In this document: one piece after another, positions 1 to 64,000 of the stretch
How positions within the stretch are numbered: position 1 is the first letter of the stretch
How the letters are laid out: each line of letters starts with the position of its first letter
Position numbers and translations under genes: made by a program
NCBI RefSeq assembly: GCF_027925025.1
Contig: NZ_AP027058.1
Span: 62,001-126,000, forward strand
DNA from: Limnohabitans sp. MORI2
GTDB lineage: Bacteria > Pseudomonadota > Gammaproteobacteria > Burkholderiales > Burkholderiaceae_C
DNA: 64,000 nucleotides
Reading direction: 5' to 3'
The notes under the pieces: generated by a model
The model's database searches: none
Seen by the model: the letters and a program-made list of their open reading frames with translations, nothing else
Told to the model about the DNA's origin: nothing

Positions 1-75
1 GGCAAGATTTTTGTTTACGACTTAGAGCAAGTTGTTCGCATCCGTACCGGCGAGACCGGGCCCGAAGCACTTTAA
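1..75 (+). CDS. glnK: P-II nitrogen regulatory protein, C-terminal end (partial)
   Basis: Only the last 24 codons are present; the gene enters from the left edge and stops at TAA 73-75. The visible tail reads GKIFVYDLEQVVRIRTGETG and then five more residues. This is the conserved C-terminal strand and RTGE nucleotide-binding segment of P-II proteins. P-II proteins sense 2-oxoglutarate and ATP/ADP and, in the GlnK form, reversibly block the ammonium channel. The amtB gene begins 15 nt downstream, the standard glnK-amtB pairing, so GlnK is preferred over GlnB. The call rests on a short tail plus context. Confidence 0.85.
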   Translation, partial: GKIFVYDLEQVVRIRTGETGPEAL

Positions 76-90
76 GAAAGAAGATCCATC

Positions 91-1506
91 ATGACTAAAC
101 TTTTCGCCTATCTGGCCATAGGCGCTGGCTTCCTTTTGTCTGGAAGCGCCGCTTTGGCCCAAGCTGCCCCCGAAGCAGCCGCTGCAGTTGCCGCCATCCC
201 TAACAAGGGCGACACCGCATTCATGACGATTTCCACCTTGTTGGTGATCTTGATGACCATCCCCGGTTTGGCTTTGTTCTACGGTGGTTTGGTTCGCAGC
301 AAAAACATGCTGTCTGTGTTGATGCAAGTCTTCGTGGTGAGCTCACTCATTTATGTGTTGTGGACGATCTACGGTTACACCGTGGCCTTCACCGGTGGTT
401 CACCTTTCTTTGGTGGCTTTGACAAGTTGTTTTTCAAAGGCATCACGCCTGACTCCATTGCTGCCACGTTCAGCAAAGGCGTTGTGATTCCTGAATTCAC
501 ATTCGCAGCCTTCCAAGCAACCTTCGCTGCGATCACTTGCACTTTGATCGTGGGCTCATTCGCTGAGCGCGCCAAGTTCTCGGCTGTGTTGTTGTTCTGC
601 GTGTTGTGGTTCACCTTCAGCTACTTGCCCGTGGCCCACATGGTTTGGTACTGGGACGGCCCTGACGCCATCACTGACGCTGCTAGCTTGGAAACTGTGA
701 CGGCCGCTGCTGGCTGGCTGTGGGCCAAGGGTGCGTTGGACTTCGCAGGCGGTACGGTGGTGCACATCAACGCTGCGGTGGCTGGTTTGGTCGGTGCTTA
801 TGTGATCGGCAAGCGCGTCGGTTACGGCAAAGAATCGATGGCGCCTCACAGCTTGACATTGACCATGGTCGGTGCCTCTCTCTTGTGGGTGGGTTGGTTC
901 GGTTTCAACGCTGGTTCGAACCTCGAAGCCAACGGTGTAGCAGCCCTCGCTTTTGTGAACACCTTGGTGGCCACTGGCGCAGCGACCATTGCTTGGATTG
1001 CCGGTGAAGCGATGGCCAAAGGCAAAGCTTCGATGCTGGGTGCTGCTTCGGGTGCTGTGGCTGGTTTGGTGGCGATCACTCCCGCTTGCGGTTTCGTGGG
1101 CCCCATGGGTGCCATCGTGATCGGCTTGGTGGGCGGCTTCGGCGGCTTGTGGGGTGTGAATGGTTTGAAACGCCTCTTGGGCGCTGACGACTCACTCGAT
1201 GTGTTCGGCGTGCACGGTGTCTGCGGTATCTTGGGTGCGTTGTTGACCGGCGTGTTTGCAGCCCCATCCCTCGGCGGTACTGGCGTGTTCGACTACGTGG
1301 CCAATGCCGTGAACCCTGACTATTCCATCGTCGACCAAGTGATCATCCAAGCAACTGCTGTGGGTACCACCATCGTCTGGTCTGCTGTGGTGTCATTCGT
1401 GGCCTACAAACTGGTGGACATCGTGTTGGGTCTGCGTGTGACCGAAGAAGAAGAGCGCGAAGGCCTCGACATCAGCTCACACGGCGAAACGGCCTACCAC
1501 CGTTAA
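91..1506 (+). CDS. amtB: Ammonium transporter AmtB
   Basis: The 471-residue product belongs to the Amt/Mep/Rh family of inner-membrane ammonium channels. It starts with a cleavable-looking signal (FAYLAIGAGFLLSGSAALAQA), as in many proteobacterial AmtB proteins, followed by about eleven hydrophobic segments. The twin pore histidines are visible at about His225 (VVHINAAVAG) and His375 (VFGVHGVCGILGAL). The start is the ATG at 91 after AAGAAAGAAG. It is co-transcribed with the upstream glnK remnant and followed by a strong terminator. Family and context agree; the substrate is ammonium or methylammonium by family knowledge. Confidence 0.97.
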   Translation: MTKLFAYLAIGAGFLLSGSAALAQAAPEAAAAVAAIPNKGDTAFMTISTLLVILMTIPGLALFYGGLVRSKNMLSVLMQVFVVSSLIYVLWTIYGYTVAFTGGSPFFGGFDKLFFKGITPDSIAATFSKGVVIPEFTFAAFQATFAAITCTLIVGSFAERAKFSAVLLFCVLWFTFSYLPVAHMVWYWDGPDAITDAASLETVTAAAGWLWAKGALDFAGGTVVHINAAVAGLVGAYVIGKRVGYGKESMAPHSLTLTMVGASLLWVGWFGFNAGSNLEANGVAALAFVNTLVATGAATIAWIAGEAMAKGKASMLGAASGAVAGLVAITPACGFVGPMGAIVIGLVGGFGGLWGVNGLKRLLGADDSLDVFGVHGVCGILGALLTGVFAAPSLGGTGVFDYVANAVNPDYSIVDQVIIQATAVGTTIVWSAVVSFVAYKLVDIVLGLRVTEEEEREGLDISSHGETAYHR

Positions 1507-1542
1507 TTTTTCAAGTACTTCAAGTTTTCCTTGGACTTCACA

Positions 1543-1569
1543 GCCCGCCTCTCGGCGGGCTTTTTTTAT
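1543..1569 (+). terminator. Rho-independent terminator after amtB
   Basis: A perfect 7-bp GC stem (GCCCGCC / GGCGGGC, 1543-1549 and 1554-1560) with a TCTC loop is followed by seven T residues and a further T-rich stretch. It lies 36 nt beyond the amtB stop and separates the glnK-amtB unit from glcE. Confidence 0.93.
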
Positions 1570-1623
1570 TTTTGACAGGACTGTGCAAAAAATTCAAAAC
1601 CAGCTGCAAACCTAGCGGCTACC

Positions 1624-2808
1624 ATGCGGTTCATGCAAGACACGCTGCAACACCTCACCGACCGTATCCTTCACGCCACTCAAACCAGCCAGCCCTTGCG
1701 CTTGCGTGGGGGTGGTACCAAAGACTTTTTGGGGCAATCGCTGCAAGGCGAAGTGCTAGACACCCGCGCTTACAGTGGCATCTTGAGTTATGAACCCAGC
1801 GAGTTGGTGATCACCGTGCGTGCAGGCACCCCCTTGGCCGAGGTTGAAGCGGCGTTGGCTGAAAAAGGTCAGAGCTTTGCTTTCGAGCCACCGCACTTCT
1901 CAGCAGGGCGGCACGATGCTTTGGGCGAAGGCACCACGATTGGTGGCATGGTGGCTGCAGGGTTGGCGGGGCCCTCGCGCGCCAGCGTGGGCACGGTGCG
2001 CGATTTTGTGCTGGGTGCACGCGTCATCAATGGCAAAGGCGAACACCTCACCTTTGGCGGTCAAGTGATGAAGAACGTGGCGGGCTATGACGTGTCGCGT
2101 TTGTTGGCCGGTAGCTGGGGTCAGTTGGGGCTCATCACCGAGGTGTCATTGAAGGTGTTGCCTGTCGCGCCCGGTGAGGCCACTTTGGTGTGCGCTGGCG
2201 TTAGCCAAGCGCAAGCCTTGAAACTCATCAACCAATGGGGCGGTCAACCCTTGCCCTTGAACGCCAGCGCGTGGGTGTACGACACCACCGCCGATCCGGC
2301 GCAAGATTTTTTCTTTGTCCGCTTGCGTGGGGCTGTTGCAGCCGTGGATGCCGCCGTGACCAAAATGAGCGCTGATGTGCAAGCCTTGGGTGCACACGTG
2401 ACACGCATGAATGCACAGGATGTCGTTGACGACTGGCGTGGCAGCGGCGAGCACACTTTGGATTTCTTCAAAGCCCCAACCGATCAAGACTGCTTGTGGC
2501 GCCTGAGCGTGCCGCAAACCGCGCCTGTGCTGGATGTGCGTGTCAACGGCGTTGCATGCGCCCAATACATCGAGTGGCATGGTGCCCAGCGTTGGTTGTG
2601 GGCGCCTGCCTCAGCCGTTGCGCAAGTGCGCGAGGCGGCGGTGAAAGCAGGCGGCCACGCCACCTTGTTCCGTACCAGCGCTGCACATGGTGACGCCGAT
2701 AAAGCCGTAGGCGTGTACACCCCACTCAACGCGGTGCAGCAGCGCATTCAAAACGAACTCAAAAAACAGTTTGACCCAGCCGGTATCTTCAACCCTGGTC
2801 GTGTTTAA
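1624..2808 (+). CDS. glcE: Glycolate oxidase FAD-binding subunit GlcE
   Basis: The 394-residue protein is the second flavin-domain subunit of the GlcDEF glycolate oxidase, which converts glycolate to glyoxylate at the inner face of the membrane. The N-terminal half is a PCMH-type FAD domain with LVITVRAGTPLAEVEAAL, the segment GGMVAAGLAGPSRASVGTVRDFVLGARV and VMKNVAGYDVSRLLAGSWGQ, all typical of GlcE. The C-terminus ends in QFDPAGIFNPGRV, also diagnostic. The start ATG at 1624 has no clear Shine-Dalgarno; ATG 1633 is the alternative. glcF follows after 15 nt. The catalytic GlcD subunit is not encoded next to it. Confidence 0.95.
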   Translation: MRFMQDTLQHLTDRILHATQTSQPLRLRGGGTKDFLGQSLQGEVLDTRAYSGILSYEPSELVITVRAGTPLAEVEAALAEKGQSFAFEPPHFSAGRHDALGEGTTIGGMVAAGLAGPSRASVGTVRDFVLGARVINGKGEHLTFGGQVMKNVAGYDVSRLLAGSWGQLGLITEVSLKVLPVAPGEATLVCAGVSQAQALKLINQWGGQPLPLNASAWVYDTTADPAQDFFFVRLRGAVAAVDAAVTKMSADVQALGAHVTRMNAQDVVDDWRGSGEHTLDFFKAPTDQDCLWRLSVPQTAPVLDVRVNGVACAQYIEWHGAQRWLWAPASAVAQVREAAVKAGGHATLFRTSAAHGDADKAVGVYTPLNAVQQRIQNELKKQFDPAGIFNPGRV

Positions 2809-2823
2809 AACACAGAGCCTCAC

Positions 2824-4068
2824 ATGCAAACCAACCTGGCCCCCCAATACGTCGGCACACCCGAAGGCGAACAAGCCGAAGCCATTTTGCGCAAGTGCGT
2901 GCACTGCGGTTTTTGCACAGCGACGTGCCCGACCTACCAACTGTTAGGCGATGAACTCGATGGCCCACGCGGCCGCATCTATTTGATGAAACAAGTGTTT
3001 GAAGGTGCCACGCCCACGCGAGCCACGCAGCAACACTTGGACCGCTGCCTCACTTGCCGCAACTGCGAAAGCACGTGCCCCAGCGGCGTGCAATACGGTC
3101 ACTTGGTGGACGTGGGCCGCAAGGTGGTGGACGCGCAAGTGCCGCGCCCTGTGGGTGAACGCTTCATGCGTTGGGCCTTGAAAGAAGGCCTCACTTCTCC
3201 GCTGTTCGCGCCGGCCATGAAGCTCGGCCAAGCGGTGCGCGGTGTATTGCCTGCCAAGCTCAAAGCCAAAGTGCCAGCGCCTCAAACTGCTGAGCGCAAT
3301 GGCGTGGTGTGGCCCACAACGCAACACCCCCGCAAAGTGCTCATGCTCGCAGGCTGTGTGCAGCCCGCCATGCTGCCCAACATCAACACGGCCACTGCGC
3401 GTGTGCTGGATGCCGCGGGTATTCAAACCATTGTGGCGCCCGAAGCGGGATGCTGCGGTGCAGTCAAATTTCACTTGAATGACCAAGACGGTAGCTTGGT
3501 GCAAATACGCGCCAACATTGACGCGTGGTGGCCGTTTGTCGAGCAAGGCGTGGAAGCCATTGTGATGAACGCCTCAGGCTGTGGCGTGATGGTGAAAGAC
3601 TACGGCCATGTGTTGAAGGATGATGCGGTTTATGCCGCCAAAGCCAAACGCATCAGCGATCTCACCCAAGACTTGAGCGAGTTGTTGCCCGAGTTGGTGC
3701 CCTTACTCAAACCTAAATTGAACGCAGCGGCGGTTGCTGCGGTAGGCGCTCAGGCGTATCACCCGCCTTGCACCTTGCAACACGGTCAAAAGCTCAAAGG
3801 TGGTGTGGAGCAACACATGGCGGCCTTGGGTTTCTCAATTCAAGTCGCTAACCATGAATCACATCTGTGCTGCGGCTCTGCAGGTACCTACAGCGTGCTC
3901 AACCCCGACATCAGCTACACGTTGCGTGACCGCAAGTTGGGTAACTTGGATGCACTCAAGCCCCAAGCCATCCTGAGTGCCAACGTGGGCTGTATCACTC
4001 ACTTGCAAAGCGGCACAGATGTGCCTGTGAAGCATTGGGTGGAAGTGCTGGATGCGGCTTTGAATTAA
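2824..4068 (+). CDS. glcF: Glycolate oxidase iron-sulfur subunit GlcF
   Basis: The 414-residue product carries two [4Fe-4S] motifs near the N-terminus (CVHCGFCTATCPTY around residue 25 and CLTCRNCESTCPSG around residue 77). Two CCG cysteine-rich domains follow (LMLAGCVQPAM with EAGCCGA, and HPPCTLQHGQ with HLCCGSAGTY). This is the standard GlcF layout; the subunit passes electrons from the flavin subunits to the membrane quinone pool. It forms a unit with glcE. Its 3' end overlaps the convergent glutathione peroxidase gene by four bases. Confidence 0.95.
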   Translation: MQTNLAPQYVGTPEGEQAEAILRKCVHCGFCTATCPTYQLLGDELDGPRGRIYLMKQVFEGATPTRATQQHLDRCLTCRNCESTCPSGVQYGHLVDVGRKVVDAQVPRPVGERFMRWALKEGLTSPLFAPAMKLGQAVRGVLPAKLKAKVPAPQTAERNGVVWPTTQHPRKVLMLAGCVQPAMLPNINTATARVLDAAGIQTIVAPEAGCCGAVKFHLNDQDGSLVQIRANIDAWWPFVEQGVEAIVMNASGCGVMVKDYGHVLKDDAVYAAKAKRISDLTQDLSELLPELVPLLKPKLNAAAVAAVGAQAYHPPCTLQHGQKLKGGVEQHMAALGFSIQVANHESHLCCGSAGTYSVLNPDISYTLRDRKLGNLDALKPQAILSANVGCITHLQSGTDVPVKHWVEVLDAALN

Positions 4069-4550
4069 GCCGCCAAAGCTGCTTCGATGTCTTTGGCCAG
4101 CTTGGCTGGCGCATCCATCGATGCATATCGCTTGAGCACGTGACCGTCTTTGCCGACCAAGAACTTGGTGAAGTTCCATTTGATGCCCTCGCTGCCCAAA
4201 AGACCCGGTGCTTCGGCTTTGAGCCACTTAAATAATGGATGGGCGTTGTCGCCGTTCACATCTACTTTTTCCATCATCGTGAAGCTCACGCCGTAGTTGC
4301 GTTGGCAAAAGGCGCCGATTTCCGCGTTGGTGCCCGAGTCTTGGGCGCCAAACTGGTTGCATGGAAAGCCAATCACGGCGAGACCGCGTGAACCATAGGT
4401 TTGATGCAACGCCTCTAGCCCTTCAAACTGGGGCGTGAAGCCGCAGGCACTAGCGGTGTTCACAATCAGCAAAACTTGGTTTTGCAGGTCAGCAAAGGAC
4501 AGAGGTGTGCCGTCGATGCGTTGGGCGGCGAAATCTTTGAGCGCGGTCAT
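4065..4550 (-). CDS. Glutathione peroxidase family protein
   Basis: The 161-residue protein is a thioredoxin-fold thiol peroxidase. It shows LIVNTASACGFTPQFEGLE with the peroxidatic cysteine in place of selenocysteine, GFPCNQFGAQDSG with the conserved Gln, and WNFTKFLV with the conserved Trp-Asn pair. It reduces hydroperoxides, in bacteria often using thioredoxin. The start was set at ATG 4550 (MTALKDFAAQ), because the 28 codons upstream lie inside the preceding transporter gene and have no peroxidase homology. It overlaps that gene by ATGA and is the last gene of the lplT-EamA-gpx operon. Confidence 0.92.
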   Translation of the reverse strand: MTALKDFAAQRIDGTPLSFADLQNQVLLIVNTASACGFTPQFEGLEALHQTYGSRGLAVIGFPCNQFGAQDSGTNAEIGAFCQRNYGVSFTMMEKVDVNGDNAHPLFKWLKAEAPGLLGSEGIKWNFTKFLVGKDGHVLKRYASMDAPAKLAKDIEAALAA

Positions 4551-5461
4551 TTGTGAGTCTCCATGGATGTATGTGCATGCGATGCCAGCAAGGCCATGAC
4601 CACAATCATGCCGCCACCCAGCGCGACGCGCCATGTGAGCACGGAAGCCCCTAGTGCAACTGAGGACACACTGGCGAAGACCACTTCCGACATCATCACC
4701 ATCGCTGTGGTGTGTGCGCTTAAGCGCGCCGCGCCGTACTGCAAAGAAAAGTTAGACAGCAAAAATGCGGCGCTCAGCCCCAGCACCCAAGGTGCCCAGC
4801 TTGTGAGGACGGAGAGGCTGGCATTTTCAAGAGGCGATGCAAAGAGCGGTGGTATCACGCTCAGAGTGGATGCCAGCAACGCGCACGCGATGGCCATCCA
4901 AGCGCCGCCTGCAAACATGGCGACCATGCGCGACGACTCAGGTGTGTGTTGCAAACGCAGCAACCAAATATTGGTCAGGGCAAAACAAAAACCTGCGAGC
5001 AGAGCAAGAACATCAGCCAGATCTTGCGGCAGTGGCCAAGGCGATGCAGGTGTGGTGAGGACGAGCACCATACCCACCAAAGTGAGCGACAAGCGCACCA
5101 ATGCCCCCCGTGTGGGGCGTTCATCCAGCAGCCACCATGCCAGCAACAACGACCAAGTCGGCATCAGATAAAACAGCAACACCACGCGCACCACATCGCC
5201 AGTGGTGACGGCCCAGTTGAACCCCACATTGGTGAGGCCAGACACGGCCATGAGCCAATAGAGTTGCGGGTGTTGTCTGAAGTGTGTCCAACCTGAAGGA
5301 CAGATCAAGCTCAGTACGATCGTTGCCAGGGTGAAGACAGCCGCCGTGGCCCATAAAGGGTGCAGGCCTTGCGCGTCCAGCGCACGTAAAGGGAACCACG
5401 ACAAGCCCCATACCAGCGCATTGAAAGCCAAGGCCAACACGGCCAGCGCGGGGCGCGTCAT
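4547..5461 (-). CDS. EamA/DMT family inner-membrane transporter
   Basis: The 304-residue protein has about ten hydrophobic segments in two similar halves, the EamA drug/metabolite transporter layout. Typical features are the N-terminal NALVWGLSWFPLRAL and the helix-end signature VVRVVLLFYLMPTWSLLLAW. The C-terminal half contains LSAHTTAMVMMSEVVFASVSS. The family exports amino acids, nucleosides or small metabolites; the substrate cannot be read from the sequence. It sits 21 nt after lplT and overlaps the peroxidase start by four bases, so the three genes are probably one transcript. Confidence 0.88.
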   Translation of the reverse strand: MTRPALAVLALAFNALVWGLSWFPLRALDAQGLHPLWATAAVFTLATIVLSLICPSGWTHFRQHPQLYWLMAVSGLTNVGFNWAVTTGDVVRVVLLFYLMPTWSLLLAWWLLDERPTRGALVRLSLTLVGMVLVLTTPASPWPLPQDLADVLALLAGFCFALTNIWLLRLQHTPESSRMVAMFAGGAWMAIACALLASTLSVIPPLFASPLENASLSVLTSWAPWVLGLSAAFLLSNFSLQYGAARLSAHTTAMVMMSEVVFASVSSVALGASVLTWRVALGGGMIVVMALLASHAHTSMETHK

Positions 5462-5482
5462 GAGGTGCTGTGTGCGGACTGC

Positions 5483-6790
5483 TTAGCCGTGCAAATCGTC
5501 GTTGCGTGCGATGTGCATCAAACGCGCCAACTCCTCGCGGTGGTGGTTGTGGTTGTGTTCATGCCACAGCTTGATGAGCCACATCACATAGCCGACCAAC
5601 ACGCCAAAGGCGGTGATGGCACCAAAGGCGCTGAGTCCCATGCCGGTGCTAAACGTGTACAAAAAGCCCAAACCCAAAATGCACAGTTGTTCATTCAGGT
5701 TTTGCACAGCAATGGAGCGACCTGCTCCCATGAGGTTGTGGCCGCGGTGTTGCAACAGCGCATTCATCGGTACCACCAAGAAGCCACCTAAAGCGCCCAA
5801 GATGATGAGGAAGGGCACAGCCAACCACAAGTTGTCAATGAAGTTCATGGCCACCACGAAGCAACCCATGGCGATGCCCAAAGGCATGAGGCGTGTGGCA
5901 TGGTCGAGCTTCATCTTTATAGATGCGACCACAGCACCGACAGCCGTGCCAATGGCAACGACACCCACCAAGCTTGACGCTTGCGTGGTGGTGTAGCCCA
6001 AAGCAGCAGCACTCCATGCCAAGACGATGTAGCGCAAGTTGCCGCTGACACCCCAAAACAAGGTGGTGGTGGCCAATGAGATTTGGCCCAGCTTGTCTTG
6101 CCACAGACGCTGGTTGCAATGCCAAAAATCGGGCAGGAGTGCCAACAAATTGCGCACCATGCTTTTTTCTGGATCAAGGCGCATGGGAATGAGCGCGGCA
6201 CCGGTGTAGGGAATGCGTTTGTTGAACCAAGCGGCCAAGGCGTACAGCGGAATCAGCAGGCAAATGGCGGCTTCGGCGGAGGTGTCAACGCCTGTCGTGA
6301 GTAGTGGCAAGTCAAACGACAGCAACCATGCTGACAAATTGGGGCCGACCAGCTGGCCACCCAACAACACGCCCAAGATGATGGAGGCGATCGTCAAGCC
6401 CTCGATCCAGCCGTTCGCTTTGACCAACTGAGATGCAGGGAGCAACTCGGTCAAGATGCCGTACTTGGCAGGTGAATACGCTGCCGCGCCCAATCCCACC
6501 ACGGCGTAGGCGAGCAAAGGATGCACGCCAAACAACATCATCAAGCAGCCCACCACTTTGATGGTGTTGCTCATGAGCATGACCTCGCCTTTCGGTCTCG
6601 CGTCGGCAAATGCGCCCACAAAGGGTGCGAGCACCACGTAAAACAAAGCGAACATAGGCACAAGAGCCGCACGTTGCCACTCGGGTGCGCCATCGGATTT
6701 GAGGAGTTCTACGGCTGTGACGAACAGTGCGTTGTCGGCCAGCGAGCTGAAAAACTGCGCCGACATGATGGTGTAAAAACCGCGCTTCAT
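5483..6790 (-). CDS. lplT: Lysophospholipid transporter LplT (MFS)
   Basis: The 435-residue MFS protein resembles LplT, the flippase that returns lysophosphatidylethanolamine to the cytoplasmic leaflet for reacylation. Recognisable LplT segments are [19 protein letters not shown] at the N-terminus, [37 protein letters not shown], and [20 protein letters not shown] followed by [12 protein letters not shown]. The start was placed at ATG 6790 ([10 protein letters not shown]); 31 further in-frame codons upstream lack homology. Unlike in enterobacteria, no aas acyltransferase gene lies beside it. It is divergent from alr across a gap of about 100 bases. Confidence 0.88.
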
Positions 6791-6891
6791 GGGTAGGTCT
6801 GGCAGGTGTGCAGAAGAGCTGTACACCTGTTGTTTTTTCTTTCTTCTTGAACTACCCGAGGTTATATCACGCGGGTGCCACAATATTGACT

Positions 6892-7986
6892 ATGCCCCGT
6901 CCGATTCAAGCCTTTGTTCACACCGACGCGCTGCGTCACAACTTGGCCCGCATGCGCGCTGCTGCTCCAGACGCTCGCGTGTGGGCTGTCGTCAAAGCCA
7001 ATGCGTATGGTCATGGCATTGAACGTGTGTTTGACGGTTTACGTGGTGCCGATGGCTTTGCGTTGTTGGACCTAGATGAGGCGCAACGCTTGCGCAGCTT
7101 GGGCTGGCGCGGCCCCGTGCTTTTGCTGGAGGGGGTGTTTGAAGCGCGCGACTTAGAGCTGTGCTCACGCCTTGACCTGTGGCATACCGTGCATTGCGAC
7201 GAACAGATTGACATGCTCAGCCGTCACAAAACACAAGTCCCGCATCGGGTATTCCTCAAAATGAACAGTGGTATGAACCGTTTGGGTTTCACGCCCACAC
7301 GGTTCCGGTCGGCTTGGACGCGGCTGAACCAACTGCCGCAAGTCGATGAAATTTCTTTGGTAACGCATTTCAGTGACGCGGATGGACCTAAAGGCATTGC
7401 CGAACAAATGCGCGTCTTTGCCAAAACCACCGAGGACTTGCCTGGCGAGCGCAGCACTTGCAATAGTGCGGGCTTGTTGCGACATGCCAGCGACACGGCT
7501 GTGGCCGCCGATTGGGTGCGTCCTGGCATTGCGTTGTACGGCAGTGCACCTGATTTTCCTGAGCACGATATGGCGCAATGGGGTTTGCAGCCCACCCTTA
7601 GCCTGCGCAGTCGAATCATTGCGGTGCAAACGCTGCAAGCCGGCGACACCGTGGGCTACGGCTCATCGTTTACAGCGGATGCGCCGATGCGCATTGGCAT
7701 CGTGGCTTGTGGGTACGCGGATGGCTATCCACGCCATTGCCCTACCGGAACACCTGTGCTGGTTGAAGGCGTGCGCACCCGCACGCTGGGGCGCGTGAGC
7801 ATGGACATGATTGCTGTGGATCTCGGCCCCACCCCACAAGCAGCCTTTGGCAGTGAAGTGACGCTGTGGGGCAAGGCCAGTCAAGGGGCTGTGTTGCCGA
7901 TTGATGACGTCGCGAAGGCAGCAGGCACTGTCGGCTATGAGCTGATGTGTGCGGTGTCAGCGCGGGTGAACTTCTCTCAAGACTAA
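6892..7986 (+). CDS. alr: Alanine racemase
   Basis: The 364-residue PLP enzyme interconverts L- and D-alanine for peptidoglycan synthesis. The PLP lysine is Lys35 in [13 protein letters not shown]. Further family segments are [30 protein letters not shown], the catalytic tyrosine in DTVGYGSSF, and GYADGYPRH. The start is ATG 6892 ([10 protein letters not shown]); 28 upstream in-frame codons starting at 6808 fall in the promoter gap with lplT and are not expected to be coding. The length is normal for the family. Confidence 0.96.
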
Positions 7987-8083
7987 GCACTCAAGCTTGA
8001 AGGTCTGAAAGAAAGAGAGCGGTACTTAAGCCGTTAGCTAGTGGGCCTGCTATGGTCCGGAGAAGTTACCAACTTTCTCCAAA

Positions 8084-10774
8084 ATGAAAAACCTAAGCAT
8101 TAAGCTGCAGTTATCGCTGAGTGTGATCGCGATCGGGTTTGTGTTGCTACTCGCGCAGTTGATTTTGCAGTTTTCGGTGCTTCGCGGCGATATTGTTCAG
8201 CGAATTGAAAAGAACGAATTTCGCAGTCTCACGGCCTTTGCTCAGAGCCTCGACGAAAAATTGCAAAACAGCATGGACATGCTGGCAAGTGTCGGCGCGA
8301 ATGTGCCGCCTTCTTCAATGGCAAACGTTGCTGCCTTAGAAAAATTCCTGCAGCGGGAATTCGCGCTTTTCAATGTGTACGACGACCTGTACATATTTGA
8401 CGCCAAAGGAATTCTGCTGGTCGACTGGCCGATCAAAGCAGGTCGTCGCACGCTCGACATGTCTTCACGCGATTACATCCAAGGCGTCATTGCGACAGAA
8501 AAACCGGTCATTTCTAAACCGATTTTGGGCAAGGCCACGAAGCAACCCATTGTCGTGATTGCTGCGCCTATCAAGGATGCCAAAGGGCGCTTGATTGGCA
8601 TCATTGGCGGTGTGCTCAATCTTTATAAGCCTAACCTGTTGGGGTCGATTGCCACCCAAAAAAATGGTGAAGATGGCTATTACTATTTGGTGACCAAAGA
8701 TCGTGTTCGCATTGCACACCCAGATCCGAATGTGATCTTGAAGCCACTGCCGCCAAATACGGGCAATGCGCCGTTTGAAAACGCAATGCAAGGATTTGAA
8801 GGTACCCAAGAAGGGGTCAATACAAGGGGTTTGAAAGGTTTGTTTACTTTTAAACGACTAGCCACCACGGACTGGATTGTGGCTTCTGTGATTCCTTCGG
8901 CCGAGGCGTTCAAGCCCCTTGCGGATTTGTACGAAAAGATGGTCTTGGTCAGCGTGCTGTTGATGTTGGCCATCGTGCCGTTCTTGTTGAGCTTTGCCAG
9001 TCGCTTGGTGCAGCCGCTGGCGCAGTTGGCGCAGGCCATGCACGACAAGGCAACGCAGATGCGAGATGGCAAAACTGCTACGGCCGTTCAGGAGATTGGT
9101 GGGCAAGAAATTAAGACCGTGGTTCGTGCATTCAACGAATTCATGGATGCGCGCATCCGCGCTGAGACCGAGTTGTCGTTGGCCCGCGACGCAGCACAAG
9201 AGGCCAACGCCTCTAAGAGCAGTTTCTTGGCCACGATGAGCCATGAAATTCGCACCCCCATGAATGGGATTTTGGGAATGACGGAGTTGTGTTTGCAAAC
9301 CCAACTGACGGCCGAGCAACGCAGCTATTTGGAGATGGTGTCAGTGTCGGCGAATTCACTCTTGGTGGTGATCAACGACATTTTGGATTTTTCAAAAATA
9401 GAGGCGCGAAAACTACATCTTGATCCGCATGAGTTTTCCCTGCATGGTTTGCTGAGGCAAGCAACACGAACGCTTTCTTTACGTGCCTCCGAGAAAGAAT
9501 TGGAATTCGTTTGCGATGTGGGCACCGATGTGCCCGATATGGTTGTTGGTGATCCTTTGCGTTTGCAGCAGGTGATCAGTAATTTGTTGGGCAATGCCAT
9601 CAAATTCACGGCCCAAGGTGAGGTCATGCTGACCGTTGAACAACTCAAGCCAGCCCCGTCAGATGATGGCGTCTGGCTGATCATGCACATCAAAGACACG
9701 GGGATTGGAATTTCCTTAGAAAAGCAGAGCTTGATTTTTGATGTGTTCACCCAAGCGGACTCCAGCACCGCGCGTCGGTTTGGAGGCTCAGGCCTTGGGT
9801 TGGCCATCAGTCGGAGTTTGGTTCAGATGATGGGCGGGGAGATCACGGTTCAAAGCCAGGTCGGCAAAGGCAGTGTGTTTAGTTTTACTGTGCATTTGCA
9901 ATCGACGTCTCGCACACAGGACACATTGCCTGAGCTCAACACAAGTTTGCGCGGCAAAACCGTGCTGCTGGTGGATGACACCGCCAGCAGTCGTCAAGTT
10001 TTGGCTAAGCGTCTGAGTGATGTGGGGTTGAAACCTGTGATGTGTGATGGTGCCGCTCAAGCCCTGCACACCCCACAACTGGCGCAAGCCGTGTGCGCCC
10101 TGATCGATGTGAATATGCCGGACATAGACGGTTATGCCTTGGCGTCACAGTTACGCCAGCAACGCACTGCCCATCAGCTGCCAGTGTTCATGATGGGGGC
10201 TTTGAGTGAGCAAACCTCTCAACATCAGTTGGTGGAATTGGAATTGCAGGGCTTCTTGATCAAACCAATAGATGCCCATGAACTGATGAGTTGCCTCAAC
10301 AGCTTGGCCAAGCTAGAAACAAATGCGCAGGCTGCAGTGGGTGCCGTGGCTGAGAGACCCTCTGCGGTCCCCGCGCGACAAATACTGCTGGTGGAAGACA
10401 CGCCGATCAACCAAACGCTGCAGTCTATTTTGCTCAACCGCCTCGGCTTTGAGGTCACCTTGGCGAGCAATGGCATGGAGGCGGTGGATGCCTTCGACAA
10501 CCGCCACTTTGATGTGATTTTGATGGACATTCAAATGCCAGAAATGGGCGGCATAGAGGCAACCCAGTTGATTCGTGACCTTGAAAAAACAAAACACCTG
10601 AGGCGAACCCCGATCATCGCGGTAACCGCCAATGCGCTCAAAGGTGACCGCGAGCGCTATTTTCAAGCGGGCATGGATGGGTATGTGTCCAAGCCGCTGT
10701 CAATGGAGTCACTCAGAGCTGAAATCGACCATGTGTGGGAGCAAGCTCGCTTGCAAGATGTCGCGTATCAGTGA
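8084..10774 (+). CDS. Hybrid sensor histidine kinase with two receiver domains
   Basis: The 896-residue protein has, in order: an N-terminal membrane anchor (residues about 8-30), a periplasmic Cache-type sensor region (about 35-280, with FDAKGILLVDWPIKAGR and a YYYLVTKDRVRIAHPD segment), a second membrane helix (about 285-308), HAMP, HisKA with phospho-acceptor His387 in SHEIRTPMNGILGM, HATPase with NLLGNAIKFT, DTGIGI and GGSGLGLAIS, then receiver 1 (Asp675 in DVNMPDIDG) and receiver 2 (Asp815 in MDIQMPEMGG). There is no Hpt domain and no output domain, so a partner elsewhere must act downstream. It stands alone between alr and radA; the ligand is unknown. A GGAGAA/TTTCTCC-type hairpin at 8059-8080 lies just before the start. 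Confidence 0.93.
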   Translation: MKNLSIKLQLSLSVIAIGFVLLLAQLILQFSVLRGDIVQRIEKNEFRSLTAFAQSLDEKLQNSMDMLASVGANVPPSSMANVAALEKFLQREFALFNVYDDLYIFDAKGILLVDWPIKAGRRTLDMSSRDYIQGVIATEKPVISKPILGKATKQPIVVIAAPIKDAKGRLIGIIGGVLNLYKPNLLGSIATQKNGEDGYYYLVTKDRVRIAHPDPNVILKPLPPNTGNAPFENAMQGFEGTQEGVNTRGLKGLFTFKRLATTDWIVASVIPSAEAFKPLADLYEKMVLVSVLLMLAIVPFLLSFASRLVQPLAQLAQAMHDKATQMRDGKTATAVQEIGGQEIKTVVRAFNEFMDARIRAETELSLARDAAQEANASKSSFLATMSHEIRTPMNGILGMTELCLQTQLTAEQRSYLEMVSVSANSLLVVINDILDFSKIEARKLHLDPHEFSLHGLLRQATRTLSLRASEKELEFVCDVGTDVPDMVVGDPLRLQQVISNLLGNAIKFTAQGEVMLTVEQLKPAPSDDGVWLIMHIKDTGIGISLEKQSLIFDVFTQADSSTARRFGGSGLGLAISRSLVQMMGGEITVQSQVGKGSVFSFTVHLQSTSRTQDTLPELNTSLRGKTVLLVDDTASSRQVLAKRLSDVGLKPVMCDGAAQALHTPQLAQAVCALIDVNMPDIDGYALASQLRQQRTAHQLPVFMMGALSEQTSQHQLVELELQGFLIKPIDAHELMSCLNSLAKLETNAQAAVGAVAERPSAVPARQILLVEDTPINQTLQSILLNRLGFEVTLASNGMEAVDAFDNRHFDVILMDIQMPEMGGIEATQLIRDLEKTKHLRRTPIIAVTANALKGDRERYFQAGMDGYVSKPLSMESLRAEIDHVWEQARLQDVAYQ

Positions 10775-10817
10775 CACCAGTCAATACTACTGGCTATTTA
10801 TCCAGTAATATCTGGGC

Positions 10818-12194
10818 ATGGCCAAAGACAAAACCCAATACACCTGTACCGACTGCGGTGGCATCAGCGCCAAGTGGCTGGGCAAATGCCCGTCCTGCGG
10901 CGCATGGAACACGCTGATAGAAAGCGCAGTCGAAACCGCTGCCGCCACCAAAAATCGCTACGCCGGTATGGCCGCCTTGGCCCCCGCATCAGAGGTGGCG
11001 ATTCTTTCCGACATCGAAGCGCAAGACGTGGCCCGCACACCCACGGGCCAAGACGAGCTAGACCGCGTGTTGGGCGGCGGCATGGTGGAAGGCGGCGTGG
11101 TGCTGATTGGCGGCGACCCCGGCATTGGCAAATCCACGTTGTTGTTGCAAGCCATGGACGGTTTGCAGCGCAGCGGCATGAGCACGCTGTATGTGACGGG
11201 TGAAGAGTCGGGTGCACAAGTGGCCCTGCGCTCGCGTCGTTTGGGGTTGGACCACTCGCAAGTGCAAGTGCTGGCTGAAACCCAGCTTGAAAAAGTGTTG
11301 GCCACCGTCGACAAATTGCAGCCTGCCGTGGTGGTGATGGACTCCATTCAAACCGTGTATTCCGATCAACTCACCAGCGCACCGGGCTCGGTGGCGCAGG
11401 TGCGCGAATGCGCGGCACACCTCACGCGCATGGCCAAGTCCACAGGGACCGCCGTGGTGTTGGTGGGGCACGTAACCAAAGAGGGCGCACTCGCTGGCCC
11501 GCGCGTGCTCGAGCACATGGTGGACACGGTGTTGTACTTTGAAGGCGACACCCATTCCAGCTACCGTTTGGTGCGCGCCATCAAAAACCGCTTTGGTGCG
11601 GTGAACGAAATTGGCGTCTTTGCCATGACCGAAAAAGGCTTGAAAGGTGTGAGCAACCCGAGCGCCATCTTTTTGAGCCAACACACCGAGCCCGTGCCCG
11701 GAAGTTGTGTGCTGGTCACGCTTGAAGGCACGCGGCCCATGTTGGTGGAGGTGCAAGCCTTGGTTGATACCGGTGGCCCATCGCCCCGCCGCTTGAGCGT
11801 GGGCTTGGACCGCGATCGCTTGGCCATGTTGCTGGCTGTGTTGCATCGCCACGCAGGCGTGGCGTGCATGGACCAAGATGTGTTCGTCAACGCCGTCGGC
11901 GGCGTGCGCATCAGCGAACCGGCAGCAGACTTGTCGGTGCTGCTGTCAATTCAAAGTAGCTTACGTGGTAAGCCGCTGCCGCAAGGCTTCATTGCCTTTG
12001 GCGAAGTGGGCTTGGCGGGCGAGGTGCGCCCCGCACCGCGTGGTCAAGAGCGCTTGAAAGAAGCCGCCAAACTGGGCTTTAGCGTGGCTATCATTCCTAA
12101 GGCGAATGCACCTAAAAAACCGATTGAAGGCTTAAAGGTGCATGCGGTCGAGCGGGTGGACGAAGCCATTGCTCTGGTGCGTGAGCTGGGCTAA
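10818..12194 (+). CDS. radA: DNA repair protein RadA (Sms)
   Basis: The 458-residue protein has the RadA/Sms order: an N-terminal C4 zinc finger (YTCTDCGGISAKWLGKCPSC), a RecA-like ATPase with Walker A GGDPGIGKSTLL around residue 95 and Walker B VVVMDSIQT, the RadA-specific KNRFG motif, and a C-terminal Lon-protease-like domain (FVNAVGGVRISEPAADL). RadA drives branch migration during recombinational repair. The start is ATG 10818; no strong Shine-Dalgarno is visible. Length is normal. It ends four bases before the convergent DUF5666 gene. Confidence 0.97.
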   Translation: MAKDKTQYTCTDCGGISAKWLGKCPSCGAWNTLIESAVETAAATKNRYAGMAALAPASEVAILSDIEAQDVARTPTGQDELDRVLGGGMVEGGVVLIGGDPGIGKSTLLLQAMDGLQRSGMSTLYVTGEESGAQVALRSRRLGLDHSQVQVLAETQLEKVLATVDKLQPAVVVMDSIQTVYSDQLTSAPGSVAQVRECAAHLTRMAKSTGTAVVLVGHVTKEGALAGPRVLEHMVDTVLYFEGDTHSSYRLVRAIKNRFGAVNEIGVFAMTEKGLKGVSNPSAIFLSQHTEPVPGSCVLVTLEGTRPMLVEVQALVDTGGPSPRRLSVGLDRDRLAMLLAVLHRHAGVACMDQDVFVNAVGGVRISEPAADLSVLLSIQSSLRGKPLPQGFIAFGEVGLAGEVRPAPRGQERLKEAAKLGFSVAIIPKANAPKKPIEGLKVHAVERVDEAIALVRELG

Positions 12195-12198
12195 CGCA

Positions 12199-13749
12199 TC
12201 AATCGTCGTAGTCGTGGTAACCGGTTTTCAACTCGAGCTTGATCACTTGGAAGATGTTGTTGGCATCCATATAGCCTTTGACTTCCACATAGCTGCCGTT
12301 GCTTGGCGCGCCGTATTTGAAGTATGTGTTGGCAGAAGTTTGTGCGGTATAGGTCACACCCAAACGCGTCAAGTTAAAGGTGCTGTTGACGCCAGACCAG
12401 CCGCTGACTTGGCCATACATTTCAAATACGCGTCCTGTGCTGGCGTTACTGTTTGAAGCGTATTTGATCTCTACTTTTGTGGCGCTCAAGCTGCCGTTCA
12501 CGTAGTTGCCTTTGACCTCTACAAAAGAGCCATTGCTAAGGTTAGCGATTGAGCCAATCGGAAAGTAAGCAGAGCCAGCATTCACATTTACACCTTGAAC
12601 GGTGAAGGTGCTGCCACTCAAGTTGCTGACAGCGCCATAAAACTCGTTGGAATAAGTCAAGGTTTGACCCTGGCCGTTGGTAAAGCTGCGCTGTCCCTCG
12701 ACCTCTACCCGAGATGCGTTTAGCACCGAGCCTGACCAAGTACCTTTGATTTCGTAAAGCGTGTTGGCAGTCAAGGTGGCACCACTGACCTCAACACCTC
12801 CCACATACCAATTGCCGTTCGACTGGGTGGCAATGCCTTTGATCTTGGCATAAGTCGAGGCGTTGGGGGCACCATTGAAACGGGTGAGATAAGCTGCGTT
12901 GACCAATTGCAAACGTGTGGCTGTCAGGGTCGTGCCATCCCAATCTGTGCTGAGTGGGGCCAATGCACGAACCGCATCCCCAACTACGGGTACGTTGCCA
13001 GTGGGTTGAATTGTGCAAGCACTACAGTCCACCGTGATGCTCGAAGCTGCGCCTGTCTTAACCGTGTAGGTATTTCCTGTGATCGCTGTGATGTTGCCCC
13101 GCACCGCTAGATCCAATGCATGTGTTGCTGGATTGGTGACTACAACGCGGGTGGCCAAGAAGCTGCCATCTGCTTGGGTAAGGCCATAGATAGTGAGTAA
13201 CGGGTTTGTGCCGGCGAGTGCTGCTAAGTCAGCATAAGTCGTTACCGCTGTGCCACTCGATGTGCCATTGGATGTGCCGCCATAAGTTGTGGCAGAGGTG
13301 ATTTGAATGACTTGCGTTGGCAGAGTAATGGCAGACGCGCTGATGGCGTTCATCGTCCCGCGCACTCCGCCGACCACGCGAATGCGAGCCGCGCGTCCTA
13401 GGTTTTGCGCATCGTCGACATCGCCAAACAATGCGACGGTCATGCCCAGTGCGAGTGGGCTGCTGAAGGTGGATGTGTTGCTGTCATAGCTGGAGCTGAA
13501 GTCATCGCTGTCGTAAACCACAGAGTCTGTGGTCTCAAACCGAACGCCGTTGACCACGATGGAACCTAAACCGGTGATGGAACCCTGATAAGCGGCAGCT
13601 GCACCGTTGAAAGTCGCAGCTCCTGCTGGGTTAGCAGACCAATAGGCATCGCTGTCACCTCCGCCCCCGCCCCCTCCGCATGCGCTAAGAAAACCAGTGG
13701 CAGCCAGTAGCAAGGCAAGGACTTTTGGTTTTAAAACAGAACGTGACAT
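12199..13749 (-). CDS. DUF5666-containing lipoprotein
   Basis: The 516-residue protein begins with a lipoprotein signal (LLLAATGFLSAC) followed directly by seven glycines, a flexible tether. The rest is repeated small beta-rich modules: each carries a phrase such as GSITGLGSIVVNGVRFETT, VEVKGNYVNGSLSATKVEI or VEVKGYMDANNIFQVIKLE, which is the DUF5666 pattern. At least four to five copies are visible. No catalytic motif was found; function is unknown. It is transcribed divergently from the SHP-type cytochrome operon and shares with it a gap holding two QseB/PmrA-like boxes, suggesting co-regulation and a cell-envelope role linked to that haem system. Confidence 0.82.
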   Translation of the reverse strand: MSRSVLKPKVLALLLAATGFLSACGGGGGGGDSDAYWSANPAGAATFNGAAAAYQGSITGLGSIVVNGVRFETTDSVVYDSDDFSSSYDSNTSTFSSPLALGMTVALFGDVDDAQNLGRAARIRVVGGVRGTMNAISASAITLPTQVIQITSATTYGGTSNGTSSGTAVTTYADLAALAGTNPLLTIYGLTQADGSFLATRVVVTNPATHALDLAVRGNITAITGNTYTVKTGAASSITVDCSACTIQPTGNVPVVGDAVRALAPLSTDWDGTTLTATRLQLVNAAYLTRFNGAPNASTYAKIKGIATQSNGNWYVGGVEVSGATLTANTLYEIKGTWSGSVLNASRVEVEGQRSFTNGQGQTLTYSNEFYGAVSNLSGSTFTVQGVNVNAGSAYFPIGSIANLSNGSFVEVKGNYVNGSLSATKVEIKYASNSNASTGRVFEMYGQVSGWSGVNSTFNLTRLGVTYTAQTSANTYFKYGAPSNGSYVEVKGYMDANNIFQVIKLELKTGYHDYDD

Positions 13750-13793
13750 ACCAACTCCATCAACAACGAATGGCGCAAGTGTGCTGACGCCAG

Positions 13794-13842
13794 ATTAAGG
13801 CAGCCTTAAGGGTCAGGAGGGAAACCTTAAGAAAACCCTAAG
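13794..13842. promoter_or_regulatory. Two tandem PmrA/QseB-type response-regulator boxes
   Basis: Two direct-repeat boxes fit the half-site-N5-half-site rule of PmrA/QseB regulators. Box 1 is ATTAAG-GCAGC-CTTAAG (13794-13810); box 2 is CTTAAG-AAAAC-CCTAAG (13826-13842). Their starts are 32 nt apart, about three helical turns. A possible -10 hexamer TAGCAT (13853-13858) lies just downstream of box 2, as expected for activation of the cytochrome operon. The response regulator at 15324-15980, the fourth gene of that operon, is the obvious candidate to bind here. Confidence 0.68.
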
Positions 13843-13880
13843 ACGCGCTCACTAGCATTGGTTTTGAAAGGCACACAACC

Positions 13881-14261
13881 ATGCTTCCCAACTTCTTCAT
13901 AGTGCTGTTATTTGTTTCGCTCAATGCATGGGCTGCAACACCTGCCGAGTTGTTGGCGGGCTACACCGCGCAGTCCGGGCTGCCTGCCAGCGCCCTAAAA
14001 GGCGAAACGTTCTTCAAGGCTAGTCATGGCCAAGAATGGCAATGCACCAGCTGCCACGGCAAATCGCCCACGGTAGGCGGGCGTCATGCCAGCACTGATA
14101 AAGCCATTGAGCCATTGGCCCCTGTTGCTAACGCCAAGCGATTTACTGACAGCGCCAAAGTAGAAAAGTGGTTTCGCCGCAATTGCAAAGATGTGCTGGC
14201 GCGGGAATGCACCGCCGCTGAAAAAGCCGATGTGTTGGCTTGGCTCATCACCTTGCGTTGA
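13881..14261 (+). CDS. SHP-type monohaem cytochrome c (DUF1924)
   Basis: The 126-residue protein has a signal peptide (LPNFFIVLLFVSLNAWAATP) and one haem-c site, CTSCH, around residue 55. ETFFKASHGQEW, FTDSAKVEKWFRRNCKDVL and a late cysteine (ARECTAAEKADVLAWL) match the sphaeroides haem protein/DUF1924 family. Those proteins bind oxygen or nitric oxide at a haem with a displaceable sixth ligand. The physiological role is unsettled. It leads an operon with a dihaem cytochrome, a cytochrome b and a two-component system. ATG 13881 follows an AAAGG Shine-Dalgarno. Confidence 0.87.
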   Translation: MLPNFFIVLLFVSLNAWAATPAELLAGYTAQSGLPASALKGETFFKASHGQEWQCTSCHGKSPTVGGRHASTDKAIEPLAPVANAKRFTDSAKVEKWFRRNCKDVLARECTAAEKADVLAWLITLR

Positions 14262-14273
14262 TAAGAGACCGTC

Positions 14274-14744
14274 ATGCATTTTGCTTTTTCATTTTTAGTG
14301 CGCTCCGTGGTTGCCGCAGTCTTATTTAGCATCACCGCATCGTGGGCGGATAGCTACAAAGGCCCAACGCCACCGGCGGTGTATAGCCAAGAGTGCGGCA
14401 GCTGCCACTTGGCGTTCCCGCCCAATTTGCTGCACAAAGCCTCGTGGCAACGGGTGATGCATGGTTTGGACAAACATTACGGCAGCGATGCCTCGTTGGA
14501 TACGGCCACACAAAAACAAATCGACACTTGGTTGCAAACCTACGGTGGCCAAGGCAAGCGTGCGCGCGAAGAGCCGCCACTTGACCGTATCACTCGCTCG
14601 GCTTGGTTTGAGCGCAAACACCGAGAGGTGAGCGCAGCTACGTTCAAACGTGCGTCGATCAAAAGCCCTGCGAACTGCACGGCGTGCCACCGTGATGCGG
14701 CGCAAGGCGACTTTGAGGAAGATCGCGTGAGGATTCCAAAATGA
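14274..14744 (+). CDS. Dihaem cytochrome c (DHC-type)
   Basis: The 156-residue exported protein (signal up to about WADSY) has two haem-binding motifs: CGSCH around residue 42 near YSQECGSCHLAFPPNLLH, and CTACH close to the C-terminus. This spacing and the LPRFPPxLLP-like segment match the DHC family, the electron donor to SHP. It begins 12 nt after the SHP gene and overlaps the cytochrome b gene by ATGA, so it should act in one chain from cytochrome b through DHC to SHP. This electron path is family knowledge, not shown here. Confidence 0.87.
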   Translation: MHFAFSFLVRSVVAAVLFSITASWADSYKGPTPPAVYSQECGSCHLAFPPNLLHKASWQRVMHGLDKHYGSDASLDTATQKQIDTWLQTYGGQGKRAREEPPLDRITRSAWFERKHREVSAATFKRASIKSPANCTACHRDAAQGDFEEDRVRIPK

Positions 14745-15349
14745 ACCACACTGTTTTGAATCCTACGCAAGAGATCGCGCCCACCGTCATGTCTCAAGCG
14801 CGCCAACCTGTGGTGGACTTTGGTACGCGTATGGCGCATGCCAGCATGGCCTTGGCATTTTTTGTGTCTTATGTCACCTCAGAGTCTGAATATTGGCGCT
14901 TGGTCCATGTGTACAGCGGGTACAGCTTGGCCACTGTGCTGGCGTTTCGTTGGGTGTGGGGTTGGGTTGGGCCGGCCTCGGCACGCTGGGGTTTGTTGCT
15001 GCGCCGCGTAGCCATGTGGCGTGTCTGGGTGACCAAGGCTAAGCAAGGCGAATGGCACACCCGCAACTTTTGGGTGGGTGCTAGCAGCTGGGTGCTGAGC
15101 GCTGCGGTGCTGGGTATTTATGCCTTCAGCGCGGTGGCGATTGCCAGCGGGTGGGCTACCTACAATGAACTTTTAGGCGATGGTTGGTTGAACGATGCCT
15201 TGCAAGAGCTACACGAAGGCTTGGGCAACGCGGTCATGGCGATGGTGTGTGTGCACGTGGGGATGGTGGTGACGCTGCGCGTATGGCGCGGCCCACAAGC
15301 CCTACGACCGATGTGGCGAGGCTATGCGAATACTTCTGGCCGAGGATGA
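14741..15349 (+). CDS. Cytochrome b561-type membrane protein
   Basis: The 202-residue protein has four predicted membrane helices with histidines positioned for haem b, for example TRMAHASMALAFF at the start, LVHVYSGYSLATVLAFRWVWGW, and LQELHEGLGNAVMAMVCVHVG near the end. This is the Ni/Fe-hydrogenase type cytochrome b fold that takes electrons from quinol. Position between the dihaem cytochrome (ATGA overlap) and the response regulator (26-nt overlap) identifies it as the membrane donor of the SHP-DHC system. Confidence 0.87.
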   Translation: MNHTVLNPTQEIAPTVMSQARQPVVDFGTRMAHASMALAFFVSYVTSESEYWRLVHVYSGYSLATVLAFRWVWGWVGPASARWGLLLRRVAMWRVWVTKAKQGEWHTRNFWVGASSWVLSAAVLGIYAFSAVAIASGWATYNELLGDGWLNDALQELHEGLGNAVMAMVCVHVGMVVTLRVWRGPQALRPMWRGYANTSGRG

Positions 15350-15980
15350 TGAGCTGCTTGGCGGCGGCTTGCGCGCGGGTCTAGACCAGCGCGGCTTCCA
15401 AGTGGATTGGGTGCGCGACGGCGTGGCCGCAGAACGCGAACTGTTGAGCGCGCAGCATCAGGCCGCAGTGCTGGATATTGGCCTGCCGCGCCAAGATGGC
15501 TTGACCGTTCTAAAGGCTGTGCGGGCGCGCGGCATCGACACCCCCGTGTTGGTGCTGACGGCGCGTGATGCTGTGGCTCAACGCATTGAAGGGCTCAACC
15601 TAGGCGCCGACGACTATGTGGTCAAACCTGTGGACTTGGATGAGTTGGCCGCTCGCTTGCACGCCTTGGTGCGTCGTGCCCACGGTAAAACACAAACTTT
15701 GCTGCAAGTGCGTGATGTGGCGATGGACCCCACCGCACGGCAAGTGAGCCGTGCGGGTGAAACGATCAGCCTGTCCACCCGAGAGTTTGATTTGCTGCAG
15801 GCTTTGTTGCTCAATGCGGGGCGCGTGCTGTCACGCGAGCAGCTAGAACAGCACTTGTATCGCTGGGGCCATGAGGTGGAGAGCAACACCATTGAAGTTC
15901 ATATTCACCACCTGCGTCGCAAGATGGGCGCGGGGCTGATCGACACCGTGCGCGGTGTGGGTTACATCGTCATGCCTTGA
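15324..15980 (+). CDS. OmpR-family response regulator, QseB/PmrA type
   Basis: The 218-residue protein has a receiver domain (MRILLAEDDELL, phosphorylated Asp51 in VLDIGLPRQDG, Lys in VVKPVDLDEL) and an OmpR-type winged helix (STREFDLLQALLLNAGRVLS, NTIEVHIHHLRRKMG). The length and wording match QseB/PmrA. The gene starts inside the cytochrome b gene and pairs with the sensor kinase 16 nt downstream. Two boxes of the type bound by this subfamily lie before the operon at 13794-13842, so autoregulation is likely (inference). Confidence 0.93.
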   Translation: MRILLAEDDELLGGGLRAGLDQRGFQVDWVRDGVAAERELLSAQHQAAVLDIGLPRQDGLTVLKAVRARGIDTPVLVLTARDAVAQRIEGLNLGADDYVVKPVDLDELAARLHALVRRAHGKTQTLLQVRDVAMDPTARQVSRAGETISLSTREFDLLQALLLNAGRVLSREQLEQHLYRWGHEVESNTIEVHIHHLRRKMGAGLIDTVRGVGYIVMP

Positions 15981-15996
15981 TACGTTGGCCAGTCAC

Positions 15997-17337
15997 ATGT
16001 TACAAAAATTCTCATTACAGCAGCGCTTGCTCACGCGCACCCTAGGCGGTGTTTTGGTGGTGTGGGTGGCCACGGCTGCCTTTGTTTGGTTTGAAGCGCA
16101 GCATGAAGTCGATGAGTTGCTAGACGCCCACTTGGCGCAATCGGCGGCCTTGTTGGTGGTGCAGCAGAACGCCACGCCAGAAGACGAAGAGCCTTTGTTG
16201 GATGCGCCCACCTTGCACAAATACGCCCATCGCGTCGCCTACCAAGTGTTTGACGAAGATCGCTTGGTCATGCATTCGCCCAATGTGGCGCACGAGCCCA
16301 TGGCGCAGCACAAGTCAGGTTTTGAAACGCTGACTTTGCCCGATGGCAAATCGTGGCGCGTTTTTGCAGCCCCTGGGCGCGAACATGATGTGCAAATTTA
16401 TGTGGCCGAGCGCTTAGACAGCCGCGACGAAATTTTGCGTGCGGTGCTGCTGGGCTTCTTGCCGCCGCTCACCATTGCCTTGCCGCTGTTGCTGATTGGC
16501 CTGTGGTGGAACGTGCGTTCAGGCCTGCAACCCTTGCAGCGCTTACGCCAAGCGCTGATCAAGCGCGACACCCAAACTCTCACGCCCGTGAGTCTGCCCG
16601 AAACGCCCCAAGAAGTGCAGCCCATGTTGGACGCGCTCAACGACTTGCTGCAGCGCTTGGCCCAACGCATGGAGACCGAGCGCCGCTTTACTGCCGATGC
16701 TGCCCACGAGCTGCGCACGCCCATTGCCGCCATTCGCGCCCAAGCGCAAGTGGCGCTTACCTCCGCCGCTCATGACCAAGTGCGCCAGCAAGCCTTGCAA
16801 GACACCTTGCTGGGTTGTGATCGCGCCTCGCGTGTGGTCGAGCAGTTGCTCACACTGGCCCGTGTCGAAGGCCCGCAAGATGTAGCGTCTGAACCCTTTC
16901 GCCTAGACCAACTGGCCCAACAAGTCATGGCCGACCTCACACCCGATGCTTTGCGCCGAGGCCAAACGCTGGAGCTGCTGGCACCTGAGCCATTGCAAGT
17001 CAACGGGCAAAGCACGTTGTGGCAGATCTTGCTTCGCAACCTGATTGACAACGCTTTGCGCTACAGCCCCGATGGGGCGGTGGTGCGCATCCATGCGCAG
17101 CGCTTGGACGGTCACCATGCCCAAGTGACCGTGGAAGACAGTGGCGCTGGGCTGTCGAGTGCTGACATGGCTCGCTTAGGTGAGCGTTTCTTCCGAGTGT
17201 TGGGCACTGAGGCTACGGGTAGCGGCTTGGGTTGGTCCATCGTGCGTCACATTGCCAGCTTGCAGCAAGTCGATGTGCAGCTGGGCAAGTCGGCCGATTT
17301 GGGTGGTTTGCAAGTTACGCTGCATTGCTCTGTTTAG
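15997..17337 (+). CDS. Sensor histidine kinase, QseC type
   Basis: The 446-residue protein has an N-terminal helix, a periplasmic region of about 140 residues, a second helix (LPPLTIALPLLLIGLWW), a HAMP-like linker, HisKA with His237 in AADAAHELRTP-like context (TADAAHELRTP), and an HATPase with NLIDNALRYSP and GSGLGWSIVRHIA. The start was placed at ATG 15997 (MLQKFSLQQ); a 14-codon extension reaches into the regulator gene. Partner is the upstream response regulator. The periplasmic part gives no recognisable ligand site. Confidence 0.93.
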   Translation: MLQKFSLQQRLLTRTLGGVLVVWVATAAFVWFEAQHEVDELLDAHLAQSAALLVVQQNATPEDEEPLLDAPTLHKYAHRVAYQVFDEDRLVMHSPNVAHEPMAQHKSGFETLTLPDGKSWRVFAAPGREHDVQIYVAERLDSRDEILRAVLLGFLPPLTIALPLLLIGLWWNVRSGLQPLQRLRQALIKRDTQTLTPVSLPETPQEVQPMLDALNDLLQRLAQRMETERRFTADAAHELRTPIAAIRAQAQVALTSAAHDQVRQQALQDTLLGCDRASRVVEQLLTLARVEGPQDVASEPFRLDQLAQQVMADLTPDALRRGQTLELLAPEPLQVNGQSTLWQILLRNLIDNALRYSPDGAVVRIHAQRLDGHHAQVTVEDSGAGLSSADMARLGERFFRVLGTEATGSGLGWSIVRHIASLQQVDVQLGKSADLGGLQVTLHCSV

Positions 17338-17391
17338 CTTGCCGTGATGCGGGGGTTCGAAGATCCGCACTGAGCCTGAGACAATAGGCGC

Positions 17392-17823
17392 ATGAACTTT
17401 CAAAGATATTTGGTGCCCATTGGAGCGGTAGGCCTGACGGCTTGGGCTTGGCAAAGCTGGGGCTGGATGGGCATTGCCATGGTGGTGACGGGCGGCGTCA
17501 TGTGGCTGCTCTTGTATTTCACGCGTTTGGTACAAATCATGAAGCGGGCCAGCAACCGCCCGATTGGCTTTGTCGACAGCGCCGTCATGCTCAATGCCAA
17601 GCTCAAAGCTGGCGTCAGCTTGATGCACGTCATTGCGATGACCAAAGCCTTGGGCCAAGCAGAGTCCGAAAAGGGCGCTCAGCCCGAGGTCTTCAGCTGG
17701 CGCGATGGCAGCCAATCGGTCGTGCGCTGCGTGTTTGTGCAGGGCAAGCTGCAAAGCTGGACCCTGGATCGCCCCTTCCAAGCCACAGACGTCGAACCGG
17801 TCAGCCACGCGGCGAACGACTAA
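17392..17823 (+). CDS. Hypothetical two-helix membrane protein
   Basis: The 143-residue protein has two closely spaced hydrophobic segments near the N-terminus (YLVPIGAVGLTAWAW and GIAMVVTGGVMWLLLYF) and a soluble C-terminal part of about 95 residues. That part is folded-looking, with KLKAGVSLMHVIAMTKALG and FSWRDGSQSVVRCVFVQGKL. No catalytic motif was recognised. It precedes ilvE by 90 nt on the same strand. I do not know its function. Confidence 0.75.
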   Translation: MNFQRYLVPIGAVGLTAWAWQSWGWMGIAMVVTGGVMWLLLYFTRLVQIMKRASNRPIGFVDSAVMLNAKLKAGVSLMHVIAMTKALGQAESEKGAQPEVFSWRDGSQSVVRCVFVQGKLQSWTLDRPFQATDVEPVSHAAND

Positions 17824-17913
17824 GCGCTTTGAATTGGCGGGTTCTAGCCCCGTTAAAATGAAGTATTACGCCAAAACAGGCGACAACAACATCATCAGTC
17901 CAAAGGAAATCCC

Positions 17914-18855
17914 ATGAGCGTCGTGATCCCATCATCCATGTCTGACCGTGACGGCAAAATCTGGATGGACGGCCAGATGGTCGATTGGCGCGACGCCAAG
18001 ATCCATGTGTTGAGCCACACCCTGCACTACGGTTGCGGCGCTTTTGAAGGCGTACGCGCATACAAAACCGAGCAAGGCACAGCCATCTTCCGTTTGCAAG
18101 AGCACACCGACCGCTTGTTCAACAGCGCCAAGATCTTGCGCATGAACATTCCGTTCACCAAAGAGCAAGTCAACCAAGCGCAATGCGATGTGGTGCGTGA
18201 GAACAAGCTGGAGTCCGGCTACTTGCGTCCCCTGACTTGGATTGGCGATAAGAAATTGGGCGTCAGCCCCAAAGGCAACACCATCCATTTGATGGTCGCA
18301 GCATGGACATGGGGTGCATACCTCGGCGAAGAAGGCATGAAGCGCGGCATCCGCGTGAAGACTTCTAGCTACACCCGCCACCACGTCAACATCACCATGA
18401 CGCAAGCCAAAGCGGTGAGCAACTACACCAACTCCATCCTGGCCAATATGGAAGTAACTGACGAAGGTTACGACGAGGCCTTGTTGCTCGACACCTCAGG
18501 CTTTGTGTCTGAAGGCGCTGGCGAAAACATCTTCGTGGTCAAAGACGGCGTCATCTACACGCCCGACTTGTCAGCTGGCGCTTTGAACGGCATCACCCGC
18601 AACACTGTGTTCCACATCGCCAAAGATTTGGGCCTTGAGATTGTGCAAAAGCGCATCACGCGTGACGAGGTGTACATCGCTGATGAAGCCTTCTTCACAG
18701 GCACTGCTGCAGAAGTCACACCGATTCGTGAACTCGACCGCATCCAATTGGGTGCAGGCAGCCGCGGCCCGATCACTGAAAAAATCCAAACAGCGTTCTT
18801 TGACATCGTCAACGGCCGCAACCCCAAGTACGCACACTGGCTCACCAAAGTCTAA
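17914..18855 (+). CDS. ilvE: Branched-chain amino acid aminotransferase
   Basis: The 313-residue class IV PLP aminotransferase performs the last step of leucine, isoleucine and valine synthesis and the first of their breakdown. Diagnostic segments are VHVLSHTLHYGCGAFEGVR, the PLP lysine Lys166 in TQAKAVSNYTNS, SGFVSEGAGENIFVV, and FFTGTAAEVTPIRELD. The ATG at 17914 follows a clear AAAGGAAA Shine-Dalgarno. Length is normal. A small zinc-finger protein gene follows after 31 nt, probably in the same transcript. Confidence 0.97.
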   Translation: MSVVIPSSMSDRDGKIWMDGQMVDWRDAKIHVLSHTLHYGCGAFEGVRAYKTEQGTAIFRLQEHTDRLFNSAKILRMNIPFTKEQVNQAQCDVVRENKLESGYLRPLTWIGDKKLGVSPKGNTIHLMVAAWTWGAYLGEEGMKRGIRVKTSSYTRHHVNITMTQAKAVSNYTNSILANMEVTDEGYDEALLLDTSGFVSEGAGENIFVVKDGVIYTPDLSAGALNGITRNTVFHIAKDLGLEIVQKRITRDEVYIADEAFFTGTAAEVTPIRELDRIQLGAGSRGPITEKIQTAFFDIVNGRNPKYAHWLTKV

Positions 18856-18886
18856 GCAGCGACGTTTGAACTTTTAGGAAAAGAAC

Positions 18887-19090
18887 ATGAGCAACACAGT
18901 TGAACTCTTGGCCAAAGATTTAAACGGCAACGGCGGCGTTTACTGCCCCAGCGCCAAGGCCGATATGAAACTCTGGAACAGCCACCCCAAGGTTTACTTG
19001 GATGTGGCCAGCACCGGTGAAGCCAAGTGCCCTTACTGCGGCACTGTGTACAAACTCAAAGCCGGCGAGCACGTTGGCGGCCATCACTAA
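18887..19090 (+). CDS. Small zinc-finger protein (zf-CHCC family)
   Basis: The 67-residue protein has a CxxC knuckle (KCPYCGTVYKL) plus an upstream cysteine in GGVYCPS and an N-terminal Asp/Asn-rich stretch, the layout of the zf-CHCC family related to a mitochondrial complex I subunit. It is preceded by AGGAAAAG. The zinc ligands are likely Cys, Cys, Cys and a His. Its last 17 bases overlap the start chosen for waaF. Bacterial function is not established. Confidence 0.88.
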   Translation: MSNTVELLAKDLNGNGGVYCPSAKADMKLWNSHPKVYLDVASTGEAKCPYCGTVYKLKAGEHVGGHH

Positions 19091-20135
19091 AAACGCGCTC
19101 ATCATTGCACCCCAATGGATTGGGGATGCGGTGATGACCGAGCCCTTGCTACGTCGCTTGGCTGCGCGTGGCGAGCGCCTCACCGTCGCTGCTTTGCCTT
19201 GGATTGCACCGGTTTACCGTGTGATGCCAGGTGTGGCTGAGGTGATTGAAATGCCGTTCAAGCACGGTGGCTTGCAGCTGATGGGGCGCATCAAATTGGC
19301 GGCCCAACTGCGTGGCAAGTTTGATGTGGCCTATGTGTGCCCCAACTCCTTGAAGAGTGCCTTGCTGCCCTGGATGGCTGGCATTGCCAAACGCGTGGGC
19401 TATACCGGCGAGATGCGTTACGGTCTTCTGACTGACCGCCTCGGTAATCCTGATACCGAAGAGCGCCCGCCGATGGTGGAGTGGTACGCCGCGCTCAGCT
19501 TGGTCGGCCAAAGCCGCAGCGGTCCGATGAAACTGGTGGGTGATTTGCGCCCCGTGCTCAAAGCACCCGTCGGTGTGTTGGATGAGGCGCTAGAGCAACT
19601 TGCAACCGACATGCCCACCTTGCCGACTTTGGCCAAGCACAGTTTTGTGGTGTTTGCGCCTGGTGCTGAATACGGCCCTGCCAAACGATGGCCTGCAAAG
19701 CATTTTGCCGAGTTGGCAGGCAAGATTGATCGACCTGTCTTTTTGCTCGGTTCCAACAAAGAGTTCGACATCTGCCAAGAAATTGCCACGGCTGCCAACG
19801 CAAGCAAGCCAGGTCACTGCTTTAACTTGGCGGGGCAAACCAACTTGATGCAGGCCTTTGCGCTGATTGCCTATGCGTTTCGTGTGGTGAGCAATGACTC
19901 GGGCTTGATGCATGTGGCAGCTGCCTTTGGTGTGCCACAAGTGGCTGTATTTGGCTCATCGAGTCCAGAGCACACCCCGCCATTGAATGATCGCGCGCGC
20001 GTGGTCTGGCTGCGTGTCGATAAAAACTACCAACCCCCGCTGGCGTGTGCCCCTTGCTACGAACGCACTTGTCCACTCGGTCACATGCGTTGCTTAGAAG
20101 ATGTCGCAGCCGAGCGGGTGTACCGCTTGCTGTGA
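19074..20135 (+). CDS. waaF: Lipopolysaccharide heptosyltransferase II
   Basis: The 353-residue GT9-family enzyme adds the second heptose to the inner core of LPS. Typical segments are ALIIAPQWIGDAVMTEPLLRR at the start (quoted only in part here), CPNSLKSALLPW, GAEYGPAKRWPAKHFAELA, VSNDSGLMHVAAAFGVPQVA and the cysteines of CAPCYERTCPLGH. No ATG lies near the family N-terminus. A TTG at 19074 gives a normal length of about 350 residues and overlaps the zinc-finger gene, whereas ATG 19002 would add 24 residues read out of frame with that gene. Confidence 0.93.
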   Translation: MAAITKNALIIAPQWIGDAVMTEPLLRRLAARGERLTVAALPWIAPVYRVMPGVAEVIEMPFKHGGLQLMGRIKLAAQLRGKFDVAYVCPNSLKSALLPWMAGIAKRVGYTGEMRYGLLTDRLGNPDTEERPPMVEWYAALSLVGQSRSGPMKLVGDLRPVLKAPVGVLDEALEQLATDMPTLPTLAKHSFVVFAPGAEYGPAKRWPAKHFAELAGKIDRPVFLLGSNKEFDICQEIATAANASKPGHCFNLAGQTNLMQAFALIAYAFRVVSNDSGLMHVAAAFGVPQVAVFGSSSPEHTPPLNDRARVVWLRVDKNYQPPLACAPCYERTCPLGHMRCLEDVAAERVYRLL

Positions 20136-20185
20136 AAACAAAGGCCACATTGTGGGTGGCCGTCAAATCATTGAATTGAGAATAT

Positions 20186-21100
20186 ATGTGGTCTAACTCA
20201 GAAGAGCTTTTCTTGCTCACCGACAACTTGGCCGGTGGGAAGATTCAGACCATGAAGCGTCGCTTGAAGTTCAAGCTAAGACAAACACTTTTTCGCTCCG
20301 AGCTTGCAGAAGTCCAGCAGTACTTTGAGTCGCATCAACTGACCAGCTTGTTGGAGAGAGACCCCTCTTTGCTGCTCAAGTGCACACGCGCTTATCTCTG
20401 GACGGGTTTAGACAGTCAAGCACGCGCCAAGGCGCAGCTCGCTTTTATGGAGTGGTTTGAGCAAAAGTTCAAAGCGTCTTTCATGCGCTCTTTTTATGAG
20501 CCTGAAAGGATGAGCATCGCCAAGATTCGACATAACGAGACAGACTTCGAGGTCATGCTTGGCCCCAGCCGTGGTTTGGGTCGAGAAGGCGAGCTGATGT
20601 TGACGTTGCATGTCAACGGGGTCTTATTGATGCGCTCATCGATCAGTGTGTTGCCTGCCCACATGCTTGGATTGCCAGGCGATGGTCACGCCATGTTTTT
20701 AGGCTGTTTCCAAGGTGTCTCGAACACCAAGGATTTGATCAAACAGGCCACGCAGGCTTTAGAGCGCACAAAGCCCGGGTTCTTTTTGCTTCATGCGATA
20801 CAGGCGCTGGCTCAAACTTGGGGCTTGACGGACATTGTGGGGGTGGCAGACAAAAAGCACGCCTACGCCAACTATTTCAGTTTGTCTAAACGCATCAGCA
20901 TGAGTTATGACGAGCTCTGGCAGCAACTGGGTGCAACTGAACAGACATCGCAGGGACATTGGTTATTGCCCGTCGTATGGGAGCCGCGCCCTGAGCATGA
21001 GGTCGAGTCGAAGAAACGATCCGCCTTGAAGAGGCGCAACGCCTTGCGTCAACAATTCATGGACGTCTGTGTGGCTGGTTTTCAACAGTTCGGCCACTGA
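20186..21100 (+). CDS. VirK/YbjX family protein (DUF535)
   Basis: The 304-residue soluble protein matches the DUF535 family: RSFYEPERMSIAKIRHNETD in the middle, then LTLHVNGVLLMRSSISVLP, HAMFLGCFQGVSNTKDLIKQATQALE and LHAIQALAQTWGLTDIVGV toward the C-terminus. YbjX/VirK relatives affect outer-membrane stress and virulence in enterics, but the biochemical activity is unknown. ATG 20252 is an alternative start. It follows waaF after 50 nt, so it may share in an envelope-linked transcript. Confidence 0.86.
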   Translation: MWSNSEELFLLTDNLAGGKIQTMKRRLKFKLRQTLFRSELAEVQQYFESHQLTSLLERDPSLLLKCTRAYLWTGLDSQARAKAQLAFMEWFEQKFKASFMRSFYEPERMSIAKIRHNETDFEVMLGPSRGLGREGELMLTLHVNGVLLMRSSISVLPAHMLGLPGDGHAMFLGCFQGVSNTKDLIKQATQALERTKPGFFLLHAIQALAQTWGLTDIVGVADKKHAYANYFSLSKRISMSYDELWQQLGATEQTSQGHWLLPVVWEPRPEHEVESKKRSALKRRNALRQQFMDVCVAGFQQFGH

Positions 21101-21109
21101 GTGCTGAGC

Positions 21110-22102
21110 TCAGTGAGCCTGAACATGACGGCGCGAATGAGGTTGCGTCATCACCTCATTCAATGCAGCCATCACGTCTGACACATGAATGTCGCTCACC
21201 ACTTTTCCTGAACTCGCTTCAATTTGTATGTAGGTATCAGACAAAGGTGTCCAAACTTTCGTCGGACCGGCAGGCAAATACAACGCAACCACTGGGATAT
21301 TCCAAGCGCTGGCTGCGTGAACAGCATAGGTGTCTGGAGTGAGTACGAAGTCTGCCGTACGAATGACGCGAAGAGAGTGGCTCACGCTTGGATGAAAACG
21401 TGAAATAGCGACGCGAGGCTCTAAACCCGACATGGCTTTGAGAAGTTCAGTCTCGTGGCTAGGGCTAGCACTCAAAAGCTGGATGTTCATCGTTGGATGC
21501 TGAGCCAGCACGTTCACAACAAAGTCATGTAACCAAGCGGTAGACAGAGAGCGATTGGACGTACTACTTTGGCTGTTGATGACCAACAAGGGATGAGCCT
21601 GCTCGACTTCTGTAGCTAATGGCTGTTCGTCAAGGCGAATGTCATATCGGTATGAATTGACCGGAATGTTCAGTGTGCGCAAAAGTTGAACATGTCGCTC
21701 AGAGTAGTGTGATGTCTCGGATATGCCATGAATCACGACATCATTAGGCAACGGATGGATGGGATGCTCAGAAAATAAGAAACGTTGCTTGGCATTCACC
21801 ATGTTCAAAACAATTTGCTGCGAAGGATTTGCCAAATCCAATCCGAAGTGCACCACCATGTCGTACCGAACCAGTCGCGCTTTAAAGCTGGCCCACATGC
21901 GAGAAAACACGTTGCGACTCGGAGATACATGCAACCATTTAACATCTGGGTGGTGTTTATAGAGCGCCGCATTGCTCGGGCCACAAAGTACGCCTATTTC
22001 GCAGTCAGGCATGTGCGTACGCAACGGTTTGAAGATGCCCGTTGCCACAATGGCATCGCCAACTTTGTTGTCGTGTGACAAGATAAGAATGCGTTTTTTC
22101 AT
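21110..22102 (-). CDS. Glycosyltransferase family 9 (heptosyltransferase-like)
   Basis: The 330-residue product has the GT9 two-domain (GT-B) pattern: RILILSHDNKVGDAIVATG at the start, LLVINSQSSTSNRSLSTAWL at the domain junction, and the acceptor-side signature VLTPDTYAVHAASAWNIPVV. The usual DSG-H of heptosyltransferases is DTYAVH here. It probably transfers a sugar in LPS or capsule synthesis; the sugar cannot be named. ATG 22102 was chosen over an in-frame TTG three codons earlier. Convergent with the DUF535 gene and divergent from nitronate monooxygenase. Confidence 0.84.
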   Translation of the reverse strand: MKKRILILSHDNKVGDAIVATGIFKPLRTHMPDCEIGVLCGPSNAALYKHHPDVKWLHVSPSRNVFSRMWASFKARLVRYDMVVHFGLDLANPSQQIVLNMVNAKQRFLFSEHPIHPLPNDVVIHGISETSHYSERHVQLLRTLNIPVNSYRYDIRLDEQPLATEVEQAHPLLVINSQSSTSNRSLSTAWLHDFVVNVLAQHPTMNIQLLSASPSHETELLKAMSGLEPRVAISRFHPSVSHSLRVIRTADFVLTPDTYAVHAASAWNIPVVALYLPAGPTKVWTPLSDTYIQIEASSGKVVSDIHVSDVMAALNEVMTQPHSRRHVQAH

Positions 22103-22157
22103 GGAATTCAATTGGATGAACGCTCAGGTATAAATTTAGATTTCCATCATAGTCGCC

Positions 22158-23195
22158 ATGTCACTCCATCACATTCTTAAAACTCGCTATCCCCTCATTC
22201 AAGCGCCCATGGCGGGCGTGCAAGACAGCAGCTTGGCGATGGCCGTGAGCGCTGCTGGAGGTTTGGGTTCGCTGCCTGCAGCCATGCTGGATGCTCAAAG
22301 TTTGCGACGTGAATTGCAAGTGCTGCAAGCCAGTGGCTTGCCGTACAACGTCAATTTCTTTTGCCACACAACGCCTACGCACACGACGACCGCTGAATCG
22401 GCGTGGCAAGCCACTTTGCGACCCTATTACCAAGAATTTGGCGTTGACCCATCCACCATTCCCGCTGCACCTGGACGTCGCCCGTTCGATGAAGAAATGG
22501 CGGAAGTGCTGGAGGAGTTCACCCCCACGGTGGTGAGCTTTCACTTTGGTTTGCCGAGTCAACCGCTGTTGGCGCGTGTCAAAGCGCGTGGTGCGTTGGT
22601 GTTGTCGTCCGCAACGACGTTGAAGGAGGCGCAATGGTTGGTTTCGCACGGCGCTGATGGCGTGATTGCACAGGGGCTAGAAGCGGGTGGGCATCGTGGC
22701 CATTTTTTAGACCGTGATGTGACAGCACAGTCAAATTTATTGACCCTGCTCCAGCAACTGACACCGAATATTCATGTACCCATCATCGCTGCTGGCGGCA
22801 TCGCTGATGCACACGATGTGCATGCGGCCATGTCTGCAGGTGCCTCGGCTGTGCAAGTGGGCACGTCATTCTTGTTGTGCCACGAAGCCAAGACCAGCGC
22901 ACTTCATCGTGCGCGTTTGCGTGATGTGCAAGCGCCGACAGCGCTGACCAATTTATTCACAGGGGGGTTGGCGAGAGGCATGTTCAACCGAGTGATGCAC
23001 GAGATCGGCCCTGAAAACGCAACCGCCCCCATATTCCCCATGGCCACGCAAAGCATCGCTCCGTTGCGTGCGAAAGCCGAGGCGAAGGGGTGTGATGACT
23101 TCACGCCTTTGTGGTCCGGCATCAACCGTTCGGGGTGTGCAGAATGTTCTGCGGCCGAGATGGTGCAGCGGTTAGTGGCCGGGTTTGCTTGCTGA
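22158..23195 (+). CDS. Nitronate monooxygenase family FMN enzyme
   Basis: The 345-residue TIM-barrel protein shows the family phrases YPLIQAPMAGVQDSSLAMAV, GLGSLPAAMLD, NVNFFCHTTPT, VSFHFGLPS, AQGLEAGGHRGHF, PIIAAGGIADAHDVHAAMSA and GASAVQVGTSFLLCHEA. These enzymes use FMN to oxidise alkyl nitronates to carbonyls plus nitrite or nitrate. Substrate in vivo is uncertain; propionate-3-nitronate detoxification is a possibility. The TGA stop abuts the TCA of the next convergent gene, so the junction is TGATCA with no spacer. Confidence 0.9.
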   Translation: MSLHHILKTRYPLIQAPMAGVQDSSLAMAVSAAGGLGSLPAAMLDAQSLRRELQVLQASGLPYNVNFFCHTTPTHTTTAESAWQATLRPYYQEFGVDPSTIPAAPGRRPFDEEMAEVLEEFTPTVVSFHFGLPSQPLLARVKARGALVLSSATTLKEAQWLVSHGADGVIAQGLEAGGHRGHFLDRDVTAQSNLLTLLQQLTPNIHVPIIAAGGIADAHDVHAAMSAGASAVQVGTSFLLCHEAKTSALHRARLRDVQAPTALTNLFTGGLARGMFNRVMHEIGPENATAPIFPMATQSIAPLRAKAEAKGCDDFTPLWSGINRSGCAECSAAEMVQRLVAGFAC

Positions 23196-24431
23196 TCAGG
23201 CTGGCAGCATCACCACGAACCTAGCGCCACCGCCTTCACGGTCTTCGCAATGAACGCGGCCACCATGGCGCTGCACGATGGATTTCACCAACGACAAGCC
23301 CAGACCCACGCCACCTTCGCGCTCGCTGGCGCCTGGCAAGCGATAAAACGGTTCAAAAATTCGTTCGCGCAAGTCAGGTGGCACACCTGGGCCACGGTCA
23401 CACACGCACAACCGGACCCAGTTTTCTTGGTCAACAGTCTGAGCGCTGAGCTGTACCTCAATGTCTGACGTGCCGTAGCGGCGCGCGTTCTCTAACAAGT
23501 TACGCAAAACACGGCGCAGCAGCTTGGCCACGCCGGGAACGATGATGCTGCGTGGGTCGAAACCCAATTCCAAATGCGCTTGCACACGGGCGCACTCTTC
23601 GCTGGCAAGGCCTGTCAAGTCGACAGGTTCAATGGTGCCGAGGTCGGCTTCTTTGGCGTCGAGTCGGCTAGCCAACAAAATCTCATCAATCAGTTGATCG
23701 AGCTCGCTCACACTGCGCGAAATCTCAGCCTTCATGGTTGGCGAAGGCGAGTCGCCCATCAACTCTAATCCCATGCGAATGCGGGTGAGGGGTGAGCGCA
23801 GTTCATGTGAGGCATTGGCCAGCAGCGATTTGTGCGACGTGACCAGTTGCTCCACTTGTTCGGCGGCATGGTTGAAGCGTTGTGCAAGGTAGGCCACTTC
23901 GTCATTGCCTTGCTCTGCCACACGGGCCGACAAGTTACCCGTGCCCCACTGCTCCACACCTTTTTGCAAATTCTCCAAGCGGCGTGTGAGTCGGCGAACG
24001 ATGGGATATGTGCCAAGCGCCACAGCTAAGGCCACCAAGCCCAAGGTCCACGCGAAGCCAAAAGGCGTGCGTGACCAAAAGTTGCGGGGTGGGCGAGGCA
24101 AATGCACATGCATCATTTCGCCGTTGTGCATGCGCACCATGAATTCAGGGCCCGAGCCAAAGTGTCCTGGCGGATGAGGCATGTCTGGGTCGGGCACCGG
24201 AGGTGCTTCAATTGGCAGATTATCCAGTGGTCGCAAACGTGCTTTGCCCTCGCCCACCAATTCGCCAGACGTGTTGCGCACCATCACTTCGCGCAGCGGA
24301 GGCTCGGCCGACATGCGCATGACCCAACCCGTGAGCAGGGTCAACACCGCCACTGCAAACACCACGGCCAACCAAATGCGCACGTACAAGGGCAAGTGCA
24401 ACGAACGGTTGGGTGTGGATGAGGAAGTCAT
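23196..24431 (-). CDS. Sensor histidine kinase with His/Met-rich periplasmic loop
   Basis: The 411-residue EnvZ/CpxA-like kinase has a first helix (about 16-38), a periplasmic loop (about 40-118), a second helix (about 124-145), HAMP, HisKA with His209 in ANASHELRSPL, and HATPase with NLLENARRYG and GGVGLGLSLVKSI. Residues about 80-112 of the loop are rich in Pro, His and Met (for example MPHPPGHFG and HNGEMMHVHLPRPP), which looks like a metal-binding sensor; that is inference. It follows its response-regulator gene with one base between stop and start. Confidence 0.91.
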   Translation of the reverse strand: MTSSSTPNRSLHLPLYVRIWLAVVFAVAVLTLLTGWVMRMSAEPPLREVMVRNTSGELVGEGKARLRPLDNLPIEAPPVPDPDMPHPPGHFGSGPEFMVRMHNGEMMHVHLPRPPRNFWSRTPFGFAWTLGLVALAVALGTYPIVRRLTRRLENLQKGVEQWGTGNLSARVAEQGNDEVAYLAQRFNHAAEQVEQLVTSHKSLLANASHELRSPLTRIRMGLELMGDSPSPTMKAEISRSVSELDQLIDEILLASRLDAKEADLGTIEPVDLTGLASEECARVQAHLELGFDPRSIIVPGVAKLLRRVLRNLLENARRYGTSDIEVQLSAQTVDQENWVRLCVCDRGPGVPPDLRERIFEPFYRLPGASEREGGVGLGLSLVKSIVQRHGGRVHCEDREGGGARFVVMLPA

Positions 24432-24432
24432 G

Positions 24433-25140
24433 TCAGTCTTGCTGTTTGGCGAACACGTAGCCTACGCCGCGCACGGTGAGGATCCTTTTGGGGGCTTTGG
24501 GATCGTCTTCAATGGCGGTTCGAATGCGACCCATGTGTACGTCAATCGAGCGATCGAAAGCTTCTAGCTCACGGCCGCGTACGGCCCCCATGATTTGGTC
24601 ACGCGACAGCACACGGCCAGCGCGCTCAGCCAATACCCACAGCAAATCAAACTGGTAAGAGGTGAGGTCACACACTTGTCCTTGCACGGTGACGGTACGG
24701 GCATCGCGATCGAGCTCAAGAGAGCCGAATTTCAAAGTTTGGTGTGAGGTTTTGGTGGTTTCATGTGGCGCATGTCGTCGCAGCACGGCGCGAATGCGTG
24801 CCAGTAATTCGCGAGGCTCAAACGGCTTCGGCAGGTAGTCGTCAGCGCCGAGTTCCAAGCCCACGATGCGGTCCATCGGGTCGCCTTTGGCGGTCAGCAT
24901 CAGAACGGGGGTTTGTGCCAGAGTACCAGGCAAAGCTCGGATGCGTTTGCAAACCTCTAAGCCGTCCATGTCAGGCAGCATCAAATCGAGCAGCACCATA
25001 GAAGGGTGGATGTCTTGCAGGGTTTTGAGTCCGTTCAAGCCATTCGGTGCGTGCTGCACTGAAAAACCGGATTGTTCTAAGTACTCGCTCACCATATTGG
25101 CAAGGCGATGATCATCTTCAATCAAAAGCAAGGTATTCAT
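24433..25140 (-). CDS. OmpR-family response regulator
   Basis: The 235-residue protein has a receiver (LLLIEDDHRLANMVSEYL, phosphorylated Asp52 in VLLDLMLPDMDG, Lys in YLPKPFEPREL) and an OmpR/PhoB winged helix (LTSYQFDLLWVLAERAGRVLS, RSIDVHMGRIRTAIEDDP). It belongs to the CpxR/RstA-like group. The start is ATG 25140 (MNTLLLIEDD); a 39-codon extension overlaps the AmpG gene. It pairs with the sensor kinase immediately downstream. Confidence 0.93.
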   Translation of the reverse strand: MNTLLLIEDDHRLANMVSEYLEQSGFSVQHAPNGLNGLKTLQDIHPSMVLLDLMLPDMDGLEVCKRIRALPGTLAQTPVLMLTAKGDPMDRIVGLELGADDYLPKPFEPRELLARIRAVLRRHAPHETTKTSHQTLKFGSLELDRDARTVTVQGQVCDLTSYQFDLLWVLAERAGRVLSRDQIMGAVRGRELEAFDRSIDVHMGRIRTAIEDDPKAPKRILTVRGVGYVFAKQQD

Positions 25141-25204
25141 GGTGGGCTCATCATGCACTTGCCAAGTGTGTGCTTCTCTGAACGCGAGGTAAAGACAAGG
25201 TAAA

Positions 25205-26512
25205 TCAGCGAGGTGACAACCTCGAAGCCCACCACACCAAAAGCAACACAGGCGCACCTAACAACGCGGTGCTCGTGAAAAACGCCTCATAGCCATGCGC
25301 GTCCACATACACGCCCGAAAAGCCAGCCAACCATTTCGGGGCCAGCAACATCATGGAGCTGAACAGCGCGTACTGTGTGGCCGAGTAGTTCACGTTTGTC
25401 AGGCTCGACAAATATGCAATGAATGCTGCGGACGCAATGCCGCTGGCCAAGTTGTCTGCCGAAATGACCCAGACCAAAGCCGTTAGATCATGGCCGCGTG
25501 TGGCCAGCCATGCAAACAACAAATTGGTCAAAGCGCTGAGCACAGCACCCAACATGAGAATGCGCATCACACCCAAGCGCATCGACAACACGCCACCGAT
25601 GAATGCACCCAGCAAGGTCATGATCACGCCAAATACTTTGGTGACGGCCGCCACTTCGTCTTTGGTGTAGCCCATGTCCACATAAAACGGATTGGCCATG
25701 ATGCCCATCACCACATCGCTGATGCGGTAGACGGCAATCAGCCCAAGGATGATCGCTGCTTGCCAGCGGTAGCGCCGAATGAAGTCGGCAAAGGGTTCAA
25801 TGAGTGCGCCACGCAACCATTCAGCGGCATTGCGTGCAGGGGGCAGTTCACGCAAGGCCGGCTCTGGAGACACCCACACTGTGAGCACGCCCACACCCAT
25901 CGAAGCCGCCATGACCAAATATGCAGTTTGCCAAGCTGTGTGTTGGTAGGTCGTTTCTTCAGCACCTGAAGCACGAGCGGCCACCCACAGCACGCCAGCG
26001 CCCGCCCAAATCATGGCCAAGCGGTAGCCGGTTTGATAGGTTGCGGCCAAGGCCGCTTGGTGCTGGGTGTCGGCGGATTCAATGCGAAAAGCATCCAATG
26101 CAATGTCTTGTGTGGCCGAACCAAATGCCACAACAAGCGCACACCACACCACAGGTTCTAACGCCACTTGTGGGTCTAGCATCGCCATGCCCACCAAGCC
26201 CGCCATCACCATGATTTGGGACAACAGCAGCCAACTGCGGCGGCGACCCAGCCAGTGGGTGAGCAAGGGCAAAGGCAAACGGTCGACCAAGGGCGACCAC
26301 ACCCACTTGAAGCCATAAGCCAAACCGACCCAACTTAAAAAACCAATTGTGCTGCGGTCAATGCCCGCTTCGCGCAGGCGAAAACTCAGGGTACCTAAGA
26401 CCAACAACAGCGGCAAACCTGCCGAAAAACCAAGACACAACATGCGCCAAGACGCAGGCTCGAGGTACACACGTAAGGCTGCAAGCCAACTTGGTTTTGT
26501 TGTATCGTTCAT
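25205..26512 (-). CDS. ampG: AmpG-family muropeptide permease (MFS)
   Basis: The 435-residue MFS protein matches AmpG, which imports GlcNAc-anhydroMurNAc peptides for cell-wall recycling. Characteristic segments are LGFSAGLPLLLVLGTLSFRL near the start, FLSWVGLAYGFKWVWSPLVD, GRRRSWLLLSQ, FGSATQDIALDAFRIE, and YRISDVVMGIMANPFYVDMG. About twelve hydrophobic segments are visible. It is divergent from the M48 peptidase gene with only 36 nt between starts. Confidence 0.88.
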   Translation of the reverse strand: MNDTTKPSWLAALRVYLEPASWRMLCLGFSAGLPLLLVLGTLSFRLREAGIDRSTIGFLSWVGLAYGFKWVWSPLVDRLPLPLLTHWLGRRRSWLLLSQIMVMAGLVGMAMLDPQVALEPVVWCALVVAFGSATQDIALDAFRIESADTQHQAALAATYQTGYRLAMIWAGAGVLWVAARASGAEETTYQHTAWQTAYLVMAASMGVGVLTVWVSPEPALRELPPARNAAEWLRGALIEPFADFIRRYRWQAAIILGLIAVYRISDVVMGIMANPFYVDMGYTKDEVAAVTKVFGVIMTLLGAFIGGVLSMRLGVMRILMLGAVLSALTNLLFAWLATRGHDLTALVWVISADNLASGIASAAFIAYLSSLTNVNYSATQYALFSSMMLLAPKWLAGFSGVYVDAHGYEAFFTSTALLGAPVLLLVWWASRLSPR

Positions 26513-26548
26513 GCCTCTATTTTCAGGCTTTCATCAAGAGAATTTTCT

Positions 26549-27376
26549 ATGGTCACCAAACGTGCTTTTCTTTACGGTTGTGTGGGTTGCGCATGCGGTT
26601 TAGGCAGCGGTGCGTTGCTCGCGCGCGATGGCGTAGAAGTCAACAAAGAGGCCTCGGTGTTTGCAGGGCTCGTGCCAGCAGCCGAGGTGGAGCAATCGGC
26701 TCGCAAACAATACAGCGACATGATGAAAGAAGCCGCTAGCAAAAACGCGCTGGGGCCAGACAACCATCCACAGGTGATTCGTTTGCGCCGCATTGCCAAA
26801 GAGCTGATCCCGCACAGCTTTGAATGGAATCCGCGTGCCAAAGAGTGGACCTGGGAAGTGAACTTGGTGGGCTCCAACCAAATCAACGCGTTTTGTATGC
26901 CCGGTGGCAAGATTGCCTTTTACAGCGGCATCCTCACACAGTTGCAACTGACGGATGATGAAGTGGCCATGGTCATGGGCCACGAAATTGCCCATGCCTT
27001 GCGCGAACACGCCCGTGAGCGCATGGGTAAAGCGGCTGCCACCAATGGCGTGGCAACAATTGGCAGTACGGTTGCGGCCGTGTTCTTTGGTGTGAATCCA
27101 CAACTTACGGATTTGGTTGCCAAACAAGGTGCTAACTTGTTGAACCTCAAATTCAGCCGCGATGATGAAACCGAGGCGGACTTGGTGGGTATGGAAATCG
27201 CCGCCCGTGCCGGCTACGACCCGCGTGCAGGCATCACCCTGTGGCAAAAAATGAGTGCAGCCAACAAAGGTGCGCCGCCGCAATGGCTCAGCACGCACCC
27301 TTCGGGCAACACGCGGATTGAAGAAATTCAGGCCAACTTGCCCAAGGTCATGCCGCTATACGAGCGGACCAAATAA
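26549..27376 (+). CDS. M48-family metallopeptidase
   Basis: The 275-residue protein is a zinc peptidase of the Oma1/BepA-like M48 group. The active site HEIAH is at residues 145-149, followed by FSRDDETEADLVGMEIAARAGYDP, which supplies the third ligand Glu. INAFCMPGGKIAFYSGIL is the standard preceding strand. The N-terminus (RAFLYGCVGCACGLGSGALL) is hydrophobic with cysteines at 11, 14 and 16 and could be a lipoprotein-like or membrane signal, suggesting periplasmic quality control. SD AGAGAA precedes ATG 26549. Confidence 0.92.
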   Translation: MVTKRAFLYGCVGCACGLGSGALLARDGVEVNKEASVFAGLVPAAEVEQSARKQYSDMMKEAASKNALGPDNHPQVIRLRRIAKELIPHSFEWNPRAKEWTWEVNLVGSNQINAFCMPGGKIAFYSGILTQLQLTDDEVAMVMGHEIAHALREHARERMGKAAATNGVATIGSTVAAVFFGVNPQLTDLVAKQGANLLNLKFSRDDETEADLVGMEIAARAGYDPRAGITLWQKMSAANKGAPPQWLSTHPSGNTRIEEIQANLPKVMPLYERTK

Positions 27377-27388
27377 CACTTTGATGCG

Positions 27389-28027
27389 TCAGGTGCCACC
27401 CACATAGGGGTTGGTTTTGCGTTCTCGACCAAATGTGCTTTCAGGGCCATGGCCGGGAATGAAAACAGTGTCGTCACCCATCGGCCACAAACGCTGGGTG
27501 ATGCTGTTGATCAAGTCGTCATGGTTGCCGCGAGGAAAGTCTGTGCGACCAATGCTCCCGGCAAACAACACATCCCCCACAAAAGCACGCTTGATTTCGG
27601 GTGAGTAGAACACCACATGCCCAGGCGTGTGGCCCGGACAGTGACGCACTTGCAACGTGTGTTGCCCGAGGGTGACGGTGTCGTTGTCATTCAGCCAGCG
27701 CGTGGGGGTGAATGCGCGTGCCGGTGGAAAGCGATAGCTGGCTGCAGCCTGTGGCAGTCCATCAATCCAAAACTGATCGCCTTCATGGGGGCCGAAGATC
27801 GGCAAACCCAGCTGTTCGGCCAAGTCTGCCGTGGCGCCGGCATGGTCAATGTGGGCGTGGGTGATCCAGATTTGCTCCAAGGTCACGCCCAACTGTTGGC
27901 AGGCTGCCTGAATGACGGGCAAATCGCCACCAGGGTCGATGACTGCGGCTTTCATGGTTTGGTCGCACCAAACGATGGAGCAATTTTGTTGGAATGGGGT
28001 GACGGGAACGGTTTCGTACTGCAGCAT
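27389..28027 (-). CDS. MBL-fold hydrolase, glyoxalase II-like
   Basis: The 212-residue metallo-beta-lactamase-fold protein has the ligand motif THAHIDHAG (His57, His59, Asp61, His62), then HCPGHTPGHVVFY, GDVLFAGSIGRTDFPRG and FIPGHGPESTFGRERKTNP. This is the YcbL subgroup of type II glyoxalases, which hydrolyse thioesters such as S-lactoylglutathione. It lies convergent to the M48 gene with a 12-nt gap. Substrate remains an inference from the family. Confidence 0.9.
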   Translation of the reverse strand: MLQYETVPVTPFQQNCSIVWCDQTMKAAVIDPGGDLPVIQAACQQLGVTLEQIWITHAHIDHAGATADLAEQLGLPIFGPHEGDQFWIDGLPQAAASYRFPPARAFTPTRWLNDNDTVTLGQHTLQVRHCPGHTPGHVVFYSPEIKRAFVGDVLFAGSIGRTDFPRGNHDDLINSITQRLWPMGDDTVFIPGHGPESTFGRERKTNPYVGGT

Positions 28028-28054
28028 GCCGCAGATGGTAGCTCGAATGAACGC

Positions 28055-28255
28055 CTATAAACCCAGCTTTTGAACGTCCGATGTGTAGTTGCGTATGGCT
28101 CTCACAAAGCAATAGACCGTCATGGCAAACGCGAGCGACAAAATCACCACATCAAACATGTAACCTGAGAAGTCGCTTAAAAAGATCAAGGAAGCCTCAC
28201 CGACGGCAACCAGGGCCAAACAGGCTTTGAGGCTGAAATTGAAAAGCTGTTGCAT
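28055..28255 (-). CDS. Small two-helix membrane protein, unknown
   Basis: A 66-residue protein starting at ATG 28255 (MQQLFNFSLKACLALVAVG) has two hydrophobic segments separated by a short Asp-containing turn and a basic C-terminus (VRAIRNYTSDVQKLGL). The in-frame extension upstream is rich in Trp, Arg and His and is probably noncoding. Start is weakly supported by the ribosome-binding region. It sits upstream of the MBL gene on the same strand, 27 nt away. No family was recognised. Confidence 0.55.
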   Translation of the reverse strand: MQQLFNFSLKACLALVAVGEASLIFLSDFSGYMFDVVILSLAFAMTVYCFVRAIRNYTSDVQKLGL

Positions 28256-28473
28256 ATGGCCAATAGGACAAAATTTGTAAGCTGAGTGCAAAGAATAACC
28301 AACGATGCATCTGTGGCAATCTGGTAAATACCTTGTTAAAGCGTTATGGACAAACCATCGTTTCGGCCATGTTTGAGATAGAGAGCTGGCTCTAAAGGGC
28401 GCGTTTTGGCTTGTTTTCCGAAAAAGACGCCTATACCATCCCTCCATCGAATTTAATTTTTAAAGGATTGCAA

Positions 28474-29016
28474 ATGCAAAACCAAATCAAACCTCAAGTG
28501 GATGCTTCTGTGAAAGCTGCTTTTGACTTGGCCAATATGTCTTTCGCGCAACTCGAGCGTGTGACCGAATTGGCGTTGGAGCAAGCGCGTGTCAATGCGG
28601 AATTGGCCCAAGAACAATTGGTCTCGGCTTTAGAAGTCAAAGACCCTGCTGCCGCTTTGGAGCTGTTGAAAGCCCAATTGGAAAACTCGGCTAAAAGCTT
28701 GGCAGGTTTTGCTGCGACAGCGTATGAGTTGAGCCAAGAGTTTCAAGCAGAAGGCGCAGCCTTTGCTGAAGGTCATTTTGATCAAGCCCATGCCGCTGCC
28801 AACAAGGCTTTGGCTGACAACTTGAAAAAAGCACCTGAAGGCTCGGAAGCTGCTGTGTCAGCTGTGAAAGCGGCCGTGGAAGCTAGCAACAAAGCATTTG
28901 CCGAAGTGCGCAAAAACGCCAAAAAGACAGCTGAATTGGCACAAGAAGGTATCGCTAAATTGAAAGAGCATGCCCCTAAAGCAGCAAAGGCTCCTGCACG
29001 TCGTAAGTCACGCTAA
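28474..29016 (+). CDS. Phasin family protein
   Basis: The 180-residue protein is a long amphipathic helix rich in Ala, Glu and Lys, with a phasin core (VDASVKAAFDLANMSFAQLE then LTELALEQARVNAELAQEQL-like heptads) and a basic tail (KAAKAPARRKSR). Phasins coat polyhydroxyalkanoate granules and control their size. The start is ATG 28474 after a clear AAAGGA; an upstream 21-codon extension is not supported. No PHA synthase gene is nearby. A strong terminator follows. Confidence 0.9.
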   Translation: MQNQIKPQVDASVKAAFDLANMSFAQLERVTELALEQARVNAELAQEQLVSALEVKDPAAALELLKAQLENSAKSLAGFAATAYELSQEFQAEGAAFAEGHFDQAHAAANKALADNLKKAPEGSEAAVSAVKAAVEASNKAFAEVRKNAKKTAELAQEGIAKLKEHAPKAAKAPARRKSR

Positions 29017-29033
29017 GCAGACCTTGCCGACAA

Positions 29034-29069
29034 AAGCCTCTGCGCAATGAAAGCGCAGAGGCTTTTTTT
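29034..29069 (+). terminator. Rho-independent terminator after phasin gene
   Basis: A perfect 12-bp stem (AAGCCTCTGCGC, 29034-29045, with GCGCAGAGGCTT, 29053-29064) with a 7-nt loop is followed by a run of seven T residues (29063-29069). The left side gives only four T on the other strand, so it may work weakly for the opposing small gene that ends at 29068. Confidence 0.94.
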
Positions 29070-29256
29070 ATTTTGAGGTTTTAGTCAAGATCTCTGGTAC
29101 GCCAGCTTCAGAGCCTTCGCCCCACTTGATTTCAATCGTGTTTGCTAGTTCGTTGGCTCTGCGCAATGACTTGTTGGGTTTGTCTAAAAAAAGCATGGCT
29201 GCTGAGCTGATGCTGGCAAGCGTGAAAAATATGGCGATGAGGATGCGTGGTTTCAT
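29068..29256 (-). CDS. Small exported/membrane protein with N-x-[IV]-E-I-x-W-G tail motif (A)
   Basis: The 62-residue protein starts at ATG 29256 (MKPRILIAIFFTLASISSAA), has one hydrophobic segment and a polar C-terminal part containing NTIEIKWGEGS. Its partner immediately upstream has NKVEILWGQSS at the same place. The two genes are four bases apart, which suggests translational coupling. No family was recognised. An in-frame extension upstream overlaps the partner gene and was not used. Confidence 0.6.
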   Translation of the reverse strand: MKPRILIAIFFTLASISSAAMLFLDKPNKSLRRANELANTIEIKWGEGSEAGVPEILTKTSK

Positions 29257-29260
29257 GGCT

Positions 29261-29419
29261 TTAGCTGCTTTGTCCCCACAAGATCTCCACCTTGTTATCT
29301 GGGGTTGGCTCGCTGCTAGAGCTTGAAGCGTAAATCCAAGACAACAGCGCAATGGCGATTGCGCTCACGATCGCGATGAGCACAAGAGAAATAGAGGATG
29401 TAACGATGGCAAATCTCAT
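29261..29419 (-). CDS. Small membrane protein with N-x-[IV]-E-I-x-W-G tail motif (B)
   Basis: The 52-residue protein starts at ATG 29419 (MRFAIVTSSISLVLIAIVS), has one membrane-spanning helix, a serine-rich linker and ends in NKVEILWGQSS. It lies just upstream of the similar protein A on the same strand. Hydrophobic region plus a short conserved outer tail suggests two paralogues or two partners; function unknown. An upstream 21-codon in-frame extension is possible but lacks support. Confidence 0.58.
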   Translation of the reverse strand: MRFAIVTSSISLVLIAIVSAIAIALLSWIYASSSSSEPTPDNKVEILWGQSS

Positions 29420-29658
29420 GGAATAGGGGAAATTTAAAAACCCTAAGATCGTAGTGATTCGCGGTATTTCTCTCAATATCAAATATGTTCTAGAACCTAT
29501 GCTTTAGTTGATTCGGCCATAGAACTTGCCGAGCCTGACTCCGTGTTTTTTGCCTAAATAAGTCGCTTTATTGAGATCGGCGTAGGGGTGAGAAATCGAT
29601 CAAAAGAAGACGAGAATCATCAAAATTTTTCTATTCACCTTCTCGTAGAGGGCCTCTT

Positions 29659-31524
29659 TTGTTCGACGGTAAATTTTTTCTTCGCTGGTTAGTTCTCTTT
29701 TTTCTTTGCACCACGAGCGGGTGGGGACAAGCGGCAAAAGAAGCGACGGATTTATTGCAAGCAGAGACGAGCAAGTTTCGTCTGACAGGCGGCTATGCCG
29801 AGGTCGAAACGATGTGTCAGACATTGGCGCAAAAGTATCCCGATTCGGCACGTTGCTTCAGCATGGGGCGATCATCAGAGGGGCGACCGCTATGGGTCTT
29901 GGCCGTGAGTCGCAGTGGTGCGTTAAACCCCACTCAGGCTAAACGCCAAGGAATCCCCGTGGTATTGGCGATCGGGGGTACGCATGCAGGTGAGATTGAC
30001 GGTAAAGACGCAGGCCTCATTCTGATTCGCCAATGGCTGAATACGCCACCGAGCCATGATCCGCTGAAACAACAGCTGCTTTTGTTTGTGCCTGTCTTTA
30101 ATGTGGACGGGCATGAACGCCCAAGTCCCTACAACCGGCCTAATCAAAATGGCCCTGGTTTGCAAGGCGAGCGTGTCACCGCACAACGCATCAACTTGAA
30201 CCGTGATTGGATGCTGGGTCAATCCCCCGAGATGAACGCGATGCTTCAATTGGTGGCGCAATGGGACCCGCTTCTAACGCTGGATTTGCATGTGACCGAT
30301 GGTGTTCGCTTTCGCCATGGCGTGTCGTTGTCCATGTCCTCCATGTTCAGTGCTGATGATGCATTGCATGAGGTGTCCGAGCAGCTGTTGAGTGACATGA
30401 TGTCACGTTTGCGCGCAAAGGGGCAGCATCCACTGGATTTCACCCCGGTTTTGCTTGATTTCGAAAATCCAAGGGCTGGCATCATGCGCGATGCAGACGC
30501 ACCGCGGTTCTCACATGTGTACGCTGTTCTGCGTAATCGGATAGGGCTCTTGGTCGAACACCATGCCTGGACGCCTTATGCGCAGCGAGTTCGAACGGGC
30601 ATTGATGTGTTGACTGCAGCGCTGGAGCTGATTGCAAAAGATGGTCGTGAGCTTTTAAAAGTTGCCACCAATGCCGATGAACATTCCGAAAAAATGTACA
30701 GCGAGACGGTCGCCTTAGATTGGCACAACCTACTCGAAACAGGTGTTGAAATACCCACGGGTCAAATGGACTTGCTGGGATACGAATACACCACGCACTT
30801 GCAAGCACCCGTCGTCGGTGGGCGGCATATCACTTATCACCTGAATGAGCCTGTGGTGTGGCGTGTGCCTGTTTATAACGACATCCAACCTGTCAACGAT
30901 GCCATTGTTAATTTGCCTCAAGCCGGCTATTTGATCCCCGCAGGATGGGCATCGGTTGTTTTGCCGTATCTTCAAAAGCACCACATCGTCTACCAAACGC
31001 TGCCCCGTTCGCTCAAAAGTTTGTCGGTGCAAGCATTGGAAGTTAATTCAGAGAATATTTCGTTTGAATCCAGAACATTTCAAGGTCGACTCAGAACGAA
31101 TGTGCAAGGTGAGTGGGTGGATGCATATGCGGATTTGCTGGCGGGTTCGCTCTACGTGCCAATACGGCAAGCGCGATCGCTATTGGCTGCACACCTGTTA
31201 GAGCCTGTCGCACCAGACTCGTTGTCGCGCTGGGGTTTATTCAACACGGCTTACGAAGTGACGGATCACATCTCAAACCATCGCCAACTTCAAATTGCTC
31301 AGTGGATGTATCGCGAAGATCGGCGAATCAGAGAGCGTTATGGTGAGGCGCTTCATCAAAAACTACCCGATTTGCGCAAAGAATATCAAACACGAATGGA
31401 TCGCGATGATCGTTTCAAAGACGATCCAGAGATGCGCATGGATTTTTGGATCAAACAAATCCCGTACCACGATCCCACATTCAATCGCTACCCGATACTG
31501 AGAACAAATCGTGCGCCGTTCTAA
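29659..31524 (+). CDS. M14-family zinc carboxypeptidase, exported
   Basis: The 621-residue protein has a signal peptide (FFLRWLVLFFLCTTSGWGQA) and an M14 carboxypeptidase domain. Zinc ligands His and Glu appear in AIGGTHAGEIDGKD, substrate-binding NLNRDWM follows, the third ligand His is in LTLDLHVTDG, and the likely catalytic Glu in GLLVEHHAW. About 280 further residues after the catalytic domain are of unknown function. The only good start is TTG 29659, preceded by AGAGGG at 29646-29651, which partly overlaps the 3' arm of an ACGAGAA/TTCTCGT inverted repeat (29610-29646). The 240-base gap upstream shows no other feature. Confidence 0.88.
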   Translation: MFDGKFFLRWLVLFFLCTTSGWGQAAKEATDLLQAETSKFRLTGGYAEVETMCQTLAQKYPDSARCFSMGRSSEGRPLWVLAVSRSGALNPTQAKRQGIPVVLAIGGTHAGEIDGKDAGLILIRQWLNTPPSHDPLKQQLLLFVPVFNVDGHERPSPYNRPNQNGPGLQGERVTAQRINLNRDWMLGQSPEMNAMLQLVAQWDPLLTLDLHVTDGVRFRHGVSLSMSSMFSADDALHEVSEQLLSDMMSRLRAKGQHPLDFTPVLLDFENPRAGIMRDADAPRFSHVYAVLRNRIGLLVEHHAWTPYAQRVRTGIDVLTAALELIAKDGRELLKVATNADEHSEKMYSETVALDWHNLLETGVEIPTGQMDLLGYEYTTHLQAPVVGGRHITYHLNEPVVWRVPVYNDIQPVNDAIVNLPQAGYLIPAGWASVVLPYLQKHHIVYQTLPRSLKSLSVQALEVNSENISFESRTFQGRLRTNVQGEWVDAYADLLAGSLYVPIRQARSLLAAHLLEPVAPDSLSRWGLFNTAYEVTDHISNHRQLQIAQWMYREDRRIRERYGEALHQKLPDLRKEYQTRMDRDDRFKDDPEMRMDFWIKQIPYHDPTFNRYPILRTNRAPF

Positions 31525-31616
31525 GGTGATGGATGGCAATTATGAAAACGCAAAAGCCAACATTGCCGCGTCATCAATCACGTTGAACGTGATGTACGTG
31601 GCCACTTGGTAGATCC

Positions 31617-31646
31617 AAAATAAAACCCGCTCACTCGGAGCGGGTT
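31617..31646 (-). terminator. Rho-independent terminator after panD
   Basis: On the minus strand a perfect 9-bp stem (AACCCGCTC / GAGCGGGTT, 31624-31632 with 31638-31646) and a 5-nt loop are followed by TTATTTT. It lies 20 nt beyond the panD stop. The other strand has no T-run, so it acts for panD only. Confidence 0.88.
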
Positions 31647-31666
31647 GATCTTGAGGCCAAGTTAAA

Positions 31667-32071
31667 TTAGCACTCATCCGTGCTGTGACCAGGCGCGGCT
31701 TGCGTGGGTACATGGTGGCGCAGGCCCACTTGCTGGTTGTGTTCATCCACAAACACCAGTTGCGGCTCATGCTTGGCCACTTGGTCTTCATGCACTTGCG
31801 CGAAGGAGGCAATGATCAACAAGTCGCCCACGCTGGCGCGGCGTGCGGCAGAGCCGTTGACTGAAATCATGCCCGAGCCACGCTCGCCTTTGATCGCGTA
31901 GGTGATGAAGCGTTCGCCGTTGTTGATGTTCCAAATATGCACTTGCTCGTTTTCGCAAATATTGGCGGCATCAAGCAAGTTTTCGTCGATGGCGCAGGAG
32001 CCCTCGTAATGGAGCTCGCACTGGGTTGTGGCAACGCGGTGGATCTTTGATTTGAGGAGGGTGCGGAACAT
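31667..32071 (-). CDS. panD: Aspartate 1-decarboxylase
   Basis: The 134-residue pro-enzyme makes beta-alanine for pantothenate and coenzyme A. The self-cleavage site is Gly24-Ser25 in [10 protein letters not shown], where Ser25 becomes the pyruvoyl group. Further matches are [28 protein letters not shown], and [13 protein letters not shown]-terminal extension of about 15 residues ([12 protein letters not shown]) is present. It has its own terminator and appears monocistronic. Confidence 0.96.
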
Positions 32072-32145
32072 AGCTGAACAAAATGAAATGGGGCAGGCCC
32101 TACATCATAGTGGCCTAGCGCGTTTCAGTTCGATGGGGCGATTGC

Positions 32146-32607
32146 CTAAGGTTTTTGGGCGAGTAATCGTGCCCGCGTGGCCATCACATCTTTGAGGGGA
32201 TTGGCACGTGCTTGTTGGATTTCTTGAGCGGTGTAGGGCGTAAATGTTGGCCTATTGATATCGGTGACCAAGTTGGTGAAGACCCAGTTTGTCACGCGTG
32301 CCACATCGATGTCGCTCAAGCCTGACCCCATGACCCCCGGCACTTGCACCAAGAAACGTCGACCTTCCGGGTGCGTCAAAAACCGACCGAGTTGCCGCAT
32401 ATCGGGCACCTGACCGAGCTCAGAGCCCGAGCCGTCCATGCCGTGGCAACCGGCGCAATGCAAAACATACAAACTTCGGGGGCTGCTGGTGGTGGCTACC
32501 GAAGGGGCTTCAGCCCGTACGGGTGCGGCCGTTCCCAACACGCCAGCTTGTAGATGCAGACTGCTCAGGCAAGCCATTGCAAACACCAAGCCAGCCACCA
32601 ACCGCAT
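32146..32607 (-). CDS. Monohaem cytochrome c of the amine dehydrogenase cluster
   Basis: The 153-residue exported protein (signal MRLVAGLVFAMACLSSLHLQ) has one haem site, CAGCH, in LYVLHCAGCHGMDGSG and possible methionine ligands in VMGSGLSD. It is the last gene of the aromatic amine dehydrogenase operon, one base after the preceding cytochrome gene. It probably carries electrons away from the dehydrogenase; which of the two cytochromes is the direct acceptor cannot be read. The start is ATG 32607; longer in-frame extension lies within the upstream gene. Confidence 0.85.
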   Translation of the reverse strand: MRLVAGLVFAMACLSSLHLQAGVLGTAAPVRAEAPSVATTSSPRSLYVLHCAGCHGMDGSGSELGQVPDMRQLGRFLTHPEGRRFLVQVPGVMGSGLSDIDVARVTNWVFTNLVTDINRPTFTPYTAQEIQQARANPLKDVMATRARLLAQKP

Positions 32608-32608
32608 G

Positions 32609-33058
32609 TCAGTTCCCGCTGAGTAAGGTCTGGCGGCGTTGGCGCGTTTGAGGAGGGCTGCCTGCAAGTTGTCGTACGGCGAACACTTCTTCGGCTGAAT
32701 AAGCCTGTCCCTGCTGTGCATCCCTTTGAAGCGTGCGCACGTGCTGAGCCAATACAGCCAACGCCGCATCATCGAGCTGCGACGCAAACGAGGGCATGTT
32801 GCCAATGAATACTTGACCATTGACCTCAATGCGTCCCGATAGACCTTTGGTGAGTACCGTCAGCAAATATTGGCGGTCTTTGTTGAGCGCTTGCCAGTGT
32901 TCACCTTTGAGTGCCGGCGCTAGACCTACTGTTCCACCCCCATCGGTTTGATGGCAAGTGCTGCAGTGTGTTTCAAACAAAGCGGCGCCTGTGGTTTGCG
33001 CCCCAACACCTTGGCAGAGCCATGCACAGGCCCACACAACCCAGCGAAGTCGACGCAT
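32609..33058 (-). CDS. Monohaem cytochrome c of the amine dehydrogenase cluster
   Basis: The 149-residue exported protein (signal RLRWVVWACAWLCQGVGAQ) has one haem site, CSTCH, in ETHCSTCHQTDGGG, and a methionine ligand likely in FIGNMPSFASQLDD. Its ATG at 33058 overlaps the last base of aauA's stop, so translation is coupled. It belongs to the class I cytochrome c fold. Like its neighbour it is expected to link the dehydrogenase to the respiratory chain. Confidence 0.87.
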   Translation of the reverse strand: MRRLRWVVWACAWLCQGVGAQTTGAALFETHCSTCHQTDGGGTVGLAPALKGEHWQALNKDRQYLLTVLTKGLSGRIEVNGQVFIGNMPSFASQLDDAALAVLAQHVRTLQRDAQQGQAYSAEEVFAVRQLAGSPPQTRQRRQTLLSGN

Positions 33059-33594
33059 CAAGCCACCCCAACGATGATGGAGGTGGTGCAATGGAACATC
33101 GAGCTGGTATTGGCCATGCACCAGTTGATGTCGTTGTGCACACCCAGTCGGTAGCCGGGGCGTTCGCGTTCGTTGTTGTTGCATAAACATTCGCCACACG
33201 AACCTTTGCCGCAACAGTCGTTGTACGACACCAAATAATGTCGACCATCTTCGGGGTTCAAGCATGTGCCCACCCAACTGACCTTAGAGGCTTCAGTGCC
33301 CGGTGGACATTGCGTGAGAGAGCCACCGCAACAGGTGCACAGATAGCCGTCAAATGCGCAATAGCGCCAGTACTCGCACTGCGTGGGGTCCATGTTGGGC
33401 GCAGGCTTTTTAGGTTGCGCTGCGTTGGCCGACATGAACTGCCCACTGCGGTCAAACGGGAGCATGGGTAGCACGGCACCGCCGACCAAGGCCACGCCAA
33501 GTTTGGTGATGAGGCTGCGTCGTCCGTGGGAATGGGCAACTTGTCGAACAGACCGTTCGGTCAATCGGTCAATGAGTTGGAAGAGCCATTGCAT
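33058..33594 (-). CDS. aauA: Aromatic amine dehydrogenase light (TTQ) subunit
   Basis: The 178-residue precursor has a Tat-type leader (GRRSLITKLGVALVGGAVLP). The catalytic subunit contains 14 cysteines in the mature region; CTCCGGSLTQCPPGT, DCCGKGSCGECLC and NDINWCMANTSSMFHCTTS match the aromatic amine dehydrogenase small subunit, and MADH small subunits have 12. The tryptophan tryptophylquinone pair is Trp107 and Trp158, the catalytic base Asp126, and the nearby Thr170. It oxidises amines such as tyramine or phenylethylamine in the periplasm. Gene order B-E-D-A and the extra cysteines favour AADH over methylamine dehydrogenase. Confidence 0.9.
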   Translation of the reverse strand: MQWLFQLIDRLTERSVRQVAHSHGRRSLITKLGVALVGGAVLPMLPFDRSGQFMSANAAQPKKPAPNMDPTQCEYWRYCAFDGYLCTCCGGSLTQCPPGTEASKVSWVGTCLNPEDGRHYLVSYNDCCGKGSCGECLCNNNERERPGYRLGVHNDINWCMANTSSMFHCTTSIIVGVA

Positions 33595-33606
33595 GATGTG
33601 CCTCCT

Positions 33607-34197
33607 TTATGCGGGTGAGCCGCTGAGGTATTGCTGAATCGTGGGGGTTTGCATGTCATGCGCGTTGAGCAAGCTGTCAAGCTGTTCGCGCGAATTCACC
33701 AGACCTTTAGAAACCACAACGCCTTGCTTGTCGAGCAAGACGGCGTAAGGCAAGCGTGACACACGGTATTCCATGCCCAACTGAGTGGACAACACATAAG
33801 GCATGCCGCTCAAGCTTTGTTGTTGCACAAATTGCAAATGCTCTGCAGCCTCGCCGTCGCTGGCCAAAACAATGCGCAGGTCTTGCTTCTCGTCGTGTGC
33901 CACGGCCTTGAGTACGGGCAGGAGCTTTTTACAGACAGGGCATGTCGGTGACAAGAAAAAGACCAAGCTCGCTGTGGCATGCTCGCCGCCAATTTGCACA
34001 GGTTCAGATTGAATGCCGGTGAGCTGAAAGATGGGTGAGGGCGAGCCCACGGGAGGCCCTGAGTCCGTCACCAAAGCTCCCATAGGGGCTACGCGTTCAA
34101 ACAACACGCCCACTTGTCGTGAGATGGCCCACAACAAAACAGCAAGCACCAGCACAGCCACCCACAACAAGGCCACAGAAATTGTCAAAGCATTCAT
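33607..34197 (-). CDS. aauD: MauD/AauD-type thioredoxin-like accessory protein
   Basis: The 196-residue protein has an N-terminal anchor (ISVALLWVAVLVLAVLLWAI) and a thioredoxin-like domain with CPVC at Cys86 and Cys89 in FFLSPTCPVCKKLLP. MauD/AauD proteins help form the many disulfides of the small subunit in the periplasm. The ATG shares its A with the TGA stop of aauE. The order between aauE and aauA is the family standard. Confidence 0.9.
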   Translation of the reverse strand: MNALTISVALLWVAVLVLAVLLWAISRQVGVLFERVAPMGALVTDSGPPVGSPSPIFQLTGIQSEPVQIGGEHATASLVFFLSPTCPVCKKLLPVLKAVAHDEKQDLRIVLASDGEAAEHLQFVQQQSLSGMPYVLSTQLGMEYRVSRLPYAVLLDKQGVVVSKGLVNSREQLDSLLNAHDMQTPTIQQYLSGSPA

Positions 34198-34739
34198 CAC
34201 AAGCTCCCAGAAAACAGACGTTGTCGCAGCATGGCTTGCTGCATCAGCACTTGGTGAATGGCGGTGTAGAGCACCACCATCAGCAACACTGCGGCCATCA
34301 CCACCCAAAAATCAATCCATGCCAAATCGCGCATGTCGGCGCTTTGGCTTGCCATCCACGCGAGCGCCATCAGCAAGCTATTGCGCAACACCAAGACCCA
34401 TGACACAGGCAGCGCTTGCCCGCCGCAGCCGCAGTCAATGACACGCCGCTGCACGAGTTGCAAGGCCATGGCCAAGGCATAAATGCCCAACAGCGCAGCA
34501 GCCAGCCATGCGCCAACACTACGCCAAGGCGACAGAAGCGCTGCGGCGGTCACACCCTCAACTGCTATGACCACATGTGCCAACGCACCGCGCACACCCA
34601 CTGGAATGCCATAACCAGCCAAGTGGTGAAGCAGCAGTTCGCGGTCCGCTGCTTTGAGCAAAGCCGCATGCGCAAACAGCACCGCCAGCGCGGAGGCTGA
34701 GATGAGTACCCACAAGGGGCTGTTCAAGAGGTCTGTCAT
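34197..34739 (-). CDS. aauE: MauE/AauE-type membrane accessory protein
   Basis: The 180-residue protein has four to five hydrophobic segments, a DoxX-like MauE layout: LWVLISASALAVLFAHAALL at the start, VVIAVEGVTAAALLSPW, VIDCGCGGQALPVSW with a Cys pair, and VLLMVVLYTAIHQVL at the end. MauE and MauD are both required for the small subunit to accumulate. It lies eight bases after aauB and is coupled to aauD. Confidence 0.89.
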   Translation of the reverse strand: MTDLLNSPLWVLISASALAVLFAHAALLKAADRELLLHHLAGYGIPVGVRGALAHVVIAVEGVTAAALLSPWRSVGAWLAAALLGIYALAMALQLVQRRVIDCGCGGQALPVSWVLVLRNSLLMALAWMASQSADMRDLAWIDFWVVMAAVLLMVVLYTAIHQVLMQQAMLRQRLFSGSL

Positions 34740-34747
34740 GCGTGCTC

Positions 34748-35941
34748 CTAGTCGTGAGATTCAAGGTGCATTGATGACTCACCGGCTTTGGCCACGGTGG
34801 CTTGCACACGCTTTGGGCCCGTGTCAGACCATTGCCAAATGGTCATGCTGCCGTCCTCACCGTTTAAGCCGTGTAGGCGTTGACCGTTGCGTGAAAAGGT
34901 CAGAGAGATGGTGCTGCGTCCCGGCACAGTGCTCAGACGTTTGCCGCTTGCCAGATCAAACGTCCACAGTTGTTGGGCGGGACGTTTGTGTGTGCCTTCG
35001 CTGCCCTGTGCGTGCATGGCCACCACCAAACGTTGGCCGCTTGGGTCAATGGCAAAGTTTTGGTAGCCGCCAGGACGCCAGCCTTTGCGTGCTGCTGCAG
35101 CGTCGACCAAAGGACGTGTTTGACGCACGGCAGCGACGGGGCCGCTGAGGTCGAGTTCGGTCAACACACCTTTGAACGAGACGAACCAATATCTGTCGCC
35201 CACTTGTTCGGCATGGTGAAACCACGCATCCATATCGGCATCAAACAATTTGGCGGTGGTTTGGCGCTCGCTCACTTGCCCTTGCTCGTTCAAGGTGACG
35301 GTGGCCACTTTGCCGTCGCCACACAACATGGAGAAGCGCATGGCATGCGTGGCAGAAGGCAAAACGCCCCAGCAGCCGGGTGTGGGCACTTCAGCCAAGA
35401 CGCGGCGTTGGTTTAGATCGACCACCGTGATGGATGTGGCGGGCGTTGCGTTTTGTACAAACACCCAATTACCAGTGCTGTTGGTGCGCACGAGGCCTCG
35501 GTAGTTGAGGGCTTGTGCGCGTTTAGATGGCAAGATCACTTCGTACTTGAAGCCGAGGTTCTCCGTGTCATGCACCTCTAAAACGTCGGTGCGGTCGCCG
35601 CGAGAGCTGCGGCTGAGGTGAGTGGTGGCTACATACAACTCATGTGCGGCAGGGTTGACGGTGAAGTTGCCGGCATACCCCGTCGACACCATGCCTAAGA
35701 ACTTGCCATGCTGTGCATCGAACACGCGGATGCGCCCGTCGGAGATGTGCCCAATCGCGATGTCGGCCACGTACACACGTTGTGTGATGTTGGGTGAGAT
35801 GCTGCTGACGGTGAGCGTCTCGGCGGGCAAAGGTTCAGGTGCTGGCGCTGCGGCATGGCTGAGCGTGGCGCCAATGGCCAAGATCGTCGCGATCGCGCTG
35901 TGCGTGGTGAATGACTGCAAGGACACAAGCCTCTCCTTCAT
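34748..35941 (-). CDS. aauB: Aromatic amine dehydrogenase heavy subunit
   Basis: The 397-residue exported protein (signal LQSFTTHSAIATILAIGATLSHA, starting at MKERLVS) is a seven-bladed beta-propeller of the amine dehydrogenase heavy chain family. Visible blades include RVYVADIAIGHISDGRIRVF at the start, HELYVATTHLSRSSRGDRTD, DVLEVHDTENL, ITVVDLNQRRVLAEVPTPGC and QLWTFDLASGKRLSTVPG. The start is ATG 35941; a 79-codon extension upstream runs into the divergent araC-type promoter. It heads the operon aauBEDA plus two cytochromes. Confidence 0.9.
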   Translation of the reverse strand: MKERLVSLQSFTTHSAIATILAIGATLSHAAAPAPEPLPAETLTVSSISPNITQRVYVADIAIGHISDGRIRVFDAQHGKFLGMVSTGYAGNFTVNPAAHELYVATTHLSRSSRGDRTDVLEVHDTENLGFKYEVILPSKRAQALNYRGLVRTNSTGNWVFVQNATPATSITVVDLNQRRVLAEVPTPGCWGVLPSATHAMRFSMLCGDGKVATVTLNEQGQVSERQTTAKLFDADMDAWFHHAEQVGDRYWFVSFKGVLTELDLSGPVAAVRQTRPLVDAAAARKGWRPGGYQNFAIDPSGQRLVVAMHAQGSEGTHKRPAQQLWTFDLASGKRLSTVPGRSTISLTFSRNGQRLHGLNGEDGSMTIWQWSDTGPKRVQATVAKAGESSMHLESHD

Positions 35942-35972
35942 CAGAATTTGCTTGCATCGTAAGAAGTGACGT

Positions 35973-35998
35973 GTGCCACCGCTATCGAGATTTGGCAC
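35973..35998. promoter_or_regulatory. Candidate operator between aauB and AraC-type regulator
   Basis: A perfect inverted repeat GTGCCA (35973-35978) and TGGCAC (35993-35998), separated by 14 nt, lies in the 105-base divergent gap. The half-sites are 20 nt apart centre to centre, about two helical turns, as expected for two bound monomers. The adjacent AraC-family gene is the likely regulator; binding is not demonstrated. The repeat has no -12 element of a sigma-54 promoter. Confidence 0.45.
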
Positions 35999-36046
35999 AT
36001 TTGATTTGGGGTTTGTACTAGGGCGCGGTCTGACTAAACTCAGGCC

Positions 36047-37042
36047 ATGCCTCACACCTGCGCTTCTGATCATCGGCTTGGCGGCTCTGCCGCGCAGCCT
36101 TGGTCGCGCTTGGTCAAAACCCATGATGCGCATGAGCAAGCACAGGCGCAGGCGGGGTGGTCTTTGCAGTACGACCAAATGTCGTGTGGCAAGTTTTCAG
36201 GGCAAGTGCATCTCATGCAGCTGCCGGGCGTGAGCTTGGTGCATGAGGGGGCCAACCAAGCCATTCGCCAACGCGGCGACTTGGGGGACGACAGTTATTT
36301 GTTCGCATTGCCTGCATGCTCAGACACTACGCCCGCTCTGTTCTCAGGCGCATCCGTGGGTCAACACGATGTCATGGTCGGGCCCAGTGATGGGTTGGAT
36401 TTGTGCAGCCCTGCCAACTTCAACTTGATCGGCATCGTGGTGGACGCCGAGTTGCTGGCGTCTCTTTGGGCGCGCACGCAACACACGTCCATGGCCGCTT
36501 GGGTGTCGCAACAGCGCGTGGTTTCCGTTGGGGCCGATCGTGCGCAACGCTTGTTGGCTTTGCATCGGCAAATTTTTGAATGTAGCCAGTCTGGCCTGCC
36601 CTTGGCCGCCAATGCCAAGGCATTGGAAATCTTGCGCGACGATGTGATTTTGGAATGGGTTGACGCCTTGCCTGCATCTTGCGATATGTCAGACGTGCGA
36701 GCGCTCGGCATGCGCAAGGCGGTGGTTGACCGTGCCTGCGAATGGATGTGGCAAACCGGTGGAGACGAAGCGTTGTCCATGTTGGAAATTTGCAAACGTG
36801 TGGGCGTGAGCCAGCGCAAGCTTAACTATTGCTTCCAAGAAATTTTGGGCATGAGTCCGATGAAATACCAGCGCATCACGCGACTCAATCGCACGCAGCA
36901 AGCGCTCAAGCAAGCGCAGGTGGGCGAGAACGTGTTTGACATCGCTTCGCGCTGGGGCTTTTGGCACATGGGACAGTTTTCGCAAGACTACAAACGTCTC
37001 TTTGGCGAACTTCCCTCCGCCACTTTGCGCGCAGCCGCTTAA
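36047..37042 (+). CDS. AraC-family transcriptional regulator of the amine cluster
   Basis: The 331-residue protein has an N-terminal sensor part and a C-terminal AraC HTH domain with helices in LSMLEICKRVGVSQRKLNYC and VGENVFDIASRWGFWHMGQF, followed by SQDYKRLFGELPS, the standard ending. AraC regulators of this kind activate amine oxidation genes; this gene is divergent from aauB, so aromatic amine induction is the likely cue (inference). ATG 36047 has no strong Shine-Dalgarno. Confidence 0.85.
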   Translation: MPHTCASDHRLGGSAAQPWSRLVKTHDAHEQAQAQAGWSLQYDQMSCGKFSGQVHLMQLPGVSLVHEGANQAIRQRGDLGDDSYLFALPACSDTTPALFSGASVGQHDVMVGPSDGLDLCSPANFNLIGIVVDAELLASLWARTQHTSMAAWVSQQRVVSVGADRAQRLLALHRQIFECSQSGLPLAANAKALEILRDDVILEWVDALPASCDMSDVRALGMRKAVVDRACEWMWQTGGDEALSMLEICKRVGVSQRKLNYCFQEILGMSPMKYQRITRLNRTQQALKQAQVGENVFDIASRWGFWHMGQFSQDYKRLFGELPSATLRAAA

Positions 37043-37163
37043 GCCAGCCATCTGCAAGGTTGCGGGTAATCCCGAGCATCGAATTGCCAATTTTTGATAG
37101 CCCTTGCACGTCAGTGCCGCGATGCTAGATGCTTTGTTCATCTTGTTATCGCGAAGGAACCTT

Positions 37164-38150
37164 ATGCCGTTGCTCTCTATTACCAAACGCACGTTCATGT
37201 TGGCCGCTTTGAGTGCTGCGGCGCTGTCGTCATGGGCGCAAAATTACCCCAATCATTTGCTCACCATGGTGGTGCCTTATCCAGCGGGCGGCGGCTCTGA
37301 CTTTGTGGCAAGGCAAATTCAGCCAGAGCTGTCTAAGCAGTTAGGACAACAAGTGGTTGTCGAAAACACGGGCGGCGTCGGCGGCGCGTTGGGTGTGCAA
37401 AAAGTGCTGAGTGCACCGGCGGACGGTTACCAAATGGTGTTGGGCTCGCCCATGGAGCTCATGCTGGCGCCTCTCGCCATGAGCGCAGTCAAATACAAAC
37501 CAGAAGATTTGAAGTTAGCCGCTCAGTTGGTCACCACCACGATGGTGTTGTTGACCCGCAAGGACTTGCCCGTCAACAACGTCAATGAGTTGATTGAGTT
37601 GTCAAAAAAATCCGGTGGTAAAGAGCTCTCGTATGCCAGCGTGGGCCCAGGCTCCCTCTACCATTTGGTGGGTGAACGTTTCACGCAACTCACCAAAGCC
37701 AAAACCCTGCATGTACCCTACAAAGGCATGGCGCCGATCTTGACCGACTTGATGGGCAGTCAAATTGACATGGTGTTCATGCCCTTGGTGGGCAACGTGC
37801 CTGCGTTGATTCAAGAGGGCAAGGTCAAAGCTTTGGGCATCACGGCCAAGCAACCATTGGCGCGTTTTCCAAACTTGGAGCCGCTGGCGGCGAATAAAAA
37901 CTTAGAAGGCTTTGAGTTTGATTTGTGGGCGGGTATCCAAGTGCCCAAAAATACGCCCGCTGATGTGGTGGCCAAACTCAACAAAGCCATCAACGACAGC
38001 TTGCAAAACCCAGACATTCGCAAGGCCTACGAAGGCACAGGCAACTCTTTGCCCAAGCCCATGACGCCTGCAGAGTTGGACAAACTCTATGTGTCTGAAA
38101 TCGCACGCTACCAAGCCATCGCCAAATCGATCAACTTGCAACCTCAGTAA
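37164..38150 (+). CDS. Bug/TctC-family periplasmic solute receptor
   Basis: The 328-residue protein has a signal peptide (TKRTFMLAALSAAALSSWAQ) and the Bug fold: YPNHLLTMVVPYPAGGGSDF with the ligand-closing PAGGGSD loop, then VENTGGVGGALG, and YKGMAPILTDLMGSQIDMV. These receptors bind carboxylates, amino acids or small aromatic compounds. The start is ATG 37164 after AAGGAA; upstream TTG 37104 and ATG 37122 were rejected. The amidase gene begins one base after its stop, hinting that the ligand may be an amide or its acid product. Confidence 0.91.
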   Translation: MPLLSITKRTFMLAALSAAALSSWAQNYPNHLLTMVVPYPAGGGSDFVARQIQPELSKQLGQQVVVENTGGVGGALGVQKVLSAPADGYQMVLGSPMELMLAPLAMSAVKYKPEDLKLAAQLVTTTMVLLTRKDLPVNNVNELIELSKKSGGKELSYASVGPGSLYHLVGERFTQLTKAKTLHVPYKGMAPILTDLMGSQIDMVFMPLVGNVPALIQEGKVKALGITAKQPLARFPNLEPLAANKNLEGFEFDLWAGIQVPKNTPADVVAKLNKAINDSLQNPDIRKAYEGTGNSLPKPMTPAELDKLYVSEIARYQAIAKSINLQPQ

Positions 38151-39590
38151 ATGAACGCACACGACGCCATCACCGACCTTCATGCAGACGCCTTGTCGCA
38201 AGCGATTCACGCGCGGCAGGTGTCGTGTCGCGAGGTGATGCAGGCGTATTTGCAGCGCATCCATCGACTCAACCCGACCTACAACGCCATCGTCAACTTG
38301 GCAGCGGATGACACTTTGCTGGCGCAAGCTGATGTGTGTGATGCCGAGTTGGCGGTGGGCCACTCGCGTGGTTGGATGCACGGCATGCCACAAGCCATCA
38401 AAGACACAGGAGCGGCGGTGGGTTTTCCCACCACCTATGGCAGCCCACTGTTGAAGGACATGGTGGCGCAAAAAGACTGTGTGATGGCTGCGCGCATGAA
38501 AGCCGCAGGTTGCATCGTGGTCGGCAAAACCAACATGCCAGAGTTCGGGCTGGGCTCGCACACGTTCAACGAATTGTTTGGCGCAACGCCCAATGCTTGG
38601 GATGTGAAGGTCAGCGCTGGCGGCAGCAGCGGAGGCTCGGCCGTGGCATTGGCGCAGCGCCTGCTGCCGGTGGCCGATGGCTCTGACTTCATGGGCTCGT
38701 TGCGCAACCCGGCGGGATGGAACCATATTTTTGGCATGCGCCCAAGCCAAGGCCGTGTGCCATTTGGACCGAGCAGCGATGTGTGGCTAGACCAATTGGG
38801 TACGGAAGGCCCGATGGCTCGGACGGTCACCGACTTGGCCAAGCTGCTACAGGTGCAATCGGGGCATGACACGCGTGTGCCCTTGTCCTTATCGTCCCCA
38901 TTGAGCGTGGACGGCGTGACATGCGATGCATCGCGCATGAAAGGCGTACGCATTGGTTGGTTGGGAGACCTCAATGGTTATCTCGCCATGGAGCCAGGCA
39001 TTGTGTCGGTGTGTGAAGAGGCGTTACAGCGCATGGCTTCGCAAGGTGCCATCGTGACGCCGCTGTCACTGGGCTTTGACACCGATCGTTTGTGGCAATG
39101 CTGGCTGGCATGGCGTCGTGCTTTGGTGGGGCCACGCGTGGGGGCGTTGATGTCGTTGCCCGATGCGCGTGATCACATCAAGCCTGAAGCGCTGTGGGAA
39201 TATGACCACTCGTTGACTTTGAGCTACAACGATTTTTCCAAAGCGAGTCAAACCCGCACCAGCTTCTATCACCACCTGCTCACGCTGTTTGAAAACGTGG
39301 ATGTGATCGCCTTGCCTGTGGCGCAAGTTTGGCCATTCGCCGTTGACCAACGTTGGCCCACGCACATCGGTGGTCGTGAAATGGATACCTACCATCGGTG
39401 GATGGAAGTGACCATCTATGCCACCTTGGGTGGCTTGCCTGCGATCAGCGTGCCAGCAGGCTTTCATTCCACGCATGCGTGGCCAATGGGCATTCAGCTC
39501 ATGGGGCGTCCGCAAGGCGATGAAGAATTGTTGCAAGTGGCCGCTGCGTACGAAGCAGCGCATTCAGATTTGCTGGCCAAACGCCCTTAG
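38151..39590 (+). CDS. Amidase signature family amidohydrolase
   Basis: The 479-residue protein has the Ser-cisSer-Lys triad of the amidase signature family: Lys84 in PQAIKDTGAAVGF, the cis-Ser in SAGGSSGGSA (Ser160) and the nucleophile Ser183 in GSDFMGSLRNPAGW. It hydrolyses amides to the acid and ammonia; the substrate is unknown. Here the usual nucleophile loop contains FMGS in place of TGGS, one substitution to note. The ATG directly follows the receptor stop, so they are probably co-transcribed. It ends four bases into the convergent LysR gene. Confidence 0.9.
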   Translation: MNAHDAITDLHADALSQAIHARQVSCREVMQAYLQRIHRLNPTYNAIVNLAADDTLLAQADVCDAELAVGHSRGWMHGMPQAIKDTGAAVGFPTTYGSPLLKDMVAQKDCVMAARMKAAGCIVVGKTNMPEFGLGSHTFNELFGATPNAWDVKVSAGGSSGGSAVALAQRLLPVADGSDFMGSLRNPAGWNHIFGMRPSQGRVPFGPSSDVWLDQLGTEGPMARTVTDLAKLLQVQSGHDTRVPLSLSSPLSVDGVTCDASRMKGVRIGWLGDLNGYLAMEPGIVSVCEEALQRMASQGAIVTPLSLGFDTDRLWQCWLAWRRALVGPRVGALMSLPDARDHIKPEALWEYDHSLTLSYNDFSKASQTRTSFYHHLLTLFENVDVIALPVAQVWPFAVDQRWPTHIGGREMDTYHRWMEVTIYATLGGLPAISVPAGFHSTHAWPMGIQLMGRPQGDEELLQVAAAYEAAHSDLLAKRP

Positions 39591-40486
39591 GCAGACATGT
39601 CTGGGTTCAAAGCTTTGGCCAAGTACTCGATGAGGACAGACACGCGATGCGGCACGTAACGGTTGCTTGGTAAGACCGCGTAAATACCCAAAGGTTCAGA
39701 TGCAAAGCCCGGCAGCACCTCGCTGACTTGGCCTTTGTCGATGTAAGGGCGTGCAATGAAGTCGGGTTGGCGGGTGATGCCTAGACCTTGTGCCGCGGCC
39801 TCCATCAAAGCCTCGCCGTTGTTGGCCGCCAAGCGCGGACGCATGTTCACGCGTGTGACGGTGCCGTCTTTGTGCGCGTACGCCCATGTGTCCGATTGAA
39901 AATCCAACGCATACAGCAGCCCTGCATGATGCGCGAGATCGCTGGGGTGCTTGGGTTTGCCGTGCTCGGCCAAATACTGTGGTGAAGCGACGGTGATGAG
40001 GCGCGACGCCCCCAATTTGCGAACAATGTCGCTGGGCTCCAGCCGGTTGGTGATGCGAATTGACAGGTCAATGCCTTCTTCGATCAGTTTGCTACGTCGA
40101 TCAGAAAAATCCATGACCAACTCAATTTGCGGGTGTTTTTGTGCAAACTGCAGCAGCACAGGCATGAGGCGTTGCAGACCAAAGCTCAGAGGCAAACCCA
40201 ACCGTAAGCGGCCCCGTGGTACGGCCTTTTCTTCCGCCAAGCTTGATTCTGCAGCGTCCAGCATGTTCAAGATGACGCGGCACTTTTCCAGATAAGCCGA
40301 ACCTGCCGTGGTGAGCGTGAGGCTGCGGGTGCTGCGCGTCATCAGCTTGGTGCCCAGCTGTGTTTCCAGCGCTGAGACTTGACGTGTCACCACGGAGCGA
40401 TCCACGCCTAACTGTTGAGCGACCGCCGTAAAACTGCCCGTTTCTGCCACGCGCACGAAAAGTTGCATTGCATTGAATTTGTCCAT
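39587..40486 (-). CDS. LysR-family transcriptional regulator
   Basis: The 299-residue protein has an N-terminal winged helix (MQLFVRVAETGSFTAVAQQL, then GVDRSVVTRQVSALETQLG) and the C-terminal effector-binding domain with PRGRLRLGLPLSFG and YLAEHGKPKHPSDLAHHA. It resembles the CrgA/DsdC-like subgroup with RSTRSLTLTTAG. It is divergent from a class III dioxygenase gene; a TTGTT-N8-AACAA repeat immediately upstream may be its operator. Effector unknown. Confidence 0.92.
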   Translation of the reverse strand: MDKFNAMQLFVRVAETGSFTAVAQQLGVDRSVVTRQVSALETQLGTKLMTRSTRSLTLTTAGSAYLEKCRVILNMLDAAESSLAEEKAVPRGRLRLGLPLSFGLQRLMPVLLQFAQKHPQIELVMDFSDRRSKLIEEGIDLSIRITNRLEPSDIVRKLGASRLITVASPQYLAEHGKPKHPSDLAHHAGLLYALDFQSDTWAYAHKDGTVTRVNMRPRLAANNGEALMEAAAQGLGITRQPDFIARPYIDKGQVSEVLPGFASEPLGIYAVLPSNRYVPHRVSVLIEYLAKALNPDMSA

Positions 40487-40488
40487 TG

Positions 40489-40506
40489 TTGTTCATTTTG
40501 CAACAA
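40489..40506. promoter_or_regulatory. Candidate LysR operator
   Basis: The interrupted palindrome TTGTT (40489-40493) and AACAA (40502-40506), spacer 8, fits the T-N11-A rule of LysR boxes. It begins three bases upstream of the LysR start codon and lies 72 bases before the dioxygenase start, consistent with autorepression and divergent control. This is a pattern match only. Confidence 0.5.
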
Positions 40507-40578
40507 ACAATTGAAGATTTGCTACTTTTTCGTTGGGTGATTCGTGTCTACATTCACGTCCCAGAACAGAGAAACAGC

Positions 40579-41367
40579 ATGACCGCATTCAAAAACGTCC
40601 TCTTCGTGCCACATGGCGCGCCCACTTTCGCACTCGAGCCAGGGGCTGCTGGTGCTGCCATGTCTGAGGTGGTGACTCGACTGGCTGCGCCGCGCGCCAT
40701 CGTGGTGGTGAGCCCACATTGGGACACGCGCATTCCTACCGTGAGCAGTGCCACACAGCTCGAAACCATCCATGACTTTTACGGCTTTCCTGCGCCGCTC
40801 TATGACATTCAATACCCAGCCACGGGCTGCCCCGAGGTGGCCGAGGAAGTGCGAGCTGCATTGCAACTTGCAGGTTTTGAGGTGGCAGACAGTCAGCATG
40901 GTTTAGATCACGGCGCTTGGCAGCCTTTGCGCCAAATGTTTCCTGATGCCGATGTGCCCATTGTTCCCTTGTCGATGCAGATGCATGGCGGTCCAGCGCA
41001 TGCGTATCGCATGGGACAAGCCTTGGCGCCCTTGGCTGATCAAAACATTTGGGTGGTCGCCTCGGGCAATCTCACACACAACTTGCGAGATTGGCAAACG
41101 GCGACAGCGATGGGTGGACAAACACCAGCCTATGTCCCACGGTTCACGGATTGGTTGCAAGAACAACTGAGCGCACACAACGTGGACGCTTTGATGAACT
41201 ATCGCCGACTCAATGCAGATGGTGCACAGGCTCACCCGAGCGAGGACCACTTGCTGCCACTCTTTGTGGCTTTGGGCGCTGCAGGCGCTGATGCAACACC
41301 ACAAGCGTTTTATCGTGGCATCAATAACTACGTGATTTCGATGGATGGCTATGCCTTCGTCCACTAA
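40579..41367 (+). CDS. Class III extradiol dioxygenase (DODA/YgiD-like)
   Basis: The 262-residue protein matches the DodA/YgiD branch of class III extradiol dioxygenases, with the metal-site segments FVPHGAPTFALEPG, VVVSPHWDTRIPT, HGLDHGAWQPLRQMFPDAD and VVASGNLTHNLRDW. The family cleaves catecholic rings such as L-DOPA or gallate-like compounds with non-haem Fe(II) or zinc. The start is ATG 40579 (MTAFKNVLF); an upstream extension of 31 codons lies in the operator region. A cytochrome b561 gene follows after 10 nt. Confidence 0.87.
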   Translation: MTAFKNVLFVPHGAPTFALEPGAAGAAMSEVVTRLAAPRAIVVVSPHWDTRIPTVSSATQLETIHDFYGFPAPLYDIQYPATGCPEVAEEVRAALQLAGFEVADSQHGLDHGAWQPLRQMFPDADVPIVPLSMQMHGGPAHAYRMGQALAPLADQNIWVVASGNLTHNLRDWQTATAMGGQTPAYVPRFTDWLQEQLSAHNVDALMNYRRLNADGAQAHPSEDHLLPLFVALGAAGADATPQAFYRGINNYVISMDGYAFVH

Positions 41368-41377
41368 AGGAGCGCAC

Positions 41378-41929
41378 ATGAACCCGACCTATAACGCCGT
41401 CGCAAAACTGTTGCATTGGGGCATGGCTGTGCTCATCATGGGTTTGTTGGCCTTAGGCTTTGTGATGACAGACATGGCGCTGTCGCCAGAAAAGTTGCAG
41501 TACTACTCATGGCACAAATGGGCGGGTGTGACAGTGTTCGCCTTGGTTTGGCTGCGCCTACTTTGGCGTGTGCTCAACCCACCGCCGGCCTACCCAAGCA
41601 GCATGTCGCCCACCTTGCAACGCTTGGCGCACTTGGGTCACGCGGCTTTGTACGGGTTGATGATCATCATTCCATTGAGTGGCTGGTTGTTGAGCTCCGC
41701 CAAGGGCGTGCAAACGGTTTGGTTTGGCGTGTTGCCGCTGCCCGACTTGCTAGAAAAAGACAAAGAGCTCGGCCACTTGTTGCACGAGGTGCATGAGGTG
41801 CTTAACTTCTTCTTGTTGTTCTTGTTGGCAGGTCATGTAGCCGCCGCGCTCAAACACCACTGGATTGACAAAGACGATATTTTGAAACGCATGCTGCCGC
41901 ATGGCACCTCTGCAAAGGATTCCGTATGA
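41378..41929 (+). CDS. Cytochrome b561-family membrane protein
   Basis: The 183-residue protein has four helices carrying paired histidines: VAKLLHWGMAVLIMGLLALG, YSWHKWAGVTVFALVWLRL, RLAHLGHAALYGLMIIIPLS and LLHEVHEVLNFFLLFLLAGH. This is the bacterial cytochrome b561 (CybB) pattern. ATG 41378 follows AAAGGA. It overlaps the first YceI gene by ATGA, a pairing seen in many proteobacteria where b561 and YceI proteins may transfer electrons or bind isoprenoid quinones. Confidence 0.91.
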   Translation: MNPTYNAVAKLLHWGMAVLIMGLLALGFVMTDMALSPEKLQYYSWHKWAGVTVFALVWLRLLWRVLNPPPAYPSSMSPTLQRLAHLGHAALYGLMIIIPLSGWLLSSAKGVQTVWFGVLPLPDLLEKDKELGHLLHEVHEVLNFFLLFLLAGHVAAALKHHWIDKDDILKRMLPHGTSAKDSV

Positions 41930-42480
41930 AAAAACTTCTCACACTCGTCGTCGCCACGTTGGCGCTGACTGCGCAAGCGGTGGAGTACAAAGCCATCCAA
42001 GCCGACAAAAGCAAAGTCACGTTTCAGTACAAACAAATGGGCGTGGCTATGGACGGCCAGTTTAAAAAATTCAACGCACAGTTGACGTTTGACCCCGCCA
42101 AACCCGCCGCCGCACAAGCGCAAATTGAAATTGACCTAGCTAGCGTCGATGCAGGCTCATCTGATGCAGATGACGAAGTGGTGGGTAAATCTTGGTTCAA
42201 CGTCAAAGCGTTTCCCAAAGCTACCTTTGTGAGCAAGCAAATTAAGCCCACGGGCGCTAACCAGTTTGAAGTGAGCGGTGTGCTCACCATCAAAGGCAAA
42301 AGCCAAGACATCAAATTCCCGCTCAAGCATGTGGCGCAAGGTAACGCGGGTGTGTTCACCGGCGGCTTTGTCATGCGCCGTGGTGATTTCGTCATTGGCG
42401 AGGGCATCTGGGCCAAGTTTGATGTCGTTGCCAACGACATCCAAGTCAACTTTCAACTCACCGCCAATCCTGGCAAATGA
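41926..42480 (+). CDS. YceI-family periplasmic lipocalin-like protein
   Basis: The 184-residue exported protein (KLLTLVVATLALTAQAVEYK) belongs to the YceI family: KSKVTFQYKQMGVAMDGQF, VVGKSWFNVKAFPKATFVSK, FEVSGVLTIKGKSQDIKFPL and GGFVMRRGDFVIGEGIW. YceI forms a lipocalin-like barrel that binds polyisoprenoids. It begins within the cytochrome b561 stop by ATGA and is followed by a second YceI paralogue after 21 nt. Confidence 0.92.
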   Translation: MKKLLTLVVATLALTAQAVEYKAIQADKSKVTFQYKQMGVAMDGQFKKFNAQLTFDPAKPAAAQAQIEIDLASVDAGSSDADDEVVGKSWFNVKAFPKATFVSKQIKPTGANQFEVSGVLTIKGKSQDIKFPLKHVAQGNAGVFTGGFVMRRGDFVIGEGIWAKFDVVANDIQVNFQLTANPGK

Positions 42481-42501
42481 TTTTTTAAAAGGAGCTTTCA
42501 C

Positions 42502-43080
42502 ATGACATCTATCAAACGCATCGCCGCCGCTTTGGCGCTGACCAGCGCAGTCGCCACTTCCGCTCTGGCAGCCCCAGTGACTTATGGTGTGGACGGTACA
42601 CACACCTTCCCACGTTTTTCGTATTCACACTTTGGCTACAGCACACAGCTGAGCAGCTTTAGCAAAACCACGGGCAAAGTGGTGTTTGATGCTGAAGCCA
42701 AAAAGGGCTCAGTAGACATCGTGATCGACACCAAATCGGTGAGCACCGGCTTTGCTGATTTCAACGAACACATTCAAGGCGAAGACTTCTTGGACACTGC
42801 CAAGTTTCCACAGGCGACGTTCAAATCGACCAAGGTGGTGTTTGATGGTGACAAGCCTCAGCTGGTGGAAGGCAACCTCACCATCAAGGGCGTGACCAAG
42901 CCTGTGACCTTGACTGTGACCAGCTTCCAAGCCATGCCTCACCCCATGTTGAAAAAGCCCGCCATTGGCGCCAACGCGTTCACCGTGATCAAGCGCAGCG
43001 AATTCAACGCTGGCAAATACGCACCTTATGTGGGTGATGAAGTGCGCATCGACATCGCCATCGAAGCCATCGCGCAATAA
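42502..43080 (+). CDS. YceI-family periplasmic lipocalin-like protein
   Basis: The 192-residue exported protein (AAALALTSAVATSALAAPVT) has the complete YceI fold: HTFPRFSYSHFGYSTQLSSF, NEHIQGEDFLDTAKFPQATF, VEGNLTIKGVTKPVTLTV and GANAFTVIKRSEFNAGKYAP with the standard ending. SD AAAGGAG precedes ATG 42502. It differs from the first copy and is not a recent duplicate. Its last 55 bases overlap the convergent flavoprotein gene. Confidence 0.93.
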   Translation: MTSIKRIAAALALTSAVATSALAAPVTYGVDGTHTFPRFSYSHFGYSTQLSSFSKTTGKVVFDAEAKKGSVDIVIDTKSVSTGFADFNEHIQGEDFLDTAKFPQATFKSTKVVFDGDKPQLVEGNLTIKGVTKPVTLTVTSFQAMPHPMLKKPAIGANAFTVIKRSEFNAGKYAPYVGDEVRIDIAIEAIAQ

Positions 43081-44351
43081 CGCGCGGCACCTAAGCCCGC
43101 CACACGGCCACTTGCCAAGCATGCGCTGAGCAAGTAGCCGCCGGTGGGCGCTTCCCAGTCCAGCATCTCGCCGCCCACAAACAAGCCTGGGTGCTGGTGG
43201 GACATGAGCTCAGGTGTCAACGCTTCTAGCTTGACGCCGCCTGCCGTGCTGATGGCTTCGTCGATGGGACGGGGCGCCATGAGCGTCAAGGGCAAGGCCT
43301 TGATGGCCGATGCAATTTGCGTTGCATCGGCCATCGCGTCTTTTGGCAACACTTCGTGTAACAGCGCCAAATGCACGGGTTGCAAATTCAAACGACTTTT
43401 CAAATGGCTCGACAACGAGCGTGAGCCGCGTGGATGCGACACCTCGGCCAACACGCGCTCAGGCGTGAAGTCTGGTTTGAGGTCGAGGTGCAAAGTGGCG
43501 TGGCCGCTGCGATCGATGTCATCGCGCAGCAAAGCCGAGGCTGCATAGACCAAACTGCCCTCAATGCCTGTGGCCGTCAACACAAACTCACCACGTCGTT
43601 CAAAGCGTTGCCCCAAGCTGTCGGTGAACGACAAGGCCACCGACTTGAGTGGCGTGCCAGCAAATTGCTCAGACAAACGCGTGCTCCAGCCTAGTTGGCC
43701 TGTGCGACTCTGTACATCAAAGCCACAGTTGCTGGGGTGTAAGGGGGCCACATCCAGACCCAAGTCACGCAGCCACGGTTGCCATGCGCCGTCTGAACCC
43801 AGCTTGGCCCAGCTGCCGCCACCCAATGCCAGCAGCACAGCGCGAGCTTGCGTGGTAACGGGGCCTTGCGGCGTGTCAAACGACAAGGTGTAGCCTTGGT
43901 CGTGGTGGTTGAGTGCGCCGTTCCAACGGTGGCGCATATGAAAGGTCACGGGCATGCCCTGCGAAGGGTGGCGCAAACGATGTAGCCACGCACGCAACAA
44001 AGGCGCAGCTTTCATGTCGGTGGGGAACACGCGCTGCGAGGTGCCGACAAAGGTGTCGAGCCCCAAGCCTTTGACCCAGTCGCGAATGGCGTTGGCGTCA
44101 AAGTCTTGAAGCCATGCACGGCAAGCGTCTTGGCGTGCGCCGTAGCGAGTGACAAAAGTGTCAAACGGTTCGGCATGTGTGAGGTTGAGGCCACCCAAGC
44201 CTGCGAGTAAAAACTTGCGGCCCACCGAGGGCATGGCGTCATACACATGCACGGTCACGCCAGAGGCGCTGAGTATATCGGCGGCCATGAGACCAGCAGG
44301 GCCTGCGCCAATGATGGCAACAGTTTCAGAGGAGGAAAGAGAAGAAGTCAC
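43026..44351 (-). CDS. HI0933-like flavoprotein (TIGR03862 type)
   Basis: The 441-residue FAD-dependent protein starts with a Rossmann motif VAIIGAGPAGLMAADILSAS and continues with VGRKFLLAGLGGLNLTHAEP, ARAVLLALGGGSWAKLGSDG and VGGEMLDWEAPTGGYLLSAC. These match the HI0933-like / BaiN family. The start is GTG 44351, with no in-frame ATG before the dinucleotide motif. A long overlap (55 bases) with the YceI gene is convergent. Physiological role is unknown; possible flavin-dependent reductase. Confidence 0.88.
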   Translation of the reverse strand: MTSSLSSSETVAIIGAGPAGLMAADILSASGVTVHVYDAMPSVGRKFLLAGLGGLNLTHAEPFDTFVTRYGARQDACRAWLQDFDANAIRDWVKGLGLDTFVGTSQRVFPTDMKAAPLLRAWLHRLRHPSQGMPVTFHMRHRWNGALNHHDQGYTLSFDTPQGPVTTQARAVLLALGGGSWAKLGSDGAWQPWLRDLGLDVAPLHPSNCGFDVQSRTGQLGWSTRLSEQFAGTPLKSVALSFTDSLGQRFERRGEFVLTATGIEGSLVYAASALLRDDIDRSGHATLHLDLKPDFTPERVLAEVSHPRGSRSLSSHLKSRLNLQPVHLALLHEVLPKDAMADATQIASAIKALPLTLMAPRPIDEAISTAGGVKLEALTPELMSHQHPGLFVGGEMLDWEAPTGGYLLSACLASGRVAGLGAARYCAMASMAMSMRTSSPT

Positions 44352-44375
44352 CGCCCAAGTGTAGGCGGCGCCAGC

Positions 44376-46406
44376 CTAATATTGCTGGGTATAGGTCACC
44401 CGAAAGGTTCGAGGCTCACCAGGGTGAACCTGCACTTGGTCGCCGTGAAGCACGGAAGTGCTAGGTGTTGCGTAGGGTTTTAAATCATGACCTAAATACG
44501 CAATGTCGCTGTAACGTTGATTCATGGCATTGAAGACATCGATGTGCACGCTTTGATGGGCATCGAGCTGTGTGCGCGCTTTGAAGTTCACGACGGTGCT
44601 TGGCGACGTGCGCACGCGGTTGTCCTCGGCCAGAGCGGCCGAGCCGATGTGGCGCAGTTGAGCCGTGAAGTTCCAACGACCCACGTCTTTAACCGTGGCG
44701 GCCAACAGTGCCACGCTTTCAACGGCATTAGGAATGTAGGCATGGCTTGCATCAGTGTTCATCGCGCGTGGTCGTGTCCACGCGAGGTCGGCATCAATGA
44801 CCCAGCGACGGTTGGGCGTCCAGCGGTTGTTGAACTCCACACCGGTACGCTGGCTTGCTGCTCCGGCTTCTGTGGCGCCTGCATCGCCCACGTAAACCAG
44901 CTCTGACGCAAAGTTGAGCCGCCACAGGGCCAGTGATGATTGCAAGCCCTCCACTGCCTCTGTTTTGATGCCAACTTCATAGCCCCTAGATCGCACCAGA
45001 GCTGGGGTGGGCTGATGAGGGTCTGTGACGCCGCGTGCGTCATTACTGTGAAAACCATGGCCTGCATTTAAAAAATACTCAGTCTTGTGCCACGGCCCTA
45101 GTACAGCGGTGAATTTGGGTGACCACAGCGCACTACTGGCCGCGCCTAGAAGGTTGGGCGTGTTCGCATTGCTGACGTAGGTGTTGTACTGGTCGGCGCG
45201 CAAGCCCACTTGGGTGCGAAGCCAAGTGGTCCACATCGTTTGTGTTTCACCAAACACCCCATTGAGTTGTTGATGCACATGATCCTGTCGAAGCCAGTCG
45301 TTGCGCTGGCGGCCTTGTGTGTTGGCCAAGTCCATATCCACCACATCGCTGCGTGCTTGAAGGCCTAGCGTGTTCACCCATCGCGTCGCACCTTCGAGTG
45401 TCCATTGGCGTGATGCTTTGAGCCCATACACCTGCCGCTGCTCTTGCTGCATGAACTGATCACCTACTGTGCTGCGGGTGCTGTAGTAGCTGAAATTCGA
45501 AAACAAAGACAACTCGGAGCGAATGGCATAGAGCAGAACTTTGTCAGTTATTCCATCATGCGTTTGCCGCCAGTCCACTGAGGCACTGCTGCGTTGGGTG
45601 TGTCCGCCGTCGCTGGGATCGAGACTGTCAAAGCGACCGAGCTGACCTGACTCCACCATAGACAAAGGAATTTGGTCGGTTGCATTCCAGCGGGCGGTGT
45701 AGTGCATGGCGCTGGCCGTCCAGCCGTTGGTGCGTGAGCCGTCGCTGAGCATGAACACACCGTTGCGGCGTTGCAAGCGTTCGGGCACGGTCCATGGGCC
45801 ATCGTTGTGCATCAACTCCATGGCCGCCACATAGCGCATGCCGTTGTTTAATTCGTGTGATGCAGCGCCCATGGCTCGGCCATAGCCGCGCTGTCCAAGG
45901 GTGAGTTGCGTGAAATCTTTGTCGAGGCGTGTTTTGTAGTGAAAGTCTGCGGCACCGGCAGAGGCAAAGTCGCCGTCTTGTGCAAAGTAGGGGCCTTTGC
46001 GGTAATCCACACGCTGCACCAGTTCAGGAATTAAAAAATTCAAGTCGCTATACCCTTGACCGTGCGCATGGCTTGGCATGTTGATGGGCATGCCATTGAG
46101 GCTGGTGGCAAAGTCGGTGCCGTGGTCAAGGTTGAAACCGCGCAAAAAATATTGATTGGCTTTGCCATCGCCGGAGTGTTGCGTGACCACCATACCCGGC
46201 ACATATTCCAGCACGTCACCTGGACGCATCAAGGGGCGGTTGTCTAGCAATGCTGAGGTGATGCTGCCTTGCGATGAAGCGTTGCTGGATCCAAGGCTGT
46301 TGTCGTAGTGCGCCACCACTTCAATGGTGGGTACAGTCTCATGGGCCAACGCGTAGACGCAGTTCACCCCTAACATCCATCCCAACCATGACCAACGAGT
46401 CCTCAT
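44376..46406 (-). CDS. TonB-dependent outer-membrane receptor
   Basis: The 676-residue product (start MRTRWSWLGWMLGVN) has a signal peptide (MLGVNCVYALA), a plug domain (RPGDVLEYVPGMVVTQHSGD, QYFLRGFNLDHGTDFATSLN, GYSDLNFLIPELVQRVDYRK) and a 22-strand barrel ending in FRVTYTQQY, the terminal-aromatic pattern. It is divergent from ureD. TonB receptors near urease can take up nickel, and His-rich plug (MPSHAHGQGYSD) is compatible, but the substrate is inference. A start 83 codons upstream at 46655 overlaps ureD and was rejected. Confidence 0.9.
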   Translation of the reverse strand: MRTRWSWLGWMLGVNCVYALAHETVPTIEVVAHYDNSLGSSNASSQGSITSALLDNRPLMRPGDVLEYVPGMVVTQHSGDGKANQYFLRGFNLDHGTDFATSLNGMPINMPSHAHGQGYSDLNFLIPELVQRVDYRKGPYFAQDGDFASAGAADFHYKTRLDKDFTQLTLGQRGYGRAMGAASHELNNGMRYVAAMELMHNDGPWTVPERLQRRNGVFMLSDGSRTNGWTASAMHYTARWNATDQIPLSMVESGQLGRFDSLDPSDGGHTQRSSASVDWRQTHDGITDKVLLYAIRSELSLFSNFSYYSTRSTVGDQFMQQEQRQVYGLKASRQWTLEGATRWVNTLGLQARSDVVDMDLANTQGRQRNDWLRQDHVHQQLNGVFGETQTMWTTWLRTQVGLRADQYNTYVSNANTPNLLGAASSALWSPKFTAVLGPWHKTEYFLNAGHGFHSNDARGVTDPHQPTPALVRSRGYEVGIKTEAVEGLQSSLALWRLNFASELVYVGDAGATEAGAASQRTGVEFNNRWTPNRRWVIDADLAWTRPRAMNTDASHAYIPNAVESVALLAATVKDVGRWNFTAQLRHIGSAALAEDNRVRTSPSTVVNFKARTQLDAHQSVHIDVFNAMNQRYSDIAYLGHDLKPYATPSTSVLHGDQVQVHPGEPRTFRVTYTQQY

Positions 46407-46551
46407 GGAGGATGCACAGCAGCTTTTATGCCCAAACACGGTGCCATGGCATGAAGTCTGCAGTGTCGTATGCATGAAGCACAGCTGAGCTGCTTTGGAC
46501 ATGGCACGATGCACCACACAAGCTGCGCATGGGTTGTGCGTGCGGCTGTTG

Positions 46552-46591
46552 TTGGTGCCGAATGCACCAAACTTAAATAAACAAGCACCAA
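46552..46591. promoter_or_regulatory. GCACCAA repeats before ureD
   Basis: A perfect inverted pair TTGGTGC (46552-46558) and GCACCAA (46564-46570) with a 5-nt spacer is followed by a further GCACCAA (46585-46591), 21 nt after the middle copy, two helical turns. Another GCACCA lies at 46511-46516. The ATG of ureD is 12 nt after the last copy. The same hexamer recurs between urtA and ureA. It could be an operator for a urea or nitrogen regulator such as NtrC (half-site GCACC) or a metal regulator; none is proven. Confidence 0.4.
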
Positions 46592-46603
46592 CACAGGGCA
46601 AAC

Positions 46604-47437
46604 ATGGCAGGCTGGCTCGCACAACTTCAAATCGACTACACGCACAACGCGTCACGCACCACGGCGAAGTTTTCGCACAGTGGACCTTTGCGTGTGTTGC
46701 AGAGCCTCTACCCCGAAGGGGATGCGGTGTGCCACAACGTGTTGGTACATCCGCCCAGTGGTTTGGTAGGTGGGGATACCTTAGACATCACGTTGAACGT
46801 CGATGCGCACGCACATGCCTTGCTCACCACGCCTGGCGCCACACGTTTTTACAGAAGCGAGCAAGGTCTCGCGACACAACAAGTCAAAGCCCATGTGGGC
46901 GACGGTGCACGCCTAGAGTGGCTGCCGCTGGAAACCATTGCGTATAACGGCTGCCACGGTTTGAACCATGCGGTGTTTGACCTAGCCCCCACAGCCGAGA
47001 TGATGGCGTGGGACATCACTGCGCTTGGACTCCCGAATGCCAACTTGCCGTTTGAGAGCGGGCAGTTGCAGCAACACATGGAAATGTCGGGCGTGTGGCT
47101 TGAGCGTGGTTTGTTAGATGCGCAAGATACCCGTTTGATGGATGGCCCCTTGGGCTTGGCCAAGCACCGTTGCATGGCGACTTTGGTGCTGGCGTGTGGG
47201 TCTGATTTGTTGCGTGAACGGCGCGATCTGGCGTTGGCCTTGGCGCGTGAGTTGACTGAAGTTGCGCCTGCAGGCCTGGTGGCGGGTGTGACATCGCCGC
47301 ATCCACGCGTGGTGGTGTTGCGCACCTTGTCGCCCCTGGTGGAGCCTGCGCAGACGTTGTTGCGTGGGGTTTGGGCGGCTTGGCGTCGGGGCCTATGGGG
47401 CATGTCGAATGTGCCGCCTCGAATTTGGTCCATGTAG
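46604..47437 (+). CDS. ureD: Urease accessory protein UreD (UreH)
   Basis: The 277-residue chaperone matches UreD: SHSGPLRVLQSLYPEG, HNVLVHPPSGLVGGDTLDIT, TTPGATRFYRSEQGLA and GARLEWLPLETIAYNGC. With UreF and UreG it opens the apo-urease for nickel loading. It is the only ure gene here on the left side of the locus: the other ure genes begin 6.3 kb further on, beyond an oppositely transcribed urtABCDE block. The start ATG 46604 follows AGGG weakly. Confidence 0.95.
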   Translation: MAGWLAQLQIDYTHNASRTTAKFSHSGPLRVLQSLYPEGDAVCHNVLVHPPSGLVGGDTLDITLNVDAHAHALLTTPGATRFYRSEQGLATQQVKAHVGDGARLEWLPLETIAYNGCHGLNHAVFDLAPTAEMMAWDITALGLPNANLPFESGQLQQHMEMSGVWLERGLLDAQDTRLMDGPLGLAKHRCMATLVLACGSDLLRERRDLALALARELTEVAPAGLVAGVTSPHPRVVVLRTLSPLVEPAQTLLRGVWAAWRRGLWGMSNVPPRIWSM

Positions 47438-47459
47438 TTTCTGCTTTTTGCTGGGCTCG

Positions 47460-47537
47460 CTGGGGGTAGAGGACTTGGGCAGGTTCCTCATGCTGGGGTA
47501 CCAGAAATCGTCACCTGCCCAAGCCCTCTACCCCCAG
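47460..47537. repeat. Hairpin element 1 (25-28-25): constant core, unique arms
   Basis: Left arm 47460-47484 and right arm 47513-47537, both 25 nt, are inverted copies with one mismatch (A47473 opposite C47524). The core between them is 47485-47512 (28 nt). The core contains CTGG-GGTA-CCAG, a small inner palindrome. The same core, reversed, is at 47609-47636 in element 2, while the arms of the two elements are unrelated. The left arm starts CTGGGGGTAGAGG and ends GGGCAGGT. It lies 22 bases beyond the ureD stop. No known transposon end, attC or REP type was recognised. Confidence 0.9.
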
Positions 47538-47557
47538 ACTGCGGCTGGCAGTTTTTT
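47538..47557 (+). terminator. Possible ureD terminator between the two hairpin elements
   Basis: A short stem ACTGC (47538-47542) / GCAGT (47548-47552) with loop GGCTG is followed by six T residues (47552-47557). Its strength is modest because the stem is five base pairs. It starts immediately after element 1, whose own long stem would also end transcription of ureD. Confidence 0.55.
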
Positions 47558-47583
47558 AGGGTGACATTTTTCTTCGACGACCG

Positions 47584-47661
47584 ATCAGGTGATGCGGGCG
47601 CGGCGGCTGACGATTTCTGGTACCCCAGCATGAGGAAGCCGCCGCACCCGCATCACCTGAT
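47584..47661. repeat. Hairpin element 2 (25-28-25): same core inverted, different arms
   Basis: Left arm 47584-47608 and right arm 47637-47661, each 25 nt, are inverted copies with one mismatch (C47599 opposite A47646). The core 47609-47636 is the exact reverse complement of the core of element 1, 28 of 28. The arms start ATCAGGTGATGCGGG and end GCGGCGGCT and share no sequence with element 1. A 46-nt spacer separates the two. It ends 52 bases before the urtE stop. Confidence 0.9.
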
Positions 47662-47713
47662 TTCCTCCGGCGAGAAACCTTCACGCACGGAAAAACTTCA
47701 GGCGCTAAACAAC

Positions 47714-48427
47714 TTAAATCGCCACCAACTGACGAACGTTGTCCCGCTGCATGTCTGAGCCCATGCCGCGTGCAATGACTTCACCGCGTTCCATCACCAA
47801 ATAGTCATCCGCCAACTCTTCGGCAAAGTCGTAATACTGCTCGCACAGCAAAATTGCCATGTCGCCACGACTGGCCAACATGCGAATCACGCGGCCAATG
47901 TCTTTGATGATGCTGGGTTGAATGCCCTCGGTGGGCTCATCCAACACCAACAACTTTGGGCCAGACGCCAAGGCCCGTGCAATCGCCAGTTGCTGCTGTT
48001 GCCCGCCTGACAAATCGCCGCCACGGCGATGCAGCATTTGCTTCAGCACAGGAAACAACTCAAACAACTCAGCAGGTATGTCTGTGCCTGCAGGCTGAGT
48101 GGCCAGCCCCATGCGCAAGTTGTCTTCTACGGTGAGTCGCGCAAAGATTTCGCGTCCCTGTGGTACGTAGCCAATGCCGGCACGCGCACGTTCGTACGGT
48201 GCGGCACGTTCAATCGACGCGCCGTTGAAGGTGATGCTGCCATCGCGAATCGGCACAGCCCCCATGAGCGACTTGAGCAGCGTGGTCTTGCCCACGCCGT
48301 TGCGCCCGAGCAGCACCGTGATACGACCCAAGTTCGCTTCAAAACTCACGTCACGCAGGATGTGCGAGCCGCCGTAGAACTGGTTGATGTTTGAAACCTG
48401 AAGTAAAGGCATGTCGTGTGTTTGCAT
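47714..48427 (-). CDS. urtE: Urea ABC transporter ATP-binding protein UrtE
   Basis: The 237-residue ABC ATPase has Walker A GRNGVGKTTLLKSLM, Q-loop FARLTVEDNLRMG, signature LSGGQQQQLAIARAL, Walker B LLVLDEPTEGIQPS and the H-loop region ILLCEQYYDFAEELADDYLV. The QYYDFA phrase and TEGIQPSIIKDIGRVIR are specific for the UrtE branch of branched-chain-type transporters. It is the last gene of the urtABCDE operon; the start is ATG 48427 (or ATG 48412). Confidence 0.95.
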   Translation of the reverse strand: MQTHDMPLLQVSNINQFYGGSHILRDVSFEANLGRITVLLGRNGVGKTTLLKSLMGAVPIRDGSITFNGASIERAAPYERARAGIGYVPQGREIFARLTVEDNLRMGLATQPAGTDIPAELFELFPVLKQMLHRRGGDLSGGQQQQLAIARALASGPKLLVLDEPTEGIQPSIIKDIGRVIRMLASRGDMAILLCEQYYDFAEELADDYLVMERGEVIARGMGSDMQRDNVRQLVAI

Positions 48428-48441
48428 AGTGAACGTCAGAG

Positions 48442-49314
48442 TTAGCGGCCTAGGTACACCTCAATCACACGCTCGTCGGCTTGCACCTGTGCCAGCGTGC
48501 CTTGCGCCAACACCGAACCATCGCACAGCACGGTGACGATGTCGGAGATGGTGTTGATGAAGCTCATGTCGTGCTCCACCACCATCAGCGAGTGTTTGCC
48601 TTTGAGACTTAAGAACAGCTCGGCGGTGCGTTCGGTTTCAAAGTCGGTCATGCCGGCCACGGGTTCGTCGAGCAGCAAGAGCTTGGGGTCTTGCATGAGC
48701 AACATGCCAATCTCTAGCCATTGCTTTTGACCGTGGCTCAGATTGCCTGCTTGACGCGTGACGCTGTCTTGCAAGTGGATGGTGTGCAACACCTCGCTCA
48801 AGCGGTCGCGTTGCGTGCCGTTGAGTTTGAAGAACATCGACGCGGCCACACCCTTGTGGGTTTTCAAGGCGAGCTCCAAGTTTTCAAACACGCTCAACTG
48901 TTCAAACACGGTGGGTTTTTGAAACTTGCGACCAATGCCCAGTTGTGCAATTTCGGGTTCGGTGTGGCGCAGCAAGTCGATGGTGCTGCCAAAGAACACT
49001 TGACCCGAGTCGGGCTTGGTTTTGCCGGTGATGATGTCCATCATCGTCGTCTTGCCCGCCCCGTTGGGGCCGATGATGCAGCGCAGCTCACCGGGTGCGA
49101 TGTCGAGCGACAAACCGTTGATGGCTTTGAAACCATCAAAGCTCACATGCACGTCTTCCAAATACAAGATGCGGCCGTGCGTGAGATCCAAGCTGCCGGG
49201 TTCGTGCACGCGACCATAGCCCGCGCTGCGGTCGCCCGAGGTGACTTCAACCGCCTGACGCGCTTGGTATGTGGCCAAACGCTCTGAGCCTTCTTCAAAC
49301 AGATCGGGGGTCAT
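48442..49314 (-). CDS. urtD: Urea ABC transporter ATP-binding protein UrtD
   Basis: The 290-residue ABC ATPase has Walker A GPNGAGKTTMMDIITG, signature LSHGQKQWLEIGMLL, Walker B LLLLDEPVAGMTDFETERTA and the switch MVVEHDMSFI. The IITGKTKPDSGQVFFGSTID segment is typical of UrtD. Its N-terminal about 45 residues before the ABC core are an extension. The start is ATG 49314, overlapping the urtC stop by ATGA. A further 37-codon extension lies in urtC. Confidence 0.95.
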   Translation of the reverse strand: MTPDLFEEGSERLATYQARQAVEVTSGDRSAGYGRVHEPGSLDLTHGRILYLEDVHVSFDGFKAINGLSLDIAPGELRCIIGPNGAGKTTMMDIITGKTKPDSGQVFFGSTIDLLRHTEPEIAQLGIGRKFQKPTVFEQLSVFENLELALKTHKGVAASMFFKLNGTQRDRLSEVLHTIHLQDSVTRQAGNLSHGQKQWLEIGMLLMQDPKLLLLDEPVAGMTDFETERTAELFLSLKGKHSLMVVEHDMSFINTISDIVTVLCDGSVLAQGTLAQVQADERVIEVYLGR

Positions 49315-50423
49315 ACACGCTCCTGTGCATTTTTCTTGGTGCTGAGTTTTTGAATCAAGCCCACCACGCCATGCGGCATGTACAGCGTCACGCCGATAAA
49401 TAAAGCGCCAAGGAAGTACAACCAAAACTCAGGGGCGGTCACGGTCAACCAGCTCTTCATGCCGTTGACCAAGAACGCGCCCACGATGGGGCCAATCAGC
49501 GAAGCGCGTCCGCCCACAGCAGCCCAAACCGCCATCTCAATCGAGTTAGCAGGGCTCATCTCGCTCGGGTTGATGATGCCCACTTGCGGCACATACAAGG
49601 CACCCGCAATGCCACACATCACGGCTGAGATGACCCAAATGGTGAGCTTGTAGGGCAGAGGTGAGTAGCCAGAAAACATCACGCGACTCTCGGCATCGCG
49701 GATGGCTTGCAGCACGCGGCCAAACTTGCTTTGCACCAACCAACGTGCGAATAGAAAGCTCATCAACAATGCCCAACCCGTGAGCACAAACAAGGTCATG
49801 CGCATGGCGGGCGTGGCAATGGGCAGGTCCAAGATGCGTTTGAAATCGGTGAAGCCGTTGTTGCCACCAAAGCCGGTTTCGTTACGGAAGAACAGCAGCA
49901 TGGCTGCAAACGTCATGGCTTGCGTGATGATGGAGAAGTACACGCCTTTGATGCGCGAGCGAAACGCGAAGTAGCCAAACACAAAAGCCAACAAGCCGGG
50001 CACCAAAACCACCAGCAACAACGTAGCGGCAAAGCTGTCGCTGAAGCTCCAATGCCAAGGCAAGGTTTTCCAGTCAAGGAAGACCATGAAGTCGGGCAGA
50101 TTGCTTTTGTAATTGCCATCGGTGCCAATTTGGCGCATGAGGTACATGCCCATCATGTAGCCGCCCAGCGCAAAAAACAGTCCGTGCCCGAGCGACAAGA
50201 TGCCGGTGTAGCCCCAAATCAAATCCATCGCCAGCGCGCAAATGGCGTAGCACATGATCTTGCCCATCAAAGCCACGGCGTAGTCGCTGAGGTGGAACGC
50301 GCTGTCGGCAGGCACCCACAGGTTGAGCACAGGCACCACCGCACACACGGTGATGAAGGCGGCCAAGAAAAATGCCCAGCCTTTGGTGCCCAACAATGCG
50401 GGCGGTTCTGGTAGATGTGTCAT
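49311..50423 (-). CDS. urtC: Urea ABC transporter permease UrtC
   Basis: The 370-residue permease belongs to the LivM/UrtC family: about ten hydrophobic segments, GYTGILSLGHGLFFALGGYM (first part), GGNNGFTDFKRILDLP, AIRDAESRVMFSGYSPLPYK, GALYVPQVGIINPSEMSPAN and EMAVWAAVGGRASLIGPIVG. The start is ATG 50423, seven bases after GGAGG in CGGAGGCATGAC. It pairs with urtB to form the membrane channel for urea. Confidence 0.95.
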   Translation of the reverse strand: MTHLPEPPALLGTKGWAFFLAAFITVCAVVPVLNLWVPADSAFHLSDYAVALMGKIMCYAICALAMDLIWGYTGILSLGHGLFFALGGYMMGMYLMRQIGTDGNYKSNLPDFMVFLDWKTLPWHWSFSDSFAATLLLVVLVPGLLAFVFGYFAFRSRIKGVYFSIITQAMTFAAMLLFFRNETGFGGNNGFTDFKRILDLPIATPAMRMTLFVLTGWALLMSFLFARWLVQSKFGRVLQAIRDAESRVMFSGYSPLPYKLTIWVISAVMCGIAGALYVPQVGIINPSEMSPANSIEMAVWAAVGGRASLIGPIVGAFLVNGMKSWLTVTAPEFWLYFLGALFIGVTLYMPHGVVGLIQKLSTKKNAQERV

Positions 50424-50424
50424 G

Positions 50425-52068
50425 TCATGCCTCCGCACTGCGGCCTTTCATGGCAAAGATGCCTTGGGGACGTTTTTGAATGAAGACGATGATGAATACC
50501 AGCACCGCAATCTTGGCCAGCACTGCGCCGGCCACGCCTTCGAGCAATTTGTTCATCAGGCCCAAGCCCAGCGCGGCGTACACCGTGCCTGCCAGTTGCC
50601 CCACGCCACCGAGTACCACCACCATGAATGCATCGACGATGTAGCTCTGTCCGAGGTCTGGCCCCACGTTGCCAATTTGGCTGAGCGCACAACCGGCCAA
50701 GCCCGCAATGCCGCAACCGAGTGAAAAGGCGTAGGTGTCAACGCGTGCCGTGTTCACACCGAGCGCTGAAGCCATGGGGCGGTTTTGGGTGACGCCGCGC
50801 ACAAACAAACCCAAGCGTGTTTGGCTGATCAACAGCGTCATGCCGACCAACACAAACAGAGCGAAGCCAAGAATGATCAAACGGTTGTAGGGCAGCGAGA
50901 GGTTGGCCAGCAGTTGCACGCCACCGCTCATCCACGAGGGGTTTTCAACCCCCACGTTTTGCGCGCCAAAAATGCTGCGTACGCCTTGCATCAACACCAA
51001 GCTGATGCCCCAAGTGGCCAACAGCGTTTCAAGCGGGCGACCATACAAGTGGCGCAACACCAAGCGTTCGAGCACCGCGCCCACGAGGGCTGCTGCCAAA
51101 AATGAAGCAGGCACAGCCACCAACAAATACGCGTCAAACATGCCTGGCAAGTACTGACGAAACAGGCCTTGCACCACATAGGTGGCATACGCGCCAATCA
51201 TCATCAGCTCGCCGTGCGCCATGTTGATGACGCCCATCAAGCCGTAGGTGATGGCCAAGCCCAATGCCACGAGTAACAAGATGGAACCCAAGCTGATGCC
51301 GGTAAACAATGCGCCGAGTTTGTCGCCCCAGCTCAGCGCGGCCTGGATGGTGAGCAGCGAGGTTTGCAATTGCGAGCGGACTTTTTTGTCTTCCTCTTGG
51401 CTCAGACGTTGATTGAGCAAGAGTTGGGTGTCGGGGGTTTGGCTGTCGGCCAGAGTTTTCGCCGAGGCAAAGCGTTCGTCAGCGTTGTCGCTGTTGAGCA
51501 AAATTGCAGCGCGAGCTAACAACATTTGTTTTTTCACGCCCTCATCAGCCTCGCTTGCCAAGGCTTTTTCGAGCATGGCGAGTTTGGTGGGATCAGGCTC
51601 TTTCAGCACCGATTTGGCGGCTTGCGTGCGTAAGGCGACATCGGGGCTGAGCAATTGCAAGGCAGATAACGCGGCATCAATCTCACCGCGCATGCGGTTG
51701 TTGTTGATCACGTCTTCTGCGGTGTCAGGCAGCGCACTGGCTTCACCGGTCACAGGGTCTGTCGCTTGGCCATCGCGTACCACCAGCACGTGTGTGCCGT
51801 TCACTTTTACAGCGTCATCGGCCATGGCTTGCAAAAACGCAGCGGTTTGGGCGTCAGGGGTGGTCAAGGCTTTTTGCAGCGCCGTCACGCGTGCATCGGT
51901 GTCGCCCAAGGTGAGGGCGCGGGCTTGGTCTGCCGTGAGTGCCAGTGCGCTGGTTTGGCTCCATACAACAATGGCCAATCCACAAGCGATGCGGTGCACC
52001 CAGTGGCGCTGACATGCGATGTGCCTTTGCAGCGTGTGCGTGAGCGATGACATAGAAAAGTGGTGCAT
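50425..52068 (-). CDS. urtB: Urea ABC transporter permease UrtB
   Basis: The 547-residue protein has an N-terminal exported-looking region of about 240 residues (signal CGLAIVVWSQTSALA, helices with DARVTALQKALTT), then a LivH-type permease with GISLGSILLLVALGLAITYG, GLMGVINMAHGELMMIGAYA and FMVVVLGGVGQLAGTVYAAL. The long leader is usual for UrtB. The start is uncertain: ATG 52068 (GGAAA upstream) was preferred, ATG 52080 and 52053 are alternatives. It follows urtA behind a terminator-like hairpin. Confidence 0.92.
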   Translation of the reverse strand: MHHFSMSSLTHTLQRHIACQRHWVHRIACGLAIVVWSQTSALALTADQARALTLGDTDARVTALQKALTTPDAQTAAFLQAMADDAVKVNGTHVLVVRDGQATDPVTGEASALPDTAEDVINNNRMRGEIDAALSALQLLSPDVALRTQAAKSVLKEPDPTKLAMLEKALASEADEGVKKQMLLARAAILLNSDNADERFASAKTLADSQTPDTQLLLNQRLSQEEDKKVRSQLQTSLLTIQAALSWGDKLGALFTGISLGSILLLVALGLAITYGLMGVINMAHGELMMIGAYATYVVQGLFRQYLPGMFDAYLLVAVPASFLAAALVGAVLERLVLRHLYGRPLETLLATWGISLVLMQGVRSIFGAQNVGVENPSWMSGGVQLLANLSLPYNRLIILGFALFVLVGMTLLISQTRLGLFVRGVTQNRPMASALGVNTARVDTYAFSLGCGIAGLAGCALSQIGNVGPDLGQSYIVDAFMVVVLGGVGQLAGTVYAALGLGLMNKLLEGVAGAVLAKIAVLVFIIVFIQKRPQGIFAMKGRSAEA

Positions 52069-52080
52069 CAAGATTTCCAT

Positions 52081-52108
52081 AAAAAAGGGGAGGGCAGTGC
52101 CCTCCCCC
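52081..52108 (-). terminator. Terminator-like hairpin between urtA and urtB
   Basis: On the minus strand a perfect 9-bp stem (GGGGAGGGC / GCCCTCCCC, 52087-52095 with 52099-52107) and a three-base loop are followed by six T residues (52081-52086). It sits 23 nt beyond the urtA stop and directly before the urtB starts. Partial termination would give more receptor mRNA than permease mRNA. Confidence 0.85.
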
Positions 52109-52131
52109 AAGTCAATCCCTCGGAGAAAGGT

Positions 52132-53406
52132 TTACTTCTTCACAGGCTCATCGGGCTTAGAAGCATTGCCTTCGATGAAGGGGCTCCATGGCTTGGCTTT
52201 CACAGGGCCTGGTGTTTTCCAAACCACGTTGAACTGACCGTCCGCCTTGATCTCGCCAATGAACACCGACTTGTGCAAGTGGTGGTTCTTCTCATCCATC
52301 TTGCTCACAATGCCGCTGGGTGCTTTGAAGGTTTGACCTGCCATGGCAGCGATGACTTTGTCGGTCTCGGTGGACTTGGCTTTCTCAACCGCTTGCTTCC
52401 ACATGTTGATGCCGATGTAAGTGGCTTCCATGGGGTCGTTGGTCAAAGGCTTGTCTTTGTGACCGGCGATGTTCTTGGCCTTGGCATAAGCCGCCCACTT
52501 CTTGATGAACTCATCGTTGGCAGGGTTCTTGATGGACATGAAGTAGTTCCATGCGGCCAAGTGACCCACCAAGGGCTTGGTGTCCACGCCGCGCAACTCT
52601 TCTTCACCGACAGAGAACGCAACAACGGGGACGTCTTTGGCTTTCAAGCCAGCATTGCCCAGTTCTTTGTAGAAGGGCACGTTGGAGTCGCCGTTGATGG
52701 TGGAGACCACGGCTGTCTTGCCGCCAGCAGAAAATTTCTTGATGTCCGCCACGATGGTTTGGTAGTCGCTGTGACCAAACGGTGTGTACTTCTCGTCGAT
52801 GTCCGACTCTTTCACGCCTTTGCTCTTGAGGTAAGCACGCAAAATTTTGTTGGTGGTGCGTGGGTACACATAGTCGGTGCCCAACAAGACCCAACGCTTG
52901 GCAGCGCCGCCGTCTTTGCTCATCAAATAGTCCACCGCAGGAATGGCTTGTTGGTTAGGTGCAGCGCCGGTGTAGAACACGTTTTTGCTGAGCTCTTCAC
53001 CTTCGTATTGCACGGGGTAAAAGAGCAAGCCGTTCATTTCTTCTACGACGGGCAACACCGATTTACGAGACACCGAAGTCCAGCAACCAAAGATCACAGA
53101 CACCTTGTCTTGGCCGATGAGCTGTTTGGTTTTCTCAGCGAACAAGGGCCAGTTGGAAGCGGGGTCGACCACCACGGGCTCAAGCTTCTTGCCCAGCACG
53201 CCGCCCTTGGCGTTGATTTCGTCGATGGCCATGAGCACGGTGTCTTTCAACACAGTCTCAGAAATGGCCATGGTGCCAGACAAGCTGTGCAGCACGCCCA
53301 CTTTGATGGTGTCTGCGGCCAACGCTTGTGGCGCTAAGACCAATGAGCCGACAGACAGCGCAGCTGCGGCGGCCAATGCTTTCAAATTTCCTCGACGATT
53401 CATCAT
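52132..53406 (-). CDS. urtA: Urea ABC transporter substrate-binding protein UrtA
   Basis: The 424-residue receptor has a signal peptide (possibly Tat-like RRGNLKALAAAA; LAPQALAADTIKVG cleavage) and the UrtA fold: VGVLHSLSGTMAISETVLKD, VIFGCWTSVSRKSVLPVVEE, NGLLFYPVQYEGEE and FYTGAAPNQQAIPAVDYLM. It binds urea in the periplasm and delivers it to UrtBC. Two adjacent ATG codons (53406, 53403) are possible starts. A matching sigma-54 promoter lies about 70 bases upstream, and a strong hairpin separates it from urtB. Confidence 0.96.
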   Translation of the reverse strand: MMNRRGNLKALAAAAALSVGSLVLAPQALAADTIKVGVLHSLSGTMAISETVLKDTVLMAIDEINAKGGVLGKKLEPVVVDPASNWPLFAEKTKQLIGQDKVSVIFGCWTSVSRKSVLPVVEEMNGLLFYPVQYEGEELSKNVFYTGAAPNQQAIPAVDYLMSKDGGAAKRWVLLGTDYVYPRTTNKILRAYLKSKGVKESDIDEKYTPFGHSDYQTIVADIKKFSAGGKTAVVSTINGDSNVPFYKELGNAGLKAKDVPVVAFSVGEEELRGVDTKPLVGHLAAWNYFMSIKNPANDEFIKKWAAYAKAKNIAGHKDKPLTNDPMEATYIGINMWKQAVEKAKSTETDKVIAAMAGQTFKAPSGIVSKMDEKNHHLHKSVFIGEIKADGQFNVVWKTPGPVKAKPWSPFIEGNASKPDEPVKK

Positions 53407-53474
53407 GGGGGTTCACTCCAAAAAATTAAGGGTTGTTCGGCGCTCGCTGTAGCGGTGCGCTTCGCGAGACCTAT

Positions 53475-53491
53475 CGCAAACCCTGTGCCAA
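53475..53491 (-). promoter_or_regulatory. Sigma-54 promoter for urtA
   Basis: On the minus strand the 17-mer TTGGCACAGGGTTTGCG matches the sigma-54 pattern (TGGCAC at -24, TTGC at -12) with GG and GC exactly 10 nt apart. The predicted transcription start is near 53464, giving a leader of about 58 nt before urtA. Nitrogen-limited activation by an enhancer protein such as NtrC is the expected control (family knowledge). Confidence 0.7.
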
Positions 53492-53520
53492 TTTGTGTAT
53501 CCCCTAGACCAACGATGACT

Positions 53521-53645
53521 GCCTATATATAGGCAAAGTAAGCGTGATTGAGTGGCACCATTTGAGGTCAAAAAAATAAAAATGCACCAGCCTGATGCGT
53601 GTCGATTCGCAAAGTTGTGCGCACCAAGACGGGGTGGCGCACCAA
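53521..53645. promoter_or_regulatory. Divergent urtA/ureA control region: palindrome and GCACCA copies
   Basis: The gap of 305 bases between urtA and ureA (53407-53711) holds a 14-base perfect palindrome GCCTATATATAGGC (53521-53534). It also holds GCACCA-type motifs at 53555-53560, 53584-53589, 53621-53627 and 53639-53645; the last two continue as GCACCAA, 18 nt apart. TGCACC-AGCCT-GATGCG (53583-53599) fits the NtrC enhancer rule TGCACC-N5-GGTGCA at 10 of 12 positions. Sigma-54 promoters flank this block on both sides. The 5-base spacing fits; binding is not shown. Confidence 0.5.
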
Positions 53646-53681
53646 AGCCAATGATTCAGGGGCTTAGGGCGATGTTGAAGA

Positions 53682-53697
53682 GGGCACGCATGTTGCA
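53682..53697 (+). promoter_or_regulatory. Sigma-54 promoter for ureA
   Basis: The 16-mer GGGCACGCATGTTGCA matches the sigma-54 pattern, with GG (53683-53684) and GC (53695-53696) exactly 10 nt apart and TTGCA at -12. The predicted start near 53708 is only about four bases before the ureA ATG at 53712, and no Shine-Dalgarno lies between. The ure operon may be transcribed with a leaderless first gene, or this match may not be the active promoter. Confidence 0.55.
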
Positions 53698-53711
53698 TAC
53701 TTCAAATCACT

Positions 53712-54014
53712 ATGGAACTCACACCCCGCGAAAAAGACAAGCTGTTGATCTTTACTGCTGCTTTGTTGGCCGAGCGCCGCCAAGCTCGTGGTCTGAAGCT
53801 CAACTACCCCGAGGCTGTTGCCCTCATTAGCGCTGCCGTGATGGAAGGTGCGCGCGACGGCAAGACCGTGGCGCAATTGATGAGCGATGGCCGCAATGTG
53901 CTCACCCGTGCCGACGTGATGGATGGCGTGGCCGAGATGATTCCCGACATCCAAGTCGAGGCTACGTTTCCAGACGGCACCAAGCTCGTGACCGTGCATC
54001 AGCCCATTGTTTGA
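53712..54014 (+). CDS. ureA: Urease gamma subunit
   Basis: The 100-residue protein is a near-textbook Ure[21 protein letters not shown] at the start, [39 protein letters not shown] and [20 protein letters not shown] at the end. It is the smallest of the three urease structural subunits. ATG 53712 has no recognisable Shine-Dalgarno. It begins the run ureA-small gene-ureB-ureC-ureE-ureF-ureG. Confidence 0.98.
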
Positions 54015-54036
54015 TTTCACTTTTCGGACGTACACC

Positions 54037-54201
54037 ATGCAACGTTTAATTTCTCTTATTTCGCTCATGCCCGCTTGGGCCATGGCCCACGAAGGCCACG
54101 GCATCGAGGGTGCTTCGCACTACCACGCTACCGATGTGTGGGGCTTTGTGATCGCGTTGGCGGTCGGCGCCGCCATGTGGTGGATGGGTCGCAACAAGTA
54201 A
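54037..54201 (+). CDS. Tiny His-rich exported membrane protein between ureA and ureB
   Basis: The 54-residue protein has a signal-like N-terminus (MQRLISLISLMPAWAMA), then a His-rich stretch HEGHGIEGASHYHATD, one membrane helix (GFVIALAVGAAMWWMG) and a short basic tail. The start of the HupE/UreJ nickel permease family has a similar HPGHG segment, but those have about 190 residues, so this is either a short relative or an independent protein. Four His residues next to the membrane could bind nickel (inference). It lies 22 nt after ureA and 12 nt before ureB. Confidence 0.72.
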   Translation: MQRLISLISLMPAWAMAHEGHGIEGASHYHATDVWGFVIALAVGAAMWWMGRNK

Positions 54202-54213
54202 GGCGAGGCACGC

Positions 54214-54534
54214 ATGACACCCGGCGAACTCTTGATTGACGAGGGCGAACACACCCTCAACCCCGGCCGACGCACGCACACGTTGGTGGTGCAAAACGCC
54301 AGTGACCGCCCGATCCAAGTGGGCTCGCACTACCACTTTGCAGAAACCAATGCAGGCTTGCGCTTTGATCGTGTGGCTGCACACGGCATGCGTTTGAACA
54401 TTGCCTCTGGCACTGCGGTTCGCTTTGAACCCGGCCAACAACGCACGGTCGAGTTGGTCGACTTGAGCGGCGATCGTCAGGTGTTTGGCTTTCGCGGTTT
54501 GGTGAACGGTCCTGTGGACAAAGGAAGCAAGTGA
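54214..54534 (+). CDS. ureB: Urease beta subunit
   Basis: The 106-residue subunit has the UreB order: [60 protein letters not shown], and [20 protein letters not shown] at the end. It overlaps the ureC start in TGATG, so translation is coupled. Length is normal. Confidence 0.97.
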
Positions 54535-56276
54535 TGGCAACCATCGGCAAACGCGCTTACGCAGAGATGTTTGGCCCCACCGTGGGCGACCGCCTGCGCT
54601 TGGCAGATACCAACTTGGTGGTGGAAGTCGAACAAGATTTCACACTCAAAGCGGGCGGCTACGGTGAAGAGGTGAAGTTCGGCGGCGGCAAAACCATCCG
54701 CGATGGCATGGCGCAATCGCAGCGCACACGTGACGGCGCAGGCACAGGGCCACAAGCGGGCGGCGCGGTGGACACCGTGATGACCAATGCCCTCATCATT
54801 GACCACTGGGGCATTGTCAAAGCCGACATTGGCTTGAAGGGCGGTCGCATCGTGGCCATTGGCAAAGCGGGCAACCCCGATACACAACCGGGCGTGGACA
54901 TCGTCATTGGCCCAGGCACCGAGGTGATCAGCTGCGAAGGCAACATCGTCACTGCGGGGGGTGTGGACACGCACATCCATTTCATCGCACCGCAGCAAAT
55001 TGAAGAAGCGTTGACGAGCGGTGTGACCACTATGCTTGGTGGCGGCACAGGCCCAGCTACTGGCACCTTTGCCACCACTTGCACACCTGGCGCTTGGAAT
55101 ATCGAACGCATGTTGCAAGCGGCGGATGCATTTCCGATGAACCTCGGCTTCTTGGGCAAAGGCAATGCCGCTCTGCCCGATTCGCTGCACGAGCAGATCA
55201 ACGCAGGCGCGATTGGCCTAAAGCTGCACGAAGACTGGGGGACCACGCCCGCCGCGATTGACAACTGCTTGAGCGTGGCCGAGGCCACCGACACGCAGGT
55301 GGCCATCCACACCGACACGCTCAACGAATCGGGTTTTGTGGAAGACACGGTGGCCGCCTTCAAAGGTCGCACCATCCACACCTTTCACACCGAAGGTGCA
55401 GGCGGTGGCCATGCGCCCGATATTTTGAAAGTGGTGGGCGAGGCCAATGTGTTGCCCAGCTCGACAAACCCGACGCGTCCGTACACCGTGAACACGCTCG
55501 ACGAGCATGTGGACATGCTCATGGTGTGTCACCACCTCGACCCCGCCATTGCCGAAGACTTGGCCTTTGCCGAAAGCCGCATTCGCCGCGAGACGATTGC
55601 CGCCGAAGACATCTTGCATGACCTCGGTGCCATCAGCATGATGAGCAGCGACAGCCAAGCCATGGGCCGTGTGGGTGAGGTGATCATTCGCACATGGCAA
55701 ACCGCGCACAAGATGAAAGCGCAACGCGGTGCGCTACCAGGCGACACGGATCGTCATGACAACGCGCGTGTCAAACGCTACATCGCCAAGTACACCATCA
55801 ATCCATCGATTGCCCACGGCATCAGCCACGAAGTCGGCAGTGTAGAAGTGGGCAAGTGGGCCGACTTGGTGGTGTGGAAGCCCGCATTCTTTGGCATCAA
55901 GCCCAGCATCATTTTGAAAGGTGGCTTCATCGCCATGGCGGCGATGGGCGACCCCAACGCGTCCATTCCTACACCGCAGCCCGTGCACTACCGCCCCATG
56001 TTTGGAGCGTATGGCGGCGCGTTGCACCGTGGTTCGCTCACGTTTGTGTCGCAAGCGGGCATGGCAGCGGGCATCGGACAGAAGTTTGGTTTGAATAAAA
56101 CCTTGAGTGCCGTGAAGAACATCAGAAGCGTGGGCAAACGTGACATGATTCACAACGACTATGCGCCACGCATGGAAGTGGATGCCCAAACCTATGCGGT
56201 GCGGGCGGATGGCAATCTGCTCACCTGCGAACCTGCGCTGAGCTTGCCCATGACACAACGTTACTTCTTGTTCTAA
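54534..56276 (+). CDS. ureC: Urease alpha (catalytic) subunit
   Basis: The 580-residue subunit hydrolyses urea to ammonia and carbamate with a di-nickel site. The carbamylated lysine is Lys230 in [12 protein letters not shown]; nickel ligands appear in [13 protein letters not shown] and in [10 protein letters not shown] and [15 protein letters not shown]. The catalytic flap carries His333/His334 in [23 protein letters not shown] 54534 follows AAAGGAAG and overlaps the ureB stop by one base; a GTG one codon before is an alternative. The alpha subunit is about 10-13 residues longer than the usual 567-570. Confidence 0.98.
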
Positions 56277-56285
56277 ATTTTTCTG

Positions 56286-56852
56286 ATGCTCATTTGTTCT
56301 AAATTGATTTCTGGCGGCCAAGGTTTGGCGACTGCTTTGCTCAAGCGTGCGCCCACGGTGGAGCTCGATTGGGACGTACGCCAAAAAAGCCGCTTTGATG
56401 CGACTGACAGCACAGGCCGCAGCTTGGGTGTGTTTTTGACGCGCGGCACTTTGGTGCGCGGCGGCGATGTGTTGGTGGCTGAAGACGGCTCGCTCATCCG
56501 TGTGGTGGCGGCACCGCAAGAGGTGTTGCGCATCACTGCCTGTGCGCAGCACGGCACCGCGTTTGACTTGACGCGTGCGGCTTACCACCTCGGCAACCGC
56601 CATGTGCCCATCGAGTTGCAACCCGATCACTTGAAGATTGAACCAGACCATGTGTTGGCCGATATGCTGCGCGCCATGCACATGACGGTGGTGACGGTGC
56701 ATGAAGCGTTTGAGCCTGAAGGTGGTGCGTACAGCAGCCATGGGCACTCACATGGGCATAGTCACGGCGAACACAGCCATAGCCATAGCCATGATCACAC
56801 AGATCGCTCTCACGGCCACGTGCACGGACCCAACTGCAAGCATGACCACTGA
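56286..56852 (+). CDS. ureE: Urease accessory protein UreE (nickel chaperone)
   Basis: The 188-residue protein has the UreE N-terminal domain ([24 protein letters not shown] segment, [20 protein letters not shown]) and the metal-binding core ([35 protein letters not shown]). The last 38 residues hold 15 histidines, beginning [15 protein letters not shown], and bind nickel. The stop overlaps the ureF start by 11 nt. The poly-His tail supports a nickel-storage role. Confidence 0.95.
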
Positions 56853-57549
56853 CGCTGCCACTGCAGCGCCGTCTTCCACACCGGCGCTGATCCAACTCAT
56901 CTGGCTCGCATCGCCTGCGTTGCCCATTGGTGGCTTTTCGTACTCCGAAGGTCTAGAAGCTGCGATTGACCAAGGGATGGTGCATGACGAACACAGCGCA
57001 GCTGAATGGTTGATCGACCAGCTCCATCTCACACAATCCCGCGGCGACATGGCCGTGCTCGGGCAGATGATCGCGGCCTGGCAAGCGCAAGATCAGGCAC
57101 GCTTAGAAACTTTGAGCCAATGGGTACATGCCACCCGTGAAAGTGCGGAACTGCGTTTGCAAAGCGAGCAAATGGGGCGCTCCATGTTGGAGTGGTTGCG
57201 CAATCAAGATGCATTGGATGCCGACACCTTGGCGATGTGCAACCGTTGGGTGCCCACGTATCCGCTGATGTTTGCTTTGGCGTTGTCGCGCACAGGCGCA
57301 CCGATTGAACACTGCTTGCAGGCTTACGCCTTTGGCTGGTCCGAGAACATGGTGCAAGCCGCCATCAAAGCCGTGCCACTGGGTCAAAACTCAGGCCAGC
57401 GCATCTTGACCCAATTGGCCCAACACATCGCGTCTGCTGTCAGACATGCGCTGCGAGTGACGGACGACACACGGCAAGCCTTTTCTCCCATGCTGGCCAT
57501 TCTCTCGGCCCAACACGAAACCCAATACTCACGACTGTTCAGATCATGA
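56842..57549 (+). CDS. ureF: Urease accessory protein UreF
   Basis: The 235-residue helical chaperone shows [56 protein letters not shown] and [20 protein letters not shown], the UreF pattern. It gates GTP hydrolysis by UreG during nickel loading. The start ATG 56842 lies inside the end of ureE; a 47-codon upstream extension reads the His tail in another frame and is rejected. It is coupled to ureG by ATGA. Confidence 0.95.
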
Positions 57550-58202
57550 AGCACTTACACAACATCGCACATCGCACCAAAAAATTGCCACCTCTGCGCG
57601 TGGGCATTGGCGGGCCTGTTGGCTCTGGCAAAACCACCTTGCTCGAAATGTTGTGCAAGGCCATGCGCGACACCTACGACCTCGTGGCCATCACCAACGA
57701 CATCTACACCAAAGAAGACCAACGATTGCTCACCATCAGCGGTGCGTTGCCCGCCGAGCGCATCATGGGCGTGGAAACCGGTGGCTGTCCGCACACCGCG
57801 ATTCGTGAAGATGCATCGATCAACCTCGAAGCCATCGACCGCATGTTGGTGGACTTTCCCGATGCCGATGTGGTGTTCATTGAGAGCGGTGGCGACAACT
57901 TGGCGGCCACCTTCAGCCCCGAGTTGAGCGACTTGACGATCTATGTGATTGATGTGGCAGCGGGCGAAAAAATCCCACGCAAAGGTGGCCCTGGCATCAC
58001 CAAGAGCGATTTGTTTGTGATCAACAAAACCGACTTAGCACCTCATGTGGGTGCCAATTTGGACGTGATGAAAGCCGACACCATTCGCATGCGCACCACA
58101 GCCAATGGCCTCAAGCCGTTTGTGATGACCAACTTGCGCACCCTCGATGGTTTGCAAGACGTGGTCAAGTTCATTGAGACCAAAGGGATGTTGGTGGGCT
58201 AG
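57546..58202 (+). CDS. ureG: Urease accessory GTPase UreG
   Basis: The 218-residue GTPase has the P-loop [15 protein letters not shown], the metal-binding motif [15 protein letters not shown] (Cys-Pro-His), [17 protein letters not shown] and [18 protein letters not shown]. It transfers nickel to apo-urease together with UreD and UreF. It is the last ure gene and starts inside the ureF stop by ATGA. The stop is followed by a MAPEG gene after 34 nt. Confidence 0.97.
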
Positions 58203-58236
58203 GAATATCATCACGACCTATTCCATAGGAGGTGCG

Positions 58237-58641
58237 ATGCTAGTCATGACCGCTGTTTTCGCCAGTATCTTGGCGTTGATGTTCATCAAACTCTCGTTCA
58301 ATGTCATTCGGTTTCGTCGCAAGAACAAGGTGTCTTTGGGTGCCGGAGGCGTTGACGAACTAGAAAGGGCGATGCGCGCGCATGGCAACTTTGCAGAGTA
58401 TGTGCCCTTGGGTCTGTTTCTGATGGGAGCTTTGGAGCTCAATGGGGCGCCGTTAACACTGGTGGCTCTTTTGGGGGGCTTGTTGGTGCTAGGACGCTAC
58501 TTCCATGCCAAAGGCATCAATGAACCACCCCCTGAATTCACCAACCGCGTTCGAGGCATGAAGCTGACGTTCGCTGCACTCGGTTTGTCGGCCTCGGCCA
58601 ATCTCGCTTGGGTTGGCTATTTGGTTGTGACATCGATCTAA
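58237..58641 (+). CDS. MAPEG-family membrane protein
   Basis: The 134-residue protein has four hydrophobic segments: VFASILALMFIKLSFNVIRF, ERAMRAHGNFAEYVPLGLFL, GAPLTLVALLGGLLVLGRYF, and ALGLSASANLAWVGYLVV. The phrase RAHGNFAEYVPLGLF followed by LGRYFHAKGI is diagnostic of the bacterial MAPEG (glutathione-binding, YecN-like) family. SD AGGAGGT precedes ATG 58237. It converges on xthA with a 2-nt gap. Confidence 0.9.
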   Translation: MLVMTAVFASILALMFIKLSFNVIRFRRKNKVSLGAGGVDELERAMRAHGNFAEYVPLGLFLMGALELNGAPLTLVALLGGLLVLGRYFHAKGINEPPPEFTNRVRGMKLTFAALGLSASANLAWVGYLVVTSI

Positions 58642-58643
58642 CG

Positions 58644-59444
58644 TCACGATGCATTGAGCAGGCCATCGTATGCAATGGTGATGGGCGCGTGGTCTGAAAA
58701 CTTCTCACCTTTGTAAATCGACTCGGTGCGCGCCTTGGCCGCCACTCCAGGCGTGGCCAAGTGGTAGTCCAAACGCCAACCCACGTTGTTGGCGTAGGCT
58801 TGGCCTCGGTTGCTCCACCAGGTGTAGCAAGCGTCGGTGGTGTCTGGCTCTAACTGGCGGTACACATCTACTACGCCGCCCTCGCTCGTGAGTTTGGTCA
58901 TCCACGCGCGTTCTTCGGGCAAGAAGCCGCTGTTTTTCAAATTGCCTTTCCAGTTTTTCAGGTCCGCTTCTTTGTGCGCGATGTTGATGTCGCCGCACAG
59001 CACAAACTCGCGCTCAGCCTTGAGCGTTTGCAGATGCGGGTAGATGGCATCTAAAAACCGGTACTTCGCTTCTTGGCGTTCGGGGCCCGATGAGCCGCTG
59101 GGAAAGTAGCTGCTGATGATGGAGAGCTTGCGTTGTGGCGTGTCAAAGCGCAACTCCACATAGCGGCCTTCGGCATCGAACTCGCCACCATCAAAACCGA
59201 TGATCACATCGCTCGGCTCATGGCGGGTGTAGATGCCCACGCCCGAGTAGCCTTTTTTCTCGGCGTATTGAAAGTGGCCTTTTAGGCCCGCCAAGGTATC
59301 AAACGTCCCTTCGATGTCTGCGGCCTGGGCTTTGATTTCTTGGACGCAAATACAATCAGGGCTCGATTTGTCGATCCACGCCTCCACGCCCTTACGGGCT
59401 GCAGATCGGATGCCATTGAGGTTGAGGCTGGTGAGTTTGAACAA
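58644..59444 (-). CDS. xthA: Exodeoxyribonuclease III
   Basis: The 266-residue AP endonuclease/exonuclease has the family blocks: TSLNLNGIRSAARKGVEAWI, CVQEIKAQ with the catalytic Glu, GYSGVGIYTRHEPSDVI, FVLCGDINIAHKEADL, YTWWSNRGQAYANNVGWRLD with the catalytic Asp, and FSDHAPITI with the His. It repairs abasic sites. The start is TTG 59444; no in-frame ATG precedes it, and pyrE begins only 11 bases beyond on the other strand, so the promoter lies within pyrE. Confidence 0.95.
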   Translation of the reverse strand: MFKLTSLNLNGIRSAARKGVEAWIDKSSPDCICVQEIKAQAADIEGTFDTLAGLKGHFQYAEKKGYSGVGIYTRHEPSDVIIGFDGGEFDAEGRYVELRFDTPQRKLSIISSYFPSGSSGPERQEAKYRFLDAIYPHLQTLKAEREFVLCGDINIAHKEADLKNWKGNLKNSGFLPEERAWMTKLTSEGGVVDVYRQLEPDTTDACYTWWSNRGQAYANNVGWRLDYHLATPGVAAKARTESIYKGEKFSDHAPITIAYDGLLNAS

Positions 59445-59455
59445 GGATTTTCCCC

Positions 59456-60151
59456 ATGAGTAACAGTGCCGCGACCAACGACGTGTTGGCCCAAGAATTT
59501 GTGCAATTTTCGCTGGATTGCGGCGTGTTGAAATTTGGCGAGTTCAAAACCAAGGCGGGCCGCATGAGCCCTTACTTTTTCAACGCCGGTTTGTTTGACG
59601 ACGGCGCCAAGCTGGGCAAGCTCGCTGGTTTTTACGCGCAGTGCATTGTCAACAGCGGCATCGAATTCGACATGATTTTTGGTCCTGCCTATAAAGGTAT
59701 TCCTCTGGGTGCGGCGGTGTCCATCGAGCTGGCACGTTTGGGCAAAAACGTGCCCTTTGCCTACAACCGCAAAGAAGCCAAAGACCACGGCGAAGGTGGC
59801 AGCTTGGTGGGTGCGCCCCTCAAAGGCCGCGTGCTGATCGTGGACGATGTGATGAGCGCAGGCACGGCTGCACGCGAGTCCATCGCGCTCATCAAAGCCG
59901 CCGGTGCCACGCCGCATGCCGTGGCGATTGCGCTGGACCGCCAAGAAATGGCCACTGAAAAACAGGCCGATGGCACCACCCAAGATGTGCCCTACAGCGC
60001 CGTGCAATACGTGCGCGAGCAACTGGGCATGAGTGTGTGCACCATCGCCAAGTTGGAAGACTTGTTGGCTTACTTGGGCAAGCAGCCGGGTAATGCGATG
60101 GGCGAGCACTTGGCGCGCACGCAGGCGTATCGCGAGCGTTACGGCGTGTGA
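59456..60151 (+). CDS. pyrE: Orotate phosphoribosyltransferase
   Basis: The 231-residue enzyme catalyses PRPP plus orotate to OMP in pyrimidine synthesis. Family blocks are AGRMSPYFFNAGLFDDGAKL, FGPAYKGIPLGAAVSIELAR, PFAYNRKEAKDHGEGGSLVG with the catalytic flexible loop, and the PRPP motif VLIVDDVMSAGTAARESI. ATG 59456 lies 11 bases from the divergent xthA start. A stem-loop follows the gene at 60180-60203. Confidence 0.97.
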   Translation: MSNSAATNDVLAQEFVQFSLDCGVLKFGEFKTKAGRMSPYFFNAGLFDDGAKLGKLAGFYAQCIVNSGIEFDMIFGPAYKGIPLGAAVSIELARLGKNVPFAYNRKEAKDHGEGGSLVGAPLKGRVLIVDDVMSAGTAARESIALIKAAGATPHAVAIALDRQEMATEKQADGTTQDVPYSAVQYVREQLGMSVCTIAKLEDLLAYLGKQPGNAMGEHLARTQAYRERYGV

Positions 60152-60179
60152 TCTGAAGCGCCACATGCGCTTTTGCGTG

Positions 60180-60203
60180 AGCGTCTATTTTTTAATAGAC
60201 GCT
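60180..60203 (+). terminator. Stem-loop after pyrE
   Basis: A 10-bp perfect stem AGCGTCTATT / AATAGACGCT (60180-60189 and 60194-60203) with a TTTT loop is followed by only three T residues. It is a plausible but weak terminator between pyrE and the downstream lipoprotein gene. Confidence 0.6.
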
Positions 60204-60225
60204 TTGAATCGCAATGGAGGCCACG

Positions 60226-61566
60226 ATGTGGGTTGCTGTATTTCAACAGGGTGTACGCATCGCCCTTGCGTTGTCCCTACCGCTGTGGTTGACCGGTTGT
60301 GTCGCCACCACCGAGCCTTTGATCACCAGCCAAGAGCCCGTGGTTCAACACACAGTCAAAGTGCAGGTGTATCGCGCGGCTGATGATGCAATCAGTCATT
60401 ACGATGACGCACAAATTCAGCAAACACTGGGCGAAGTTGAGCAAACGTTGCGAACACGCGGCATGGCTGTGTCGTTTGAGATTCAACCGAGCATTGAGAT
60501 CGATGAGTCTTTTGAAGATTTGTACTCTCAGGACATCTTGCATTTGAGTGGTCGGTTTCGCGTTGACCCTGACAAGAAACTGCGCATCATCATCACGAAC
60601 AAAATTTGGAGTTGTGGCAACAACTCTTATGAGACAACAGTGATTTTGGGTTGCACGCCAGTGGGTAGCCCCGTGGTTGTGGTGCAGGGAATGGTGGACG
60701 GATCCTCAAGCAACTACGGCACCACGGATGTGATTTTGTGGTTGCATGAAATGGGTCATTCCGTGCAGCTGGGCCATGCCGACAGCTGGAAGCGGGTGAT
60801 GACGCCAGCGCCTCAACCCGATTCCACGCAGTTAGAGCGCTATGAAGTTCGCCAGTACGGTAGCCTGGGTGAGCAGCTGCGTGCACAGGTTGTCCATGCG
60901 GCGGTGGCCGCCCCTAAGCCCATGTCTGCTGACGTACCGCCTGCAGAGGTGAATGTTGTGGCACATGTGCGTCAGGCAGGCTTGCACGGACTCGACCTCA
61001 CGCCATTGAAAAGCATGACCGATGCGCAGCTCTTACCGTTGACATCATTGCTCAACACCTCTGAGTCGTTGAGTGCGCAAGCCAATGCATTGGCTGCATT
61101 GGGTCAACTCGGCGGTGATCTTTCGCTAAATGCAGTGGTGGCGTATTTAACGCAAGGGCCACCTCAGACACAGCGAGAGGTCAAAGAGGCAGGTCTTATT
61201 GCTTTGGCAAAAAATGAAAACCCCGAGGTCTTAGCGCGCGCTACACGTTTTGTGATCCAGGCAACGAGTCCAGCTTTCTGGTGTTCTGTAGCTGTCCTAG
61301 GGGGTGACCAAAAAGCTTGCGCACGTTTGGCCCGTTTGGCCATCGGCGCTTTGGCGCAAAGTCAGCAGCCGCAAGCGCGGGCTTATCTCAAAACACTGGC
61401 CGAATCCTCCATCGGGCATCGCCCACAAGCGATGCCAAGTCAGCCAACGGGTAACTTGGGTGTGAAGCCTGTTGAACCGATTCGCGAACCTGTAGATGTT
61501 CAGTGGTCGTTGGAATCACGCCGCGTGGCGCAAAAGTTTTTGCGTAAAACGGCGTTGCACCCTTAG
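60226..61566 (+). CDS. Predicted metzincin-type lipoprotein with HEAT-like C-terminus
   Basis: The 446-residue protein has a lipoprotein signal (PLWLTGC, Cys25). A zinc motif HEMGHSVQLGH (His174, Glu175, His178, His184) is followed after seven residues by VMTP, a Met-turn-like segment (Met192), as in metzincins; the usual glycine at position 8 of the motif is Gln here. The C-terminal half (about 265-395) is helical and repeat-like (SLSAQANALAALGQLGGDLS, KEAGLIALAKNENPEVLARA), resembling HEAT repeats. The start is ATG 60226 because GGAGG lies 5 nt before it; ATG 60214 overlaps that signal. It overlaps the serpin gene tail-to-tail by four bases. Catalytic function is inferred. Confidence 0.68.
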   Translation: MWVAVFQQGVRIALALSLPLWLTGCVATTEPLITSQEPVVQHTVKVQVYRAADDAISHYDDAQIQQTLGEVEQTLRTRGMAVSFEIQPSIEIDESFEDLYSQDILHLSGRFRVDPDKKLRIIITNKIWSCGNNSYETTVILGCTPVGSPVVVVQGMVDGSSSNYGTTDVILWLHEMGHSVQLGHADSWKRVMTPAPQPDSTQLERYEVRQYGSLGEQLRAQVVHAAVAAPKPMSADVPPAEVNVVAHVRQAGLHGLDLTPLKSMTDAQLLPLTSLLNTSESLSAQANALAALGQLGGDLSLNAVVAYLTQGPPQTQREVKEAGLIALAKNENPEVLARATRFVIQATSPAFWCSVAVLGGDQKACARLARLAIGALAQSQQPQARAYLKTLAESSIGHRPQAMPSQPTGNLGVKPVEPIREPVDVQWSLESRRVAQKFLRKTALHP

Positions 61567-62792
61567 CGATCGGCCAAGCGTGGATCATGCACCACGCCTG
61601 CAAACAAGACACCCCGTTGTGTGCTGTCAACGACAGCCCATGCAAATGGACGATCTGCTCGTACTTCTAACGGTGGTTTGATGGGGGCGGCGGCCCGCAT
61701 GGTCATGACCGCCGCTGTTGCTGCCGCTGCTTCTGTACCTTGTTCCGAGACTTCCACGTATGCCTCATGCTGCATGGCGCTGATGTAGAGGTCTTGTTCT
61801 GCACTGATTCCAGAAAAATCTGCACGCCCTTGTGTGAAGGCGAGGCGCATACCCAGCTGCTGCAAAGAGGCTGTCAGAGATTGGGATTGACGTGCTTTCC
61901 ATCGGGGCATAGAAAGCAGCACAGCTTGAGGGCTGAGTTTTGACGCCCAATTTTTTTGCAGCAATGTCAAAGCATCTGCCAAGCCGCGTCCAGAGGAAGG
62001 CACGAACAGCACCATGCGCAAATCATCGTGTGAGTAAGGCAGTTCTACAACTTTGATCTGTGTGCTGCCTTGCTTGATTTCACCCGCTAACCAATCGCCC
62101 GCTTGATGCATCATTGACACAGCCACTTGATGACCAGACGTCAGTGTGAATGGTGCATCGTGGGTCCGTCTTGGGTCAAATGCGTGCGCCCAGGGCGCTT
62201 TCAAATACATGGCTTGGGTCAGCACCAAGCGGGTCATCGATGTGATGCTGTCGGTGCCCAGCAACTCAGGAACTAGGCCTTGGGTTTGTTGACTGATCCA
62301 ATCGTTGATGCGCTCCCTAGAAGCCTTGGGTTGATGGACGAAATCGACCAAGCCTGGGTTGGCCTGATGGTTGAGACGTAGGCGTTGCAAATAAGACGGC
62401 AAAACTTCACGGGTTTTGTTGAGCCAAACGCGGTTGCCAGTGTGTAACTTGACAGGGCTTTTGTTGATTCGATGCTGAAGCTGTTGAATCACTTGCTGGT
62501 TTTGGGTAAATGCCAAAGGGTCGTTTGGCATTTGCAGTGCTTGAGTGATTTCTTTGGCCGTCTCGCCTTGTGCACCTGCATGGACCATGGCCAACGCGGA
62601 CCAGATGCTCAAAGGTGAGATCACGCCGTTGGCCTGAGGTGACAGCAAAGTGGCGGCCATTTTTTGGGTGCTAGACGCCCAAACGTCCGTTGCTACTGCG
62701 GGGGCTTCGGCACCGGCTGTGTTTGCCAAGGCGTAGGTGCCAAAGCTGGCCGCAATCTGCTGAAGAAATTCGCGTTTGTTCAAATGCATCAT
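61563..62792 (-). CDS. Serpin family protein, inhibitory type
   Basis: The 409-residue protein has the serpin signature order: NGVISPLSIWSALAMVHAGA, TGNRVWLNKT, LVLTQAMYLKAPWAHAFDP, IKVVELPYSHDDLRMVLFVP, and ADRPFAWAVVDSTQRGVLFA at the end. The reactive-centre hinge EQGTEAAAATAA at residues 350-361 has small residues at every position needed for loop insertion, which marks an inhibitory serpin. Counting 17 residues from the hinge Glu puts P1 at Arg366, so a trypsin-like target is predicted. The N-terminus KREFLQQIAASFG resembles a Tat-type leader, so it may be exported. Confidence 0.9.
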   Translation of the reverse strand: MMHLNKREFLQQIAASFGTYALANTAGAEAPAVATDVWASSTQKMAATLLSPQANGVISPLSIWSALAMVHAGAQGETAKEITQALQMPNDPLAFTQNQQVIQQLQHRINKSPVKLHTGNRVWLNKTREVLPSYLQRLRLNHQANPGLVDFVHQPKASRERINDWISQQTQGLVPELLGTDSITSMTRLVLTQAMYLKAPWAHAFDPRRTHDAPFTLTSGHQVAVSMMHQAGDWLAGEIKQGSTQIKVVELPYSHDDLRMVLFVPSSGRGLADALTLLQKNWASKLSPQAVLLSMPRWKARQSQSLTASLQQLGMRLAFTQGRADFSGISAEQDLYISAMQHEAYVEVSEQGTEAAAATAAVMTMRAAAPIKPPLEVRADRPFAWAVVDSTQRGVLFAGVVHDPRLADR

Positions 62793-62868
62793 GTAAAAAT
62801 TAAGAAAATAGTTACATCTAACGCGCCATTTCCCGTGTGAGAGGACAGCTGATGAATTATTTTTTTAA

Positions 62869-63444
62869 TTAGGCGCCGTAATAACGGTCAGCGCGGTGAT
62901 TTACGGCAATCACCAAATTCAAAGCAAAGGCACCGAGCAGTGACAGCAGTGCTTTGTGTGCATCGGTTAGCGCAAAGACGGTGAGCAAGATGCAGGCGTC
63001 AATGGCCATTTGCACATGGCCTGCACGCCAGCCGCGAGTCTTTTGCAAATACACCGCCATGATGGTGACGCCGCCTAAGCTGGCGCCGTGGCGAATCAAA
63101 ATCAAAATGCCAGTCCCGACCAGCAGGCCAGCCATGACGGCGGCGAAGGTGGGTTCTAAATGCGAAAACCCAATCCATTGAGGCAGCAGCTCGACGTAGA
63201 TGGAGAGTAGGCCAACAGCTGCAAATGTTTTGAAAGTGAACGCATGGCCGAGTCGCTGCCAGCCAAACACGTAAAACGGCAGATTGATGGTGAACAACAC
63301 CGCGCCCAATGGCAGCTCTGCTAAGTAATGCAGCAAGAACGCCACACCTGTGGTGCCGCCGGTGAACAGGGAAGCTTCACGAAACAAGCACACCCCCAAC
63401 GCGACAAACAAGCAGCCCGTGAGCAAACCTTGCAGATCTTCCAA
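62869..63444 (-). CDS. YitT-family membrane protein
   Basis: The 191-residue protein has five to six hydrophobic segments: LTGCLFVALGVCLFREASLF, GGTTGVAFLLHYLAELPLGA, LFTINLPFYVFGWQRLGHAF, FKTFAAVGLLSIYVELLPQW, and MAGLLVGTGILILIRHGASL with LGGVTIMAVYLQ. This matches the YitT/DUF161 family. The start shown is TTG 63444, but the reading frame is open back to the gatB stop at 63493-63495, with an ATT at 63489 as a possible longer start. Function unknown; membrane transport is suspected. Confidence 0.82.
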   Translation of the reverse strand: MEDLQGLLTGCLFVALGVCLFREASLFTGGTTGVAFLLHYLAELPLGAVLFTINLPFYVFGWQRLGHAFTFKTFAAVGLLSIYVELLPQWIGFSHLEPTFAAVMAGLLVGTGILILIRHGASLGGVTIMAVYLQKTRGWRAGHVQMAIDACILLTVFALTDAHKALLSLLGAFALNLVIAVNHRADRYYGA

Positions 63445-63492
63445 CGCACTGTGCGGCGCTGGGGTGGGTGGTGTGGCTTCTGAGGAAATGGC

Positions 63493-64000
63493 TTATCCCA
63501 GTTTCTTCATCAGCAGTGCGTTGACTTGGGCGGGGTTGGCTTTGCCCTTGCTGGCCTTCATGATGGGGCCGACCAAGCCGTTCAAGGCTTTGGCGTTGCC
63601 CGCTTTGAACTCTTCGACGTTCTTGGGGTTGGCGGCCAACACCTCGTCGATGATTTTTTCCAACTCACCGGTATCGTTCATCTGCTTCAAGCCTTTGGCT
63701 TCGATGATGGCGTCGACTTCGCCCTCGCCGTTCCACAACGCCTCAAACACTTGCTTGGCCGAGTTGTTGTTGATCGTGCCGTCTTGGATGCGCGCAATCA
63801 TCGCGCCCAGTTGTGCAGCGCTGACGGGGATGTTGTCAAACGTCACTTCGCCACTGTTCAAACGGCGTGAGACTTCGCCCATGATCCAGTTGCTGGCCAG
63901 TTTGGGTTGACCGCAGGCTTTGGCCGCCGCTTCAAAGTAGGCCGCGGTGGCTTTGCTTTGTGTGAGTAAGGTCGCGTCGTATTCAGGCAGCGCGTAGTCT
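63493..64000 (-). CDS. gatB: Asp/Glu-tRNA(Asn/Gln) amidotransferase subunit B, C-terminal part (partial)
   Basis: The gene enters from the right edge. The visible 169 residues start (in reading direction) with [20 protein letters not shown], then [27 protein letters not shown]-like [38 protein letters not shown] and [20 protein letters not shown]. This is the GatB C-terminal YqeY-like tRNA-binding domain. GatB helps convert Glu-tRNA(Gln) to Gln-tRNA(Gln). The stop TAA lies at 63493-63495. Confidence 0.96.

Follow-up and report, generated by a model that had tools for sequence, protein, structure and literature searches.

The question raised by this locus is what kind of element keeps its centre constant while the arms on either side, which pair with each other, differ from one copy to the next. 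The locus lies in the window, by which we mean the whole 64,000-nucleotide stretch of Limnohabitans sp. MORI2 DNA that was analysed.

Two facing hairpins and their family

To the left of the locus is a plus-strand gene (46604..47437) without an NCBIfam match, which by eye we take to be ureD, and to the right, on the minus strand, is urtE of a urea ABC transporter (47714..48427; TIGR03410, 343.9 bits). Hairpin A (47460..47537, plus strand) has a 25-bp stem formed by arms at 47460-47484 and 47513-47537 that are complementary at 24 of 25 positions, around a 28-nt core (47485..47512, plus strand) consisting of TCCTCATG, the tip CTGGGGTACCAG and AAATCGTC. Hairpin B (47584..47661, minus strand) has its own 25-bp stem, with arms at 47584-47608 and 47637-47661 that are also 24/25 complementary, and its core (47609..47636, minus strand) is the exact reverse complement of that of A at 28 of 28 positions. 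The two elements face each other, 46 nt apart. An earlier note on this DNA had described two 25-28-25 hairpins of this form, with a single mismatch in each that becomes a G-U pair on the minus strand, and all of these details were confirmed. A is named here after its TCCTCATG...AAATCGTC strand; as discussed below, it is the opposite strand that appears to fold.

When the region 47450-47670 was folded as RNA the z scores were -9.3 for the plus strand and -10.6 for the minus strand, with none of 200 shuffles as good, and each hairpin on each strand, folded as DNA, bettered 200 of 200 shuffles. There is no T run directly after either window stem. The RNA fold does contain a small hairpin followed by a T run just past A (47538-47556), which is absent from the list produced by the terminator scan; the sole site found by that scan, which is blind to loops of more than 8 nt, is outside the hairpins. 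No Rfam 15 family matched the hairpins at gathering score, either in the window or in a search of 47300-47800 at a relaxed threshold, where the sub-threshold matches were mostly to miRNA models and far under their cut-offs. Elsewhere in the window, Rfam 5_ureB_sRNA matched the minus strand at 54725-55008 (95.4 bits against a cut-off of 40).

The sequences immediately outside the stems were compared by eye. The left flank of A (47445..47459, plus strand), TTTTTGCTGGGCTCG, is shared by many copies, which we call class A, and it appears as GCTGAGCTCGCT in another genus (L270); the right flank of class A copies is ACTGCGGC (47538..47545, plus strand). The outer flank of B (47662..47679, minus strand) carries the motif CTCCGG of the other common class, and a stretch similar to this flank is kept at a hairpin-free site in L181.

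The earlier note had proposed a search for further cores, and this search found that the core is not limited to the window. With up to three mismatches the 28-nt core occurs 12 times in the window genome, and a 21-nt core pattern gave 14 exact matches in this 2.65-Mb genome plus one match with three mismatches, against none for a reversed, non-complemented control pattern. With one mismatch allowed, the pattern was present in 5 of the 61 genomes of the genus, the window genome counted. A covariance model, R1, built from 30 of the first 39 elements, found 19 copies in the window genome and matched 22 of the 61 genus genomes, with up to 26 matches in one of them; the other 39, many of them incomplete and all searched with strict filters, gave no match. 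R1 scored A at 94.8 bits (E 2.9e-20) and B at 96.0 bits (E 1.5e-20), both being members of its training set. A broader model, R2, matched 4 of 300 genomes of the order, all from one family, and in that family 70 of 399 genomes, belonging to 40 of 141 genera. Many of the genomes compared are incomplete, and orthology was judged from flanking genes and alignment. As the finder and the models were derived from the first copies, the fixed letters of the finder patterns prove nothing. We conclude that hairpins A and B are members of a large family of short repeats of hairpin form, present in freshwater bacteria and in bacteria related to them. No published description of such a family was recognised in listings of the open-access literature searched.

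Loop, stem and folding strand

The earlier note had taken the core to be identical between elements. This holds in the window genome and close genomes; elsewhere in the genus the mini-hairpin at its centre varies and it is mainly TCCTCATG and AAATCGTC that persist. Outside the close relatives these two loop sides mostly stay, and between them there is usually a small hairpin, which differs from genome to genome and from locus to locus (for example CTGGAGTACCAG, CTGTTACAG, ATGGGTACAT and CGCAAGCTTG), 71% of the cells of the tip helix being paired as aligned. The loop is 25-28 nt long in 175 of 201 elements. One loop-internal pair covaries, being C-G in 180 elements, T-A in 18 and something else in 3, where the finder pattern had admitted only C or T at the 5' letter. 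On the opposite strand the loop sides read GACGATTT and CATGAGGA, and we infer that they can form two tandem G.A motifs around the covarying pair; in some copies Watson-Crick pairs take the place of the outer tandem.

Pairing in the first 39 elements was high over 25 positions and then dropped. Over 201 copies the stem was exactly 25 bp long in 67 and 24-26 bp long in 128, with a range of 15-37. In other genera the arms are again self-complementary and near 25 bp, the length being 24-26 bp in 37 of 74 elements and ranging from 17 to 31. The stem letters are unconserved, the stem ends variable and the centre kept, both in an alignment of 30 of the first 39 elements and in a comparison of 33 of 117 elements with diverse tips. 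Four shifted-register elements were left out of the first alignment, as well as of the covariation analysis, R1 and the first mismatch count, and five near-duplicates were also omitted from it. The claim that the arms of different elements are unrelated mostly stands, with the exceptions that loci are alike in the inner 6-7 bp, left arms are rich in G and the arms at orthologous loci resemble each other. We also noted that stem position 18 from the core frequently carries a C.A or A.C mismatch (paired in 20 of 39 elements of the first set, and not Watson-Crick in 33 of 117), which could be a bulge that is recognised or an old change common to these copies.

The two arms change together. Within the first set 253 of 870 cells were changed on both sides of the stem, giving a covariation score of 0.713 compared with 0.151 after shuffling (0 of 500 shuffles), with two of five measures less extreme (3/500 and 36/500 shuffles), and sliding the partner abolished the signal. 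In the set with diverse tips 258 of 792 cells were double changes (0 of 500 shuffles), the two less extreme measures here giving 0/500 and 9/500; relatedness was uncontrolled in all of these shuffles.

The mismatches that occur in the stems are strongly polarised. Read on the TCCTCATG strand, the first set contained 52 A.C or C.A mismatches against 9 G.T or T.G (24 others). When unique events were counted over 46 arm clusters, one of the 118 elements having been dropped, the numbers were 118 against 12 (p about 5e-23; 42 others), and for 55 elements from other genera that are unlike the first set, kept from 74, they were 42 against 2 (p 1e-10; 14 others). Were there no strand asymmetry the two classes would be expected to be equal. 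As A.C and C.A become G.T or G.U on the opposite strand, it is the fold of the opposite strand that seems to be kept. The window stems have one mismatch each, of the majority polarity in A and the minority polarity in B, the polarities being opposite because the elements face each other; this pair does not by itself display the bias.

Copies that lie inside genes separate the folding strand from the transcribed one. For 30 of 49 in-frame copies, near-duplicates and those with low coding scores having been dropped, the polarity was 24:2 where the mRNA carries the named strand (19 copies) and 13:0 where it carries the other strand (11 copies), with 7 other mismatches. The polarity is therefore the same for either mRNA strand, so that the folding strand is set by the element and not by the host transcript. 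This result favours single-stranded DNA as the folded form, and the polarity could also stem from an RNA made by the element itself.

Facing pairs, occupied sites and candidate enzymes

Among the matches listed (150 for R1, and 104 for R2 with repeats from the genus left out except for G728), all neighbours no more than 400 nt apart are arranged face to face (41 of 41 for the genus, 19 of 19 for the second list), and 30-139 nt separate them except for one pair at 228 nt. Singleton hairpins also occur. It can be seen in a uvrA-type gene of G488 that a whole pair is present in three copies, which are alike including the spacer and have different flanks, and dnaE2 of G560 contains two near-identical copies of one element.

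Many copies are within coding sequence, 49 of 201 elements lying in frames that are open for 300 nt on both sides. According to the best NCBIfam matches leuS, hrpA, formate dehydrogenase alpha, uvrA and the error-prone DNA polymerase gene dnaE2 contain in-frame hairpins, the hrpA and formate dehydrogenase matches being to partial sequences and under the curated cut-off; the products of uvrA in L076, leuS in L077, dgt and pyrC were named by eye. Long uvrA-type genes of two other genera hold facing pairs. Two single open frames, L248:1842-8831 and L249:727-7485 (2329 and 2252 aa), each score like two UvrA units, with three hairpin pairs present in them. One further pair separates the genes for homoserine kinase and DNA polymerase I, which are divergent.

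Comparison of orthologous sites revealed filled, empty and partial states. At the formate dehydrogenase site, where both anchors were found in 11 genomes (of 14 loci), seven genomes have 102-141 nt with the whole hairpin and both arms, two have 9 nt, one has 18 nt and one (G071) has 42 nt resembling the right arm, all of these lengths being multiples of 3. In hrpA the element is present in 9 of 13 aligned genomes, and its stems differ by compensating changes inside coding sequence. The leuS element is present in 1 of 15 genomes, and two others (G065 and G031) lack core and left arm and have a piece that resembles the right arm. The ureD-urtE gap, in the 19 of 24 loci shown, contains A on its own, A together with part of B, short pieces, or nothing. 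Clean empty sites are without either arm. On the evidence of these states, whole hairpins arrive and pieces seem to be lost. No target-site duplication was seen by eye in the one clean filled/empty comparison. In the partial states at leuS and formate dehydrogenase it is the right arm that is kept, not the left, and the ureD-urtE gap of L175 likewise keeps an outer piece of the right arm and not the left arm.

These features can be set beside those of known repeats. REPINs are inverted doublets of REP sequences that form hairpins and are linked to RAYT; they have set spacings, are non-autonomous and commonly show compensatory changes, as described in PMC3116915, and TnpA-REP binds REPs strand-specifically as single-stranded DNA according to PMC8266576. 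Our family resembles REPINs in that its short repeats come as inverted pairs, each of the 60 near neighbours in the match lists facing its partner. It differs in that each half of a pair is a complete hairpin, with a free stem of about 25 bp and a conserved loop, whereas REPINs have conserved ends and a variable spacer, and in that no RAYT gene flanked by the hairpin was found among 27 Y1 loci.

The GTAG/CGTC REPs described in PMC3733652 are mostly head-to-head dimers in many small families, and are found in frame in uvrA, dnaE2, polymerase I, RNA helicases and tRNA synthetases; they include CGTC families listed there without known transposase, and have stems of 5-13 bp (8-9 for CGTC) and mostly short loops. 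The main text of that paper makes no mention of Acidovorax, Comamona-, Polaromonas, Rhodoferax or Burkholderi-. Head-to-head pairing and in-frame copies in similar gene classes are common to these REPs and our family, and their AT/AT stem ends and CCTC variant tag resemble the CCTCAT...AT of our core. By eye, AT at the loop is preceded by CCTC, one of the listed variants of CGTC, and the loop finishes with CGTC, with neither at the base of the long stem, and no GTAG tag was noticed beside the long stems. The stems of about 25 bp (24-26 in the 128 of 201 copies noted above) and the structured loop are differences. The family thus behaves like REPs but has a long free stem, a structured loop and no clear tag or linked transposase, and we therefore regard it as REP/REPIN-like rather than as a member.

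Rickettsia palindromic elements insert in frame into genes that likely encode working proteins, and RPE-4 and RPE-6 are classed among the CGTC REPs (PMC3733652). Likened by description, our family is similar in being palindromic and in frame within genes. We know of no conserved-loop, free-stem design among these elements. Integron attC sites are single-strand hairpins with variable self-complementary arms and one active strand, and have conserved ends (R'/R'') and a variable centre. Our family does the reverse, keeping the centre and varying the stem ends, and unlike MITEs it is without conserved terminal repeats, the G674 units described below being the exception. The earlier note had argued that the hairpins fit neither ordinary terminators, nor attC sites, nor MITEs, and for the family as a whole we agree. 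An intrinsic terminator was rejected as there is no T run directly after the window stems and copies are present inside genes. Intrastrand triplex repeats (PMC4666352) were considered for the G-rich arms, and no link was shown.

Which enzyme might act on such hairpins? A single Y1 (RAYT-type) transposase is present in the window genome; the palindromes on either side of it are AATTAATTGGGG, not members of the hairpin family. A Y1 gene was found in 21 of 22 genus genomes with the element, the one without a match (G077) being 70% complete, compared with 26 of 39 without it (Fisher p 0.01, relatedness uncontrolled); there are thus 26 genomes that have Y1 and lack the element. None of the 27 Y1 loci had a hairpin model match within about 1.5 kb, and at four of five larger Y1 loci there was one 4-5 kb off. 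A RAYT gene flanked by the hairpin itself was therefore sought at the Y1 loci and not found, leaving the weak co-occurrence and a link through terminal repeats in G674. In this genome 7 of 9 matches lie within palindromic units, about 140 nt long and terminated by GGGGTCAGA[GT]CAACATTAATT, and the RAYT gene is flanked by the GGGGTCAGA[GT]CAACATTAATT repeat too. Similar terminal repeats were not noticed round other copies, the pattern search having covered the Y1 and G674 loci. The units at L253, L269, L271 and L273 are nearly palindromic with the element in the middle, and the orientation of the core flips relative to small asymmetries at their ends. TIRYT units, as described in PMC3733652, are tyrosine transposase genes with terminal repeats, some of them GGGGWSAS, and the GGGGTCAG terminal repeats of the G674 units, resembling those round its RAYT gene, are comparable. 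The terminal repeat common to elements and gene in G674, together with GGGGWSAS at TIRYT units, makes a RAYT/TIRYT enzyme the best suspect, and we suspect that such a transposase acts on the family, at least on the G674-type subset.

A second long hairpin is located at a comparable position near the RAYT gene in the window genome, outside the window (L136:3471-3559), and in G066 (L138:3070-3158). Its loop, GCCATCACGGCGCGCCAGCGACGTTAA, is identical at 27 of 27 positions and its stems, about 31 bp long, are not the same in the two genomes, so that it is possibly another family with a conserved loop and free stem.

Taking these observations together, we consider it probable that the family is a REP/REPIN-like non-autonomous mobile palindrome pair whose folded single strand is recognised, most likely by a RAYT/TIRYT-type HUH transposase. 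A and B would then be one facing pair of a long-stemmed mobile palindrome. The strand with GACGATTT-tip-CATGAGGA of each element would fold into a hairpin of about 25 bp, in which the loop side may form a conserved non-canonical helix of two tandem G.A motifs round a C-G pair, followed by a small variable tip. A factor, probably the HUH (Y1) tyrosine transposase acting on the folded strand, would read the loop, the strand and the rough stem length but not most stem letters, so that stems could drift, largely through G.T/G.U intermediates, and stay paired. The usual unit would be the facing pair plus its spacer, which would have entered protein linkers in frame as well as the spaces between genes. 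In this respect there is support for the suggestion of the earlier note, namely a dispersed and structured module that is apparently mobile, whose loop is recognisable and whose arms are variable and self-complementary.

Other readings and what the family means

A separate class of single-strand mobile palindrome with an enzyme of its own is a possibility that we hold to be rather unlikely. Its enzyme would read the structured loop at a set distance of about 25 bp, the distance serving as a ruler and the stem letters being free, and this enzyme, or hairpin-templated replication, would keep the arms equal and so allow spread into essential genes without loss of the fold. If this were true the element would be the mirror image of an attC site.

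It is unlikely that the hairpins are immobile today and that selection maintains them as fixed chromosomal sites where a nucleoid, gyrase or repair protein acts. Many sites are common to several species, and the loop and outer flanks have been kept while the stems changed, for which reasons the element looks old and constrained. However, its presence differs among relatives, partial copies exist, and the repeated occurrence of a pair within a single gene and the in-frame copies look like spread; there is also no R1 match in 39 of 61 genus genomes, subject to the incompleteness and strict filters already mentioned.

A structured RNA element in the neighbouring transcripts, such as a 3' UTR motif, a small RNA or a bidirectional terminator, seems to us quite unlikely. 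A terminator or 3'-UTR element was favoured at first because convergent genes flank the window pair and further copies. The gene contexts of 118 elements, for which orientation was assigned with a crude home-made codon score trained on the window and orthologous sites were counted repeatedly, are convergent (+-) in 42, ++ in 28, -- in 26, divergent (-+) in 11, +? in one and inside a called gene in 10. Thus 42 of 108 contexts that are not inside genes are convergent, often with the copy about 40-60 nt past a stop codon, and the strong RNA folds, the G.U-like polarity, the covarying loop pair and the small hairpin with its T run just after A (47538-47556), although absent from the terminator scan, would also fit. 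The same orientation table and the in-gene copies set this reading back, as copies are also found beside gene starts, between divergent genes and inside genes both ways. In addition, the polarity is independent of the direction of transcription, no Rfam family matched at gathering score, and the terminator scan, with its blindness to loops above 8 nt, listed a single site, outside the hairpins.

The earlier note had also suggested that arms are acquired at the insertion site. On such a model the core arrives and a second arm is copied from the target, or hairpin-templated copying equalises the arms, and we find this very improbable. The right-arm-like pieces at leuS in two relatives and at formate dehydrogenase in one looked like half-made hairpins, but the empty formate dehydrogenase sites (9 nt in two relatives) lack both arms, and acquisition from the target is not supported. 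We favour the explanation that the right-arm-only states are deletion remnants. Changes along a spanning forest linking 172 of 200 elements gave a mixed outcome for copying between arms. The closest pairs (no more than 2 differences) show 108 one-arm against 13 symmetric changes, 74 of the 108 being of the wobble type of the folding strand, and pairs with 4-6 differences show 77 symmetric against 40 one-arm changes, which fits single mutations that are compensated afterwards. Overall, though, symmetric transversions outnumber symmetric transitions (235 against 152), an excess that the wobble route does not predict and that leaves room for templated arm copying, and two tree edges between close G674 copies carry 4 symmetric changes and 1 one-arm change. 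Chance palindromes, or drifted recent copies of one palindrome, are refuted by the 14 core copies against 0 for the control, covariation that none of 500 shuffles matched and the presence of the family in 40 of 141 genera.

If the family is, as we think probable, a mobile palindrome pair recognised as a folded single strand, the identity of a mobile palindrome can reside in its loop and stem length rather than in the letters of the stem. Families of this sort would tend to escape programs that find repeats by conserved sequence, but a covariance model picked this one up in 40 of 141 genera. The polarity of mismatches provides a test, from sequence alone, of which strand folds in the cell, and can be used on other repeats. 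The in-frame copies in DNA-repair, helicase and tRNA-synthetase genes are a test bed for how proteins tolerate mobile linkers. Finally, the family reopens a question posed in 2013 (PMC3733652), namely how REP-like elements move when they have no transposase gene themselves.
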